Shown: piece after piece, positions 1-64,000 of the stretch
Numbering within the stretch: position 1 is the stretch's first letter
Layout: each line of letters starts with the position of its first letter
Assembly (NCBI RefSeq): GCF_001280225.1
Contig: NZ_CP009253.1
Span: 564,165 to 628,164 of the forward strand
Source of the DNA: Buchnera aphidicola (Aphis glycines)
GTDB taxonomy: Bacteria > Pseudomonadota > Gammaproteobacteria > Enterobacterales > Enterobacteriaceae
Length of the DNA stretch: 64,000 bases
Reading direction: 5' to 3'
Program-made: the position numbers and the translations under genes
Notes under the pieces: generated by a model
The model's database searches: none
Told to the model about the DNA's origin: nothing
Seen by the model: only the letters and a program-made list of their open reading frames with translations

Positions 1-471
1 GGTAGTAAAAAAATTACCAATATGAATCTTAACATTCATTTTTTTTGCAAATAAAAATGCGTTATAAGCGATATTAAAATCTGCAATAGCAGCGTAATCA
101 TGATTTTGAAAGCGTATTCTATTAAATTTTGAATCTGTAGAAGCGCCTAACCCAATAACAATATCACGTAATTTTATATCATCTCGTACAGCTCCACAAG
201 TTCCTATTCGAATAATCTTTTTTACATTATATTCTACTATTAGCTCTCTAACATATAGAGCAGCAGATGGTATTCCTATACCATGACTCATAACGGAAAC
301 TTTTTTATTTTTGTAATATCCTGTATAAGCTAGCATTAATCGCGTTTTATTCACTTGCTTGTAATCATTGAAATAATTTTCAGCAATATATTTTGCTCTT
401 ATAGGATCGCCAGGCATTAAAATGATATCTGAAAAATCATTTTTTTTACTATTAATATGGAAAGTAGACAC
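1..471 (-). CDS. deoD: Purine nucleoside phosphorylase DeoD, 3' part outside the window
   Basis: Phosphorolysis of purine (deoxy)nucleosides to base and (deoxy)ribose-1-phosphate in the cytoplasm. The visible 157 codons align with E. coli DeoD from its N-terminus: MPGDP near residue 19, SHGIGIPSA near 60, GTCGA near 90, and DHDF-like RFQNHDY near 120. The start is read as GTG at 471 because the AAGGA box lies about 7 bases upstream and no ATG is available; the second residue onward then matches the family. The C-terminal third, with the active-site Asp, lies beyond base 1. It is 31 bases downstream of deoB on the same strand, as the deo operon predicts. Confidence 0.93.
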   Translation of the reverse strand, partial: MSTFHINSKKNDFSDIILMPGDPIRAKYIAENYFNDYKQVNKTRLMLAYTGYYKNKKVSVMSHGIGIPSAALYVRELIVEYNVKKIIRIGTCGAVRDDIKLRDIVIGLGASTDSKFNRIRFQNHDYAAIADFNIAYNAFLFAKKMNVKIHIGNFFTT

Positions 472-502
472 TTATTTTTCCTTACTTTTAAAATAAACAT
501 TT

Positions 503-1735
503 TTATAACATACATTTGCCATATTGCATTTCTGATAATGAAAAATATTTTGCAATTGTTTGTCCTATATCAGAAAAAGTTTTACGATGACCTAAAAAAT
601 TTATCTTTTTATCAGGAGAATAAATTAATATAGGAACATTTTCTCTGGTATGATCCGTTCCTATCCAAGTAGGATCGCATCCGTGATCTGCAGTAATAAT
701 AAATAAGTCTTGTCCTTTAACTAAATTAATCATATCAGCTAACTTGTAATCAAAAAATTCTAAACCTTTAGCATATCCAGAAACATCACGACGATGACCC
801 CAAACAGAATCAAAATCTACAAAATTAGTAAATACAATAGTATTATTTTTTGCTGATTTCATTTCATTGATAGTTATATTGCACAATTCTTCTAATCCAA
901 AAGATTTTATACTTTTACTAATCCCTATACCTGCATAAATATCTGAAATTTTTCCTATTCCAATTACCTCTCCTTGTTTTTCAATTATTAATTTTTCCAT
1001 CACAGTAATAGAAGGAGGTTGTATAGATAAATCTACTCTATTTTTTGTTCTCTTAAAATTTGATTTATTGTTTCCGATAAAGGGACGAGCTATAACTCGT
1101 GCTATTTTAAATTGATTTTCATCTAACAAATTTCGAATTTTTTTGCATAATTTATAAAGCTTAGACAATCCAAAAATATTCTCGTGGCATGCTACTTGAA
1201 ACACAGAATCAGATGATGTATATAAAATTGGTTTACCAGTTGCAATATGTTCCTCACCTAATTCTGTAATGATTTCTGTTCCAGACGCATGACAATTACC
1301 AAGAATACCAGGTAATTTAAAATGTTTTATAATTTTATCTATTAAAATACTTGGAAATGCGTCATTAAATTTTTTAAAATAATACCACTCATCTAGAACT
1401 GGAACTCCAGCTATTTCCCAATGCCCAGAAGTAGTATCTTTTCCTGAAGAAATTTCACTAGCAAAACCATAACTTGCAATAATTTTAGATTTATTACATG
1501 TCTCATGAAAACCTAAAGGATATTTTCCTGTTGCAGATTTATATGCTTGAATTATTCCTAATTTTATTAAATTAGGGATTTTTAAACATCCATCTCTTTC
1601 TTTATTAGCTTGACCTAAAAAACATTTCTCCGCTATATGTCCAAATGTATCAGAACCGTAATCATTAAACTTGTGAGAATCAATACTTGATCCAATTCCA
1701 AAAGAATCTAAAATCATCAAGAAAACACGCTTCAT
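503..1735 (-). CDS. deoB: Phosphopentomutase DeoB
   Basis: Interconverts (deoxy)ribose-1-phosphate and -5-phosphate, linking nucleoside salvage with the pentose pool. The 410-residue product has the family length. It begins with the metal-binding MILDSFGIG (residues 7-15), carries SGKDTTSGHWE near residue 98-108, with the phospho-accepting Thr region, and ends with the alkaline-phosphatase-superfamily metal motifs ITADHGCDPTW and TDHTREN (about residues 345-365). It precedes deoD in the same direction with a 31-base gap, so the two are probably co-transcribed. deoC and deoA are not adjacent. Confidence 0.96.
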   Translation of the reverse strand: MKRVFLMILDSFGIGSSIDSHKFNDYGSDTFGHIAEKCFLGQANKERDGCLKIPNLIKLGIIQAYKSATGKYPLGFHETCNKSKIIASYGFASEISSGKDTTSGHWEIAGVPVLDEWYYFKKFNDAFPSILIDKIIKHFKLPGILGNCHASGTEIITELGEEHIATGKPILYTSSDSVFQVACHENIFGLSKLYKLCKKIRNLLDENQFKIARVIARPFIGNNKSNFKRTKNRVDLSIQPPSITVMEKLIIEKQGEVIGIGKISDIYAGIGISKSIKSFGLEELCNITINEMKSAKNNTIVFTNFVDFDSVWGHRRDVSGYAKGLEFFDYKLADMINLVKGQDLFIITADHGCDPTWIGTDHTRENVPILIYSPDKKINFLGHRKTFSDIGQTIAKYFSLSEMQYGKCML

Positions 1736-1771
1736 TTCGAATACCTAAAATAAATTAAAATATATTTATAT

Positions 1772-3358
1772 TTACTGCTCTCTTATTGAATTAAAATTAA
1801 TATCAACATATCGAGACATTGCTATTTCTAAATTTGCTTTATTAGGCGCTAAATATGTTAAGTTATTAAAACTATCTAATGCTAAATAAGATTTATTTTT
1901 ATTTACAAAAATATCAATATTTTTTTGATCATTGGATTTAATCCAGCGAGCAAATTTAACATTAATTTTTTCGTATATCACATCTATTTTATATTCAATT
2001 TTTAAACGTTGAATTACCACGTCAAACTGTAATATACCAATAGCACCTAAAATTAAATAATTATTGTTAAAAGGATAAAAAACTTGTATTGTACCTTCTT
2101 CTGACAATTGCATTAAACCTTTTTTTAATTGTTTTTGTTTTAACGGGTTTTTTAAAAAAATTCGACGAAATATTTCTGGAGCAAAACTAGGAATTCCAAT
2201 AAAATTAATATCTTCCCCTTCTGTAAAAGAATCTCCAATCTTAATTGTCCCATGATTATGTATACCAATAATATCTCCAGGGTATGCTGTTTTTATGTAA
2301 AATCTATCTCCCGCTATAAAATAAAATGCGTCTGAAACAATAATATTTTTTTTTATTCTAATATGTCTTAATTTCATACCTGGTATATATTTTCCGGATA
2401 CAATTCTAATAAAAGCTATACGATCGTGATGCTTTAAATCCATATTAGCTTGAATTTTAAATACAAAACCTGTAAATTTTTTTTCTTCAGGTTTTACTTT
2501 TCTTTTATTACTAATCCGATAAGTAGGTGAAGGAGCCCATTTTATTAAGCTTTCTAATATATGATCAATGCCAAAATTACTTAATGCACTACCAAAAAAA
2601 ACAGGTGTAATGATGTTTTTTAAAAAATTTTTTTTATTAAAATTCGAATATACATGACTAATCAATTTTAATTCTTCATCAATATTTAAAGTTAAATCTA
2701 AACTAATATATTTATCTAATAAACTTTTTTTAAAATCATGCAAATCTACTTTAAAAATTTTAGTTTTTTCTGATTTATTATATAAATAAATCAATTTTTC
2801 ATCTAGATGAATAACACCTTTAAAACGATTACCGCAACTAATAGGCCAAGTAATAGGCACACAAAATAATTTTAATTCTTTTTCAATTTGATCTAAAATT
2901 TCTATTGGTTCAAGACTATCGCGATCTAATTTATTAACAAATGTAATAACCGGCGTTTGATGTAATCGACTTACATTCATTAATTTTTTTGTTCTTTCTT
3001 CTATCCCTTTAGCAGCATCAATAACTAACAAACAACAATCTACTGCGGTAAGAATACGATACGTATCTTCTGAAAAATCTTGATGACCAGGAGTGTCTAA
3101 TAAATTAACTAAAATATTTTTATATTGAAATTGCATAACAGATGTTGTAATAGAAATACCACGATCTTTTTCAATTTGCATCCAGTCTGATGTAGCGTAT
3201 TTCCCACTTCCTCTTGCTTTTACTGTTCCAGAAGTATGTAATACTTTTCCTAAAAGTAACATTTTTTCTGTAACAGTTGTTTTTCCGGCGTCAGGATGGG
3301 AGATAATAGCAAAAGTACGTCTTTTTTTTATTGATAATTTATCATTTAAATTACACAT
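1772..3358 (-). CDS. prfC: Peptide chain release factor 3 (RF3)
   Basis: GTPase that removes RF1/RF2 from the ribosome after peptide release. The 528 residues match the usual length. The translation-factor G domain shows the P-loop SHPDAGKTT (about residues 20-28), the switch region DRGISITTS, DTPGHQD near residue 89 and NKLD near 142. Domains II and III follow, with the conserved GAIGILQFDVV near residue 435. It lies upstream of deoB on the same strand, 36 bases away. Its upstream gap (3359-3540) is shared with the divergent ansA and must hold both promoters. Confidence 0.96.
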   Translation of the reverse strand: MCNLNDKLSIKKRRTFAIISHPDAGKTTVTEKMLLLGKVLHTSGTVKARGSGKYATSDWMQIEKDRGISITTSVMQFQYKNILVNLLDTPGHQDFSEDTYRILTAVDCCLLVIDAAKGIEERTKKLMNVSRLHQTPVITFVNKLDRDSLEPIEILDQIEKELKLFCVPITWPISCGNRFKGVIHLDEKLIYLYNKSEKTKIFKVDLHDFKKSLLDKYISLDLTLNIDEELKLISHVYSNFNKKNFLKNIITPVFFGSALSNFGIDHILESLIKWAPSPTYRISNKRKVKPEEKKFTGFVFKIQANMDLKHHDRIAFIRIVSGKYIPGMKLRHIRIKKNIIVSDAFYFIAGDRFYIKTAYPGDIIGIHNHGTIKIGDSFTEGEDINFIGIPSFAPEIFRRIFLKNPLKQKQLKKGLMQLSEEGTIQVFYPFNNNYLILGAIGILQFDVVIQRLKIEYKIDVIYEKINVKFARWIKSNDQKNIDIFVNKNKSYLALDSFNNLTYLAPNKANLEIAMSRYVDINFNSIREQ

Positions 3359-3540
3359 ATATACTCTATTAAAATAATTTTTTTTCGAAAATCTGATATA
3401 AATTAAAAATATATTTATTCTAACCTGTATATCTTGTTAAATATAAAACATTTTTAAAATAAATACATGGGTATAAATTAAATTATATGCAATAATGAGA
3501 ATATTTATAATTAAATTATAAATGATAAAAGAGTTTTTGC

Positions 3541-4557
3541 ATGACAAAAAAAAATATATATATCGCATATACAGGCGGAACTATTGGAATGAAAAAATCG
3601 AATAATGGATATATTCCTATAGCCGGTTACTTCAAAAAAAAATTAACTAAAATGCCAGAATTTTATAGCCCAGAAATTCCAAATTTTATTATTAAAGAAT
3701 ATAACCCACTAATTGATTCTGCGAATATGAGTCCAATAGAATGGCAAAAAATTGCAAATGATATTAAAAAAAAATACTATCAATATGATGGATTTATTGT
3801 GATTCATGGAACAGACACTATGGCATATACTGCTTCAGCATTATCTTTTATTTTAGAGAATTTGAAAAAACCAATTATTATTACTGGATCTCAAATTCCT
3901 ATTGCAACGATTCGATCAGATGGACGTCAAAATTTACTAAATTCACTATTAATTATCGCAAATTATCCTATTCACGAAGTCACTGTGTTTTTTAATAATA
4001 AATTATATAGAGGCAATCGAACGACTAAATCTAACGCTAATGGTTTTAACGCATTCTCATCTCCTAATATCGCCCCTTTATTAGAAATGGGAATTAATAT
4101 TCATTATTTATGCAAAAATAAGTTTTATAAAAAACAAAAAAAACTAAAAGTATATAAAATTATACCTCAACCTATCAGCATTATTAGCATCTACCCTGGG
4201 ATTTCTAGTGAAATTTTAAAAAATTTTTTATTACACCCGGTAAAAGCATTAATTTTATGCACATACGGAGTTGGAAATGCTCCTCAAAACAAAAAGTTTT
4301 TAAATGAATTATATATTGCTCACAAAAAAAACATTATTATAATTAATCTCACACAATGTGCATCTGGACATGTTAATATGAACGGATATGCTACAGGCAA
4401 TACACTTAAGAAAATTGGAGTTATTAGTGGTTACGATTTAACAATTGAAGCTGCTGTCACGAAATTACACTTTTTACTTAGTCAAGAAATTTCAGTAAAA
4501 AAAGTTCGGAGACAAATGCAAAATAATTTACGTGGCGAATTAACAAATTATTTATAA
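3541..4557 (+). CDS. ansA: L-asparaginase I (cytoplasmic)
   Basis: Hydrolyses asparagine to aspartate and ammonia; asparagine is abundant in aphid phloem diet, though that link is inference. The 338-residue product follows E. coli AnsA over its full length. It has the nucleophile motif YTGGTIGMK at residues 10-18 and the second catalytic segment HGTDTMAYTAS near residue 88-98. There is no signal peptide, which fits the cytoplasmic type I enzyme rather than periplasmic AnsB. It is convergent with nfuA, 34 bases away, without an obvious terminator hairpin. Confidence 0.95.
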   Translation: MTKKNIYIAYTGGTIGMKKSNNGYIPIAGYFKKKLTKMPEFYSPEIPNFIIKEYNPLIDSANMSPIEWQKIANDIKKKYYQYDGFIVIHGTDTMAYTASALSFILENLKKPIIITGSQIPIATIRSDGRQNLLNSLLIIANYPIHEVTVFFNNKLYRGNRTTKSNANGFNAFSSPNIAPLLEMGINIHYLCKNKFYKKQKKLKVYKIIPQPISIISIYPGISSEILKNFLLHPVKALILCTYGVGNAPQNKKFLNELYIAHKKNIIIINLTQCASGHVNMNGYATGNTLKKIGVISGYDLTIEAAVTKLHFLLSQEISVKKVRRQMQNNLRGELTNYL

Positions 4558-4591
4558 TTTTAAAATAAATATAGCTATTCAAAAAATTTTT

Positions 4592-5167
4592 TTAATAAAA
4601 AGAATGATTTCCATGTAAATGTTGAGTTTGATCAATTACTTTTTTTATCTCAGGAAAAAAAGATAATATTTTTTTTTCAACCATTTCTTTTAAAGTCATT
4701 CCTATCATTGAACATCCATTGCATCCTCCACTAAATTCTATGAAAGCTATATGATCCTGAGAAATATTGATTAAATTTACTTTTCCACCATGCAGTGATA
4801 ACTGAGGATTGATTTCCGTATTTAAAAAATTTTTTATTTTTTCTACTGTAGAACATTTTTTATGTATAATATTTTTTCTGGCATAAGGAGCTGTAAAAGT
4901 TAACTGTGTAGTTAATTTATCCACTAATAAATCAATATTAGAATTTTTTAAAAAAGGAATAATAGATTTATTAACATAAACACAAAAATTATTATACTCT
5001 AACTTAATATCATGTTCAGCTATTTCATCTATACTGCAATAAGCCACTCTGCATTCTGCATTTGTCATACCAGGATTAACAATAAAAACACGAATTTGAG
5101 TTCCTATTGGTTCTTTGGATAAAAGTGATAAAAAATAATTTTGAGCTTGATCAGAAATTTTAATCAT
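4592..5167 (-). CDS. nfuA: Fe-S biogenesis protein NfuA
   Basis: Carrier that holds a [4Fe-4S] cluster at a dimer interface and passes it to target enzymes. The 191 residues include the A-type-like N-terminal domain (about 1-95), whose cluster-binding cysteines are degenerate as in E. coli, and the C-terminal Nfu domain with CNGCSM near residue 149-154. The C-terminal HLHGNHSFY parallels the E. coli ending. With iscA absent from the isc cluster at 57-61.6 kb, this carrier may bear more of the Fe-S delivery load; that is inference. Confidence 0.95.
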
Positions 5168-5300
5168 AATAATTTTTTTTAATATGTTATAATTGACTTA
5201 AATTATGAATTTATTATGATAATATTACTAATTAATTATTGTAAATACAAGATAATTATAATTTAATATTTTACGTAAAATATTTTTAATGTTAAAAATA

Positions 5301-6077
5301 ATGAAAAAATTTACTTGGAAAGTGCTAGGAAATGGAAAAAACAATCTAATTATACTAAATGGATGGGGAATGAATTATAAAATATGGTTTTTTATAATTC
5401 AAGAACTTAGTTCATATTTTAGACTACATTTAATTGACTTGCCTGGAATAGGAATAAATAAAAATCTTAATCCTACTAACATGCAAAAAACAATTGAAAT
5501 TTTAAATTTTTGTATGCCTAAAAACTCTATTTATTTAGGATGGTCACTAGGAGGTTTAATTGCAACTAATTTTGCTTTATTGCATCCTAAAAAAACTTTA
5601 GGATTAATTAGTGTATCATCTTCACCTTACTTTATAAAACAAAAAAACTGGCCAGGAATAGAAAAAAGAGATTTATATCATATATACAATAATTTGTTAA
5701 ATCAATATCAAAAAACAATAAATAATTTTTTGTTTTTTCAAACATCACAAGAAAGAAAACATTTACAAGATTTAAAAACATTAAAAACAATTTTATCTGG
5801 TGAAAATCATATACCTAATCAAACAACATTAAAAAAAGGATTGGAAATATTATTATCAGTTGATTTAAGATGTACAGTATCCATGATTAAAGTTCCATTT
5901 CTGCGTATATATGGAACTTTAGATACTTTAGTTCCAAAAAAAATTTCAAGTTTTATGGACTTAATATGTCCTAAAAGTACTTCTATTATTATAGAAAAAG
6001 CAGGTCATACACCATTTATTTCACATAAAAAAGAATTTTGTTCTATTTTATTAGAATATTTTTCCAAACAAATATAA
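5301..6077 (+). CDS. bioH: Pimeloyl-[ACP] methyl ester esterase BioH
   Basis: Serine hydrolase that demethylates pimeloyl-ACP methyl ester, closing the first stage of biotin synthesis. Starting at the second ATG (5301) makes the distance to the GWG motif 23 residues, exactly as in E. coli; a start at 5289 would add four residues. Nucleophile Ser82 lies in GWSLGG, the Asp in YGTLDTLVP near 207 and the His in GHTPFISH near 235. One oddity: the usual His-Gly-Trp-Gly oxyanion motif reads NGWG. No strong ribosome binding site precedes either start. It stands alone between nfuA (divergent) and ssb (convergent). Confidence 0.9.
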   Translation: MKKFTWKVLGNGKNNLIILNGWGMNYKIWFFIIQELSSYFRLHLIDLPGIGINKNLNPTNMQKTIEILNFCMPKNSIYLGWSLGGLIATNFALLHPKKTLGLISVSSSPYFIKQKNWPGIEKRDLYHIYNNLLNQYQKTINNFLFFQTSQERKHLQDLKTLKTILSGENHIPNQTTLKKGLEILLSVDLRCTVSMIKVPFLRIYGTLDTLVPKKISSFMDLICPKSTSIIIEKAGHTPFISHKKEFCSILLEYFSKQI

Positions 6078-6107
6078 AATACTAATCAAAATAATATTTA
6101 AATATCT

Positions 6108-6124
6108 GCCCCAAAAAATGGGGC
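6108..6124. terminator. Short GC hairpin between convergent bioH and ssb
   Basis: GCCCC, a seven-base AT loop and GGGGC form a five-pair all-GC stem in a stretch that is otherwise almost pure A/T. It sits between the 3' ends of bioH and ssb. The usual U tract does not follow on either strand, so a role as bidirectional terminator is inferred from position only. Confidence 0.45.
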
Positions 6125-6149
6125 TAAATAAAACATGTTCTAAATTAAT

Positions 6150-6653
6150 TTAAAATGGAATTTCATCATCAAAATCTAGATCTGGAGAATTCATTTGCTC
6201 CTGTTTTAATTTATGTTTTTCTAAATTTTTAGATATTTCGGTAGTTTCTATATTTTTTGTTTTCAAAATATTATTATTTTCATGTATATTATGAGAATTA
6301 GAATTTCGGTTTCCAAGCATTTGCATTGTACCACCAATATTTACTATAATTTCTGTTGTATATCTATCAAAACCATTTTGGTCTTGCCATTTTCTTGTTT
6401 GAAGAGAACCTTCAATATATACTTGCGAACCCTTTCGTAAATATTCTCCAGCTATTTCAGCTAATTTTCCAAATAAAACAACTCTATGCCATTCTGTTTT
6501 TTCTTTATTTTCACCTGTATTTTTATCTTTCCAATTTTCTGAAGTTGCAAGTGTCATATTTACTACTGCATTGCCATTAGGCATATATCGTACTTCTGGG
6601 TCTTGACCTAAATGACCGATTAAAATTACCTTGTTTACACCTCGACTCGCCAT
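6150..6653 (-). CDS. ssb: Single-stranded DNA-binding protein
   Basis: Coats single-stranded DNA and recruits replication and repair proteins. The first ~110 residues are the OB fold, starting [20 protein letters not shown] with YMPNGNAV and [13 protein letters not shown] low-complexity Asn/Lys linker follows (about 115-155). The acidic tip ends DFDDEIPF, the partner-binding peptide that E. coli SSB ends with. Length is 167 residues against 178 in E. coli. uvrA, divergent to ssb in E. coli, is not present; the upstream side is a long gap. Confidence 0.97.
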
Positions 6654-7463
6654 AATAAAAACTCCATTCTAAATTAATTAACACTCATATGTACTAAATA
6701 ATATTTTTTATCATTTAAAATATATTTTAAATTTTTAACTAATTTTTTAATCAATCAATATCATTACTAATACAACATTTAATATACTTAGGTATAGTTT
6801 TTAAAGGTATTTAAATCTGCAATTGAATTATATTTTAATTAGAACATATATAATCAAAATACAAAGTTATATATTATAATAAATTTTTTATATTCCAAAT
6901 TTTTAAATTAATTATATAAGTTAAAATTATTTTTTTAAATAAATTTGTTGTTTATAATCATGCTAAATAAAATTTTTTATCTATTTCTATTCGAAATAAA
7001 CAAAATTTATGCAAATTCTAATAAAAATAAAAGACTCAATATATAAAATATCTAAACATTTATAAACATATAAAATATGATAAAATTATTTTAAACAAAG
7101 AATTATATAGAAAAGTTTTCAAATTCAAATTTCAATACTGGAAAGTTTATATTATAAATTAATATTCATCTTCAAATGAGTGTAAAAATAGATTTCAATA
7201 TTAATTATATTTTAAAAATCTTCCCTGAATACATATTCCGACATGTTATTAGTAAAAGTACAAATAAAAAATTTTTATTATCAATCAATTTTCAAATATA
7301 TATCTTAATAAAAAATTGAATAAAAAATATCAAAAAAGATATAAGGACAATGTTTTACATAATTTACCAGATATAAAGTAAATTTATCAGCTAATAGTTT
7401 ATTATTCTAATATTAGAATACAATTTCAAAGTCATTTGCTAAATAATGGTATATGTAATATAT
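6654..7463. other. Long intergenic gap between ssb and dnaB
   Basis: About 800 bases of very AT-rich sequence with no convincing open reading frame, tRNA or recognisable protein remnant on either strand. It lies between the divergent starts of ssb and dnaB and must contain both promoters. In E. coli uvrA is divergent from ssb, so decay of a lost gene is possible, but I could find no residual motif. The only structured element seen is a perfect palindrome at 7403-7420. Confidence 0.7.
7403..7420. repeat. Perfect 18-base palindrome upstream of dnaB
   Basis: TATTCTAATATTAGAATA is fully self-complementary and lies 43 bases before the preferred dnaB start. It could be an operator or a small mRNA hairpin; nothing in the sequence decides. 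Perfect palindromes of this length are moderately likely by chance in DNA this AT-rich. Confidence 0.4.
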
Positions 7464-8843
7464 ATGGGTAAAAATAAGTTATATTTAAATCAAATTAATA
7501 GATTAAAAATTCCTCCACATTCAATAGAAGCCGAACAATCAGTACTTGGCGGATTGATGTTAGATAATGAACAGTGGGATACAGTTTCAGAGCATGTAGT
7601 TGCTGACGATTTTTTTAGCAAACCACATCGTTTAATATTTCAAGAAATGCAACAATTATTAAACTCAGGGCATCCAATTGACTTAATTACATTATCTGAA
7701 TCTTTAGAGCAAAAAGGAAAATTAGAAAGTGTCGGTCGATTTTCTTATTTAGCTGAGTTATCAAAAAATACTCCTAGTACTGCAAATATAACTGCTTATG
7801 CTGATATAGTAAGAGAACGTGCAATAGTAAGAGAAATGATATTAGTTGCTAATAAAATAGCAAACGCAGGATATGATACACAGGGTAGAAAAAGCGAAGA
7901 ACTTTTAGATTACGCAGAGTCGAGTGTTTTTAAAATAGCAGAAAAACGTTTTAAAAAAGATTCAGGCCCTAAAAATATTGAGAAAGTACTTGATGAAACA
8001 ATTAATAATATTGAAAAATTATTTTTATCTCCTAATGACGGAGTCACAGGAATAAATACGGGGTATCAAGATTTAAATAAAAAAACATCAGGCTTGCAAC
8101 GTTCTGAGCTGATAATTATAGCGGCTAGACCTTCTATGGGAAAAACAACTTTTGCAATGAATTTATGTGAAAATGCTGCTATGCTGTATGATAAACCAGT
8201 ATTAATTTTTAGTTTAGAAATGCCAGGAGAACAAATTATGACACGTATGTTAGCATCGTTATCTAGAGTCAATCAAGCACGTATAAGAACAGGTAAATTA
8301 AATGATGAAGATTGGTCTAGAATGTCAGGAACGATTAATGTTTTACTGAAAAAAAAGAATATCTATATAGATGATTCTTCAGCTCTTACACCAAGTGAAG
8401 TTCGTTCTAGAGCGCGGCGTATTTATCGTGAACATAACGGTTTAACTTTAATTATGGTAGATTATTTGCAACTGATGAGAGTGCCATCTCTTTCAGATAA
8501 TAGAACTCTTGAAATTGCTGAAATTTCAAGAACGTTAAAAGCGCTTGCGAAAGAACTGCAAGTTCCAGTAATTGCTTTATCACAATTAAATCGTTCTTTA
8601 GAACAGAGAGCGGATAAAAGACCAGTAAATTCAGATTTGAGAGAATCTGGTTCATTAGAACAAGATGCAGATTTAATAATGTTTATATATCGAGATGAAA
8701 TATATCATGAAAATAGCGATTTTAAAGGTATAGCAGAAATCATAATTGGAAAACAAAGAAACGGACCAATCGGGACAATTAGTTTAACTTTTAATGGACA
8801 TTGGTCTAGATTTGATAACTATTGCGCTCCTAAATATGATTAA
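7464..8843 (+). CDS. dnaB: Replicative DNA helicase DnaB
   Basis: Hexameric 5'-3' helicase at the replication fork. The N-terminal domain starts at KIPPHSIEAEQSVLGG, followed by the linker helix and the RecA-like domain with Walker A ARPSMGKTTFA (about residue 225), LIMVDYLQLMR (Walker B) and the QLNRSLEQRADKRP segment. The C-terminus matches E. coli to the end. The start at 7464 gives MGKNK, aligning with E. coli MAGNK; an in-frame ATG at 7446 would add six residues and neither has a clear ribosome binding site. Length is 459 residues against 471. Confidence 0.96.
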   Translation: MGKNKLYLNQINRLKIPPHSIEAEQSVLGGLMLDNEQWDTVSEHVVADDFFSKPHRLIFQEMQQLLNSGHPIDLITLSESLEQKGKLESVGRFSYLAELSKNTPSTANITAYADIVRERAIVREMILVANKIANAGYDTQGRKSEELLDYAESSVFKIAEKRFKKDSGPKNIEKVLDETINNIEKLFLSPNDGVTGINTGYQDLNKKTSGLQRSELIIIAARPSMGKTTFAMNLCENAAMLYDKPVLIFSLEMPGEQIMTRMLASLSRVNQARIRTGKLNDEDWSRMSGTINVLLKKKNIYIDDSSALTPSEVRSRARRIYREHNGLTLIMVDYLQLMRVPSLSDNRTLEIAEISRTLKALAKELQVPVIALSQLNRSLEQRADKRPVNSDLRESGSLEQDADLIMFIYRDEIYHENSDFKGIAEIIIGKQRNGPIGTISLTFNGHWSRFDNYCAPKYD

Positions 8844-8921
8844 TTTACAAGTTAACAAACACCATTTTAAATAAAAATTTTAATTATATCATCATAATTT
8901 TATATAAATGAAATTACAAAA

Positions 8922-9881
8922 ATGAATAAAAAAAAGATCTTAAAAATTGGAATTGTAATGGACCCAATTCAATTAATAAAAATTGAAAAAGACTCTAGTT
9001 TTGCTATTTTACTTGAAGCACAAAAAAGACATCATGAAATTTATTACATGGAATTAAATGATTTATATTTACAAAAAAATCATGCATATGCTAAAACACG
9101 TTTAATAAAAATACAAAAAAAAATCAATAACTACTTTAGTTTTATTCAAGAAAAAAATATTTTATTAAATCAATTAGATGTTATATTAATGCGAAAAGAT
9201 CCACCATTTAATATGGAATTTATATACGCAACTTATATCCTTGAGCGTGCAGAAGAAGCAGGCGTATTAATTATCAATAAACCAAAAAGTTTAAGAGATT
9301 GTAATGAAAAAATATTCGCCTCATTATTTTACAAATTTATACCAGATACATTAGTTACTAGAAATATATCTCAAATATATAATTTTTGGAAAAAACATAA
9401 AGATATCATTATTAAACCCTTAGATAGTATGGGTGGATCAAGTGTTTTTCGAATAAAAGAAGATGATGAAAACTTTATAGTAATAAGTGAAGTTATGACT
9501 AATTATGAAAAAAAATATTGCATGATTCAAACTTATTTGCCATCAGTCAAGGACGGAGACAAAAGAATATTAATTGTTAATGGGCAAATCATACCTTGGT
9601 GCATAGCTAGAATTCCTAAAAAAGGTGAAAATAGAGCAAATATAGCAGCTGGAGGTATAGCTAAAATAAGAAAATTGCACAAAAAAGATTGGGAAATAGC
9701 AAATTATTTATCTCCTATTTTACAAGAAAAAGGGCTTGTTTTTGTTGGATTAGATATTATAGGAGATAAATTAACTGAAATTAATATTACAAGTCCAACA
9801 TGTATTTGTGAAATTGAGTCGCATACAAATATTTCTGTTTCAGGTATGTTGTTAGATTATATTGAAAATCAAATATATTAA
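8922..9881 (+). CDS. gshB: Glutathione synthetase
   Basis: ATP-dependent joining of gamma-glutamylcysteine and glycine. The 319-residue protein is collinear with E. coli GshB: KIGIVMDPI at residues 7-15, ILMRKDPPF near 88, NKPKSLRDCNEK near 118, KPLDSMGGSSVFR near 165 (ATP-grasp loop) and VGLDIIGDKLTEINITSPTC near 275-295. It is followed after 14 bases by ruvX, the same order as in E. coli (gshB-yqgE-yqgF) with yqgE lost. The gene upstream, dnaB, ends 78 bases earlier. Confidence 0.96.
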   Translation: MNKKKILKIGIVMDPIQLIKIEKDSSFAILLEAQKRHHEIYYMELNDLYLQKNHAYAKTRLIKIQKKINNYFSFIQEKNILLNQLDVILMRKDPPFNMEFIYATYILERAEEAGVLIINKPKSLRDCNEKIFASLFYKFIPDTLVTRNISQIYNFWKKHKDIIIKPLDSMGGSSVFRIKEDDENFIVISEVMTNYEKKYCMIQTYLPSVKDGDKRILIVNGQIIPWCIARIPKKGENRANIAAGGIAKIRKLHKKDWEIANYLSPILQEKGLVFVGLDIIGDKLTEINITSPTCICEIESHTNISVSGMLLDYIENQIY

Positions 9882-9895
9882 TAGAGATAAAAATA

Positions 9896-10302
9896 ATGAT
9901 CATTGCTTTTGATTTTGGACTTAAAAATATTGGAGTAGCTATAGGAACAAAAATACTTAAACAAGGAAGAGCTTTAAATAAATTAACTGCACGTAATGGA
10001 TATCCAAATTGGAATGATATAAAATACTTATTAAACATATGGAAACCTAATTTCATTATTGTAGGATTACCTTTAAATATGGATGGTACAAAACAGGAAA
10101 TAACGCAAAAAGCAGAAAAATTTGCTAATTTACTAAAAAAAAATTTCATACTTCTGTCGAGTTACACGATGAACGATTAAGCACAAAAGAAGCTAGATCC
10201 TTAATATTTCATCGGTATGGTTTTAAAAAACTAAAAAGAGATAAAATTCATTCTGCTGCTGCTGTTATTATATTAGAAAGTTGGTTTAATAAACATTTAT
10301 AA
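9896..10302 (+). CDS. ruvX: RuvX/YqgF nuclease, frame broken at an A9 run
   Basis: RNase H-like fold protein implicated in 16S rRNA 5' processing. From ATG 9896 the first 80 codons read AFDFGLKNIGVA and IVGLPLNMDGTKQE as in E. coli YqgF. At the run of nine A (10135-10143) the frame is lost and a stop follows at about 10178. Adding one A gives HTSVELHDERLSTKEAR, KIHSAAAVIILES and a stop at 10300, for a 135-residue protein (E. coli 138). Both catalytic regions are intact across the two frames. Either transcriptional slippage rescues it, or it is newly inactivated, or a base is missing from the read. Confidence 0.88.
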
Positions 10303-10328
10303 CAACTAATTATTTTATATTTTAAAAA

Positions 10329-11003
10329 ATGAATAATATTAAAAATAATATAAACGTTCTCAAAGAAAAAATACAACATTTATTGAAAAATAAAACTGAA
10401 TTAAAGAAAGTCAAAATTGTTGCAGCTAGTAAAAATCAATCAGTTGAAAAAATTCAAATAGCTTTGTTATCTGGAATATATAACTTCGGAGAAAACTATG
10501 TTCAAGAAGGTATAGATAAAATTAAAAAATTAAAAAAAAACAATCAGATTATTTGGCACTTTATAGGAAAAATACAATCAAGAAAAACAAAATTAGTTGC
10601 TCAAAATTTCGATTGGTGTCAAACTATTGATCGAGAAAAAATCGCTATTTTGTTAAACAAATACAGAACAAGTAAAAAACCTCCAATCAACGTTTTAATA
10701 CAAGTTAATATTTCTGAAGAACCAAATAAAAATGGAGTGTCTATAAAAAACTATCAACAATTAGCTATAATTGTTTCAAAAATGACTAATCTTAAGTTTC
10801 GTGGAATTATGGCTTTACCTAAACAAACACAAGGCAAAATACAATATCGTGATTATCAAGATGTTAAAAATATATTTAACGTTTTAAAGAATCAATATGA
10901 ATCCGTTGATACATTATCATTAGGAACAAGCTTTGATATTAAAACTGCTATAACATATAATAGTAATATGATCAGAATCGGAAAAAGTATTTTTCACAAT
11001 TAA
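10329..11003 (+). CDS. yggS: PLP homeostasis protein YggS
   Basis: Alanine-racemase-fold protein without racemase activity that buffers pyridoxal phosphate. The PLP lysine is K35 in VAASKNQ; NFGENYVQEG (about 52-61), WHFIGKIQSRK (about 78-88) and the C-terminal SLGTSFDIKTAI phosphate-binding segment are conserved. The length of 224 is ten below E. coli YggS. It sits between ruvX and hemW, as in the E. coli yqgF-yggR-yggS-(yggT/U)-rdgB-yggW neighbourhood, with the intervening genes gone. Confidence 0.94.
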   Translation: MNNIKNNINVLKEKIQHLLKNKTELKKVKIVAASKNQSVEKIQIALLSGIYNFGENYVQEGIDKIKKLKKNNQIIWHFIGKIQSRKTKLVAQNFDWCQTIDREKIAILLNKYRTSKKPPINVLIQVNISEEPNKNGVSIKNYQQLAIIVSKMTNLKFRGIMALPKQTQGKIQYRDYQDVKNIFNVLKNQYESVDTLSLGTSFDIKTAITYNSNMIRIGKSIFHN

Positions 11004-11042
11004 CGTGTCAAAATATATTAATTCTCTTAAAAATTCAACATT

Positions 11043-12173
11043 ATGCTAAAATTACCTCCAATTAGTTTGTATATTCATATTCCTTGGTGTATAAAAAAAT
11101 GTGGATATTGTGATTTTTATTCATATGTTAGTACAAAAAATATTCCAGAAATGCAATATATTAAAAATCTTCTTAAAGATTTAGAGAAAGACATTAAATT
11201 AATACATCAAAGAAAAATAAATAATATTTTTATTGGAGGAGGAACACCTAGTTTATTACATAATGAATCTATAAAAACTTTAATACATGGAATAAAAAAA
11301 AGAATTCAAATTTCTAAATCTTCAGAAATTACAATAGAATCTAATCCACAATCAACAGAATACAAACGTTTTAGAGATTATAAAAGATCAGGAATTAACC
11401 GGTTTTCTTTAGGAATTCAAACATTTCATTCAAATTTATTAAAAAAGATAGAACGTACATATAGCAAGCAAGAAGCTATTGAAGCAATCAAAGAAATCAA
11501 AAAAATTAATAGTAATTTTAATATAGATATTATGTATGGATTACCCGATCAATCATTAAACAATGCTTTATCAGACTTAAAATACGCTGTTAAATACAAT
11601 CCAACACATATATCATGGTATCAATTGACAATAGAACCTAACACTTCTTTTTATAAAAAAAATCTATGTTTGCCTGATGAAAAAATAATATTTAAAATGT
11701 TTAATCAAGGAGAAAAATTTTTACGTAAATCTGGTTATATAAAATATGAAATATCTTCATATATGAAATCAAGATTTAAATGTCGTCATAATCTTAATTA
11801 TTGGAACTTTGGGGATTACCTTGGTATAGGATGTGGTGCTCATGGAAAAATTACTAAAATAAATGGAGAAATTATTCGAACTATTAAAAATAAAAATATT
11901 AATGATTTTATGAATGGAAAATATTTAGCAACTAAAACTTTAATTCCAGAAAAAGATAAACCTTTTGAATATTTCATGAATACTTTTAGATTATATCAAC
12001 CTATTTATAAAAAAAATTTTCAAGAACGTACTAATCTGAATATATCGAATATAAAAAATAAAATCAAAAAAGCACTACGCAATAAATATATTATAGAAAA
12101 TAAAAACTCTTGGGAAACAACAAAAAAAGGAAGAATATTTCTAAATTCATTACTAAAAATTTTTCTGAATTAA
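11043..12173 (+). CDS. hemW: Radical SAM heme chaperone HemW
   Basis: Oxygen-independent-coproporphyrinogen-oxidase-like radical SAM protein that E. coli work identifies as a heme chaperone, not HemN. The N-terminus has YIHIPWCIKKCGYCDFYSY, giving the CX3CX2C cluster motif; IGGGTPS near residue 65 and DIMYGLPDQS near 160 belong to the radical SAM barrel; GIGCGAHG near 262 marks the HemW C-terminal part. Length is 376 against 378. It is often labelled hemN by homology, but the CX3CX2C motif lacking the fourth Cys of HemN favours HemW. It ends 8 bases from the convergent trmB. Confidence 0.94.
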   Translation: MLKLPPISLYIHIPWCIKKCGYCDFYSYVSTKNIPEMQYIKNLLKDLEKDIKLIHQRKINNIFIGGGTPSLLHNESIKTLIHGIKKRIQISKSSEITIESNPQSTEYKRFRDYKRSGINRFSLGIQTFHSNLLKKIERTYSKQEAIEAIKEIKKINSNFNIDIMYGLPDQSLNNALSDLKYAVKYNPTHISWYQLTIEPNTSFYKKNLCLPDEKIIFKMFNQGEKFLRKSGYIKYEISSYMKSRFKCRHNLNYWNFGDYLGIGCGAHGKITKINGEIIRTIKNKNINDFMNGKYLATKTLIPEKDKPFEYFMNTFRLYQPIYKKNFQERTNLNISNIKNKIKKALRNKYIIENKNSWETTKKGRIFLNSLLKIFLN

Positions 12174-12180
12174 AAAATAT

Positions 12181-12897
12181 TTAAAATTTCGACTGAAATA
12201 TCAAATTAAAAATTTTATTTCCTAATATATTTGCTTTTTTTTCAAATTTTGTTTCTATATAAGTCAAAGAATTTTCAATATAATTATTAGTATCAGACAA
12301 ATTTAAATATTGATGAATTTTTTGTATCGTATCTGATATATGAGCAGCATATTCTTCTGAATCAGTTTTAATATGTAAAATACCATTAAAAATTAATTTT
12401 TTTAGAATTTTTTTTAAAAAATTATATTGTATGATTCTTCTTTTATGGTGTCTTTTTTTAGGCCATGGATCAGGGAAAAAAATTTGTATTTTTGATACAG
12501 TATGATTTTTAATCATATTTTCAATTACTTCCACTGCGTCATAACGAATAATTTTTAAATTTTTTACATTAGAAATATACGCAAGACGTAAACAAGAACC
12601 TATTCCAGGTGAATACACTTCAATACCTAAAAAATTTTTATCATAGGAACTAATTGCTGTTTGAATTAACGAATCGCCTGATCCAAAACCAATATCTACA
12701 ATTACTGGATAATTATTTTTGAAAATTAATTCAAAATTTATATTGTTTAATTGATAATCAATACCAAATAAAGGCCAATATTTTTGAATTGATTTTAACT
12801 GCGATTGAGTGATTCGATGATTTCGACATACAAAGCTTTGATTCTTTCTTAAGAATATTCCATTTTTATATTGAGGAGTGATAATGTTATTTTTCAT
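12181..12897 (-). CDS. trmB: tRNA (guanine-N7)-methyltransferase
   Basis: Makes m7G46 in the variable loop of tRNAs, using S-adenosylmethionine. SAM motif VDIGFGSGDS lies near residue 69-78, and the family signature FFPDPWPKKRHHKRR near 142-156. Length is 238 residues, E. coli 239. Gene order hemW, trmB, mutY, yggX follows E. coli. It is divergent from mutY across a 127-base gap that holds both promoters. Confidence 0.95.
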   Translation of the reverse strand: MKNNIITPQYKNGIFLRKNQSFVCRNHRITQSQLKSIQKYWPLFGIDYQLNNINFELIFKNNYPVIVDIGFGSGDSLIQTAISSYDKNFLGIEVYSPGIGSCLRLAYISNVKNLKIIRYDAVEVIENMIKNHTVSKIQIFFPDPWPKKRHHKRRIIQYNFLKKILKKLIFNGILHIKTDSEEYAAHISDTIQKIHQYLNLSDTNNYIENSLTYIETKFEKKANILGNKIFNLIFQSKF

Positions 12898-13024
12898 ATT
12901 TTATTAAATTTTTAATTATAAAATGTTTTATAAATGTTATAAATTAAAATATTTATATTTTAACTCTTTTTTTTAAAAAAATACATCTAACTATATTTTA
13001 ACTAAAAAATAATTAATTATTAAA

Positions 13025-14065
13025 ATGATATTTCATAATTTTTCAAGATTAGTACTGAATTGGTATCATATACATGGAAGAAAAAATCTTCCTTGGCAAA
13101 AAGATAAAACATTGTATAAAGTTTGGATATCTGAAATAATGTTACAACAAACTCAAGTAAAAACTGTTATTCCATATTTTAAAAAATTTATATTAAAATT
13201 TCCAAATTTAAATATTTTAAATCAAGCTAATTTAAACGATATTTTACATTTATGGAGTGGATTAGGATATTATACAAGAGCAGAAAATATTTATAAAACA
13301 GCTAAAATTATAAAACAAAAGTTTAACGGAAAATTTCCAGACAATATTGTAGATTTAGTTCAATTACCAGGTATAGGAAAATCTACTGCTGGAGCTATTC
13401 TATCTTTTACATTAAATTATTTTTATTCTATTTTAGATGGTAATGTACAAAGAATTTTAATACGACACTATGGCATTACTAAATGTTCGAAAAATTCTGA
13501 AACTCGTAAAAAACTATGGAATCTAATAGAAAATATAACTCCGCTTCATCATGCTGGTGGTTTTAATCAAGGAATAATAGATATAGGAGCATTAATTTGT
13601 ACACATCGAATTCCTAAATGTGATTTTTGCCCATTAAATTTAACATGCATTGCTTATAAAGAAAAAGAATGGAAAAAATATTCCTTTCAAAGTAGTAAAA
13701 AAATAAAATCAACAAAAAAATACTGGTTTATTATAATTTATTTTGAAAATAAAATTTGGATGCAAAAAAATACTATAAAAAGAATTTGGAATAATTTATT
13801 TTGTTTCCCGATGTTTAATAATAAAAAACAAGCTATTCAATGGATGAAAGAACATCATATAAATGTTAAAAAGTATAAAAAAATTAACTCTTTTCATCAT
13901 GAGTTTAGTCATTTTACAATGCAAGCAAATCCCATTTTAATTAAATTATTTTTCCAAAATAATTTTTTTAACATTAACAAACAAGGAATTTGGTATGATT
14001 TAAAAAAACCTCAAAAAATAGGAGTACCTACAATAGTAAAAAAAATTTTAAAATTATTAATATAG
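13025..14065 (+). CDS. mutY: Adenine DNA glycosylase MutY
   Basis: Removes A mispaired with 8-oxoG. The catalytic Glu is in ISEIMLQQTQV near residue 37-47, the helix-hairpin-helix is LPGIGKSTAGAIL near 118, and the catalytic Asp is in GIIDIGALIC near 187. The [4Fe-4S] ligands are in CTHRIPKCDFCPLNLTC. The C-terminal NUDIX-like domain (about 230-346) is retained. It is one of few repair genes in the window and matters in a genome with strong GC-to-AT drift. It is followed 28 bases later by yggX as in E. coli. Confidence 0.95.
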   Translation: MIFHNFSRLVLNWYHIHGRKNLPWQKDKTLYKVWISEIMLQQTQVKTVIPYFKKFILKFPNLNILNQANLNDILHLWSGLGYYTRAENIYKTAKIIKQKFNGKFPDNIVDLVQLPGIGKSTAGAILSFTLNYFYSILDGNVQRILIRHYGITKCSKNSETRKKLWNLIENITPLHHAGGFNQGIIDIGALICTHRIPKCDFCPLNLTCIAYKEKEWKKYSFQSSKKIKSTKKYWFIIIYFENKIWMQKNTIKRIWNNLFCFPMFNNKKQAIQWMKEHHINVKKYKKINSFHHEFSHFTMQANPILIKLFFQNNFFNINKQGIWYDLKKPQKIGVPTIVKKILKLLI

Positions 14066-14093
14066 TTTTTAAATAAAAGGATAATTAAAATCA

Positions 14094-14333
14094 ATGTATC
14101 GTAAAATTTTTTGCATATTTTTACAAAAAGAATCCGAAGGTCATGAATTTCCACCATATCCAGGAAAATTAGGAGAAAAAATATATAATAAAATATCTAA
14201 AGCAGCTTGGAAACAATGGATGATAGAACAAACTAAATTTATTAATGAAGAAAAATTAAATATGAAAAAAGAGATAGATCGAAAAAAAATAGAAAAATAT
14301 ATGAAATCATTTTTGTTTAAAAACATTATTTAA
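14094..14333 (+). CDS. yggX: YggX, Fe(II) trafficking/oxidative protection protein
   Basis: Small protein that protects Fe-S enzymes from oxidants. The sequence begins MYRKIFCIFLQKESEGHEF, keeping the conserved Cys7, followed by YPGKLGEKIYNKISKAAWKQW. It is 79 residues where E. coli YggX has 91; the missing part is the poorly conserved C-terminus. It follows mutY, which has an Fe-S cluster, in the conserved mutY-yggX pair. An AAAGGA box lies about 10 bases before the ATG. Confidence 0.94.
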   Translation: MYRKIFCIFLQKESEGHEFPPYPGKLGEKIYNKISKAAWKQWMIEQTKFINEEKLNMKKEIDRKKIEKYMKSFLFKNII

Positions 14334-14402
14334 AATAATAATATATTTATTTTCAATACAAATTTATATTAATTTAATTGTATATCCCAATCGACTAAAA
14401 AA

Positions 14403-15185
14403 GTGCTTATATTTGATTCTGGTATAGGTGGAATTTCTATCTTAGAAAATATTAAAAAGAAACTGCCTAAAAAAAATTATATATATCTATTAGATAATAA
14501 AGGATTTCCTTATGGAGAAAAAAAAGAATCTTTTATTATACAAAGAAGTATTAAGATAATTAATACAATTAAAAATCTTTATCCAATTCAAATAGTTGTT
14601 ATTGCTTGTAATACTGTAAGTACAATATCGCTACACATATTGAAAAAGAAATTTAACATTCCTATTGTAGGGGTACTTCCTTCATTAGATCAAGCGATTA
14701 AAATTACAAAAAATAATAACATTGGAATTATAGCAACTAAAGCTACAATAAAAAGTTTATACACTAAAAATCTTATATCTAAATATACTAATTCTATGAA
14801 TATCAAGGTCATAGCCACAAATGAATTAGCGAGGATTGCTGAAAACAAAATTAGAAAAATATCCGTTTCTAATTTTGAACTAAAAAAAATTTTTTATCCT
14901 TGGATAATACTTGCAGTGCAGCCTGATACTATATATCTTGGATGTACTCATTTTTCTTTTTTAAAAAATGAAATTCAAAAAATTTTTCATAAACCAATTA
15001 ACTTTTTAGATTCTTATACTAATACTACTGAAATAGTTAAAAAATATTTTTTAAATACAAAAAATAATCAAAATATTAAAAAAAATATTTTTTTATATTC
15101 TAAATACAGCAAAAATATAAATAAATTATTATATATTTTAGAAAAATATGAATTTAACGATATTTCAAAAGTTAATTTGAATTAA
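14403..15185 (+). CDS. murI: Glutamate racemase
   Basis: Makes D-glutamate for peptidoglycan. Catalytic cysteines sit in IACNTVST near residue 64-71 and LGCTHFSF near 180, and the Asp in FDSGIGG at residues 4-10. The only in-frame conventional start is GTG 14403, without a ribosome binding site, and it cuts the protein just at the first beta-strand; E. coli has about 25 extra residues. An in-frame ATA at 14382 might be a near-cognate alternative. The last 14 bases overlap the 3' end of the convergent sbcB. Length is 260 residues. Confidence 0.9.
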   Translation: MLIFDSGIGGISILENIKKKLPKKNYIYLLDNKGFPYGEKKESFIIQRSIKIINTIKNLYPIQIVVIACNTVSTISLHILKKKFNIPIVGVLPSLDQAIKITKNNNIGIIATKATIKSLYTKNLISKYTNSMNIKVIATNELARIAENKIRKISVSNFELKKIFYPWIILAVQPDTIYLGCTHFSFLKNEIQKIFHKPINFLDSYTNTTEIVKKYFLNTKNNQNIKKNIFLYSKYSKNINKLLYILEKYEFNDISKVNLN

Positions 15186-16632
15186 TTTTTTGATAAAATA
15201 AAGTCTTATATTTTTGGTATACATATTTTAATAACTTATTTAATAAATCTACTTTTTCTATATCAAAAGAAAATTCTTCTAAAAGGTTTTCAACCTTATT
15301 GATGTATTGTTTTAAATCAAATCGATTAAAAACTTTTAAACAATGATTTAACCAAATTTTTTTTTCATCAGCATTTAATATAAATGAAAAATTACGAGCT
15401 TTATATCGAAAAAATAGTTCTTTCAAACGTATATCTCGAAAATCTAATATAAGATTTTTTAAATCTATCGGTTTAGTATTACTAATTTGTTTAATTAATT
15501 TTTTGTCATGTAAACCAAAAAAACTATGATAAATTTGCAAATCTACATTTGAATTTTCTTGAAATGTATTTTTTTGAGAAAAAATTTTTTTTATATTATT
15601 TATTATAAAATAATTCAATTTAATTATATTAACTTTTTTATTAATACAAAAACTTTTTATCTGCAATCTTTGAGCATCTTCTAATCGAATCAATTTTATA
15701 GGAACTAGTACAGGACAACGGTTAAAATATACTAATATTATTCCTAAATCAAATAAGTTTTTGATCTGAATGTCTTCATGATTGTTATGTTTTAAAAAAT
15801 TAATTAATTTTTTTACATCTTGAAATAAATCTATTGCAATTAATATATTATTATTGTTTTCATCCCAAAATAAAGGTAATATAAAACTCATATTATTGCG
15901 TGCAGAGCTGAAAACACTAGAAATATAAAGTATAGGATCCAAACTTTCTAAGTTAATTAATTCAAACAATTTATTCTTCTTTCGATATTTGAAAAAAAAA
16001 TTAAATAATTTTGGTTGTTGTTTTTTTATTAGTCGTGCTAATTTAATAGTAGCATAAACATCAGAAGCAGCATCATGTGCATTTTCATGGAATATATTGT
16101 TTTCTCGAGTCAAGTTAGATAATTTAAAATTAGGTATTCCAAGATGATCTTTAGGCCATATAATTCCATCAGGCCTTAAAAGATAACACACTCTCATGAT
16201 ATTTAATAAATCCCAACGTGAATTATTATGTTTCCAACTCCATTCATATGGATCTAAAAAATTGCGATAAAATATGTTTCTTGTAATTTCATCATCAAAA
16301 AAAATATTATTATAACCTACTATACAACTATTAGGTCGCATTATAATTTTATATATTTTTTTAGCAAATTCATATTCATTCACGCCATGTTTAAGTGTAT
16401 ACTGTGGAGTAATTTTAGTAATTAAAATAGAATACGGTTCTGGTAAATAATCATCTGATGGAAAACAATAAAAACATTTCGGTTTTTCAATAATTTCTAA
16501 ATTTTTATCGGTTCTAATAGATGCAAATTGCGCTGGTTTATCTAATGACGTATGCGTTCCAAAAGTTTCATAATCATAAAATAAAAAAGTCAACTGATTT
16601 TTTTGAGAAGAAAATACTTTATTTTTTTCCAT
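15172..16632 (-). CDS. sbcB: Exodeoxyribonuclease I
   Basis: 3'-5' single-strand DNA exonuclease. The DEDD nuclease domain begins with FLFYDYETFGTH near residue 16-27; YNNIFFDDEITRN (about 100), and HDAASDVYATI near 184-194 carry further metal ligands. The SH3-like and helical C-terminal domains follow. Length is 486, E. coli 475. Its end overlaps murI by 14 bases tail to tail. It is divergent from tmaR; in E. coli sbcB and yeeX (tmaR) are also near neighbours. Confidence 0.95.
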   Translation of the reverse strand: MEKNKVFSSQKNQLTFLFYDYETFGTHTSLDKPAQFASIRTDKNLEIIEKPKCFYCFPSDDYLPEPYSILITKITPQYTLKHGVNEYEFAKKIYKIIMRPNSCIVGYNNIFFDDEITRNIFYRNFLDPYEWSWKHNNSRWDLLNIMRVCYLLRPDGIIWPKDHLGIPNFKLSNLTRENNIFHENAHDAASDVYATIKLARLIKKQQPKLFNFFFKYRKKNKLFELINLESLDPILYISSVFSSARNNMSFILPLFWDENNNNILIAIDLFQDVKKLINFLKHNNHEDIQIKNLFDLGIILVYFNRCPVLVPIKLIRLEDAQRLQIKSFCINKKVNIIKLNYFIINNIKKIFSQKNTFQENSNVDLQIYHSFFGLHDKKLIKQISNTKPIDLKNLILDFRDIRLKELFFRYKARNFSFILNADEKKIWLNHCLKVFNRFDLKQYINKVENLLEEFSFDIEKVDLLNKLLKYVYQKYKTLFYQKINSN

Positions 16633-16718
16633 TATATAATCTTAATGATTTAAACAAATTAAATTGAAAAAGATTCTTTTAAATCTTAAAAGAAAATTTT
16701 ATAAAGGCTTTAAACGCT

Positions 16719-17024
16719 ATGAACACAAAAAAAACATTTAAAAGTGTATTGGAATTTGTACATAAATTTAGAAGAAAAAACAAAATACAACGTGAAATAT
16801 CTGAAATTGAAAAAAAAATTAGAAATCATGAAACAAGAATATTATTACTTGACAATCTAAATGATTATATTAGACCAGAAATGAGTTATGAAGAAATTAA
16901 AAAAATAATTTTTATGATGAAAAATGACTACGAAGATAGAATTGATGATTATATTGTAAAAAATGCAGAACTTTCTAAAGAAAAAAGACATTTATCAAAA
17001 GAACTCAAAAGCATTATAGATTAA
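16719..17024 (+). CDS. tmaR: TmaR (YeeX), pole-localiser of PTS enzyme I
   Basis: The 101 residues align throughout with E. coli YeeX/Tma[40 protein letters not shown] and [13 protein letters not shown]. TmaR is known in E. coli to cluster the general PTS protein EI at the cell pole and control sugar uptake. The sequence is charged and largely coiled-coil, with no membrane segment. An AAAGGC-type site lies about 10 bases before the ATG. It is divergent from sbcB. Its partner pathway is represented here by mtlA at 29.5-31.4 kb. Confidence 0.92.
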
Positions 17025-17058
17025 TATTAATATTATTCAAATATTCAATGAACTTTTG

Positions 17059-17131
17059 CTCCCCTGACTGGGCTCGAACCAGTGACATACGGATTAACAG
17101 TCCGCCGTTCTACCAACTGAACTACAGAGGA
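17059..17131 (-). tRNA. tRNA-Asn (GTT)
   Basis: On the minus strand the sequence runs TCCTCTG...CAGGGGAG, a seven-pair acceptor stem with one G-U pair and discriminator G. The anticodon arm GGACTGTTAATCC places GTT at the anticodon. It is nearly identical to E. coli tRNA-Asn. The 3' CCA is not encoded. Confidence 0.97.
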
Positions 17132-17267
17132 ATATTAATATATATATCAAAAATTTATATATCTGTCAAATATATATATAAAATTAAAAATTAACTATAA
17201 AATTTTTAAAAGAAATATAGATTATTATTTAAAATTCATTTATAGTAAAAGGTATAAAAATTATTAC

Positions 17268-17340
17268 GGCCCTTTAGCTCAGTGGTTAGAGCAGGCGACT
17301 CATAATCGCTTGGTCGCTGGTTCAAATCCAGCAAGGGCCA
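17268..17340 (+). tRNA. tRNA-Ile2 (CAT, lysidine type)
   Basis: The anticodon is CAT, but the body (GGCCCTTTAGCTCAGTGG at the 5' end and GCGACTCATAATCGC in the anticodon arm) matches E. coli ileX rather than initiator or elongator tRNA-Met. After conversion of C34 to lysidine by TilS it would read AUA, a codon used very often in these genes. Discriminator A; CCA is not encoded. Confidence 0.93.
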
Positions 17341-17419
17341 TAAAAACAAAAAAATTAACAAGTTTTATATATCTAAAAATACTATTTAAATTTTTCATCA
17401 TTAATTAGGACTCAATTTG

Positions 17420-18063
17420 ATGGAATGGAAAAAAGAATTTATTGAATTTCTTTTAAAAAAAAAGTCTTAAATTTTGGAACATTTATACTGAAATCTGGTC
17501 GAAAAAGCCCTTATTTTTTTAATTCTGGATTATTATCTACAGGTAAAGATACGGCTAAAATTGGATTGTTTTATGCACGTGCGATAATGGATTTAAACAT
17601 CAAATTTGATGTTTTATTTGGACCTTCTTATAAAGGCATTCCTATTGTAGTTTCTACTTCTATCGCATTAAAAAATCAACATAACTTAAACATTTCGTAT
17701 TCTTTTAATAGAAAAGAAAAAAAAACATATGGCGAGCAAGGACAGTTAATTGGGAGTGATATAAAAAATAAAAAAATTATTATTTTAGACGATGTAATCA
17801 CCTCAGGTATGTCAATCAATCATTCAATTAAAATAATTGAAAAAGAAAATTCTAAAATATCTTCAATATTCGTTCTGCTTGATCGAAAAGAAAGACGAAA
17901 AAATAATCTAAAAAAAATTAATTGTTTAAAGAAACATAAAAATTATCAAATCAACTCTATTATAACAATAGATGATTTAATTATGTATCTTTCTGAAGAA
18001 AAAAAATTAAGAAAATATGCTTCTAAATTAGTCAAATACTATACAGAACATGGTGATTTTTAG
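17420..18063 (+). CDS. pyrE: Orotate phosphoribosyltransferase, frame broken at an A9 run
   Basis: Makes OMP in pyrimidine synthesis. From ATG 17420 the first codons read MEWKKEFIEFLL, like E. coli MKPYQRQFIEFAL. The run of nine A (17455-17463) then throws the frame to TAA at 17468. One added A gives KKKVLNFGTFILKSGRKSP and continues into the long downstream frame with FGPSYKGIP and the PRPP motif IIILDDVITSG. The restored protein is 214 residues (E. coli 213) with every motif intact. Restart within the second frame would lose the essential N-terminus. It is convergent with dut, 12 bases away; slmA, between them in E. coli, is gone. Confidence 0.9.
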
Positions 18064-18075
18064 ATACAAAATTGT

Positions 18076-18537
18076 TTATACTCCAGAATGGCCAAATCCG
18101 CTCTGGAAACGAATAGTTTTTTTAAATCTTTTCACTACATGAAATTCAGGTCGAATAATAGGTACAAATACTATTTGCGCAATTCTATTATTAGGGCTGA
18201 TACAAAAATTTTTTTTACCTCTATTCCACAAGGAAACCATTAATTCACCTTGATAATCTGAATCAATTAAACCTACTAAATTACCTAAAACAATACCATT
18301 CTTATGGCCTAATCCAGAACGCGGTAAAATTAAAGCAGTAATATAAGGATTTTCAATATATATAGAAATTCCAGTAGGTATCAATATAACTTCCTTGGCG
18401 GGTAAGATTATTTTTTTATTTATACATGCTTTAAGGTCTAGTGCAGAAGATCCAGGAGTAGCATATTCTGGAAAAGAAATATTACTATTTACATTGCTAG
18501 AATTTAAGAATTTAATTTGAATTTTATTGGTATTCAT
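18076..18537 (-). CDS. dut: dUTPase
   Basis: Hydrolyses dUTP to dUMP, limiting uracil in DNA. The trimeric fold motifs appear in order: [11 protein letters not shown] (motif I, about 27), [16 protein letters not shown] (III/IV region, about 74-90), [19 protein letters not shown] and the C-terminal QSGFGHSG (motif V). In motif V the family's RGxGGFG reads RFQSGFG, keeping the Arg but replacing the following Gly and Gly. Length is 153, E. coli 151-152. Confidence 0.94.
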
Positions 18538-18561
18538 AATATTTTAATTTATTATATTAAA

Positions 18562-19314
18562 TCATGATAAAACTAGAAAATCTGGATTGATTAGAGATCT
18601 TTTAGAAACTAAGGAATAGTTTAAACTTTTTTTTGTTTGATATGAAACTACACTCCCTCCAGCAGCTTGAACAATGGCATGTCCCGCTGCAGTATCCCAG
18701 ATATATGTTTTTCCAAATCTCGGGTAAAATTGCGCTTTTCCTTCTGCTACATAACAAAATTTTAAAGACGAACCTAAGTTTTTAATTATATATTTCTTTT
18801 TTTCTTTTTTTATAAAATTGTATAATTTTGTATTTGAATGTGATCGACTAACAACATATATCGGGATATTAGATTGAACTACAGAAATTTTTTTTTTATA
18901 TCCTAATGCATTTATTTTCCAAGCTTGTTTCGCAAAAGCAAAATATAAAATATTGAAGTAAGGGGCGTAAACAACTCCTAATATAGGTATACCATGTTCA
19001 ATTAAACTAATATTTACTGTAAATTCACCGTTTTTATTTAAAAATTCTTTAGTTCCATCTAATGGATCAACTAACCAATAAGTATTCCAAAATTTATCAT
19101 ATGTAACATTATTTAAATCTTCTTCAGATAATACTAAAATATTAGGAGAAATGGAAAAAAGCCCGTCTTTAATAATTTTATTTGAAACTGTATCTGCATT
19201 AGTTACTGGGCTTTCATCTAATTTATAAGAAATATCTAATAGTTTATTAGAATGATAAATGTCCATAATAGCAGCTCCGGCCTCGCGAGCTAGATTGCAA
19301 ATTTTATTAATCAT
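18562..19314 (-). CDS. cysQ: 3'(2'),5'-bisphosphate nucleotidase CysQ
   Basis: Degrades pAp and related nucleotides left from sulfate assimilation, keeping PAPS flow moving. Motifs: EESPVTxAD-like DESPVTNADTVS near residue 35, LSEED near 65, WLVDPLDGTKEF near 81-92 (metal-binding) and WDTAAGHAIVQAAGG near 205. The ATG at 19314 is chosen because MINKICNLAREAGAAIM aligns with E. coli MLDQVCQLARNAGDAIM; the upstream ATG at 19353 would add 13 unmatched residues and overlap rplI by 17 bases. It follows the rpsF-rpsR-rplI operon as in the E. coli region. Confidence 0.93.
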   Translation of the reverse strand: MINKICNLAREAGAAIMDIYHSNKLLDISYKLDESPVTNADTVSNKIIKDGLFSISPNILVLSEEDLNNVTYDKFWNTYWLVDPLDGTKEFLNKNGEFTVNISLIEHGIPILGVVYAPYFNILYFAFAKQAWKINALGYKKKISVVQSNIPIYVVSRSHSNTKLYNFIKKEKKKYIIKNLGSSLKFCYVAEGKAQFYPRFGKTYIWDTAAGHAIVQAAGGSVVSYQTKKSLNYSLVSKRSLINPDFLVLS

Positions 19315-19336
19315 TTCACACCATTTTAAGAACAAA

Positions 19337-19789
19337 TTATTTTTTTTCGACAATATTTACTATAAAATGTTCACATATTTCGATATGTGGTTGAAACACT
19401 ACTTGATGCTCTCCTATATAACGTAATACTCCGCGAGGAAGTTTGATTTCTTTTTTATTAATTTTTATTCCGATTTGAGACATTTCTTTAATAATATCTC
19501 TTATACCGATAGAACCAAATATTTTGTTTTCTTTTCCAACTTTTGAAAAAATTGTTATAGATTTAATTTGTTTTACTTTTTCGGCTCGAGATTTCGCAAT
19601 AATTAATTTGCTAATATTTTCTTCTTTTAATTTAACTTGCTGAGCTTTAAAAGATTCAATATTTTTTTTATCAGCTAAAATAGCTTTTCCTTTAGGAATT
19701 AAATAATTTCTAGCATAACCTGATTTAACTTTTATAATTTTACCGGATTCACCTAATTTGTTTACTTTGAACAAAAGAATTACTTCCAT
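19337..19789 (-). CDS. rplI: 50S ribosomal protein L9
   Basis: Large-subunit protein with two globular domains joined by a long helix. The N-domain MEVILLFKVNKLGESGKIIKVKSGYARNYLIPKGKA is present in order, followed by the Lys-rich helix (about 40-75) and the C-domain up to residue 150 (E. coli 149). It is the last gene of rpsF-rpsR-rplI, 47 bases after rpsR. Confidence 0.97.
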   Translation of the reverse strand: MEVILLFKVNKLGESGKIIKVKSGYARNYLIPKGKAILADKKNIESFKAQQVKLKEENISKLIIAKSRAEKVKQIKSITIFSKVGKENKIFGSIGIRDIIKEMSQIGIKINKKEIKLPRGVLRYIGEHQVVFQPHIEICEHFIVNIVEKK

Positions 19790-19836
19790 TATTTATTCTC
19801 TTTTAAGTTTTAAAATATAATATAATTCATTTAGTA

Positions 19837-20064
19837 TTAATGATGTTGATCAGTATATGGAAGTAAAGCAAGATATCTTGCTTTTTTAATAGCTCTAGAT
19901 AACTGACGTTGATATTTAGCTCGAGTTCCAGTAATTCGGCTCGGAACAATTTTACCATTTTCTGTAATATAGTTTTTTAAAATAGAAATATCTTTATAAT
20001 CTATTTCTTGAATATTTTCCGCAGTAAAGCGGCAAAATTTTCTTCGACGAAAGTAACGTGCCAA
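19837..20064 (-). CDS. rpsR: 30S ribosomal protein S18, probable TTG start
   Basis: Small-subunit platform protein. The sequence [14 protein letters not shown] to LLPYTDQHH matches E. coli S18 over its full 75 residues. The codon at the family's initiator position is TTG (20064-20062), with an AAAAGG box nine bases upstream. An in-frame ATG at 20082 would add six residues (MKRYFI) not found in the family, and the Shine-Dalgarno-like AAAAGG would then lie inside the coding region. The TTG start is therefore preferred, not proven. priB, which lies between rpsF and rpsR in E. coli, is absent. Confidence 0.9.
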
Positions 20065-20167
20065 AATAAAATACCTTTTCAAATAAAAAATAAAATGATT
20101 TTTAAATTTTTTACATTTTAGTAAAAATTATATAAAAATAGCATAAACAAATCGTTTTTAAAAAAAA

Positions 20168-20509
20168 TTATTTTTTTTCTTTTTTATCTTCTTTTGATTT
20201 CATTATAGGAGACACTTCATTAATTGATTTTTTCACTGACATAATCATATTTCTAATAATTGCAGTATTATAACGAAAATCTGTTGCAAGCAAATTAATA
20301 AATTTAGGATTCACTTCTACATTTATAAGAACATAATGCGCTTTATGTAATTTATTAATAGAATAAGATAATTGTCTTCTTCCCCAATCTTCTAAACGAT
20401 GTATAATGCCTAAATTATCAAGAATCATTTTTTTATATTTTTCAATTATTGTAGTAATTTTATCACTATAATCAGGATGAACCATAAAAATTATTTCGTA
20501 ATGACGCAC
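20168..20509 (-). CDS. rpsF: 30S ribosomal protein S6
   Basis: Small-subunit protein that pairs with S18. The 113 residues begin [17 protein letters not shown] and carry [30 protein letters not shown], nearly as in E. coli. The acidic tail that E. coli S6 receives glutamates on is replaced by a Lys-rich end, so a RimK-type modification site is not evident. An AAAGGAGC box precedes the ATG by about 8 bases. First gene of the rpsF-rpsR-rplI unit. Confidence 0.96.
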
Positions 20510-20691
20510 AAATCTGCTCCTTTTGGGTTTTTTATTTTCCTATATTTTAAATAAAAATAAATTTTTTTAAGGAAATAAGGAACTATTATGTAAAAAAACA
20601 TTTTAAATCTATAATATTTTAATTTGATAATAAAATCAATTAAATTTCATTGTTGTAACCAAAAAAATAAGATGGTTAAAAATAAACTATA

Positions 20692-22878
20692 TTATGTGCA
20701 CAAAGATAATTCTATTTTTTTTTGATATAAGTTTACAGAAATAACTTTAACTTTTAAAATATCACCAAGACAAAAAGTATTCTTAGTTGTTTTTCCAATA
20801 AATTTTAACGAAATAGAGTCAAAATAATAATAATCATCATTTAAATATTCTACACGTACTAATCCGTCAATAAAATATTCATTTAAACGCACAAAAAAAC
20901 CAAAAGCAGTCACACTTGAAACAACACCAGTAAAAATATCGCCAATTTTTTTTTGCATAAAATCACATTTTAACCAATCCATAACATCTCTAGTCGCTTC
21001 ATCTGCACGTCTTTCAGACATCGAGCAATGTAATCCAATTTTTTTTATATTATTTTTATTACGCATATTGAAAAACTTATTTTTTTTATTTTTATGTAAT
21101 TTAAATAATGCATATTTAATTGCTCTATGTAAAAGAATATCAGGATATCTTCTAATAGGCGAAGTAAAATGCACATAACTAGATAAAGATAAACCAAAAT
21201 GCCCACGATTATCTGGAGAATAAACAGCTTGTTTCATGGATCTTAATAATATAGTTTGAATCATTTCATAATCTGATCGATTTTTAATTTTTTTTAACAA
21301 ATCTGAATAATGATTAGATTTCGGTATTTCACCACCAGTTAAAGATAGTCCTAATCTATTTAAAATGCGTCGCAAATTTATAACACTATCTTTAGTGGGA
21401 TAATCATGGTTTCGAAATAGAATTGGATATTGATATTTTTGAATAAATTTAGCTGAAGATATATTTGCTAAAATCATACATGATTCAATAAATTTATGAG
21501 CATCATTTCTGACATGTTGATAAATTTTTTTAATTTTCAAATTAGAATCTAAAGTAAATTTAGTTTCAATATTTTCAAAATAAACACCTTGTTCAGACAC
21601 ATTATTTTTTTTTAATATTTTTTGTAACAATAATAAATTTTTAATCTGTTTTAATGATTGATTATATTTTAAACAAAGTTGAACATCATCATTCCAAATT
21701 TTAAATATTTCATCATATGTAAAACGACCTTGTGAACATATAACTGCTTCATAATATTTATATGTAATTAATTGTCCTGTATTTGATAAGCTCATTTCAC
21801 ATATTAAACATAGTCGTTCTACATTCGGATTTAAAGAACATAAATCTGTAGATATTTTTTCTGGTAACATAGGCACTACTAATGAAGGAAAATATACAGA
21901 ATTCCCCCTTTTTAACGCTTCTTGATCTATAGCAGTCCCAGGTTTTATATAGTAACTAACATCTGAAATAGCTACCCATAAATTCCATCCTCCTTCTTTA
22001 CTATTTTTTTTTTTGCAAAAAATAGCGTCATCAAAGTCACGAGCATCTTCTTCATCAATAGTAAAAAAAGGGAGATTTCTTAAATCTACACGACGTTTTA
22101 ATTCTTTTTGATCAATTGTATTATTTATATGATGCAATTGATCTTTAACTTTATCAGACCATAGATAAGGAATGGAATAAGTTCGTATTGCAATATCTGT
22201 AGCAAGAGCAGTTCCCATCTTTTTATTGCTAAGAATTTCTACTATTGTTCCTTGAACTTTATTTTTTTTATTTAAAAAATTTTTATTTAATTTAACTACA
22301 ACAATAGATCCTATAGAAAGATGTTTTGTTGAAATCGATGAAACAATAAATATTTTAAAGTTGAATCGGTTATCCTCTGGAATAACAAACTGTATTTTTT
22401 TTTCAATGTGATAACGTCCCACAATTAAAACATTGTTTGGTTTTAATATTTTTAATACTTTTGCCGTATTTCTTTTTTTCTTTTCAGGTTGTATAATACG
22501 AGCTAAAATAATATCACCATGAATACATAGTTTCATTTGTTCGATGGATAAAAAAAGATCTTCTTTGCACATTTCGCTTCTAAGAAAACCATAACCATCT
22601 CTATGACCAATTACTTTTCCTATGACCATATTAATATTTTCTAGCACAACATAATAATGATCGTATGCATATATGATTTGTTTATCTTGTTCCATAGCTT
22701 TTAATCTGCGACGAAGTGCTTTTTTATCGTCTTTATTATTAATACTAAATTTTTTTTCTATTTTTTTTCGCTTAATTACATTTTTGCAATTTTTTAAAAA
22801 AGATAAAATACGCTCTCGACTAGGAATAGTGTTAATATATTTTTTATAATTATTTTTTTGGTAGGTATCTACTACCAT
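20692..22878 (-). CDS. rnr: Ribonuclease R
   Basis: 3'-5' exoribonuclease that degrades structured RNA. The start at ATG 22878 has GGAGAAG seven bases upstream, and MVVDTYQK...INTIPSRE aligns with E. coli; an upstream ATG at 22911 would add 11 residues lacking such a site. Domains in order: N-terminal helix-turn-helix, two cold-shock domains (VIGHRDGYGFLRSE near 85), RNB catalytic domain with DARDFDDAI near 275 and HFTSPIRRYPDILLHRAI near 560, and S1 domain with GVVSSVTAFGFFVRL near 650. At 728 residues it lacks the Lys-rich C-terminal tail of E. coli RNase R (813). Confidence 0.95.
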   Translation of the reverse strand: MVVDTYQKNNYKKYINTIPSRERILSFLKNCKNVIKRKKIEKKFSINNKDDKKALRRRLKAMEQDKQIIYAYDHYYVVLENINMVIGKVIGHRDGYGFLRSEMCKEDLFLSIEQMKLCIHGDIILARIIQPEKKKRNTAKVLKILKPNNVLIVGRYHIEKKIQFVIPEDNRFNFKIFIVSSISTKHLSIGSIVVVKLNKNFLNKKNKVQGTIVEILSNKKMGTALATDIAIRTYSIPYLWSDKVKDQLHHINNTIDQKELKRRVDLRNLPFFTIDEEDARDFDDAIFCKKKNSKEGGWNLWVAISDVSYYIKPGTAIDQEALKRGNSVYFPSLVVPMLPEKISTDLCSLNPNVERLCLICEMSLSNTGQLITYKYYEAVICSQGRFTYDEIFKIWNDDVQLCLKYNQSLKQIKNLLLLQKILKKNNVSEQGVYFENIETKFTLDSNLKIKKIYQHVRNDAHKFIESCMILANISSAKFIQKYQYPILFRNHDYPTKDSVINLRRILNRLGLSLTGGEIPKSNHYSDLLKKIKNRSDYEMIQTILLRSMKQAVYSPDNRGHFGLSLSSYVHFTSPIRRYPDILLHRAIKYALFKLHKNKKNKFFNMRNKNNIKKIGLHCSMSERRADEATRDVMDWLKCDFMQKKIGDIFTGVVSSVTAFGFFVRLNEYFIDGLVRVEYLNDDYYYFDSISLKFIGKTTKNTFCLGDILKVKVISVNLYQKKIELSLCT

Positions 22879-22955
22879 ATTTACTTCTCCAATAACATTA
22901 TTTAAATGCAATATCTATCAAACATTTTATTTCAAATTTATTTTTAAATACACAG

Positions 22956-24248
<1,293 letters not shown>

Positions 24249-24277
24249 TTATTTAAAATACCTATTTTGAAATATTT

Positions 24278-25201
24278 TTAATTAGAAATAATTTGATTCA
24301 TATATTGAAAAAATTTATTATCAGAACTAATTAAAATTATGTTGTTTTTATTTTTAAAACTGTTTTCATAAGCATGCAGACTACGAATAAATAAATAAAA
24401 AGATGAATCTTGTTGAAAATTATCTGAAAATAATTTTGCTACTTTAGCTTCTCCTTCGCCTTTTAATATTAAAGCATTTTTTCTTGCTTCCGATAATATC
24501 ATAGATACTTTATAATCGGCGGTTGCTCGTAACTTTTCTGCTTTTTCCTGCCCTTGTGAACGTTGACTTCTAGCAACAGCTTCTCGCTCTGCTCGCATTC
24601 TGTTATATATAGCTTCAGATACTTCAGCAGGCAAATTAATTTGCTTGATACGAACATCAACAACTTCAATTCCTAAAGCATTCATACTATTAATATTTAT
24701 TTCAGATATATTTTTTGGATTAACTGTCCCCTTATTTAGAGATTTTAATACATCTAATGTTAGTTTTCCTCTAGAATCAGTGACAATTTCTTTTACATTT
24801 AAACATCCTATTTCAGAGCGTAATCGATCGCTAAACTTTCTTTTAAGTAACACTTCAGCTTGAAAAGTATCTCCGTTTCCAGTAGCCAAGTAATAACGAC
24901 TAAAATCGTTAATACGCCATTTTATATACGAATCTACAATAAGATCTTTTTTTTCTTTTGTGACAAAACGATCTGCTTGATTATCCATAGTATGAATACG
25001 AGCATCTAACATTTTAACAGTTTCTAAAAATGGAATTTTAAAATGCAACCCAGGATTGTACACTAATGCTTTTTGATTATTATTTTTTAAAACTTTTCCA
25101 AATTGTAATACGATGCCACGTTCCCCTTCCTTAACAATAAACAATGCAGAAGAAAATAAAAGAAGAAAAACGCTTGATAAACAAATTAGTAATTTATTCA
25201 T
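24278..25201 (-). CDS. hflC: HflC, subunit of the FtsH-associated HflKC complex
   Basis: SPFH/band-7 membrane protein that forms a cage around the FtsH protease. A single N-terminal membrane segment (about residues 4-22) is followed by EGERGIVLQFGKV and the band-7 domain, then the coiled-coil region ERxAxARSQRSQGQEKAEKLRA. Length is 307 against 334 in E. coli; the missing residues are C-terminal. It begins four bases after hflK ends, so translation is probably coupled. Confidence 0.95.
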   Translation of the reverse strand: MNKLLICLSSVFLLLFSSALFIVKEGERGIVLQFGKVLKNNNQKALVYNPGLHFKIPFLETVKMLDARIHTMDNQADRFVTKEKKDLIVDSYIKWRINDFSRYYLATGNGDTFQAEVLLKRKFSDRLRSEIGCLNVKEIVTDSRGKLTLDVLKSLNKGTVNPKNISEININSMNALGIEVVDVRIKQINLPAEVSEAIYNRMRAEREAVARSQRSQGQEKAEKLRATADYKVSMILSEARKNALILKGEGEAKVAKLFSDNFQQDSSFYLFIRSLHAYENSFKNKNNIILISSDNKFFQYMNQIISN

Positions 25202-25205
25202 ACAA

Positions 25206-26438
25206 TCATTCTCTCTCTGTATTTTTGATATCGTTTAGTATTGAACTAGCACGTGGTTGTTTTAAAAAATTACTAGAAGATAATAAAGACAAATCATTAA
25301 TATCTTGGTCTTTTTTTGAAAAATTATATTTATTTTTTATGGGTTTAGTAGTATTTAAAAATGGTTTATTATTATCTTGTTTATTATTGATAAAATTGTT
25401 TAAAGACAGAAACAATGTTGCATCACTACTTTTATCAATGAAAATTTTTTTAGTATGACCTAATATTTTTTCCATAGATTCTATATAAATCCTTTTAAGA
25501 GTAATTTCTTTAGCTTTTTTATACTCTGGTAAAATTTTTAAAAATCGAATAATTTCACCCTGAGCTTCTAAAATTATACGTGAAGAATATGCTTTCGCTT
25601 CTTCTAAAATACGCTGAGCTTTTCCATGAGCTTTCGGTTGAACTTCGTTTGCATACGATTCAGCTTCACGCACATATTGTTCTCGATTTTCACGAGCTGC
25701 AATTGCATCATCAAAAGCAGATTTTACTTCTTCAGGAGGCCTTGCTGTTTGAAAATTAACATCTAATACAGTTAATCCCATGTGATACGGTTGAATAGTT
25801 TCTTCAATTTCTTTTTGTGTATCATACCTGACTAAAGTTCGTCCTTCAGTTAAAATACGGTCCATAGTAGAACGTCCGACAACGCCACGTAAAGCACTAT
25901 CAGTTGCCTGTCTTAAACTATCATCTGGGTATGCAACAGAAAAAAGATAATTCGAAGGGTTAGTAATTTTATATTGCACGTTCATTTCGACACGTACTAC
26001 ATTTTCATCTGAAGTTAACATTGTACCTGACGTAGCTAATTCACGGACTGTTTCGACATTTACTGTTTGTACATTATTAATAAAAACTGGTCTCCAATTT
26101 AACCCTGGTTCAACTAAATGACTAAATTTCCCAAAATGAGTCACTACTCCACGTTCAGCTTCTTTAATAGTATAAAATCCACTAGCAAACCAGACAAAAA
26201 AAGCTATAAGGATCAATATTAAAACAGGATGAATTTTCTTTTTTAATAAATTTTTAGAATTGTTTGTATGATGAATTATATTATTAAAATTACATAAAAA
26301 TTTTTTAAAATTGATTGAAATTTTTTTTTCATGAATTTTCTTTTGATCTTTTTTTTCAGAACAATCTCTTTCTGAATTATTTTTTTTTCCCCATGGATCT
26401 AGTTTAAGTTGATAATTATTTTTTTTATTCCAGGCCAT
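25206..26438 (-). CDS. hflK: HflK, subunit of the FtsH-associated HflKC complex
   Basis: Partner of HflC. The ATG at 26438 gives MAWNKKN...LDPWG, as in E. coli; the ATG at 26450 is followed by AGG that serves as ribosome binding site for the inner start. A Lys/Asn-rich cytoplasmic tail replaces the Gly-rich tail of E. coli. The membrane segment lies near residues 70-90 and is followed by GFYTIKEAERGVVTHFGKFSHLVEPGLNW and the long band-7 domain with TARPPEEVKSAFDDAIAARENREQY. Length is 410 (E. coli 419). Confidence 0.95.
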   Translation of the reverse strand: MAWNKKNNYQLKLDPWGKKNNSERDCSEKKDQKKIHEKKISINFKKFLCNFNNIIHHTNNSKNLLKKKIHPVLILILIAFFVWFASGFYTIKEAERGVVTHFGKFSHLVEPGLNWRPVFINNVQTVNVETVRELATSGTMLTSDENVVRVEMNVQYKITNPSNYLFSVAYPDDSLRQATDSALRGVVGRSTMDRILTEGRTLVRYDTQKEIEETIQPYHMGLTVLDVNFQTARPPEEVKSAFDDAIAARENREQYVREAESYANEVQPKAHGKAQRILEEAKAYSSRIILEAQGEIIRFLKILPEYKKAKEITLKRIYIESMEKILGHTKKIFIDKSSDATLFLSLNNFINNKQDNNKPFLNTTKPIKNKYNFSKKDQDINDLSLLSSSNFLKQPRASSILNDIKNTERE

Positions 26439-26607
26439 TTTATGCCTCATTTATTAGTTTTAATACCATATCATATACTTTGAAAAAATTAAAAATAATA
26501 TATCTTATATTTTAAGATATGAAAACTGTATTTTTTTACAATTTTTTAAGAATTAATTAATATAAAATGCTTTAATAAAGTAGAAAACAAAATTTTACAT
26601 TTTAAAA

Positions 26608-27573
26608 TTAGATATCTAGCTTATATTTTTTAAAAATTTTTAACATTTGTTTCAAAATAATATCTGGTTGAGAACTAATCAAAAAATAAATATTTTTCCA
26701 TTTTTTTAGCCAAGTTAATTGATTTTTAGCTAATTTTCTGGTTGAAAAAACAATTTTTGAAAACATTTCTTCATAATTAGTTTTATGTTCAAGATATTCC
26801 CACATTTGCCTATATCCTATACATCGTATAGATGGTAACTCTTTATTTAAATCACCTCTAAAAAATAAGCTTTCTACTTCTTTTTGAAAACCCAAAACAA
26901 ACATTTTTTTTACACGGATCTCAATTTTTTTATACAACCATTCTTTACTTTTAGGTAAGATCGAAAATTGAATTATATTATATGGTAATTTGTTTAATCT
27001 GTTATTTTTCAAAGATGTTAGTGTTTTTCCAGAAATATAAAATATCTCTAATGCTCTTAACAATCTTTGATAATCATTTTTATGAATATTATTGGCAGAT
27101 ATAGGATCTATTATATTTAACTGTTCATACAAGAAATATTGATTATATTTTACTTTATTCAATAAATATTTGCGAATTTCAAAATTAGCAGGAGGAAGGT
27201 TAGATAAACCATATAGTAATACATGATAATAGAGCATTGTTCCACCAACAAGCAACGGTATTCTTCCTAATCCTAAAATATTTTCAATCTCCTGATAAGC
27301 ATCTTTTCTAAATTCAGCAACTGAATAAACTTCAGCAGGATCTTTAATGTTTAACAAACGATGTGGATGCATCTGTAAGTCTAAATGATTTGGTTTATCT
27401 GTTCCAATATCCATATCACGATAAATTAAAGCAGAATCTACACTAATTATTTCTATTGGCAAATATTTTCTAAGATATATAGCAATTTTACTTTTTCCAC
27501 ATCCAGTCAAACCCATTAAAAACAAAATAATTGGTTTTTTTGGTGTCAAAATTTTTATATTTCTAATACACAT
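26608..27573 (-). CDS. miaA: tRNA dimethylallyltransferase MiaA
   Basis: Adds the isopentenyl group to A37 of tRNAs that read UNN codons. P-loop MGLTGCGKSK near residue 19-28 (E. coli MGPTASGKTA), DSALIYRDMDIGTDKP near 45-60, LLVGGTMLYYH near 98, and SIRCIGYRQMWEYLE near 245. Length is 321 (E. coli 316). hfq and hflX, which follow miaA in E. coli, are missing: only 169 bases separate miaA from hflK. On its upstream side, where mutL belongs, there is only decayed sequence. Confidence 0.95.
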   Translation of the reverse strand: MCIRNIKILTPKKPIILFLMGLTGCGKSKIAIYLRKYLPIEIISVDSALIYRDMDIGTDKPNHLDLQMHPHRLLNIKDPAEVYSVAEFRKDAYQEIENILGLGRIPLLVGGTMLYYHVLLYGLSNLPPANFEIRKYLLNKVKYNQYFLYEQLNIIDPISANNIHKNDYQRLLRALEIFYISGKTLTSLKNNRLNKLPYNIIQFSILPKSKEWLYKKIEIRVKKMFVLGFQKEVESLFFRGDLNKELPSIRCIGYRQMWEYLEHKTNYEEMFSKIVFSTRKLAKNQLTWLKKWKNIYFLISSQPDIILKQMLKIFKKYKLDI

Positions 27574-28311
27574 AATATTTTATCAATATTTATTCTATCT
27601 AATAATTATAAAATAGGTTTTATATTTATAAAAAATTTTATTTGTTTAAATAAAAATTTATATAAAATTTATTTACTCTTATTATTGAGTTGATTTGAAA
27701 ATTTTTTTAATATCTAATTAATTTAAAAAAATGAATAACATTTAATTTACATGAAAAAAACCTAATTTTAAAACTATAAAAAATTTTTAAATTTAAAAAA
27801 AATCATTAAAAAATTAAAAATCTCAATTTAAAAATTATATTGATTTATTAAAAATGGTTTTAAAAGATTAACTTGTCAATATAATTTTTGATTTTTTTAG
27901 GCATTATAATTAATTTGTAAAATAAAATATTTAAATTAAAACTAAATTAATGCATTTATTAAATTGTATTGGATTAATATCACAAAACTGGTTGATTTTA
28001 AAAATATTCAAAAACAACGATATATTACAAATTAAATATTTTATTATAAATTTAATTTGTATAAAATAAAGCATAAATTGTAGCAATCTTTGCATGTAAT
28101 TCTTTATTAAGTATCTTCTATGTAATATTTTTAAAAGAGAAATTGCACTTACATTAAAAAACACTTGGTCGTCAAAAATTTTGATATTCAATCACGAAAT
28201 ACTAGTATTGAAAAATGTAAATAAGAAAATCTTTTTCGAATTTTTTTAATAAGAAACAAATAAGATAACTTTTTTATTTGATCACAAAATAATCAAAATG
28301 ATAAAATTGCA
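27574..28311 (-). pseudogene. mutL: Decayed region at the mutL position, with a possible MutL N-terminal remnant
   Basis: In E. coli mutL lies directly upstream of miaA on the same strand. Here that position holds 738 bases with no intact gene. A minus-strand frame starting at 28191 reads MNIKIFDDQVFFNVSA, which lines up without gaps with E. coli MutL MPIQVLPPQLANQIAA (conserved I, Q, hydrophobics and final SA/AA). About 60 bases on, another frame contains KEL and later ATI, compatible with MutL VVKELVENSLDAGATRI after indels. The catalytic ATPase residues are not recoverable. The match is short, so the call rests on synteny plus this fragment. Confidence 0.5.
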
Positions 28312-29487
28312 TTATATAACTCTTTTCAAAAAGAAATCATGCATTACAACATATTCAGCAGCAATCAAATTCATTTCTGGGCTATCTACTTTTAAATTAG
28401 AAATTTGACTTAATGTTTTTTTTATTCCATAATTTCTTATTAAATTACTAATTTGAATTGATTCTACATCATTTTTATTTCTATAATATAAAGCCGATAC
28501 AATACCTTTGATTAGATTATCATATAAAAAATTGTATTGTTTTGCTAATAAAAAAGGTTTTATTAAACGTTCATCTTGTCGTAATTTTTGTAACGGATTT
28601 CTAGCAATACGTTCAATTTTATCTAATAAAAAAGGATTTTGGAAACGAATTAAAATTTTATCAATATAAGAAAAATGACTGTTTCTATTGAAGCTATATT
28701 TTTTAATTAACGCTAACCCACTTTCTTTCATTGCGCCTTTTACAATTTTTTGTATATCATTATCTTGAATGCTTTCGTATATAGTTTTATATTTTCTCAT
28801 CCAACCTAAATATGCTGTTATAACATGTCCTGTATTCAATGTTAATATTTTTCTATCTATAAAAGATTGTAAATCATCACTAACTGTCATGTTAATAATT
28901 TTAGGTATAATGCCTTTAAATTGCTTTTTACAAACAATCCATTCTTGAAAATCTTCAGCGATTAAAGATAAGATATTTTTTTCAAAAGAAAATGTTGATG
29001 GTATAATCGTATCAATACTGCAGTCAACAAAGCCGACGTATTTATTTAAATATGTATGATATTTGATAGAAATTTTTTTAAAAATAATCGATTTTAAATG
29101 AGAGCTCGCTTGAGTTTTATTTTCGCAAGCAATAATGTTTAATGGAATTTTAGATTTTAACTTAATTTTTAGAAGAATTCCTTGAGCTAAAATAATTGCA
29201 ATATTATCGAGAGAAGATGCTCCAACAGCAGTTGTAATTAAATTCGCATCAGATATAATATTCAATAAATTAGGATGTTTTAAATGAATTGCATGAAAAT
29301 TATTAATGCTAATTATTTCTTCGTAATTATATCCAACTAATTTAACTGTATATTTTTTATAATGATTTAGTGCGTCTATTATATTCTGATTAATATCAGT
29401 AAATGTAAGATGAAAACCAGACTGAAATATTGATTTACCAATAAATCCCCGACCAATGTTACCAGCTCCAATATGTAAAACGTTCAT
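28312..29487 (-). CDS. mtlD: Mannitol-1-phosphate 5-dehydrogenase
   Basis: Oxidises mannitol-1-phosphate to fructose-6-phosphate with NAD. The Rossmann motif GAGNIGRGFIGK lies at residues 7-18. The catalytic-domain segment LNTGHVITAYLGWMRKYKTI near 185 with its conserved Lys and His is present. Length is 391 against 382 in E. coli. It follows mtlA by 19 bases in the same orientation; mtlR is absent. Confidence 0.96.
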   Translation of the reverse strand: MNVLHIGAGNIGRGFIGKSIFQSGFHLTFTDINQNIIDALNHYKKYTVKLVGYNYEEIISINNFHAIHLKHPNLLNIISDANLITTAVGASSLDNIAIILAQGILLKIKLKSKIPLNIIACENKTQASSHLKSIIFKKISIKYHTYLNKYVGFVDCSIDTIIPSTFSFEKNILSLIAEDFQEWIVCKKQFKGIIPKIINMTVSDDLQSFIDRKILTLNTGHVITAYLGWMRKYKTIYESIQDNDIQKIVKGAMKESGLALIKKYSFNRNSHFSYIDKILIRFQNPFLLDKIERIARNPLQKLRQDERLIKPFLLAKQYNFLYDNLIKGIVSALYYRNKNDVESIQISNLIRNYGIKKTLSQISNLKVDSPEMNLIAAEYVVMHDFFLKRVI

Positions 29488-29506
29488 ACAAAATCCTAAT
29501 TGATTT

Positions 29507-31393
29507 TTAAATATTTAAATACGATAAAACATCTTGAATATTTTTTGTTTTAGATAATTTCATAATAATATTTCGGTCATCTAATGCATTTGTAATTTGA
29601 CTCACTACCATAATATGTTCATTATTTTTAGCTGCGACTCCAATTACAAGATAAGCTATATCATCAAAATTCTCTCCAAAACGTACGCCATCTGGAAATT
29701 GGCAAAAAACTATTCCAGTTTTTAAAATAGTGTCTTTCGCTTCTACAGTCCCATGGGGCAAGGCAACATGTTCGCCTAACCAAGTTGATGTCATTTGTTC
29801 TCGTTTTAACATTGAGTTAATATAATCATTTTTTACGTAACCTTGGTCTACTAAATGCTTGCCAACTATTTTAATCGCTTGTTCTTTATTGGAAGCAAAT
29901 TGATTAAGAAAAATATTTTTCTCATTTAATTGAAATAATTTTTGAGGCTGATCTTGTTTATTCAAAATATTTATTTTATTTATATCTATTTGATGATGAA
30001 AATTTTTATTCTTAATCAATTGATGTATTAAAGAATCATAAAAAACATTGTCAAGAAAATTAATTAAAGATATATGTTTAGCATTAGGAGCATATTTTTT
30101 AGCGCGAGAAGTTAAATTTTTATGTGTAATAACCATATCAGCATTATTCGGTATACAATGAACAGATGTATTAGATATAGATATGTGCATTAAATTTTTT
30201 TCTGTTATTTTTTTTCGAAGTATACTTGCACCTATTGCGCTAGATCCCATACCAGCATCACAAGCCACTACAATAGTCTTAATATTTTGAAAAAAACAAT
30301 CTGATTTATCACTTCGATTACTTAATACTTTTTCATTAACTGTTTGATTAGATAAATGAACAAATTTTTTCTTTTTATTATCAATAAATTTCAATAATAC
30401 AATAGAAGTTAAAAAAGAAACAACAAAAGAAGAAAAAACAGAAAACATATTAATAGAATAAAAATTTTTTTTTGTCATTGCTAAAATCGATAAAATAGAT
30501 CCTGGTGAAACAGCTCCAATTAATCCGCCATGAAAAAAAACAAGTATAAAAATATTCGTCATACTTCCTAAAATAAGAGATAGTAAAAATTTTGGATTAG
30601 TCAAAACATAAGGAAAATAAACTTCATGAACACCTCCGAAAAAGTGAATGATAGAGGCTCCTCCAGCTGATTTATAAAACTTTCCTTTTCCAAGAAAAAA
30701 GCATGCTAGTAACACTCCTAATCCTGGTCCAGGATTAGTTTCTATTAAAAAAAATATAGAATTTTTGTTTTCGAGTATATCTTGAAAACCCAATGGAGAA
30801 AAAACTCCATGATTAATTGCATTATTTAAAAAAAATATTTTAGCGGGTTCAATTATAATAGCTACAAGAGGCAATAAATGGTAACGTATGATAGTTTTTA
30901 ACAAATAACCTATAGAATTCGACATATATTCTATACAAGGTCCAATAAAAAAAAATGAAACAATTGTTAAAAGTATTCCAATTACTGCAATAGAAAAATT
31001 GTTAACTAACATTTCAAATCCATTTTTTATTTTATCTTTTATTAAAATATCAAAATGTTTAACAATCCATCCACTGAATATCCCTGAAACCATTCCACCT
31101 AGTAACATAGGTATTTTTGTACTAATAATCATACCAATAATCGCAACACTTCCAACTATACCTCCTCTCTCTCCGCCGATTAATCGGCCTCCTGTATATC
31201 CAATAAGAATAGGTAATAAATAAAATATCATAGGTGAAATTAATTCTGCCAAAATTTTATTTGGGCACCAACCTAACGGCATAAAAAAAACATTCATAAT
31301 ACCCCATATAATAAAAACGCTTATATTAGGCATCATGATATTACTCAAAAATTGACCAAAACTTTGAATTTTAAATTTAATTAATTGAAACAT
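29507..31393 (-). CDS. mtlA: PTS mannitol permease EIICBA
   Basis: Transports and phosphorylates mannitol. The ATG at 31393 gives [23 protein letters not shown], aligning with E. coli; an in-frame GTG at 31420 would add nine residues. The EIIC membrane domain (about 1-335) contains [14 protein letters not shown] and the EIIC signature [13 protein letters not shown] has its phospho-Cys in [14 protein letters not shown] near 380, and EIIA its phospho-His in [11 protein letters not shown] near 545. All three PTS domains are intact in one 628-residue protein. TmaR (16.7 kb), which places EI, is the functional link in the window. Confidence 0.96.
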
Positions 31394-31503
31394 ATTTATT
31401 GCTCGTAATCTAGAAAACACATTAGTGTTAAATAATAATAAAAATCAAATAATGCACTATTATTTAGTCAAAACCTTCAATTCTTTTAAATACTAAAAAT
31501 ATT

Positions 31504-33162
31504 CTATTTATAAAAAAATTTATAAAAATTTATTAAACCTTTCGTAGAAGAATCGAAACATTTACTGTTTTCTATAGTAGAAAAATTTTTATAAATATTT
31601 TTAGCTAAATTTTTTCCTAATTCCACACCCCATTGATCGAAACTAAAAATATTTAACAAATGACCTTGAACAAAAATTTTATGTTCATATAGAGCAATTA
31701 AAAAACCTAAATTATAAGGTGTAATTTTGCGTATTAAAATAGAATTTGTTGGTTGATTTCCTACGCATTGCTTGAATAAAGATTTTTTGTCTGTTTTATT
31801 TAAATCTTTTTTATTCTCTTTAAAAAAATATGAATCTTGCAAAAAAGATATTTCCGAATTTCCAAAAGCTAGTGCTTTAGTTTGAGCAAGAAAATTAGAT
31901 ATTAATTTAATATGATGTTCTTTTAGATGAGTATGTGAAATAACAGGAGCAATAAAATCACTTGGAATTAATTTAGTACCTTGATGTATTAATTGAAAAA
32001 AAGCATGTTGTCCATTAGTTCCTGGCTCCCCCCAAATAATAGGACCTGTCTGATAAGATATTTTTTTACCGTTTTTATCAACTGATTTACCATTAGATTC
32101 CATATTAACCTGCTGAAAATAAGCCGCAAATCGATGCATGTATTGGTCATATGAAAATATCGCTTCTGTTTGAGTATTAAAAAAATTTGTATACCAAATA
32201 CTAATCAGCGCTAATATTATTGGTATGTTTTTTTCATATTCTGCATTATAAAAGTGATTATCCATAGCATAAGCACCATTTAAAAACTTTTCAAAATTAC
32301 TAAATCCAATAGATAAAATAATAGATAATCCTGCAGAAGACCATAATGAAAAACGACCGCCAACCCAATCCCAAAACTGAAAAATATTTTCAATATTAAT
32401 ACCAAAATCTAATGCATTTTGTATATTAGCTGACAATGCAAAAAAATGCTTATCTAAAGCAGATTTTTTTTTTATGTTTTTTAAAAACCATATTTTTACA
32501 CTATTTGCATTGGTGATTGTTTCGTCTGTAGTAAATGTTTTAGAAGCTATCAAAAAAATTGTAGTTTCAGGATTAATTTTTTTTAAAACTTCAAATAAAT
32601 GAGTACCATCTATATTTGAAACATAATGTATCTTTAAATGATTTTTATATGGACGTAAGGCTTCTGTAACCATATAAGGACCCAAATCGGAACCTCCAAT
32701 TCCTATGTTGACAACATCTGAAATAGATTTTCCAGTATATCCTTTCCATTCTCCAGTAATAACTTGTTCTGAAAAATCTTTCATTTTTTTCAATACGTGA
32801 TTTATTTCAAGCATAACATTCGTGTTATCTACAAAAATCGGTGAATTACGTCTGTTTCGCAAAGCAACATGTAATACAGGACGATTTTCTGTTTCATTGA
32901 TTTTTTTTCCGGAAAACATCAATTGAATTGCTTTTTTAATATCCATTTCTTTTGCTAAATTTAATAGATATTTTAAAGTATTTTGAGTAATAAAATTCTT
33001 TGAAAAATCAACTAACATTTCGTTTTCAAAAAAAATAGAAAATTTTTTAAATCGATTATTATCTGATAGAAAAAGATCTTTCAAATTTACATTTTTCATT
33101 ATATGAAAATGATTTTTTAAAATTTTCCAAGATCTAGTTTGAATCGGATTAATATATTTCAT
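31504..33162 (-). CDS. pgi: Glucose-6-phosphate isomerase
   Basis: Interconverts glucose-6-phosphate and fructose-6-phosphate. The 552 residues (E. coli 549) start [14 protein letters not shown] and include [19 protein letters not shown] near 150-168, the signature [14 protein letters not shown] near 272-285, [20 protein letters not shown] near 378 and [13 protein letters not shown] near 508. It stands 110 bases upstream of mtlA on the same strand and links mannitol intake to hexose phosphate metabolism. Confidence 0.97.
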
Positions 33163-33326
33163 TAAACTTTAACCTCTTGATAATTTTATATTAAAATAAT
33201 TATAAATAATATTTTTAATTTTTAATATCTATTAAAAACAAAAATATTAGATTTTAAAAAAATTCATATTTTCACATTAAAAATATTATATAATATAATA
33301 TATTAAACACATCAAATAAAAAAATT

Positions 33327-33869
33327 ATGAAATTAAATAATAAAAATTTGATTTGGATTGATTTAGAAATGACAGGTTTAAATTCTAAAATCCATCGCAT
33401 TATTGAAATAGCAACTCTGATTACAGACATACAACTTAATATCCTTGCACAAGGACCAGTTATTGCTATTAATCAAAAAGAAAAATATATGTCACTTATG
33501 AATGAATGGAATAAACAAAATCATATCAACACTGGTTTAGTTGAAAAAGTAAAAAAAAGCACTTATAATGAATCTCAAGCAGAACTCAAAACTATATCTT
33601 TTTTAGAGAAATGGGTTTCTTCAAAATCATCTCCGATGTGTGGAAACAGTATTTATCAAGATCGAATATTTTTAAATCAGCACATGCCAAAATTAGAAAA
33701 ATATTTTCATTATCGCTCTATAGACGTTAGCACTGTTAAGGAATTAGTATCTCGGTGGTACCCTAAAATAAAAAAGTTTAAAAAGAAAAAACATCACAAT
33801 GCATTAGATGATATAAAAGAATCAGTTTTAGAGTTACGTTTTTATAAAAATATTTGTTTTAACGCTTAA
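33327..33869 (+). CDS. orn: Oligoribonuclease
   Basis: 3'-5' exonuclease that finishes RNA decay by degrading 2-5-mers. DEDDh residues are visible: WIDLEMTGL at residues 10-18, GNSIYQDRIFL near 107-117 and HHNALDDIKESV near 157-168. Length is 180, E. coli 181. As in E. coli it is followed by tRNA-Gly and then by the amiB neighbourhood. Confidence 0.96.
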   Translation: MKLNNKNLIWIDLEMTGLNSKIHRIIEIATLITDIQLNILAQGPVIAINQKEKYMSLMNEWNKQNHINTGLVEKVKKSTYNESQAELKTISFLEKWVSSKSSPMCGNSIYQDRIFLNQHMPKLEKYFHYRSIDVSTVKELVSRWYPKIKKFKKKKHHNALDDIKESVLELRFYKNICFNA

Positions 33870-33978
33870 ACTAAGTAGTTAAATAAAAAACATATAAATT
33901 AATTTTTTAAAAGTAAAGCTTGATTAATAATTTTTATCTATATAAAATATACAGAATATTAAATAATTATTTTACTCT

Positions 33979-34051
33979 GCGGGAATAGCTCAGTTGGTAG
34001 AGCACAACCTTGCCAAGGTTGGGGTCGCGAGTTCAAATCTCGTTTCCCGCT
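33979..34051 (+). tRNA. tRNA-Gly (GCC)
   Basis: GCGGGAA at the 5' end pairs with TTCCCGC at the 3' end. The anticodon arm ACCTTGCCAAGGT places GCC at the anticodon, and the T arm reads GCGAGTTCAAATCTCGT. It is nearly identical to E. coli glyV and, as there, sits after orn; the glyX and glyY copies are missing. CCA is not encoded. Confidence 0.98.
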
Positions 34052-34105
34052 AAAAAACATACAAAAAGTAAAAATAATAAATAGCTAAAGAATTAAGGAA
34101 AGTTT

Positions 34106-34984
34106 ATGATTTTTTATTGTTCTTTCAAATGGATAATTTTAGCTTTTTTATTAATTATTTCTCAAATAAAATTCAAAAAAAATATTGAAAAAAAAAATAT
34201 TAATCAAATAATATTTGCAAAAGAAATAAATCATTATCAAAAAAAAAAAAACGTCAATAAACAAAAAAAAATTGTCATATTAATAGACCCAGGACATGGT
34301 GGGCAAGATCCAGGATCAATTGGGCATAAAGGCCTTAAAGAAAAAGAAATCACCTTAAAAATTGCTATCAAGCTCAAAGAGTTATTGGACAGCAATAAAT
34401 TTTTTCAAGCGGTTTTAACTCGTAATAACGACTCTTATTTGTCTTTAAAAAAACGAAAAAATTTTTTAAAAAATCGAGAAGTAAGTTTATTACTATCTAT
34501 TCATGTAGATTCTGCACAACAATCATACGTATCAGGAACATCGATTTGGATTGTCTCAAACAACCGAATACATCGTGAAATTAACAGCTTTATAAATAAT
34601 AAAGAAGAAAACATTTATTTTTCCAAAAATATTGAAAATACCTTTAAGAGCAATCAAAACGATATATATTTAAAAAAAACTATTCTTGATTTACAATGTC
34701 ATTGTTTTCAATCTATAGGAACTGATTTATCAAAATATATATTTCAAGAATTTAAAAAAATCGTTAAAGTTAAAAAAATACAACCAAACTATGCTAGTCT
34801 AGGGATATTAAGCTCTATTAACACACCATCTATTTTAATTGAAACTGGATTCATTACAAATTTCGAAGAAGAAAGAAAATTAAAAACTATTTCCTATCAA
34901 AAAAAAGTTGCTAATGCTATTTATATTTCATTAAAAAATTATTTCCAAAATAAATATATATCGAATTTTAAAAATATTGATTAA
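34106..34984 (+). CDS. amiB: N-acetylmuramoyl-L-alanine amidase, AmiB-like, trimmed
   Basis: Zinc amidase that splits septal peptidoglycan. A hydrophobic signal/anchor lies at residues 8-22, followed by a Lys-rich stretch and the amidase_3 domain from about residue 55: DPGHGGQDPGSIG at 61-73, the Zn-binding Glu near 79, LLSIHVDSA near 132 and ILIETGFITN near 255. At 292 residues it has neither the N-terminal AMIN targeting domain nor the C-terminal LysM of E. coli AmiB (445). Position after orn and tRNA-Gly, with tsaE lost, supports amiB over amiA/amiC. A run of 13 A (34239-34251) lies in frame between anchor and catalytic domain. Confidence 0.88.
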   Translation: MIFYCSFKWIILAFLLIISQIKFKKNIEKKNINQIIFAKEINHYQKKKNVNKQKKIVILIDPGHGGQDPGSIGHKGLKEKEITLKIAIKLKELLDSNKFFQAVLTRNNDSYLSLKKRKNFLKNREVSLLLSIHVDSAQQSYVSGTSIWIVSNNRIHREINSFINNKEENIYFSKNIENTFKSNQNDIYLKKTILDLQCHCFQSIGTDLSKYIFQEFKKIVKVKKIQPNYASLGILSSINTPSILIETGFITNFEEERKLKTISYQKKVANAIYISLKNYFQNKYISNFKNID

Positions 34985-35003
34985 AATTTTTTCAATTTAA
35001 TGT

Positions 35004-35049
35004 TTTTAAGCATCAAAATACCATTTAAGATGCTTAAAATTAAAAATTT
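35004..35049. terminator. Hairpin between convergent amiB and rpmE
   Basis: TTTTAAGCATC (35004-35014) and GATGCTTAAAA (35039-35049) form a perfect 11-pair stem around a 24-base loop. It sits between the 3' ends of two convergent genes, and a T-rich segment follows on the plus strand. A terminator role is likely from position; the large loop is atypical. Confidence 0.5.
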
Positions 35050-35078
35050 TTTTAAATTAAAAATAAAAAATGATCATG

Positions 35079-35297
35079 TTATGATGTTTCTGATTTAGTC
35101 ATTTTAAAACGCTTTTTAAATCTTTCAACACGTCCTCCAGTATCGATGATTCTTTGTTTTCCAGTATAAAATGGGTGACATTTAGAGCATATATCTAAAT
35201 TTAGATTGTGATTAATAGTTGAAAAAAATTCAATTGTATTACCACATGAACAAATAGCTTTTATTTGAGAATAATAAGGATGTATTTTTTTTTTCAT
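35079..35297 (-). CDS. rpmE: 50S ribosomal protein L31 (zinc form)
   Basis: The 72 residues align with E. coli L31: [35 protein letters not shown] and [11 protein letters not shown]. All four zinc ligands are present (CSC and CSKC). It stands alone on the minus strand, divergent from the ftsN-hslVU group, as rpmE is near ftsN in E. coli with priA and cytR between them. Confidence 0.97.
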
Positions 35298-35386
35298 AAG
35301 AAATTTTCCTTAAATCATTAAAAATGTTTTATTCTATTATACAATTATTATTACATTAATTATCAATTTTTCAGAAAAAAATAAAA

Positions 35387-35633
35387 ATGTATCAAAATCA
35401 AAATAAAATTAGTTCAATGTATTTTAAAAAAAAAAAAAATTAAATTTAATAAATATAATTTGTTTACTATCTTATTAATCATAATTATTTTTTTAACTTT
35501 ATTTAATATATTTTCAAAGAAAAAAAATGAAACACATAAACAAGCGTTCATTCAAAAAAAAGAAGATGAAAACATACTACCTGCTAAACCAAAAGAAAGA
35601 TGGAAATATATTAAAAAATTAGAGAACTTATAA
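35387..35633 (+). CDS. ftsN: Miniature FtsN: tail, membrane segment and essential periplasmic peptide only; frame broken at A14
   Basis: ATG 35387 reads MYQNQNKISSMYFKKKK and then meets a run of 14 A (35426-35439), after which this frame stops. Dropping one A continues into IKFNKYNLFTILLIIII, a membrane helix (about residues 24-42), and ends with PAKPKERWKYIKKLENL and TAA at 35631. That peptide matches E. coli FtsN PPKPEERWRYIKELES, keeping W83, Y85 and L89 (here W72, Y74, L78), the residues known to activate septal synthesis. The product is 81 residues against 319: linker and SPOR domain are absent. Location just upstream of hslV matches E. coli ftsN-hslV-hslU. Whether it is translated depends on slippage at the A run or on a sequencing error there. 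Confidence 0.8.
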
Positions 35634-35699
35634 AATCAATGCTTTTAAAATATATTTATTTATTTTCAAATAAAAACGTTACTTTTAAGAGGCTTTCTT

Positions 35700-36230
35700 G
35701 TGACCACAATATTAAGTGTAAGATTAAAAAATAAGGTAGTAATCGGAGGTGATGGGCAGGCAACTTTAGGCAATACTATTATGAAAAGTAATGTCAAAAA
35801 AATTAGAACTCTATATCATGAAAAAGTAATTGCTGGTTTCGCAGGAGGTACCGCAGATGCTTTTACGCTATTTGATATGTTCGAAAAAAAATTATCTATG
35901 TATCAAGGTCAATTGCAGCGATCAGCTATTGAATTAGCAAGAGACTGGAGATCTGATAAAATGCTTAGAAAATTAGAAGCATTATTAGCGGTTGCTGATA
36001 AAAGTAGTTCATTAATTATTACTGGAAATGGAGATGTAATACAACCTGAAGATGATTTAATTGCCATCGGATCGGGAGGATCTTATGCTCAATCAGCTGC
36101 TCGTGCATTAATAGAAAATACTAATCTTAATGCTAAAAAAATTGTAGAAAAGTCACTAAAAATTGCTGCAAATATTTGCATATATACAAATCACATTTTT
36201 ACTATAAAAGAATTAGTTTCAGAAAAATAA
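35700..36230 (+). CDS. hslV: HslV (ClpQ) protease subunit
   Basis: Proteasome-like peptidase of the HslUV complex. The GTG start is followed by [24 protein letters not shown]; after removal of Met the N-terminal Thr is the nucleophile. A conserved [10 protein letters not shown] lies near residue 43. AAGAGG precedes the GTG by seven bases; E. coli hslV also uses GTG. Length is 176, as in E. coli. hslU follows after 9 bases. Confidence 0.97.
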
Positions 36231-36239
36231 GGACTGTAT

Positions 36240-37571
36240 ATGCCTGAAATGACTCCTCTTCAAATTGTTTCTGAACTTGACAAATTTATTATAGGTCAAG
36301 AAAAAGCCAAAAAAGCTGTATCTATTGCATTGAGAAATCGTTGGCGCAGAATGCAATTAAGTGATGAACTAAGACAAGAAATCACACCTAAAAACATTTT
36401 AATGATCGGACCTACTGGAGTTGGAAAAACAGAAATTGCTAGAAGATTGGCAAAGTTAGCTAATTCTCCATTTATCAAAGTAGAAGCGACTAAATTTACA
36501 GAAGTAGGATATGTAGGAAAAGAAGTAGATTCAATTATTCGAGACTTAACAGATGCAGCTATAAAAATAATTAAAATTAAAAATATTGAAAAAAATAAAG
36601 CTAAAGTAGAAGAAATCGTCGAAGAAAGAATACTTGACATTTTAGTTCCAAGACCAAAAAGTAATTGGAAAGAAAACGAAAATAATGAAAGTCTCATAAA
36701 CACTCTACAAATATTTCGAAAAAAATTAAGAGAAGGTGTTCTTGATGATAAAGAAATTGAAATTAATTTATTATCCAGCAATATGGGTGTTGAAATCATG
36801 GCCCCCCCGGGCATGGAAGAATTAACAAGTCAATTACAATCTTTATTTCAAAATTTAAGTGGTCATAAAAAAAACACAAGAAGATTAAAAATTAAAGATG
36901 CGATTCTATTGTTAAAAGAAGAGGAGGCTTCAAAATTAGTTAATTTAGAAGATATTAAAAAAGAAGCTATTAACGCAGTAGAGCAAAATGGAATAGTATT
37001 TATCGATGAAATTGATAAAATATGTAGACGTAGCGATATATCTGGACCAGATGTTTCAAGAGAAGGAGTTCAAAGAGATTTACTTCCATTAATTGAAGGC
37101 TGTACTGTATCCACTAAATACGGAATGGTAAAAACAGATCATATTTTGTTTATTACATCTGGCGCTTTTCAAACATCAACACCTTCTGATTTAATACCGG
37201 AGCTGCAAGGTAGGCTGCCGATTAAAGTAGAACTAAATGCATTAACAATAGATGATTTTGAAAAAATACTTACTGAACCAACTGCTTCAATTACAACTCA
37301 ATATAAAGCTTTAATGAAAACAGAAGGAGTATATATAAATTTTACAAAATCAGGTATTAGACATATTGCAGAAGCAGCGTGGCGAGTTAATGAGTCAATG
37401 GAAAATATAGGAGCCCGAAGATTACATACTATCTTAGAAAAGTTAATGGAAGATATTTCTTTTAATGCTAATAATATTAGCGGTCAAACAATTGCAATAG
37501 ATGAAAAATATGTTGGTAAGCACTTAAATAAATTAATATCTAATGAAGATATTAGCCGTTTTATTTTATAA
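36240..37571 (+). CDS. hslU: HslU (ClpY) ATPase subunit
   Basis: AAA+ unfoldase for Hsl[25 protein letters not shown] starts the N-domain; Walker A is GPTGVGKTE near residue 58-66, Walker [11 protein letters not shown] near 252-261, and the C-terminal RFIL tail inserts into HslV. The length of 443 equals E. coli. At 36800-36812 thirteen consecutive G/C bases encode part of APPGME in the I-domain, strikingly unlike the surrounding DNA. Confidence 0.97.
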
Positions 37572-37580
37572 AAAAATTAA

Positions 37581-37628
37581 AATATTTATCCATTAAACAA
37601 TTATTTAAAATGGATGAATATTTTTTTT
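37581..37628 (+). terminator. Rho-independent terminator after hslU
   Basis: AATATTTATCCATT (37581-37594) and AATGGATGAATATT (37609-37622) form a 14-pair stem with one G-U pair, followed by a T run to 37628. It lies 10 bases after the hslU stop codon, on the coding strand. Confidence 0.75.
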
Positions 37629-37640
37629 ATTGCAATACTG

Positions 37641-37666
37641 TTGAAAAAGAAAAAAAAGATCATATA
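37641..37666 (+). promoter_or_regulatory. Heat-shock (sigma32-like) promoter of ibpA
   Basis: TTGAAA at 37641-37646 and TCATATA at 37660-37666 are 13 bases apart and resemble the sigma32 consensus (TTGAAA, then CCCAT-T-like). The spacer is almost all A. Work on pea-aphid Buchnera showed that a one-base deletion in the A-rich ibpA promoter abolishes heat induction; this element appears to be the equivalent site. No transcript start is known here. Confidence 0.6.
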
Positions 37667-37748
37667 TAAAAATTAAGAAACTTTTTACATGTTAAAAATA
37701 TTATTTAAAACCATTAAAATATATTTTATAAATAAAAAGGAGTTTTTT

Positions 37749-38222
37749 ATGTCTTATCGTTCATTTTCTTTCTTACCAAATGTAAACCATAATAGTGTTT
37801 TTTCAAATAGATTTAATCAAATTGATAAAATGTTCAGCACTTTAACTGGAGAAAAACCACTATCTGACACTCCACTATACAATCTTATAGAAGTTAACGA
37901 AAAAAAATATATATTAACATTAAACATTGCTGGATATGAAGAAAAAGATTTAGATATATCTGTTCATAAAAATCAATTAATAATTCAAGGAAAAAAAGAA
38001 AAACAAAATCAAAAAAATGAAAAAATAGAAAAATATTTACATAAAGATATTACATTTAGTAATTTTTCTTTGAATTTTAATTTTTATCATAAAATAAAAG
38101 TAAATAAAGCAGATCTATCTTTAGGTTTGCTAGAATTACATTTTGAATGCCAAATTCCGGACGAAGAAAAACCTAAAAAAATATCCATTAACAATAATAG
38201 TATTCAAATTCAAAACAAGTAA
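37749..38222 (+). CDS. ibpA: Small heat shock protein IbpA
   Basis: Alpha-crystallin-family holdase. The start at 37749 has a perfect AAGGAG six bases upstream; an earlier ATG at 37689 lacks one and would add 20 unmatched residues. The alpha-crystallin domain runs from about residue 40 (YNLIEVNEKKYILTLNIAGYEEKDLDI) to 135. Length is 157 residues (E. coli 137), the extra being around the C-terminus and N-terminal arm. ibpB is absent. It lies alone between hslU and fpr. Confidence 0.94.
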   Translation: MSYRSFSFLPNVNHNSVFSNRFNQIDKMFSTLTGEKPLSDTPLYNLIEVNEKKYILTLNIAGYEEKDLDISVHKNQLIIQGKKEKQNQKNEKIEKYLHKDITFSNFSLNFNFYHKIKVNKADLSLGLLELHFECQIPDEEKPKKISINNNSIQIQNK

Positions 38223-38245
38223 AATATAAAAATGTTTAAAACATT

Positions 38246-38291
38246 TTAATAATCATTATACTTTTTTGAAATTCAGTATAATGATTATTAA
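38246..38291. repeat. Perfect 17-base inverted repeat between ibpA and fpr
   Basis: TTAATAATCATTATACT and its exact complement AGTATAATGATTATTAA flank a 12-base loop. It lies 24 bases after ibpA and 33 bases before fpr. The stem is long enough to end ibpA transcription or protect its mRNA 3' end, but no U tract follows, so function is undecided. Confidence 0.6.
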
Positions 38292-38323
38292 AAACAATTT
38301 TAACTAATCTGTAAGAAAATAAA

Positions 38324-39076
38324 ATGAATCCATGGATTAATGCTCAAGTTTTAGAAATAAAAAAATGGACTAAAAATTTATTTAGTCTGTTTCTAAAAGC
38401 GTCGATATCAAATTTTCAAGCCGGTCAATTTACTAAACTAGCTTTATGTGAAACTAATAAAATAAAAAAAATTCAGAGAGCATACTCTTTTGTTAATGCT
38501 CCAAGTAATAAAAATTTAGAAATTTATATCACTCGTATTCCAAATGGAAAGTTAAGTAATCTTTTATATAATTTAAAAACTGGCGATAATGTATTCATTA
38601 AAAAAAATGCATTTGGATTTTTTGTTTTAAAAGAAATACCCAATTGTGAAACATTATGGATGTTTGCTACTGGAACTGCAATTGGACCTTATTGTTCTAT
38701 TTTACAAGAAGGTCAAGATATTGAGCGATTTAAAAACATTGTTTTGTTACATGCTGTGAGATATACAAATGAGTTAGTTTATCTTCCTTTAATGAAAAAA
38801 TTATGTGAAAAATACGATGGAAAATTAAGAATTCAAACTATAATCAGTAGAGAAAAAAATAACAATTCTTTATTAGGAAGAATTCCTTTTTTAATCAAAA
38901 ACAGAGTAATAGAGAAAAAAATTGGATTAGAAATTAACTGTAAAAATTCACATGTTATGTTATGTGGAAATCCTTCGATGGTAAAAGAAACATATCTTTT
39001 ACTCAACCAAGAAAGAAATATGACTAAACATTTAAGAAAAAGAAAAGGAAATATCACCATGGAAAATTACTGGTAA
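38324..39076 (+). CDS. fpr: Ferredoxin/flavodoxin-NADP reductase
   Basis: Reduces ferredoxin or flavodoxin with NADPH. FAD-binding [10 protein letters not shown] lies near residue 53-62, the NADP-binding [14 protein letters not shown] near 114-127, and the C-terminal Trp (ENYW) that stacks on FAD is retained. Length is 250 (E. coli 248). It could feed electrons to the Fdx encoded at 61.2 kb and to radical SAM enzymes such as HemW. It is convergent with epmA, six bases away. Confidence 0.95.
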
Positions 39077-39082
39077 ATTTAT

Positions 39083-40060
39083 TTAACAACGATCAAATGA
39101 AAACGAAATAACTTCATTAATGCTTTTTTTATTTAATGCGATCATTATTAATCGATCTATACCAATTGCTACTCCTGAGCACAAAGGTAATCCATGTTTG
39201 ATTGCGCTTAAAAAATTATTATCTATTTTTCTTATAGGTAAATTCATTTTTTGTCTATTTTTATTATCATTAATTAAACGTTTTTTGTGTTCTAAATAAT
39301 CTGTAAGTTCATAAAATCCATTTCCTATTTCTATTCCTTTAAAAAATATCTCAAATCTTTCTGCAATACGATTATCTTTATAATTTTGAGCGGCCAGAGA
39401 AGCTTGTTCTATAGGAAAATGATATATAAATATTGGTTGATCTTCTTTTGCTAAAAGAGGTTCTATTACTAGAGTGAATAACATTTCTATTAATATATGT
39501 AAATTTTTTTCTAATTCTGTTAAATATTGTAAATTAAACTTCTTTGAAATTTTATGCAATTCAGAAACATTGGTAGAAAAGGGATCTATATTTAAATATT
39601 TTATAAATACTTCTTGATAAGAAATTTTTTTTGATTTTTTAGATTTTAATATTTTTTGAAGAAATAAATCTATTTGTTTAATGAATGTTTCCATAGAACA
39701 TGAAATTTGATACCATTCAAGCATAGTAAATTCTGGGTTATGATGTGTTCCATACTCTTGATTTCTAAAACTATGACATATTTGATATATCGGTCCACTT
39801 TTAGCCGCTAACAATCGCTTCATATGATATTCTGGACTAGTTATTAACCATAATTTTAATTTATTTGATGTATTTTCTGAAAAAAAATAATTAGTTTCAA
39901 ATGGTGTTAAATTTATATCTGTAACTGTTGATTGAGATAATATTGGAGTTTCTACTTCTAAAATTTTTTTTTCTAAAAAAAATAATCGAATATCATTAAT
40001 AATTTCTGCTCTTTTTATTAAGTTTTTTATAGAAGCGCTCGGTTTCCAATGACGTTCCAT
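39083..40060 (-). CDS. epmA: Elongation factor P--(R)-beta-lysine ligase EpmA
   Basis: Truncated lysyl-tRNA-synthetase-like enzyme (PoxA/GenX/YjeA) that lysylates EF-P. Class II motifs are visible: VETPILSQS near 36-44 (motif 1), CHSFRNQEYGTHHNPEFTMLEWY near 95-117 (motif 2) and GVAIGIDRLIMIA near 295-307 (motif 3). The length of 325 equals E. coli, and the absence of an anticodon-binding domain separates it from LysS. EpmB and efp are not in the window. Confidence 0.95.
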   Translation of the reverse strand: MERHWKPSASIKNLIKRAEIINDIRLFFLEKKILEVETPILSQSTVTDINLTPFETNYFFSENTSNKLKLWLITSPEYHMKRLLAAKSGPIYQICHSFRNQEYGTHHNPEFTMLEWYQISCSMETFIKQIDLFLQKILKSKKSKKISYQEVFIKYLNIDPFSTNVSELHKISKKFNLQYLTELEKNLHILIEMLFTLVIEPLLAKEDQPIFIYHFPIEQASLAAQNYKDNRIAERFEIFFKGIEIGNGFYELTDYLEHKKRLINDNKNRQKMNLPIRKIDNNFLSAIKHGLPLCSGVAIGIDRLIMIALNKKSINEVISFSFDRC

Positions 40061-40154
40061 ATAGATTCCTTGTAAATTTTTATATAAAATAAAATATAAT
40101 GTTTTTTTTAATTACAACTAAAATACAAACTATTTATAAATAAAAGCAATAAAA

Positions 40155-40646
40155 ATGAAAAAAACAGCAATTTATCCAGGTACATTTGATCCGATTACAT
40201 ATGGACATTTAGATATTATAACTCGTGCAATAAAAATTTTTGATAATATAATTATCGCTGTTTCTTCGAGTAATTTAAACAAAAAAACTATTTTCAGTTT
40301 AAAAGAACGTATTCAATTAACTAAGTTAGCTACATTACATTTTGATAATATAAAAAAAATAATTGGTTTTAATGACTTATTAGCTAATTTAGCTAAAAAA
40401 GAAAATACTAATATTTTAATTAGAGGAGTTCGTACGATATTTGATTTTGATTATGAAATTAAATTAGCTACAATAAACAAACAGATATACCCCGAACTAG
40501 ATAGTATTTTTTTTCTTTCATCTAAAGAAACTTCATTCATATCATCATCCTTTGTAAAAGAAATCGCAAAATATAAAGGAGATGTCAAACCATATCTACC
40601 AAAAGAAATACATATTGCATTTTTAAAAAAAATTAACAATTTATAA
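40155..40646 (+). CDS. coaD: Phosphopantetheine adenylyltransferase
   Basis: Penultimate step of coenzyme A synthesis. The nucleotidyl-transfer motif GTFDPITYGHLDI is at residues 9-21 (TxGH form), IRGVRTIFDFDYE near 89-101 and SSSFVKEIAKYKGDV near 130-144. Length is 163 (E. coli 159). It is followed by a strong bidirectional terminator. Confidence 0.97.
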   Translation: MKKTAIYPGTFDPITYGHLDIITRAIKIFDNIIIAVSSSNLNKKTIFSLKERIQLTKLATLHFDNIKKIIGFNDLLANLAKKENTNILIRGVRTIFDFDYEIKLATINKQIYPELDSIFFLSSKETSFISSSFVKEIAKYKGDVKPYLPKEIHIAFLKKINNL

Positions 40647-40658
40647 TGCAATTATTAT

Positions 40659-40693
40659 AAAAAATAATAGGGCTTATCGCCCTATTATTTTTT
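40659..40693. terminator. Bidirectional terminator between coaD and the orphan gene
   Basis: AAAAAATAATAGGGC and GCCCTATTATTTTTT form a perfect 15-pair stem with a TTATC loop. The A tract on one side and T tract on the other make it an intrinsic terminator on both strands, 12 bases after coaD and 21 bases after the convergent orphan gene. Confidence 0.88.
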
Positions 40694-40714
40694 AAAGTAA
40701 AAATTTTTCAAGAA

Positions 40715-42240
40715 TTAATTGATAAAATATGAATTCTTGATGATTGGTGCATCTGAGTATGAAAAAATTACAGTGGCCTTCACACCAAAAGAATGATGTT
40801 CTGTTACATCATTTGCATTGACAAAATAAAAATCAGACAAGTTGGTAGCTACAATTCTAATTGTACCATCTTCTAAATGAGTAATCTCATAATAATTATT
40901 TGCACGTACGATATGAGAACCATCTAATGCTGGATTTTCCGAAATTAATTTTAAATAAGATGGTTTTAGTAATGTTGGGTTAGCATATTGAGAAATAAAC
41001 TTTTGTTCTATATCGTTAGTGATCAATTTTTTAAAACTTTCAATCATTCCCTCTTTTGTTGAAGAAGAAATTAAATGTCCATCGATTAAAAAAACAGCAG
41101 AATTAAAATCTATCATGAAATATTCATTAAAATCTTTAGGAATCTCTAAATCTTTAGGTATATCTTTGTAATAAGAAACTGTATTATTTGATTGCGGACG
41201 TAATGGGGGCTCTTTAAAAACTGTCCATGTATGTTGGTCTTTTTCAACATGATTATCATGAGCTTGTTTAATACTTCTGTTAATTGCATCTGTCAATGAT
41301 TGATTAATATTTAAATTTTTTTGTTGTACTATTGTATTAAAATTTTCATCTAAATCATTTGGATACTGTATTTGAAAATTTTCTTCTTTTGGAATTTCAA
41401 CATCTAAATCAGGAAATGAACTTTCGTATTCAGGATGTTTAGGGTTATGATTTAATTTGTTAACTACCCTCAATCTCCCCTGTTCTCTTATTTTTTCGAT
41501 CAAAGCATGTATAAATTTTTTTGAAGATTTAATTGTTTTTTTTAATTTTTTAACATATTCAATTAAACTATCAATTTTATCATTTACTTTTTTAGTGGAC
41601 TCATCCATTGATGATCCCATGATCCATCTATATCCTGCATCAAAAATTTTTTTTAATGTAGTACCATTAAATAAATCAATAAATTCATTTTTAATTGCTC
41701 GGTACGCTTCGCATATTTTTTCTTTTAATAAATTAATTATGTTTTTACCTAACTCTACAATATTTATTTTTTCAAGTACATCTTTAATGAGATTTATCAA
41801 ATAGTTAAAAGAATTTGGAAAAAAATCTAAAATAGATTGAATAATGGATTCAGAAGAGGTTTCAGGAGGGATGTCAACAGCAGTTTTTTTTTCATAGAAC
41901 TTATATTTTTTAATTTATCAACATTATTATTAACATCAATTTCATTATTTTCTGTTGATTTTTTTCTTATATTTTCTACTTTATCTAATTCAGATAAAAG
42001 CCTTTCGTATAAATTTTCTAATTTAATTAGATTTAATTCAGTTTCATTTGAAGATTTTGTAATTTTAACATCTTTAGAAATTGTAGAGTTATTAGAATTT
42101 TTATTTAATCTTGTACGATAATCTTCAATTTTTTTACTAATATGTTCAAAATCGTTAGGATTTATTTTAATTTTTAAATTATTATTTTTTTCGAAAGATA
42201 TTGGATTTAATTTATCAACTAGATTAATATTAGATGACAT
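40715..42240 (-). CDS. Orphan protein of unknown function (508 residues if restored), split at an A9 run
   Basis: I do not recognise a family. ATG 42240 has AAGGA ten bases upstream and opens a 137-codon frame; at nine A (41892-41884) it shifts into a Leu-rich tail and stops at 41827. One added A gives KTAVDIPPETSSESIIQSIL and runs in frame into the long second part, ending at 40715. The first ~115 residues are polar and Asn/Ser/Lys-rich, with no signal peptide. Residues 150-260 are helical and amphipathic. The C-terminal ~120 residues look beta-rich. No cysteine occurs apart from one in the middle. It may correspond to the Buchnera-restricted yba genes, which I recall but could not check. 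Confidence 0.75.
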
Positions 42241-42465
42241 AATTTTTTTTCCTTGTTTAAACTATTTAAAACTATAAACCTGTTTAATAAATATATTTTT
42301 ATTTAATTTTTAAATTTTTTTAAAAGTTAATATAAAATAAGTTAGCGCTTTTAGTGTATTAATTTTTATTTTTTAAGCAATATAAAAAATAAAAAGTTTT
42401 ACTTTATATATTTTAAATCTATTTTTAGAAAAGTCAATTATTAATAAATAAAAAATAAAAATATT

Positions 42466-43230
42466 ATGAATATATATCTAATTATAAAAAATACTAATGT
42501 CAGATTACAAAAAATAATCAAAGAACATAATATAAAGCATGACGAAAATTCTTCTTTTGCATTAATAATTAATAATAATGTATTAGAGTTATATGATCGC
42601 TCAAAAATATACAAAAAAAGTATTAAAGTTGATTTTATATCTAAACAAAATAATTACAGATGTATAAACTTTAAAAAAAAAAATGAAGCTTTGTATAAAG
42701 CATTAGGGATTAAATCAAACTATTTCCCTTCTGTTGTCGATGCCACAGCTGGATTTGGAAGAGACGCATTTTTAATTTCTTTTTGGGGATGCTATGTTAT
42801 TATGATTGAACGTCATCCAGTAATTGCTGCTTTATTAAAAGATGGTTTGCAAAGAGCATGTAAAAACAAAAATATTGGATATTGGTTAAAAAAAAGACTA
42901 CATTTTATTTTTTATGATAGTTGCAAAATGCTTGAAATGTCTATTGTTCAACCAGATATTGTTTATTTAGATCCTATGTATCCAATTAACAAAAAAACAT
43001 CATTACCTAAAAAAAACATGCAGTGTTTACGAAAAATAATAAAAAATAATAATGATTATAAAGAATTATTAAACATTTCTAGAAAATTTGCAAGAAAAAG
43101 AATTGTTGTTAAAAGACCTATTCATGCTGAACCTTTGTCTAATGAAAAATTTACATTTTCGATTGGTAATAAAAATCATCGTTTTGATATATATTTACCT
43201 TTTAAAAAAAATAGAAGTACAATTAAATAA
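42466..43230 (+). CDS. rsmJ: 16S rRNA (guanine-1516-N2)-methyltransferase RsmJ
   Basis: Modifies G1516 of 16S rRNA. The SAM motif VVDATAGFGRDAF lies near residue 89-101, ERHPVIAALLKDGLQRA near 114-130 and the catalytic DPMYP near 169-173, with KHRFDIY-like NHRFDIYLPF at the end. Length is 254 (E. coli YhiQ 250). It is convergent with pitA; the two are also neighbours in E. coli, with other genes between. Confidence 0.93.
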   Translation: MNIYLIIKNTNVRLQKIIKEHNIKHDENSSFALIINNNVLELYDRSKIYKKSIKVDFISKQNNYRCINFKKKNEALYKALGIKSNYFPSVVDATAGFGRDAFLISFWGCYVIMIERHPVIAALLKDGLQRACKNKNIGYWLKKRLHFIFYDSCKMLEMSIVQPDIVYLDPMYPINKKTSLPKKNMQCLRKIIKNNNDYKELLNISRKFARKRIVVKRPIHAEPLSNEKFTFSIGNKNHRFDIYLPFKKNRSTIK

Positions 43231-43269
43231 ATATGTACTCCTATCTTACAGAATTATAATTAATATTAT

Positions 43270-44724
43270 TTATGCTATCAAAGATAATGCTATCCAATAT
43301 AAAATTCCAGAAAGTAGAATCGAAATAGGTAAAGTTAATACCCAAGCAATAATAATATTTTTCATAGTAGTTTTTTGAATTCTATCGCCATCAGCTAACA
43401 TTGAACCTGCTACTGAAGATGAAAGAATATGTGTTGTGGAAACGGGAATACCTGTATAACTAGCTATTCCGATAGAAAAACTAGCAGTTATTTGAGCAGA
43501 CATAGCTTGTGCATATGTCATTCTTTTTTTGCCTATTTTTTCACCAATAGTCACAACTATACGTTTCCATCCAAACATTGTACCTATCGACAAAGATAGC
43601 GCGATAATTGTTATTATCCAAATTGGTGCATATTCTATAGTTTTCAGTATATCTTGCTTCATCTTATATAAAAAAAATTTTTCATCTTTATTAATATTAA
43701 AACTAGTAATTTGATCAATATTATTAGAAATACAAAGTAAAAAATGACGTAATTGAAATCTTTTTTGTACATTTAAAAGATTATAGTTATCAATGTTATT
43801 TAGTAAAATATTCGTTTGTTTAACATTTTTTATTATTTCAGAAAAATTAAGATATAATTTTTTATTATCATTTTTATTTATTATATGTACGTGTTTATTT
43901 GAATAATACTTATATAAATGATTAAGTGCGCTTTTTGTGTAAGTGATCTCATTTTTTGAAGCATTTAAATTGATTAAAAAGCTAGATGGTACGATACTAA
44001 TAAGTACGAGCATAATTAATCCTATTCCTTTTTGACCATCATTCGCTCCATGTGCATAACTAACTCCAATAGATGATAAAATTAATGCGATTTTAATTGA
44101 AAGTGGAGGATTTTTTTTTCCTTCTTTTTCTTCGTATTCGAATGGAGTCATATGAATTTGATTAAATTTATTATGTTTACTTGTAATATAACGTAATAAA
44201 AATATTAAACTTCCAGCAATAACTAATCCTATAATAGGAGATAAAATTAAAGATAGAAAAACATTTAAAATTTTAGATATGTTTAATGCATTAACTAAAG
44301 AAGAACCTGTGATAATTGCGTTAGTTAAACCGACGCCAATAATTGCTCCAATAAGAGCATGTGAGCTAGACGCAGGTAAACAAAAATACCAAGTAGATAA
44401 ATTCCATAATATAGCAGAACATAAAATAGAAAAAACTGTTATAAGTGCATGTTCAGAATTTTTATTTAACAACAAGTCATTAGGTAATAAATGAACAATA
44501 GCGTATGCTACTGTTAAACCTCCAAGTAAAACTCCTAAAAAATTAAATATACCAGACATTATAACTGCAAGATTGGCAGGCATGGATCTAGTGTAAATTA
44601 AAGTCGATACAGCATTTGCTGTATCATGAAAACCATTAATAGCTTCATAAAATAAAACAAAAAATAAAGCTAAAAAAATAAATAAACTATGATTCAAGTC
44701 AGAATAAGAAAATAAATATAGCAT
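43270..44724 (-). CDS. pitA: Low-affinity inorganic phosphate transporter PitA
   Basis: Proton-coupled metal-phosphate symporter with about ten membrane segments. Duplicated PiT signatures are visible: GFHDTANAVSTLIYTRSM near 31-48 and SYAHGANDGQKGIGLI near 222-237. The large hydrophilic loop (about 260-365) and the C-terminal repeat GIPVSTTHILSSSVAGSM near 424 follow. Length is 484 against 499 in E. coli. It stands 96 bases downstream of the ynfM-like gene on the same strand. Confidence 0.94.
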   Translation of the reverse strand: MLYLFSYSDLNHSLFIFLALFFVLFYEAINGFHDTANAVSTLIYTRSMPANLAVIMSGIFNFLGVLLGGLTVAYAIVHLLPNDLLLNKNSEHALITVFSILCSAILWNLSTWYFCLPASSSHALIGAIIGVGLTNAIITGSSLVNALNISKILNVFLSLILSPIIGLVIAGSLIFLLRYITSKHNKFNQIHMTPFEYEEKEGKKNPPLSIKIALILSSIGVSYAHGANDGQKGIGLIMLVLISIVPSSFLINLNASKNEITYTKSALNHLYKYYSNKHVHIINKNDNKKLYLNFSEIIKNVKQTNILLNNIDNYNLLNVQKRFQLRHFLLCISNNIDQITSFNINKDEKFFLYKMKQDILKTIEYAPIWIITIIALSLSIGTMFGWKRIVVTIGEKIGKKRMTYAQAMSAQITASFSIGIASYTGIPVSTTHILSSSVAGSMLADGDRIQKTTMKNIIIAWVLTLPISILLSGILYWIALSLIA

Positions 44725-44820
44725 AATATTTTAGCCATTTGATGAATTGAACGAAGTTTATTATCCTTGAGAAACTATCTTTTAGGAAAGTAAAATGTCA
44801 TGTTTTTTAAAAAACATTTT

Positions 44821-46026
44821 TTAATTAAATTTTTTTAATTTTAAAGATAAAAATATTCCGTAAATTAAAAAAATTATCATAAAAATTGAAATTCCTAACC
44901 ATTTTGAATAAAACCAAAAAAATCCACTAAACGTTCCAAATATACTTGAACCTAAATAATAAAAAAATAAATATAAAGAAGTAGCTTGTACTTTTGCGGA
45001 TTTTGCGTATGCGCTAACCCAACTGCTAGCAATGGAATGAGAAGCAAAAAATCCTCCTGAAAAGATTATTAATCCTAAAATAATGATTATAATTTGATTT
45101 AACTGAGTAATTAACAAACCTAGAATCATGAATAAAAGAGATATTATTAATATGTTTGTTTTATTGTATTTATTTATTAAAATTCCAGCTTTAGGAGAAG
45201 TATATACCCCAGTTAAATAAATAATAGATAATAAACCTATACTTGATGTGTTGAGGTAAAATGGTTTTGATATCAATCGATATCCGATATAATTAAAAAT
45301 AGTAACAAAACTTCCCATTAATATAAAACCTATCATAAATAGAGTAAATAATATTCGATTTTTTAAATGTAAATAAAAGTTATTTAAAAACATTTTATAA
45401 TCTACAGGAATTGGATAAAAATTTTTCGAAGATGGTAAAAGAAATAGAAATAAAAAAGATAATATTAATGAAAAGACACCAATGGTAAATAATGAAACAT
45501 TCCATGAAAAATGTTCGGCTATAATACTACTAAGAATTCTCCCAGAACATCCACCTATAGTATTTCCACTAATATATAATCCAATACAAAATGACAATGA
45601 ACTAGAATGAATTTCTTCAACTATATATGTAATAGCAATAGCAACAACTCCGCTTAAAGATAATCCTATTAAAGCACGAAGTATAATAATCATGTGCCAG
45701 TTATTTATACAAGAACAAATAATTGTTAAAATTGATGCACTTAACAAAGAAGCAGACATAATTAATTTTCGACCAATTATATCTGATATAATACCAGTCA
45801 ATAATGTACCTACAGCCATAGTTGCAGTTGTTGCAGATAAAGATAAACTACTTTGCGAAGCAGTTAAACAAAACTGCTTCGAAAATATAGGTAAAATTGA
45901 TTGCACACAATATAAAATAGAAAAACTAGAAAATCCCCCCAAAAAAAGACATAAAATAATTTCATTAAATTTTTTTTTATTTTGTTTAATGCATATTTTT
46001 TTTTCAATAATATTTTGATTTTTCAA
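44821..46026 (-). CDS. ynfM: MFS transporter, YnfM-like
   Basis: Major facilitator with 12 predicted membrane segments and 401 residues. It follows E. coli YnfM closely: ILYCVQSILPIFSKQF, DIIGRKLIMSA (loop 2-3 signature), LRALIGLSLSGVVAIA, GLYISGNTIGG and a C-terminal SLYLFFYYLGSSIFGT. The substrate is unknown; YnfM has been linked with arabinose efflux but this is weak. The N-terminal ~20 residues are Lys-rich and cytoplasmic. Few MFS genes survive in genomes of this kind, so it may serve host exchange; that is inference. Confidence 0.85.
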   Translation of the reverse strand: MKNQNIIEKKICIKQNKKKFNEIILCLFLGGFSSFSILYCVQSILPIFSKQFCLTASQSSLSLSATTATMAVGTLLTGIISDIIGRKLIMSASLLSASILTIICSCINNWHMIIILRALIGLSLSGVVAIAITYIVEEIHSSSLSFCIGLYISGNTIGGCSGRILSSIIAEHFSWNVSLFTIGVFSLILSFLFLFLLPSSKNFYPIPVDYKMFLNNFYLHLKNRILFTLFMIGFILMGSFVTIFNYIGYRLISKPFYLNTSSIGLLSIIYLTGVYTSPKAGILINKYNKTNILIISLLFMILGLLITQLNQIIIIILGLIIFSGGFFASHSIASSWVSAYAKSAKVQATSLYLFFYYLGSSIFGTFSGFFWFYSKWLGISIFMIIFLIYGIFLSLKLKKFN

Positions 46027-46055
46027 GATTCTTAAAAACCTCTATAATTGATATA

Positions 46056-46910
46056 TTATATATATATATAACCTTCATAAACATACTTTGCTGGTCCTGT
46101 CATATATAAAGAATTTCCAAAACCTTTCCATTTCACTGATAAAATTCCACCTAATAATTCCACTTTAACATGATGACAAAGCATTTTTTTTACAATTCCT
46201 ACTGCAACTGCAGCGCATGCACCGCTACCGCAGGATTGAGTTTCGCCTTCATTACGTTCATAAACTCTTAATTTAATATGATTTTTATTTAAAATTTGCA
46301 TAAAACCTACATTTATCCCATCGGGAAAAATAGATTCTTTTTCGATTATTTTACCAATATTTTTGACAGGTGCGTTTTTTATCGATTCTACTTGAAAAAC
46401 ACAATGCGGGTTACCAATAGAAACCAGACTACATAATAAATGATTATTAAATATTTTTACTGAGAAGTTATGTTTCCGAAATTTTTCCGAATTTGTTATT
46501 GATTTTACTTCAAAAACAGGTTCATTCATATCGACTTCAATAATATCTTCAGAAATAAAATTAATGATTATGTTTTTTTTATTAGTACTAAGGTTAATGA
46601 TTTTTTTATTTGTAAAACCTTTTAAAATAAGAAATAATCCAACACATCTAGCTCCATTTCCACATTGTTCTACTTCATTTCCATTTGAGTTAAAAATACG
46701 ATAATGAAAATCGAATTTAGTATTATTTGATTTTTCAATTAATAATAATTGATCAAACCCTATTCCTGTATTACGATTTGATAATTTTTTTATTTTGGAT
46801 GAGGATAAAACAAAATCTTGTGTAATTGATTCAATAACCATAAAATCATTACCTAAACCATGCATTTTATAAAAGTTAATTTTTTTTTTATTGTTAATAT
46901 TTAAATACAT
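46056..46910 (-). CDS. dapF: Diaminopimelate epimerase
   Basis: Converts LL- to meso-diaminopimelate for lysine and peptidoglycan. Catalytic cysteines lie in [11 protein letters not shown] near residue 80-90 and [14 protein letters not shown] near 226-239. The N-terminus has [13 protein letters not shown]. Length is 284 (E. coli 274), the extra being an N-terminal Lys/Asn stretch. It is divergent from cyaY as in E. coli. Confidence 0.96.
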
Positions 46911-47019
46911 TTAACATTCCAATAGTTTTTCATTATTTACATAAGTTTTTATAATTGAGTAAAATTATACAGATTTTGTTTATTTTTTAAATAAGTTAAA
47001 AAAATTTTAGGGAATATTA

Positions 47020-47367
47020 ATGAAAAGAAAAATAATTTATAATCAAAAAAACAATTTTCACGAGTTGGTAAATAAACTATTTCTTAAGATTGAAGATAAT
47101 TTAAATTTATATGTTAATAAAATTGATTTTGATTATGAAATACAAGATTATATGATAAGTATTACTTTTTTAAATAAAAGCATGATCATTATTAATAAAC
47201 AAGAGTTTTTAAAGCAAATTTGGCTAGCTACTAAATTAAATGGATATCATTTTGATTATAATATAGAGCAATGGATTTGTAATCGTAGTAATAAAAATTT
47301 TTGGGAAATATTTCAAGAATCTTTTTCAATACAATCTAATAACAATGTAATATTTTATAATATTTGA
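47020..47367 (+). CDS. cyaY: Frataxin-like protein CyaY
   Basis: Iron-binding regulator of IscS-dependent Fe-S assembly. The 115 residues keep the family's outline: an N-terminal acidic helix with [16 protein letters not shown], a beta sheet with [42 protein letters not shown] order, and a C-terminal segment [24 protein letters not shown] of E. coli reads NGYHF. Order dapF-cyaY-hemC-hemD follows E. coli with cyaA lost. Works with iscS at 57.2 kb. Confidence 0.9.
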
Positions 47368-47471
47368 AGTATTTTGATAATTTTAAAGAGATTACAACAA
47401 ATCACATATTTAGTTATGGTTTCATAATGATTGAAAAACATATTTTATATTAAATATAAATAACAAGTAAC

Positions 47472-48413
47472 ATGAAAAAAAAAATATTAAGAATTGCTAC
47501 TAGAAAAAGTCCTTTAGCTTTAGAACAAACCAAGTATGTTAAAAAGAAAATATTATCTTTATATCCTAATTTGAATATAAAATTAGTCCCGATAGTAACA
47601 CACGGAGATAATATTTTAAATAAGTCGCTTTCTAAAATTGGAGGAAAAGGGCTTTTTATTAAAGAATTAGAATTTGCTCTTCTTGATAATAGAGCTGATA
47701 TCGCAATACATTCAATGAAAGATCTCCCTGTTCATATTACTAAAGAATTATGTTTAGTTAGTATATGTCAAAGAGGAAATCCATTAGATTCATTGGTGTC
47801 TAATCATTATAAATCTATTAATCAATTACCTAAAGGTGCAATAATTGGAACATCAAGTTTAAGAAGACAATGCCAATTAATAACTTATCGTCCTGACTTA
47901 ATTGTTTCTCCCTTAAGAGGAAATATAGAAACAAGAATCGCTAAATTAGATCAAGGCCAATATGATGCAATAATTCTGGCGACCGAAGGATTAAATAGAT
48001 TACATTTAAAACATCGAATTACTCAAATTATACCTGCAGAATTATCTCTTCCCTCATGCGGACAAGGAGCTATTGGAATACAATCTAGATTACATGATAA
48101 AAAAATATTATTTTTTTTATCTCGCTTAAATCATATCAATACTTTTATTGAAATTAGTACAGAACGTGCATTTTGTCAAAATTTAGAAGCAGGGTGCCAG
48201 ATTCCCATTGGAAGTTATGCTATTCTCAAACACAATAAAATATGGCTACGAGGGTTAATAGGCTCGCCTGATGGCGCTATTATATTGAAAGGAGAAAGGT
48301 TCGGTTGGTATGAAACTGCTCAAGAAATGGCTTGCTCTTTAGCTAATGAATTACTTAGAAATGGCGCTCAGAAAATTCTTGATGATATCTATTTAACTAA
48401 AAAATTAAATTAA
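47472..48413 (+). CDS. hemC: Porphobilinogen deaminase
   Basis: Polymerises four porphobilinogens into hydroxymethylbilane. [12 protein letters not shown] lies at residues 8-19, [11 protein letters not shown] near 57-67, the catalytic Asp in [15 protein letters not shown] near 76-90 and the cofactor Cys in [10 protein letters not shown] near 238-247. Length is 313, as in E. coli. hemD begins two bases later. Upstream heme genes are not in the window. Confidence 0.96.
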
Positions 48414-48414
48414 A

Positions 48415-49161
48415 ATGAAAATACTAGTTATGAGACCTTCTCCTGAAGGTGAAAAATTAGTAAATATACTAAATAAAATAGGAATTCTATCCTGGCATTT
48501 TTCTTTATTTAATTTTTCACCTAGCTCCAGTTTAATCAGCATATCAAAAAAAAAACATGAATTATATACTGCAGATATAATGATTATTTTTTCTAAAAGA
48601 TCTGTTTATTATACAAATTTATATTTAAATAAAAATAATTTAAACTGGCCTCTTAATCCAGATTATTATGCAATTGGAAAAGGTACAGCTATTTTTCTTG
48701 AAAAATACATCGAAAAAAAAATTTTATTTCCAAATGATGAAGAAAGTAGCGAAGCTTTATTAGATCTTTTATATGAAAAAAATATTAGTAAAGCTAAAAT
48801 AATTTTATTAAAAGGAGAAAATGGAAGAAAATTGGTAGAAAAAAAATTATTAAAAAATCACTTTAATATATCTATTATAGAATGTTATAAAAAATCTTTT
48901 AAAACAATCGATAGTTTATTAATAGAAAAGTGGCGTTCTTATAAAATTAATACATTAATAATAACTAGCGGTGATATTTTAAATAAATTAAATGACACAA
49001 TTGATTGTTTTAATAAAAATGAATGGCTATTTAGATGTAAAATATTTGTTGTAGGTAGTAGATTAGGTAATATAGCTAGAAAAATAGGATGGAAAGATAT
49101 TGTTATATCTAATTATGCGAATAATGAAAATTTATTAAAAATTATACAAAAACATAATTAA
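48415..49161 (+). CDS. hemD: Uroporphyrinogen-III synthase
   Basis: Closes hydroxymethylbilane to uroporphyrinogen III. The sequence is divergent, as is usual for this family, but begins with MKILVMRPSPEGEKLVNIL, includes IIFSKRSVYY, YYAIGKGTA and ILLKGENGRKLVEKKL near 140, and ends NLLKIIQKHN; order and length (248, E. coli 246) fit HemD. It is fused transcriptionally to hemC (2-base gap). hemX and hemY do not follow; a tRNA cluster on the other strand does. Confidence 0.9.
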   Translation: MKILVMRPSPEGEKLVNILNKIGILSWHFSLFNFSPSSSLISISKKKHELYTADIMIIFSKRSVYYTNLYLNKNNLNWPLNPDYYAIGKGTAIFLEKYIEKKILFPNDEESSEALLDLLYEKNISKAKIILLKGENGRKLVEKKLLKNHFNISIIECYKKSFKTIDSLLIEKWRSYKINTLIITSGDILNKLNDTIDCFNKNEWLFRCKIFVVGSRLGNIARKIGWKDIVISNYANNENLLKIIQKHN

Positions 49162-49168
49162 ACTTTAT

Positions 49169-49242
49169 TCGGCGAAAGAGGATTTGAACCTCTGACCTAC
49201 TGGTCCCAAACCAGTTGCGCTACCAAGCTGCGCTATTCGCCG
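49169..49242 (-). tRNA. tRNA-Pro (TGG)
   Basis: On the minus strand CGGCGAA pairs with TTCGCCG; the anticodon arm ACTGGTTTGGGACCAGT gives anticodon TGG; discriminator A. It matches E. coli proM. It is the last of three tRNA genes transcribed in the order Arg, His, Pro; leuT between His and Pro in E. coli is missing. CCA is not encoded. Confidence 0.97.
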
Positions 49243-49259
49243 TATTTTATAAAATTTTG

Positions 49260-49333
49260 GGTGGCTAATGGGATTTGAACCCATGACCACTGGAATCACA
49301 ATCCAGCACTCTACCAACTGAGCTATAGCCACC
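49260..49333 (-). tRNA. tRNA-His (GTG)
   Basis: On the minus strand GGTGGCTATAGCTCAG opens the gene, with the extra G-1 that HisRS needs paired to C73. The anticodon arm CTGGATTGTGATTCCAG gives GTG. It is nearly identical to E. coli hisR. CCA is not fully encoded. Confidence 0.97.
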
Positions 49334-49366
49334 AAATAAAATATAAAGATATCTTATTTTAATAAT

Positions 49367-49440
49367 TGCGCTCGACAGGATTTGAACCTGGTACCTCTAC
49401 CTTCGGAAGATAGTGCTCTATCCAAATGAGCTACGAGCGC
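49367..49440 (-). tRNA. tRNA-Arg (CCG)
   Basis: On the minus strand GCGCTCG pairs with CGAGCGC. The anticodon loop TTCCGAA gives CCG, as in E. coli argX; the anticodon stem has one G-U pair. Discriminator is A where E. coli argX has G. First gene of the Arg-His-Pro cluster, 68 bases after rho. CCA is not encoded. Confidence 0.96.
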
Positions 49441-49507
49441 ATTTATAAAATATGAATTAAATTCTATGACTAATTGTTGTTGTTGTCCAGCTTTTTTTAT
49501 AAAATTT

Positions 49508-50767
49508 TTAAGAGCGTTTCATCATGTCAAAAAATTCGTCATTAGTTTTAGTCATAGATAATTTATTTAATAAAAACTCCATCGCATCTATTTCACTCAT
49601 TGGGTGAATAATTTTTCTTAATATCCACATTTTTTGAAGTTCATCTGGTAAAGTTAATAATTCTTCTTTTCTTGTTCCAGATCTATTATAATCAATAGCT
49701 GGAAAAACGCGTTTTTCTGCTATTTTTCTGGATAATGGTAATTCCATATTACCTGTTCCTTTGAACTCTTCATAAATAACTTCATCCATTTTTGAACCTG
49801 TATCAACTAATGCGGTGGCAATTATCGTTAAACTCCCACCTTCTTCTACATTACGAGCAGCACCAAAAAATCTTTTAGGTCTATGTAATGCATTAGCATC
49901 CACTCCTCCTGTTAAAACTTTTCCTGAAGCTGGTACAACAGTATTATAAGCACGTGCTAGACGAGTAATAGAGTCGAGTAATATAATTACATCTTTTTTA
50001 TGCTCTACTAATCTTTTAGCCTTTTCAATGACCATTTCTGCTACTTGTACATGTCTTGATGCAGGTTCATCAAAAGTAGAAGCAACAACTTCTCCTTTTA
50101 CTAATCTTTGCATTTCAGTAACTTCTTCTGGTCTTTCATCAATTAATAATACCATTAAAACACAATCTGGATGATTATAAGCTATGCTTTGTGCAATATT
50201 TTGAAGTAATATTGTTTTACCTGCTTTCGGAGGTGCTACAATTAAACCTCTTTGACCTCTTCCTATGGGTGAAGCTAAATCTAAAACTCTTGCAGTTAAA
50301 TCTTCTGTTGAACCATTTCCTCTTTCCATTCTCAAGCGAGAATTAGCATGCAAAGGTGTTAAGTTTTCAAATAAAATTTTACTTCTTGCATTTTCCGGTT
50401 TATCATAATTAACTTCATTAACTTTTAATAAAGCAAAATATCTCTCACCCTCTTTAGGTGGTCGTATTTTCCCAGAAATAGTATCACCAGTTCTTAAATT
50501 AAACCTACGAATTTGACTAGGTGATACATATATATCATCAGGACCAGCTAAATAAGAACTATCAGAGGAACGAAGAAATCCAAATCCATCTTGTAATATT
50601 TCTAAAACTCCATCTCCAAATATATCTTCTCCACTTTTTGCGTGTTGTTTAAGGATTGCAAAAATAATATCTTGTTTACGCATACGCGCTAAATTTTCCA
50701 ACCCCATTTTTTCACCAAGAATAATTAATTCGGAAACTGGCATATTTTTAAGTGCGGTAAGATTCAT
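49508..50767 (-). CDS. rho: Transcription termination factor Rho
   Basis: Hexameric RNA helicase ending transcription. The 419 residues equal E. coli Rho. RNA-binding domain: [15 protein letters not shown] and [27 protein letters not shown]; Walker [15 protein letters not shown] near 174-187; Walker [17 protein letters not shown] near 205; Q-loop [19 protein letters not shown] near 325-343. It is upstream of the argX-hisR-proM cluster and downstream of trxA, as in E. coli; the rhoL leader is not seen. Confidence 0.98.
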
Positions 50768-50883
50768 AATGGTGGGTTCTTAGTAAAATCGGGGTAAATC
50801 TTGAAATGATAATTTTGACATAATGTATATTGTATTAATAAATTTTATATAAAATTTAATTTATAAATAAAAAATTAGTAAAT

Positions 50884-51210
50884 TTATTTAATATTCTCAT
50901 CTAAAAATTTTTGGAGTTGCAACTTAGAAATTGCTCCAATTTTAGTAGCAAGAACCTGACTGTTGTGAAATAATAATAATGCAGGAATCCCTCGAATAGA
51001 ATACATTGGTGCTGTTTTTGGATTGATTTCTATATTTAATTTTCCAACTTCTATTTTATTGACGTATTCATTAGCTATTTCCTCTAAGATAGGTGCTAAT
51101 ATTTTACATGGATTGCACCATTCAGCCCAAAAATCAACTAATATAAAACCTGTTTTTTTTAAAACTTTTTCTTCAAAATTTTGATCTGTTAATTCGATAA
51201 TATTGTTCAT
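50884..51210 (-). CDS. trxA: Thioredoxin 1
   Basis: Cytoplasmic dithiol reductant. The active site reads WAEWCNPCK near residue 29-37 where E. coli has WCGPC, so Gly33 is Asn. The cis-Pro segment is RGIPALLLF near 73-81. Length is 108 (E. coli 109). It precedes rho by 116 bases on the same strand, as in E. coli. Confidence 0.97.
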
Positions 51211-51396
51211 TTTTTACTTTTCTCTATTTTTATTTAATTTGTAAAGAAAAATTGGAAATAAATTTAATTTTTTAATTAAAGTTATATATGATGTTATCAT
51301 TTTTGAAAGTTGATTTAAACTAAAATTATAGAATTTTTACATTTTAATATTTTTTAAGTTATTTATTTTTATTGACGTTTTAATTTTCATGTTGAC

Positions 51397-53334
51397 CTAA
51401 AAAAAATTTTTGTCCCAATGTAAATCTTCTTCAGGTAATTCGAATAAAAATCTACTAGGTATTGTATACAATTTTTGCCCATACTGCATTCGTGTTTGAC
51501 AATACGTTAAAAATAATTGTTTTTTTGCTCGAGTAATTCCTACATAAGCTAATCTTCTCTCTTCTTCTATATTATTTTCATTGATACTTTTTGAATTCGG
51601 TAGAATACCTTCACTCATACCAACAATAAAAACGTAAGAAAATTCTAATCCTTTAGATGAGTGTAGTGTCATTAACTGGACTTGGTTTAAATCTTTAGAT
51701 TTTTTTTCACTATTAATTATATCACGCAGTGTCATTTTTGTGATAATATCTAACAAATTCATAGGTTTTTCAATGTTATTTCCTTTTATTAAGCTTTTTA
51801 TCCACTTAGATAAGGTATATATGTTATTTATACTTTGATTTATTTTATCAGGTTCCTTTAATTTTTTTGATAACCATGATTCATATTGAATATCGTGAAT
51901 AATGATATCTAAAATATCATGAGGTTTCGCAATAGATAGTGAATAAATTCTATCTATCCAAGAAACAAATTTTTTTATTTTTTCTAATGTTGATTTATTT
52001 AAAAAATTTTTTATTTCTGGATCACTACTGGCTTGAAAAAAACTTATATTTTTTTTGATAGAAAATGTTTCTATTTTATTAAGTGTAGAATTTCCTATTC
52101 GACGACATGGAAGATTTAAAACTTTTGAAAAAGCGTAATTATCATTTCGATTGATTATTAATCTTAGATAACTTAATAAATTTTTAATTTCAGGACGCGA
52201 AAAAAATGATGAATTATTAGAAATTCTGTAAGGAATGTTTCTTTTTAGAAAAATTTTTTCAAGAATTTGAGATTGATGATTTCCTCTATATAATATTGCA
52301 TAATCTTTGTATTGTATTTTATTTTTAGAATATGCGCAAAGTATTTTTTGTGCTATTTTTTCTGCTTCAATTTCCTCGTTTTGACCAATTAAAATGTTTA
52401 TTTTACTTCCATATTTTAACTTAGAAAATAATTTTTTTTTAAAATAATTTGGATTATATGATATAAGTTTATTTGCAGCTTTTAATATTCTTCCATAAGA
52501 ACGATAGTTTTGTTCCATTTTTATAATTTTTAAAGTGGGAAAATCTTTTTTTAGTAAAAAAATATTTTGAGTAGTAGCACCTCTCCATGAATATATTGAT
52601 TGGTCGTCATCTCCAACTAAAGTAAAATTAGAATTTATTCTAGTTAACATTTTAATTAATTCATATTGACTGTGACTAGTATCTTGATATTCATCTACTA
52701 ATAAATAAGTGATTTTTTTTTGCCAACGATGTTTTATGTTCTTATTTTTCCTAAACATTAATGTTGGCAGGCAAATTAAATCATCAAAATCTAATATATT
52801 TGATTCGCGTAAATAAATAGTATATTTCTCATAAAAATATGCGAAATTTTTTTCTTGAATAGATTGTGATAATAATTTTGCATCTGAAGGTGTATAAAAC
52901 TTATTTTTCCAATAAGATATCGTAAAAATCAAATTTTTTAGTAATTTTGTATCGTTTTTAATATTTTTATTAGTAATTTTTTTTAACAATGAAACTTGAT
53001 CTTTTTCATCCAATAAAGAAAAATTAGAATTTAATTCTAGAAAATCTGTTTCTTCTTGAATAATTTTTAGTCCAAATGAATGAAATGTAGAAATAGTGAT
53101 TTGTTTTATTTCAAATATATTTAAACATTTTAGAAGGCGAAGTTTTATTTCATGAGCGGCTTTATTAGTAAATGTTAAAGCAATAATATTTTTCGGTTCA
53201 TATTGACAATTTTTTATCAAATAGATAATTTTATTGATAATAACTTTTGTTTTGCCAGAACCAGCCCCTGCTAATATTAGACAGGGACCATTTATAAATT
53301 CTACAGCATTTTTTTGAATATAATTAAGAGACAT
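51397..53334 (-). CDS. rep: ATP-dependent DNA helicase Rep
   Basis: 3'-5' SF1 helicase that helps forks past obstacles. Motifs: Walker A LAGAGSGKTKVI near 22-33, DEYQDTSHSQYEL (motif II) near 214-226, VGDDDQSIYSWRGA (III) near 240-253, MTLHSSKGLEFSYVFIVG (V) near 560, and YVGITRAKKQLFLTYC (VI) near 603. Length is 645, E. coli 673. It is 51 bases downstream of ilvC; E. coli also has rep near ilvC. uvrD is not in the window, so Rep versus UvrD rests on synteny and on the start NYIQKNAVEFINGPCLILAG, which is Rep-like. Confidence 0.94.
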   Translation of the reverse strand: MSLNYIQKNAVEFINGPCLILAGAGSGKTKVIINKIIYLIKNCQYEPKNIIALTFTNKAAHEIKLRLLKCLNIFEIKQITISTFHSFGLKIIQEETDFLELNSNFSLLDEKDQVSLLKKITNKNIKNDTKLLKNLIFTISYWKNKFYTPSDAKLLSQSIQEKNFAYFYEKYTIYLRESNILDFDDLICLPTLMFRKNKNIKHRWQKKITYLLVDEYQDTSHSQYELIKMLTRINSNFTLVGDDDQSIYSWRGATTQNIFLLKKDFPTLKIIKMEQNYRSYGRILKAANKLISYNPNYFKKKLFSKLKYGSKINILIGQNEEIEAEKIAQKILCAYSKNKIQYKDYAILYRGNHQSQILEKIFLKRNIPYRISNNSSFFSRPEIKNLLSYLRLIINRNDNYAFSKVLNLPCRRIGNSTLNKIETFSIKKNISFFQASSDPEIKNFLNKSTLEKIKKFVSWIDRIYSLSIAKPHDILDIIIHDIQYESWLSKKLKEPDKINQSINNIYTLSKWIKSLIKGNNIEKPMNLLDIITKMTLRDIINSEKKSKDLNQVQLMTLHSSKGLEFSYVFIVGMSEGILPNSKSINENNIEEERRLAYVGITRAKKQLFLTYCQTRMQYGQKLYTIPSRFLFELPEEDLHWDKNFF

Positions 53335-53384
53335 AATAAAATATTAATCAGTGAAGTTTTTAAAAAAATTGTATAACATATATA

Positions 53385-54857
53385 TTATTCACCTACTGTA
53401 ATTTTTTTCATTTTTTTCATATAATTTCTTAGTTTTAATCCAACAATTTCAATTGGATGATTTCGTATTTTTTCGTTGATTTGATATAATTCAATATTAT
53501 CTATTGTAGTTGTATTTAATGATTGTTCCCAATCAGATTTTTTGAGATTCATTATAAACTTGTTTAAAATAGGGTAAGCTGATTCAGCAAATAGATAACT
53601 ACCATATTCAGCAGTATCTGAAATTACCATATTCATTTCATATAATTTTTTTCTTGCAATTGTATTTGCAATTAATGGTAGTTCATGCAAAGATTCATAG
53701 TAAGCTGATTCATTTTTAATACCTGATTGTAACATTGTTTCAAAAGCTAATTCAATACCTGCTTTGATTATTGCAACCATTATTATACCATGATCATAGT
53801 ATTCTTGTTCAGATATTTTTTGTGAACAAATAGGAGCTTGTTCAAAATTTGTTTTTTTTGTATTATTACGCCAATTTAATAATTTTTCATCGTTGTTTTT
53901 CCAATCATTCATCATGTTACGAGAAAATTCACCTGAAATAATATTATCCATATGTTTTTCGAACAATGGTTTTAGTATTTTTTTTATTTTTTGAGATAAT
54001 TTAAAAGCTTTTATTTTAGATTGATTTTCAAGTCGATCCATCATCAATGTAATACCTCCATGTTTTAATGATTCAGTAATTGTTTCCCATCCATATTGTA
54101 TCAGTTTGCCTGAATAATCAGCTTGATAACCATTTTCAATTAATTTTTCATAACATATTAATGATGCTGTTTGCAACATTCCACATAAAATTGTTTGTTC
54201 TCCCATTAAATCTGATTTTACTTCAGCTACAAATGATGATTCTAAAACTCCAGCACGATGACCACCTGTTGAAAAAGCCCATGCTTTAGCAATATCTAAA
54301 CCAATATTTTTAGGATCGTTATCAGAATGGACGGCAATTAATGTAGGAACTCCAAATCCCCTTTTAAATTCTTCTCGAACTTCTGTTCCAGGGCATTTCG
54401 GTGCCACCATAACAACTGTGATATCTTTTCTTACTTTTTCATTGCACTCTACAATATTAAAACCATGTGAATAACCTAAACATGAATATGGTTTCATTAA
54501 TTTCTGAACTTCTTGAACTACATTTTGATGTTGTTTATCAGGTGTTAAATTAATTACAAGATCAGCGTTGGGAATTAATTTTTCATAATTATTTACTTGA
54601 AAATTATTTTTTTTAGCGTTCAACCAAGATTTATTTTTTTTTAAAATACTATCACTTTTTAATGCAAAAGATATATTTAATCCTGAGTCTCTCATATTTA
54701 AACCTTGGTTTAAACCTTGAGATCCACAACCTATAATAACGATATTTTTATCTTTTAAAATATTGTTTTTGTTTTCGAACTCTTTTCTTTTCATAAAACG
54801 ACATTTTTTAATTTCTTTGATTTTTTCACGAAAAGATAGTGTATTAAAATAATTCAT
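53385..54857 (-). CDS. ilvC: Ketol-acid reductoisomerase (class II)
   Basis: Second common step of isoleucine and valine synthesis, NADPH-dependent. The 490 residues are the long enterobacterial form (E. coli 491). NADPH-binding [19 protein letters not shown] lies near 42-60, [19 protein letters not shown] near 152-170, [15 protein letters not shown] near 212, and the duplicated knotted C-domain with [22 protein letters not shown] near 390. It follows ilvD by 49 bases in the same direction; the regulator ilvY is absent. Confidence 0.97.
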
Positions 54858-54906
54858 TTGATTATTTCCGAATGTAAAATTAATCTATTATTAAATATCT
54901 GATTTC

Positions 54907-56760
54907 TTAAAGATTAAATAATTTTTTTTTATCTCTTATTGCGCCAGTATCGGCACTAGTTGCGCAAGAAGCATAATATTGCAATGCTAATGAAATTTTT
55001 CTGTTTCTATTTAATGGTTTAAATGCTTTATCACCTTTTAATTCCTCTTTTTTCATTCGATTTTCAATTTCTTTTTCAGTAACATTTAAATGAATTTTTT
55101 TTTCATAAATATTGATTTGAATATTATCTCCATTCTGAACCAACGCTATCACTCCTTTGTTTGCAGCTTCAGGAGAAATATGTCCTATTGATAATCCCGA
55201 TGTTCCTCCAGAAAATCTACCATCAGTAATTAACGCACATGTTTTATCTAATTTCATAGATTTTAAATATGTTGTTGGGTACAACATTTCTTGCATTCCA
55301 GGACCTCCCTTGGGTCCTTCATATCTAATAACTATTACATCTCCCGAATGAACTTGATTTTCTAGTATTGATTTAACTGCTTCTTCTTGACTTTCATATA
55401 CTTTTGCAATGCCAGAAAAAATATAATTTTCTTTTTCTACGCTAGCGGTTTTTATTATACAGCCATTTTTTGCCAAATTACCATATAAAACAGATAAACC
55501 ACCCTCTTTACTATAGGCGTTTTCACAAGATCGAATACAACCCGTGACACGATTCATATCTAATGTATTCCATCTGAAATTTTGTGAAAATGGTTTAACT
55601 GTTCGTTCACCACCAGGTCCTGCATGAAACATTTTTATTACATCGCTTTTTTTTGTAGATAAAATATCATAATTTTCTATTGTTTCTTTTAAATTTAATC
55701 CTAATATGTTTTTAGTTTTGTTATTTAATAAATGAAAACGATTTAATTCTCCTAATATACCTATAACACCACCTGCTCGGTGCACATCTTCCACATGATA
55801 TAATTTCGTGCTGGGAGAAACTTTACAAATATGTGGAGTATTTTTTGAAAGTTTATCGATATTAGATATTTTAAAATTAATATTCCCTTCATTCGATGCA
55901 GCTAATAAATGCAATATGGTATTAGTAGATCCACCCATAGCAATATCTAACATCATTGCGTTTTCAAAAGAGTCTTTATTTGCAATATTTCTAGGTAAAA
56001 ATTGTGTTTTATCGTTTTCATAATAATCTTTTGTAATTTTTACTATTATTTGAGCTGATTTTTGAAATAATTTTTTTCTATCAACGTGAGTAGCTAACAA
56101 TGTTCCGTTTCCAGGTAATGATAAACCTATTGCTTCCATTAAACAATTCATAGAATTTGCAGTAAACATACCTGAACAAGATCCACATGTAGGACAGGAA
56201 GACAATTCAATATTTTTTATAAAATCATCTGAATTATTAGGATCACCTCCGTGAATAATTGCGTCAACTAAATCAATTTTTTCTATTTTCTCTTTAATCT
56301 TTGTTTTACCTGCTTCCATTGGACCACCTGAGACAAAAACTGAAGGTATATTTAAACGCATTGCCGCCATAAACATTCCAGGTGTGATTTTATCGCAATT
56401 AGAAACGCATATCATCGCATCTACACAATGTGCATTAATAACATATTCTATAGAATCTGCGATTAATTCGCGAGAAGGTAAAGAATATAACATTCCAGAG
56501 TGACCCATTGCTATTCCATCATCTATAGCAATAGTGTTAAATTCTTTAGGAACACCACCTGATTTTGAAATTTCTTTCGAAATAATTTGAGCTACTTCGT
56601 GTAAATGAATATGACCTGGAACAAATTGAGAAAAAGAATTAACTATTGCTATAATTGGTTTTTTAAAATCTTCATCATTCATTCCGGTAGCTCGCCATAA
56701 AGATCTAGCTCCGGACATATTTCTTCCTTGCGTTGTTGTAAAAGAACGGTATTTAGGCAT
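54907..56760 (-). CDS. ilvD: Dihydroxyacid dehydratase
   Basis: Third common step of isoleucine and valine synthesis; carries an Fe-S cluster. The 617 residues (E. coli 616) include the cluster ligands in SNCDKITPG near 120-128 and [18 protein letters not shown] near 192-209, with [12 protein letters not shown] near 476 and [21 protein letters not shown] near 500-520. ilvE, ilvA and ilvGM are not adjacent. It starts the ilvD-ilvC(-rep) unit, downstream of tRNA-Trp. Confidence 0.97.
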
Positions 56761-56899
56761 TTGAAGATAACCTCATAAGAATATTATTTGATTTAATATT
56801 TTTTTGAAAATATATATATTTATTTGTTTAGTAGGAATAATCATTTCATATGATTTGATTTTAAAGGAAATTATTATATAGATTTGATGAGTGAAATTT

Positions 56900-56975
56900 T
56901 GGCAGGGGTGGAAGGATTTGAACCTACAACTTTCGGTTTTGGAGACCGATGCTCTACCAATTGAACTACACCCCT
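56900..56975 (-). tRNA. tRNA-Trp (CCA)
   Basis: On the minus strand AGGGGTG pairs with CACCCCT, the anticodon arm CGGTCTCCAAAACCG gives anticodon CCA, and discriminator G is followed by encoded CCA (56902-56900). It is the only one of the seven tRNA genes in this window with its 3' CCA in the DNA. Sits upstream of ilvD as trpT does near the E. coli ilv region. Confidence 0.97.
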
Positions 56976-57154
56976 AGTGATATTTAGGATTTTAATTATA
57001 TCTTTAAAAAATTAATTATATTCTCAATTAATAAAAAAGTCTAGTTTGTATTTGATAAAATTTGATTGTAAAAGCGCATTAATTTTAGATCTAATTTTTT
57101 TTTTAAATGATAGAATATTAATGTTTCTCAAAATTTAAATAAGGTAATGATTTT

Positions 57155-58369
57155 ATGAAAACTCCAATTTATTTAGATTATGCAGCTACTACTCCAGTAG
57201 ATTATCAAGTTGCTAAAAAAATGATGAATTATTTAACGATTGATGGAATGTTTGGAAATCCGGCTTCTCGATCACATAAATTCGGTTGGGAAGCTGAAGA
57301 GGTGGTTGATATTGCTCGTAATCAAATATCTGATTTGATTGGAGCAGATTCACGTGAAATTATATTTACTTCTGGTGCTACTGAAGCAAATAATTTAGCT
57401 ATTAAAGGGATTGCTTTATTTCACAAAAATAGAGGAAATCATATTATTACAAGTAAAACAGAACATAAATCAGTATTAGATACATGTAGGTATCTAGAAA
57501 GAGAAGGTTTTTCTGTGACTTATTTAACTCCTAAAAACAATGGGGTTATTGATTTAAATGATCTAAAAAAAAATATAAAAAAAGATACTATACTAGTTTC
57601 TATTATGCATGTAAATAATGAAATTGGAATTATACAAGATATAAAAAGTATATCTGAAATTTGTAGATCTCACGATGTTTTTTTTCATGTAGACGCAACT
57701 CAAAGTATAGGAAAAATTGATATTAATATGAAAAATTTGTTTATAGACTTGATGTCTTTTTCATCGCATAAATTATATGGTCCAAAGGGTATTGGAGGGT
57801 TATATGTTCGTCGCAAACCTCGAGTGCGTTTATTAGCATCTTTACACGGTGGCGGTCATGAAAGAGGAATAAGAGCGGGAACCTTACCAGTTCATCAAAT
57901 TGTTGGAATGGGAGAAGCTTTTGAATTAGCAAGAAAAAAAATAAAAGATGATTTTGAACATTTAAATAATTTAAGAAATGATTTGTGGAATGGGATTAAA
58001 AATATTGAAGAAGTTTATTTAAATAGTGATTTAAAACAAGGAGCTCCTCATATATTAAATGTTAGCTTTAATTATGTTGAGGGTGAATCATTGATTATGT
58101 CGTTAAAAGACTTAGCTATTTCTTCTGGTTCAGCGTGTACTTCATCTAGTTTAGAACCTTCTTATGTACTAAGAGCTTTAGGAATAAAAGATGAATTAGC
58201 GCATAGCTCAATTCGTTTTTCTATTGGAAGATTTACAACAAAAGAAGAAATTCAATATACAATACAATTGGTTCACAAATCTATCTCTAAACTTCGCGAA
58301 CTTTCGCCGTTATGGGAAATGTTTAAATCAGGAGTTGATTTAAATAGTATAGAATGGGATCATAGTTAG
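57155..58369 (+). CDS. iscS: Cysteine desulfurase IscS
   Basis: PLP enzyme that supplies sulfur for Fe-S clusters and tRNA thiolation. The 404 residues equal E. coli. PLP Lys lies in [13 protein letters not shown] near 203-215 and the active-site Cys in [14 protein letters not shown] near 324-337. AAGGTAATG precedes the start by about 12 bases. It opens the isc cluster here; iscR, its repressor in E. coli, is absent. Confidence 0.98.
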
Positions 58370-58399
58370 AAAAAATATTTTAAATTAAAGGTGTTAGAA

Positions 58400-58786
58400 A
58401 TGGCATATAGTAAAAAAGTTATGGATCATTATGAAAATCCTCGCAATGTTGGTTCTTTTTCTAATGCAGATATTAATGTTGGGAGTGGTTTGGTAGGGGC
58501 GCCTGCTTGTGGTGATGTTATGAAATTACAAATTAAAGTTAATTCGAAAGGTATCATTGAAGATGCTTGTTTTAAAACATATGGTTGTGGTTCCGCAATT
58601 GCTTCTAGTTCACTTGTAACAGAATGGATCAAAGGAAAATCAATAAAAGAAGCGGAATCTATTAAAAATACAAGTATAGTCGAAGAATTAGAACTACCTC
58701 CAGTTAAAATTCATTGTTCAATTTTAGCAGAAGATGCTATTAAGGCAGCAATTGCAGATTATAAAAATAAAAAAAACAAAGATTGA
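58400..58786 (+). CDS. iscU: Fe-S scaffold IscU
   Basis: Scaffold on which [2Fe-2S] clusters are built. The ATG at 58400 gives MAYSKKVMDHYENPRNVGSF as in E. coli, with AAAGGTG seven bases upstream; an in-frame GTG at 58391 would add three residues. Three ligand Cys are in GAPACGDVM, TYGCGSAIAS and KIHCSILAED, and the HscA-binding LPPVK is intact. Length is 128. Confidence 0.98.
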   Translation: MAYSKKVMDHYENPRNVGSFSNADINVGSGLVGAPACGDVMKLQIKVNSKGIIEDACFKTYGCGSAIASSSLVTEWIKGKSIKEAESIKNTSIVEELELPPVKIHCSILAEDAIKAAIADYKNKKNKD

Positions 58787-58796
58787 TTTTTTTATA

Positions 58797-58828
58797 TTTA
58801 ATGTTGAAAAATTTTTTTCAACATTAAA
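58797..58828. repeat. 15-base inverted repeat at the missing iscA position
   Basis: TTTAATGTTGAAAAA and TTTTTCAACATTAAA form a near-continuous 15-pair stem with a two-base loop. A further partial copy of the TTTAATGTT motif follows at about 58834-58850 and can pair with AACATT. The element fills the 84-base gap between iscU and hscB, where E. coli has iscA. It could end or slow transcription after iscU, or be a processing site. Confidence 0.6.
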
Positions 58829-58870
58829 TTTCAATTTAATGTTTTAACATTAGTGTAATTTAGGTGTTTT

Positions 58871-59368
58871 ATGAATTATTTTACATTATTTAAATTGCCA
58901 AAAAAATTTCAGATTAACAAAGATTTGTTAAATCAAAATTTTCATAAATTACAATTGAAATTTCATCCTGATTTATTTTTAAATGACTCTGATTCTAAAA
59001 AAAAATGGGTTTTAAAAAAATCCATTCAAATTAATAAAGGATACACAATTTTAAAAGATTCATTCAATCGATCAATGTATTTACTTTTATTACATGGTAT
59101 TAAAGTAGATCAGGAAAAATTATTGTCTGATAATCCATGTGTTTTAAAAAAATATTTTTTTTTGCATGAAGAGTTGGAAACTTTAAAAAAAAAGAATAAT
59201 TTAGATACAATGTGTTTTAATGATTTTTTAAGAAGAATCGAATATGAAATAACAGATTGTGAAAATATAATTAATAACGAATTTCGAAATAAAAATTGGA
59301 ACGAAATTATCAATTCGACATCTCAATTATTGTTTTTAAAGAAAATAAAAAGAAAATTAAAAAAATAA
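58871..59368 (+). CDS. hscB: Co-chaperone HscB
   Basis: J-domain protein that brings IscU to HscA. NYFTLFKLPKKFQINKDLL opens the J domain and the HPD motif is in KFHPDLFLNDSD near 36-46. The C-terminal three-helix bundle is present and Lys-rich. Length is 165 (E. coli 171). hscA follows after 31 bases. Confidence 0.95.
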   Translation: MNYFTLFKLPKKFQINKDLLNQNFHKLQLKFHPDLFLNDSDSKKKWVLKKSIQINKGYTILKDSFNRSMYLLLLHGIKVDQEKLLSDNPCVLKKYFFLHEELETLKKKNNLDTMCFNDFLRRIEYEITDCENIINNEFRNKNWNEIINSTSQLLFLKKIKRKLKK

Positions 59369-59408
59369 AAATTTTTTTACTTAAATGACATAAATTAGGA
59401 TGTTTTAT

Positions 59409-61235
59409 ATGATTTTTTTAAAAGACAAATTTAATCAAAAATTAATTTTAGGAATTGATTTTGGTACTACTTACTCTCTTATATCTACCATAGAAAATAA
59501 TCATGCTGTGTTGTTATCCGATGACAAAAAACGTTATTTGTTGCCATCTATTGTACATTGTGGACAAGATAATTTTACTATAGGTTGGGATGCGACTAAT
59601 CAAGTTCTTAAAGATCCAAAAAATACAGTTGTTTCAGTGAAACGCTTAATTGGTCGATCTATTGATTTTATTAAAAAAGAATTTCCAATTCTACCTTATG
59701 TGATAGAACAGAACAAAAAAGGAGATCTTGTTTTTTATACTGATGCAGGACAAGTTTCTTCTACTCAAGTCGTGAGTAAAATATTGAGGCACTTAAAGAA
59801 AAGAGCTTGCGCTTTCTATAAAAAAAAAATAGATACTACAGTTATAACTGTGCCGGCATATTTTGATAATGTTCAACGTTCTTTAATAAAAGAGGCAGCT
59901 ATAACTGGAGGTATTAATTTAATTAGATTATTAAATGAACCAACATCTGCAGCAGTTGCATATGGTTTAGAGAAGAATAAAAAAGGAATTGTTATTGTAT
60001 ATGATCTTGGTGGAGGTACTTTTGATATTTCTGTATTAAATTTAAATAAAGGATTATTCGAAGTATTAGCTACAAGTGGTGATTCTCATTTAGGTGGTGA
60101 TGATTTTGATGTAATTTTAGCAAATTATATATATAAGAAAGCTAATTTATCAAATCATCAATACAATGATTCCTTCCACGCTTTATTATTAGAAGTTGCA
60201 AAAGCAACTAAAATAAAATTAACCTATCACGAAACTGTATCAGTTAGAGTGTTAAATTGGCATGGAATTATTACTCGTAATGAGTTTGATTTAATTATTA
60301 AACATTTAGTTAAAAAGACTTTATTAATTTGTATGAAAATATTTAAAGAAATAAATTTAAACATTAAAAAAATTAAAGAAGTTATTATGGTAGGAGGTTC
60401 TACGCGTGTTCCATTAGTTTATAATGAAGTTAAAAAATTTTTTTTAATAAATCCATTAATTTCAATCAATCCAGATCAAGTTGTTGCAATCGGTGCCGCA
60501 TTGCAATGTAATATGCTCGTATCAAGAAGCAAAAAAAATCAAACAATATTGTTAGATGTTGTTCCTCTTTCATTAGGAATTGAAGTGATGGGAGGGTTTG
60601 TAGAAAAAATTATTTTTCGTAATAGTCATATACCTATTTCTCAAACAAAAGAATTTACAACTTCTAAAGATAATCAAACAGGGATTATTGTTCATATCTT
60701 ACAAGGAGAAAGTGAATTGGTAAAAAATTGTTCTTCACTTTCTCGTTTTGTTTTAAAAGATATTTCACCTAGAAAAGCTGGAACAATTAGGATTTTGGTT
60801 ACGTTTCAAATTGATACTGATGGTTTGATTAGTATAATAGCTCATGAAAAAAGTACTAATACACAAAAAATAGTTAAAATTGATCGTGTTTTATTAGATT
60901 ATAAAAACGATTTTAAAAACATTAAAAATAATTTTAATTATTTTAAAAATGATTATTATTTCAGGGTTCAAGAAGAAAAGAAAATTGAATCTAAAAATGT
61001 TTTAGATTTATTAGAATCAGCTTTAAGACAAGATAGGTTTTTAATCAGCTCAAAAGAATTGAAAAAAATAAAATTAAATCAAGAAAAATTACAAAGATCA
61101 ATCGATGAAGATGATTTTTATTCCATTAAATTAAATTTAAAAAAATTAGATGAAGTGACTAAAAATTTTTTTTCATTGCGACTAAAGAATGCAATTAATA
61201 ATTCAATAAATAAAAAAATAGATGAGACTAAATAA
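59409..61235 (+). CDS. hscA: Hsp70-type chaperone HscA
   Basis: Specialised Hsp70 for Fe-S transfer from Isc[11 protein letters not shown] near residue 16-25, [15 protein letters not shown] near 176-190, [14 protein letters not shown] near 198-211 and [12 protein letters not shown] near 328-339 are the ATPase motifs; the substrate-binding domain starts at about 385 with [19 protein letters not shown] 59409 lies eight bases after AGGA; an ATG at 59400 overlaps that site and would add three residues. Length is 608 (E. coli 616). fdx overlaps its stop codon. Confidence 0.96.
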
Positions 61236-61570
61236 TGCCTAAAATTTTTTTCCTACCGCATAAATTTATATTACCTAAAGGTGCTATTTGTATTTGTAAA
61301 AAAGGCGAAACTATCTTAAATGTTGCATTATTAAACAATATTAAGTTAGAACATGCATGTGAAAAATCATGTGCTTGTAGTACTTGCCATTGTATTATAC
61401 GAAAAGGTTTTCTTTCTCTTTCGGGATGGACTGAAAAAGAAGAAGATGTCCTAGATAAAGCATGGGGACTCGAATCCACAAGTCGATTAAGTTGTCAAGC
61501 TATCATCGGAGATAGCGACATAGAAGTAGAAATTCCTTTATATAATGCTAATCATGTTTCTGATAACTAA
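61234..61570 (+). CDS. fdx: [2Fe-2S] ferredoxin of the isc cluster
   Basis: Electron donor for cluster assembly. The start is the ATG of TAATG, overlapping the hscA stop. Cluster ligands are in [13 protein letters not shown] near residue 42-54 and SCQAIIG near 87; the CX5CX2C...C pattern is the adrenodoxin type. The C-terminus ends SDN with no aromatic tail. Length is 111, as in E. coli. iscX does not follow. It is convergent with der, 8 bases away. Confidence 0.96.
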
Positions 61571-61577
61571 ACAATAA

Positions 61578-62936
61578 TTAAATGTATGGATTTTTTATAT
61601 CTTTGAACTTAATCCTCATTGGTATTCCATCTATTTTAAGAGAGTTATAAATAAAATTTTTTAAATATTTTTTGTAAGTTAATGATAATTGTTTTGTTTG
61701 ATTTCCATGTATAATAATTTGAATTGGATTAGAACTTCCTAGATGTATATATTTTAATTTTATTCGACGACCTTTTATTATTGGAGGTTGATGTTTTTTT
61801 GTTGCATCTTGCATAGTTTTCATAAGTTTTGAAGTATTTATTTTTGTTTCATAAGATTTACAAATTTTTTCAATTAATTGAAATATTTCAAAAACTTTTC
61901 TAGCTTTAAGTGCTGATACAAAATGTATTTTAAAAAAAAATAAGTTTTTTAATTTATAATTTATTAATTTTTTAAATTTATTTTGTTCTGACAAATTTAA
62001 TAGATCCCATTTGTTAACTATTATAATAAGTGGTTTTCCAAATTTTTCAGTAATATTTGTTAGTAGTAAATTTTGATTACATATTTTTTTTTGTTCTTGT
62101 TTTGCATCTATAATTAATAATATTATATTTGTTTTTTCAATAGCTTCTAAAGTTTTAATCATGGATATTTTTTCAATTTTATTTTTTTTTCTTTTCTTTT
62201 TTGATGTTCCTGCGGTATCAATTAAAATATAATTTTTATCATTATATTTCATAGATACAGATATAGTATCTAATGTTGTGCCTGGTATATTAGAAGTAAT
62301 AATTCTATTTTGCATTGTAAGTCTGTTAATTAATGTTGATTTGCCAACATTAGGTTTGCCTATAAATGTAATTTTTATCGGGATATTTTCTAATTTTATT
62401 TCTTTATTTGTGATTTTTTTTGATTCTTGTTTAAATGTAAGTTCTATCCAAGGAATTAAATGTTTATTGATAAAGCTATTAATTCCTTGTTTATGACTTG
62501 CTGAAATTTTTATAGTTTTTTTACATCCTAAAGAATAAAATTCATTAATTTTTTCTATTTCCTTTATTCCGTCTATTTTATTAATAAGTAAAAATAATTT
62601 TTTTTGATTTTTTCTTATTATTTTTAATATTTCATATTCTTCTGGTAGTATTCCTTCTCGAGCATTTACCATAAATAAGATTAGATCAGCTTCTTTAATA
62701 GCTATTAATGTTTGCGTATAAGCTTTTGTTTTTATTGGTTTCCATTCAAAATTAAAACCAGCAGTATCTACTAAGATAAATTTTTTATTTTTTTCTTGAT
62801 AATAAAAGTCATAGTTTCTATCTCGAGTCAGTCCTGAGTGATTGGAAACTAATGCGTTTCTTTTTTTAGTTAGAACATTGAATAAAGTAGATTTTCCTAC
62901 ATTTGTACGGCCAATTAATGCAATAATAGGTAACAT
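61578..62936 (-). CDS. der: Ribosome assembly GTPase Der
   Basis: Tandem-G-domain GTPase of 50S assembly. G domain 1 has LIGRTNVGKSTLFNVL near 7-22 and DTAGF near 57; G domain 2 has FIGKPNVGKSTLINRLT near 194-210, DTAGTSKKKRKKNKIEK near 239 and NKWDLL near 305. The C-terminal KH-like domain follows with RRIKLKYI. Length is 452 against 490; much of the acidic linker between G domains is gone. bamB, between yfgM and der in E. coli, is absent. Confidence 0.95.
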   Translation of the reverse strand: MLPIIALIGRTNVGKSTLFNVLTKKRNALVSNHSGLTRDRNYDFYYQEKNKKFILVDTAGFNFEWKPIKTKAYTQTLIAIKEADLILFMVNAREGILPEEYEILKIIRKNQKKLFLLINKIDGIKEIEKINEFYSLGCKKTIKISASHKQGINSFINKHLIPWIELTFKQESKKITNKEIKLENIPIKITFIGKPNVGKSTLINRLTMQNRIITSNIPGTTLDTISVSMKYNDKNYILIDTAGTSKKKRKKNKIEKISMIKTLEAIEKTNIILLIIDAKQEQKKICNQNLLLTNITEKFGKPLIIIVNKWDLLNLSEQNKFKKLINYKLKNLFFFKIHFVSALKARKVFEIFQLIEKICKSYETKINTSKLMKTMQDATKKHQPPIIKGRRIKLKYIHLGSSNPIQIIIHGNQTKQLSLTYKKYLKNFIYNSLKIDGIPMRIKFKDIKNPYI

Positions 62937-62961
62937 TTTAGTATGAGCTCTGTTGTATTTT

Positions 62962-63567
62962 TTATTTGATTTGAACTTCGTTTATTTTCATATTAATGAT
63001 TTTTTTTAATGTTTGGGATTCTTCAAGAAATTTACTCTTTTCCCAACATTTGATTGCTAGTTTTTTATTTCCATCATTCATAAAAATATCTCCTTTTATA
63101 TTTTCTACTATACTGCTCCAAGAATCGTCTTTAATTTCTTCGATAATTTGTATTGCATCTTTGTTTTTATTTTGTTGCATTTTTATTTTTGACATTCTTA
63201 ATCGTAAAATGTTTTTCAAGTTTTCTTCTGTTGTATATTTTAGACTGTTTTTTAATTGAATGAATGCTTTTTCTAGATGGTTTTTTAAAATATATTTTTT
63301 CGCTAATGATAAAGAAATCAAAGTACCATAAACATTTTTATTATCTATGATAAATTTTTCTGCATTGAAAAAATTTTCATTTGTATTTGCATTTATCTCT
63401 TCTATTATTTCTTCGTAGGTTGGTTGATTTAAACTTTTTTTTTGTTTTTTAGATTTTATAATTGAAAAAAACATAAAAAACACCAGAATAAAGAAAAATA
63501 TAATTAAAAAAATTTTTTTTTTGAAATTTTTTGATTTTTTAATTAAATTGCTTTGCATTAATTGCAT
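62962..63567 (-). CDS. yfgM: YfgM, membrane-anchored periplasmic ancillary chaperone
   Basis: SecYEG/PpiD-associated protein with tetratricopeptide-like helices. A Lys-rich N-terminus is followed by a strong membrane segment (about residues 18-37) and a periplasmic part that aligns with E. coli YfgM: AEKFIIDNKNVYGTLISLSLAKKYI near 68-92, NLKNILRLRMSKIKM and SWSSIVENIKGDIFMNDGNKKLAIKCW near 150-176. Length is 201 (E. coli 206). The first ~20 residues do not resemble E. coli. hisS, upstream in E. coli, is not here; the region runs into the origin. Confidence 0.88.
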   Translation of the reverse strand: MQLMQSNLIKKSKNFKKKIFLIIFFFILVFFMFFSIIKSKKQKKSLNQPTYEEIIEEINANTNENFFNAEKFIIDNKNVYGTLISLSLAKKYILKNHLEKAFIQLKNSLKYTTEENLKNILRLRMSKIKMQQNKNKDAIQIIEEIKDDSWSSIVENIKGDIFMNDGNKKLAIKCWEKSKFLEESQTLKKIINMKINEVQIK

Positions 63568-63764
63568 TTTTTCTCCTTATCGTTTTTAAACATAAATAAA
63601 ATTTTTAAATAAATTGTTACAAGTTTAATCTTTTTCAGAATAAAAAGATATTTTTTAAAAAATTTTTTTCATGAATGCAATACTAATTCTCGATTTTTCT
63701 TCTTTTTTTATTTTTATTCAAAAAAATAACTTGATAAAAGAGTTATTCCCATAAAATACACTGA

Positions 63765-63773
63765 TTATACACA
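63765..63773 (+). promoter_or_regulatory. DnaA box TTATACACA
   Basis: Matches TTATNCACA and equals E. coli oriC box R2. It lies 46 bases left of the perfect box and has the same orientation. Confidence 0.7.
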
Positions 63774-63819
63774 GCTAATTAACATCAGAAGTTCCTTTAT
63801 TATCAATGCGAAACGTGAC

Positions 63820-63828
63820 TTATCCACA
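63820..63828 (+). promoter_or_regulatory. DnaA box TTATCCACA
   Basis: Exact high-affinity DnaA box, the same sequence as R1/R4 of E. coli. It borders the AT-rich stretch to its right. Confidence 0.8.
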
Positions 63829-63943
63829 GATTTTGTATTTACTAATAATAATAATATAATATTATTGTTTTTTTTTTTTTTTAAATAATTTAAAGATAAT
63901 CTTTAATATTAAAGTTTTATTTTAGATGTTTATATGTGTTATC

Positions 63944-63972
63944 TTGATTTAAATATTAATACTGTATAAAAT
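63944..63972 (+). promoter_or_regulatory. Candidate sigma70 promoter of mnmG
   Basis: TTGATT (63944-63949) and TAAAAT (63967-63972) are 17 bases apart, 26 bases before the expected mnmG start; AAAGGG at 63988-63993 would be its ribosome binding site. The call rests on consensus match in AT-rich DNA and on the unseen gene to the right. Confidence 0.4.
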
Positions 63973-64000
63973 AATTCTTAACATTTTAAAGGGTTTTTAT

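Follow-up and report, generated by a model that had tools for sequence, protein, structure and literature searches.

Reduced forms of the division protein FtsN, of which a short peptide switches on septal wall synthesis in E. coli, have been described in symbiotic bacteria. According to the available part of PMC5013485, FtsN is cut to a very small portion in Serratia symbiotica SCc and STs, where it is compared with working truncations of the E. coli protein, and most such diminutions are called common in small genomes; a pared FtsN in Buchnera would therefore not be the first natural case. The ftsN gene of Candidatus Pantoea carbekii is called degraded in the accessible text of PMC5091035. 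For E. coli, residues W83, Y85 and L89 of FtsN are named as crucial (PMC6325244, in excerpt), and in the model presented in the available sections of PMC10390529 the segment W83-L89 lies against L86 and A90 of FtsL, L53 of FtsB and V86 and Y168 of FtsI. FtsL E88K is given, in those same sections of PMC10390529, among the E. coli variants able to do without FtsN. A 2023 review, in the portion accessible to us, scores both ftsN and ftsQ at 0% in 38 group A Buchnera genomes and infers that in obligate intracellular bacteria other ways of activating septal wall synthesis have replaced FtsN (PMC10591338). Our search of the open-access literature found no description of a Buchnera FtsN, and nothing on superfission FtsL in endosymbionts.

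Here we consider a short gene of Buchnera aphidicola (Aphis glycines), whose analysed genome is 639 kb in three contigs. The assignment to Buchnera is supported by contig C2, whose first 2500 bases share 87.9% identity with a plasmid of Buchnera from Aphis craccivora. The short gene is probably a working ftsN in which a membrane anchor, preceded by a short cytoplasmic tail and followed by the periplasmic E peptide, is all that remains, and the switch FtsN thus seems to have stayed in Buchnera, contrary to the scoring of the review.

A short gene upstream of hslV

The window, that is the whole stretch of DNA that we analysed, is 64,000 nucleotides long and has a GC content of 25%. Between a minus-strand gene, labelled rpmE in the initial annotation, and hslV, it carries on the plus strand a gene that extends from an ATG at 35387 to a stop codon (35387..35633 as a whole). 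The N-terminal cytoplasmic codons MYQNQNKISSMYF (35387..35425) are followed by an A-run 14 bases long, where the frame changes (35426..35439), then by a membrane anchor LFTILLIIIIFLTLFNIF (35460..35513), a weakly conserved spacer (35514..35576) and the E peptide LPAKPKERWKYIKKLENL (35577..35630), whose equivalent in E. coli FtsN begins near residue 75; the protein stops right after the peptide (stop codon 35631..35633), directly upstream of hslV. The ATG and the E peptide lie in different frames, and the joined reading gives 81 residues. Start, A-run, C-terminal frame and stop are all as the initial annotation described them, as is the length of 81 residues when the two frames are read as one protein. 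It had also placed the gene in the ftsN position of E. coli, and this is borne out by the locus and by the gene order of E. coli (rpmE, priA, cytR, ftsN, hslV, hslU in NC_000913); as priA and cytR separate rpmE from ftsN there, the feature shared is the place upstream of hslV. Another run, of 13 A (34239-34251 in the window), lies within a long frame (34106-34984) which we take to encode an amidase and which stays open through the run.

Using full-length E. coli FtsN, translated from NC_000913, as a phmmer query against all stop-to-stop segments of the window that reach 20 aa, 1441 in number, we obtained the reduced ftsN as the sole match at E up to 10 (E 7.1e-6), and chance similarity to FtsN was rejected on this result. 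With residues 71-105 of E. coli FtsN as query the same gene gave E 2e-5, the next best segment being at 2.6. The aligned peptides read LPPKPEERWRYIKELES in E. coli and LPAKPKERWKYIKKLEN in Buchnera, so that the match to the essential peptide, with equivalents of W83, Y85 and L89, could be confirmed both by the search and by the residues present. The gene lies directly upstream of hslV in 31/31 peptide-bearing genomes of the genus, and a single anchor near the N-terminus is predicted by hydropathy in all 31 (17-residue mean of at least 2.23).

The C-terminal SPOR domain, which belongs to a typical FtsN, is missing: the protein ends at the E peptide, and a SPOR profile that matched in 6/14 control genomes matched nothing in this genome (0/1), in agreement with the loss proposed at the outset. 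Curated models of full-length FtsN are not reached, with 27.6 bits against 525 for PRK10927.1 and 19.2 against 107.65 for TIGR02223; because of these scores the reduced gene is, as judged from its sequence, FtsN by descent and not by the full-length definition, and such low scores may explain why the Buchnera FtsN was missed. Pfam gave weak matches only, with no FtsN-type family among the 25 families listed, and a search of solved structures with our profile A2 at E up to 1 returned no FtsN chain, the best match (E 0.007) being an entry labelled TMHC2_E.

Conservation across Buchnera and the frame-breaking A-run

HslV was detected in 35/36 genomes of the genus and the stretch upstream could be read in all 35. 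The peptide is kept in 31/34 readable genomes, a count that leaves out G003, masked over the gene, and G029, masked over the whole region; 29 peptides were found by a first pattern, one carries V in the motif and one appeared after reversing the locus. The initial annotation had named lack of conservation in related Buchnera as grounds for dropping its proposal, and the alignment of the locus did not bring it. The peptide is absent from G004, G019 and G025, and a whole-genome profile scan found no convincing copy elsewhere; a relocated copy in these three was rejected, as nothing better than E 0.04 appeared at E up to 1. In none of the 36 genomes did a second match from the same scan go below 2.6e-3.

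In 31/31 genomes the protein ends in the same alignment column, nine residues past W, with the stop codon in the same place. W, Y, L and the final L are the invariant columns of the Buchnera peptide, and they shrink to W, Y and L when other enterobacteria are included (33-row alignment). Over 15 near pairs, dN/dS was 0.205 for the peptide, 0.758 for anchor and spacer together and 0.045 for hslV. Among these, the five pairs in which neither genome has an open frame gave 0.109 for the peptide. Purifying selection therefore acts on the peptide, between frame-broken genomes as well. Mean nucleotide identity over all pairs was 0.844 for the peptide, 0.574 for the 54 preceding bases, which are the last 54 of the spacer, and 0.437, near the chance level of 0.403, for the 54 that follow the stop. 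The gene might instead be a pseudogene, a decaying 5' part left where a full-length ftsN once stood, and we consider this very unlikely: the low dN/dS of the peptide, the one common end and the fall of identity to near chance just past the stop all argue against decay, even if a frame broken in 18/31 genomes, the loss in 3/34 and a nearly unconstrained anchor and spacer would be expected from it.

The reading frame is open from the upstream ATG to the stop in 13/31 genomes and not open in 18/31, where there are A-runs at or near the break or, in L016, no recognisable start. Since 13/31 does not exceed one third (p 0.20), the phase seems almost unconstrained at the run, and this leaves room for a sequencing error or for a start after the run. 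Long A-runs are error-prone, and with intact copies in 13/31 genomes the run length could be a fault of assembly or sequencing, the gene being open in the living cell with no slippage needed; the break, however, affects 18/31 genomes, some with only 7 to 11 A near it (for example L008, L010, L014, L035), which makes such an error rather unlikely. It is, moreover, compatible with a functional ftsN.

Translation from a start after the run, for instance from TTG 35460, would give only anchor and peptide. The window does contain an open frame from 35460, and the nearly free phase would suit such a start, but the codons beside the ATG are conserved as protein, with dN/dS of 0.254 (11 pairs) and 0.377 in five regrouped broken pairs, and we regard a late start as distinctly unlikely. 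This analysis of the N-terminus covers the 23/31 genomes with a similar, alignable start; the 8/31 left out include two open ones (L015, L028). The description of the protein as anchor plus peptide and nothing else has therefore to be amended: anchor and peptide stand, and the N-terminal cytoplasmic stretch, the part with which a typical FtsN binds FtsA, is conserved too where it can be aligned.

The gene could also work in relatives and be recently dead in this genome because its A-run changed in length. Its frame is indeed broken here and intact in 13/31 genomes; against this, broken-frame relatives keep the peptide under selection and in the peptide of the window W, Y and L as well as both flanks are intact, so that recent death appears improbable. 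In the reading that we prefer, a working gene, the broken-frame genomes would obtain enough protein by RNA polymerase slippage on the A-run. Coding sequence is conserved on both sides of the run, as is characteristic of poly(A) slippage, and the keeping of both ends while the phase between them drifts fits such a rescue. Transcription indels in homopolymer runs of Buchnera are reported to rise exponentially with run length (PMC5574713, available part).

Division partners and the predicted FtsL docking site

An FtsW/RodA family protein, an FtsI-type transpeptidase and FtsL were each found in 35/36 genomes of the genus, while FtsQ exceeded the cut-off in 0/36, with one weak match in G027. FtsB matched at E up to 0.1 in 36/36 genomes and exceeded the cut-off in 26/36; the match of G025, in a 559-residue frame, is probably not FtsB. 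Measured from Met in the 20 genomes read, FtsB has 66-77 residues in 17, 44 in G004, a genome without the FtsN peptide, 87 in G019 and 94 in G005, the frames of the last two including upstream codons; E. coli FtsB has 103. In 17/20 (L183-L202), Buchnera FtsB ends before the strand of the E. coli protein reported to bind FtsQ. The FtsW-family gene of G005 (G005:C1:229068-230134) is in two pieces with internal stops, and this genome retains the FtsN peptide.

E. coli FtsL 80-91, EWRNLILEENAL, corresponds in Buchnera to [EQTD]WRNLI[IL]EK[NY] followed by two residues. Past this hub the Buchnera protein continues for about 5 to 16 residues, against about 30 in most of the other enterobacteria read. 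FtsL and FtsB are thus cut back to about an anchor and the hub that serves as docking site of the peptide in the E. coli model. The equivalent of E. coli E88 is K in all 34 Buchnera hubs read, including that of the genome of the window (L043); among other enterobacteria (30 read of 51 with an FtsL match) it is E in 29/30 and K in one, G244. This non-Buchnera symbiont (L175, L114) has an FtsN that ends in ELENL together with its lysine at FtsL 88. In many Buchnera genomes (L122-L152) the anchor and hub of FtsL are in separate frames, a situation that resembles ftsN.

The FtsL hub is intact in 31/31 genomes with the peptide and lost or altered in 3/3 without it (Fisher p = 1.7e-4, kinship ignored): G025 has no FtsL, G004 has no recognisable hub and the hub of G019 reads WRELMIEKN. 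By hslV distance the nearest relative of each (L020, L015, L023) has the gene, so that the three losses look separate. G025 is also without FtsW and FtsI. G004 and G019 still have both, and the peptide can therefore be dispensed with. At the modelled contacts of FtsI we found Y168L in G004 and V84I and V86L in G019, changes that say little because FtsI of these genomes is divergent in general: it deviates in 9 and 6, respectively, of the 154 columns invariant among peptide genomes, single peptide-bearing genomes reach 8/162 in a leave-one-out control, and position 84 or 86 also varies in G012, G017 and G020. Taken together, conservation, selection, the shared end and a predicted FtsL docking site that is altered where the peptide is lost support the reading as a natural minimal FtsN that had been put forward from the window. 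Beyond that proposal, the most informative observations are the change of the FtsL hub with the peptide and the fact that FtsN, FtsL and FtsB have been shortened together in a genus where FtsQ is absent.

By analogy with the E. coli model, the peptide would dock with the FtsL hub on one side and the neck of FtsI on the other and, once docked, would hold FtsW-FtsI in the active state. The lysine at FtsL 88 might on its own make FtsN less necessary. With FtsN, FtsL and FtsB pared, FtsQ gone and the superfission lysine of FtsL fixed, the braking half of the control circuit would have been removed, and Buchnera could then represent a natural minimal septal-synthase switch in which the peptide has become a permanent clamp holding FtsI on FtsL and is no longer a late-arriving trigger; we offer this tentatively, at somewhat short of an even chance. 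If the gene works, it amounts to an evolutionary deletion experiment on the E. coli model, in which FtsN, FtsL and FtsB have been reduced to about the predicted docking hub, and it would provide an independent check on which contacts suffice as well as a small complex for reconstitution. Other short FtsN genes that are called degraded may be working genes.

Other symbionts and comparison with known systems

The Buchnera profile matched 199/246 genomes of the family at the loose limit of E up to 0.1, and the free-living matches, among those listed, are mostly full-length FtsN frames. With a wider profile, 24 of 78 chosen family genomes (small ones and ones without a match, picked from the 246) matched below 1e-4; as 17/24 had contributed rows to this profile, only seven are new finds. 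The peptide gene adjoins hslV in 19/24 loci and the SPOR region is absent in 17/24, as judged by length and by eye; in four genomes from outside the genus (G073, G123, G184, G244) the protein stops at the peptide itself. On the hslV tree (35 rows) 5 changes, or 4 without the row of G025, are required to account for proteins that end at the peptide; well-supported branches force 3, and a single origin occurs in 0/200 bootstrap trees, although hslV is short and of uneven composition, so that the number of changes is rough.

An FtsW/RodA-family protein is present in 24/24 genomes with the peptide versus 25/54 of the others, and in each of two other genera one member has both peptide and FtsW/RodA and another has neither (G195/G050; G053/G198). 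FtsL is present in 24/24 with the peptide versus 12/25 of those with FtsW/RodA but without it, and these 12 genomes indicate that FtsL can stay when FtsN goes. FtsL kept without the peptide in 12/25, the loss of the peptide in G004 and G019, the lysine at FtsL 88, the fast-evolving anchor and spacer (0.758) and the nearly free phase are the points that we count against a working gene.

A scan of named genome contigs, among which near relatives of the window may be absent, gave four loci, none of them from Buchnera: Serratia symbiotica, Sodalis sp. CWE, Pantoea carbekii and an Acidobacteriia MAG. In the last, a metagenome bin, 18 residues match the E peptide with 61% identity (L089:1501-1554), which may be due to chance or contamination.

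Compared with these systems, the Buchnera gene shares with E. coli ftsN (b3933) the place upstream of hslV, the membrane anchor and the E peptide with W83, Y85 and L89, whereas the E. coli protein has 319 aa, a long linker and a SPOR domain, against 81 residues in Buchnera if read as one. Endosymbiont genes with poly(A) frame breaks were reportedly described by Tamas et al. in 2008; they resemble the reduced ftsN in having a frame change at an A-run and both sides conserved, and differ in that the Buchnera case is known here from sequence alone. FtsN of Serratia symbiotica SCc and STs is, like that of Buchnera, pared to a very small portion, but in another lineage, and the two are likened from the available part of the published description; in S. 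symbiotica SCifornacula ftsN is a 276-codon frame. Candidatus Pantoea carbekii likewise has a short ftsN, of 118 codons, with QPKEKWKYITELDN; unlike that of Buchnera, it is one open frame and continues for 31 residues past W, as against nine.
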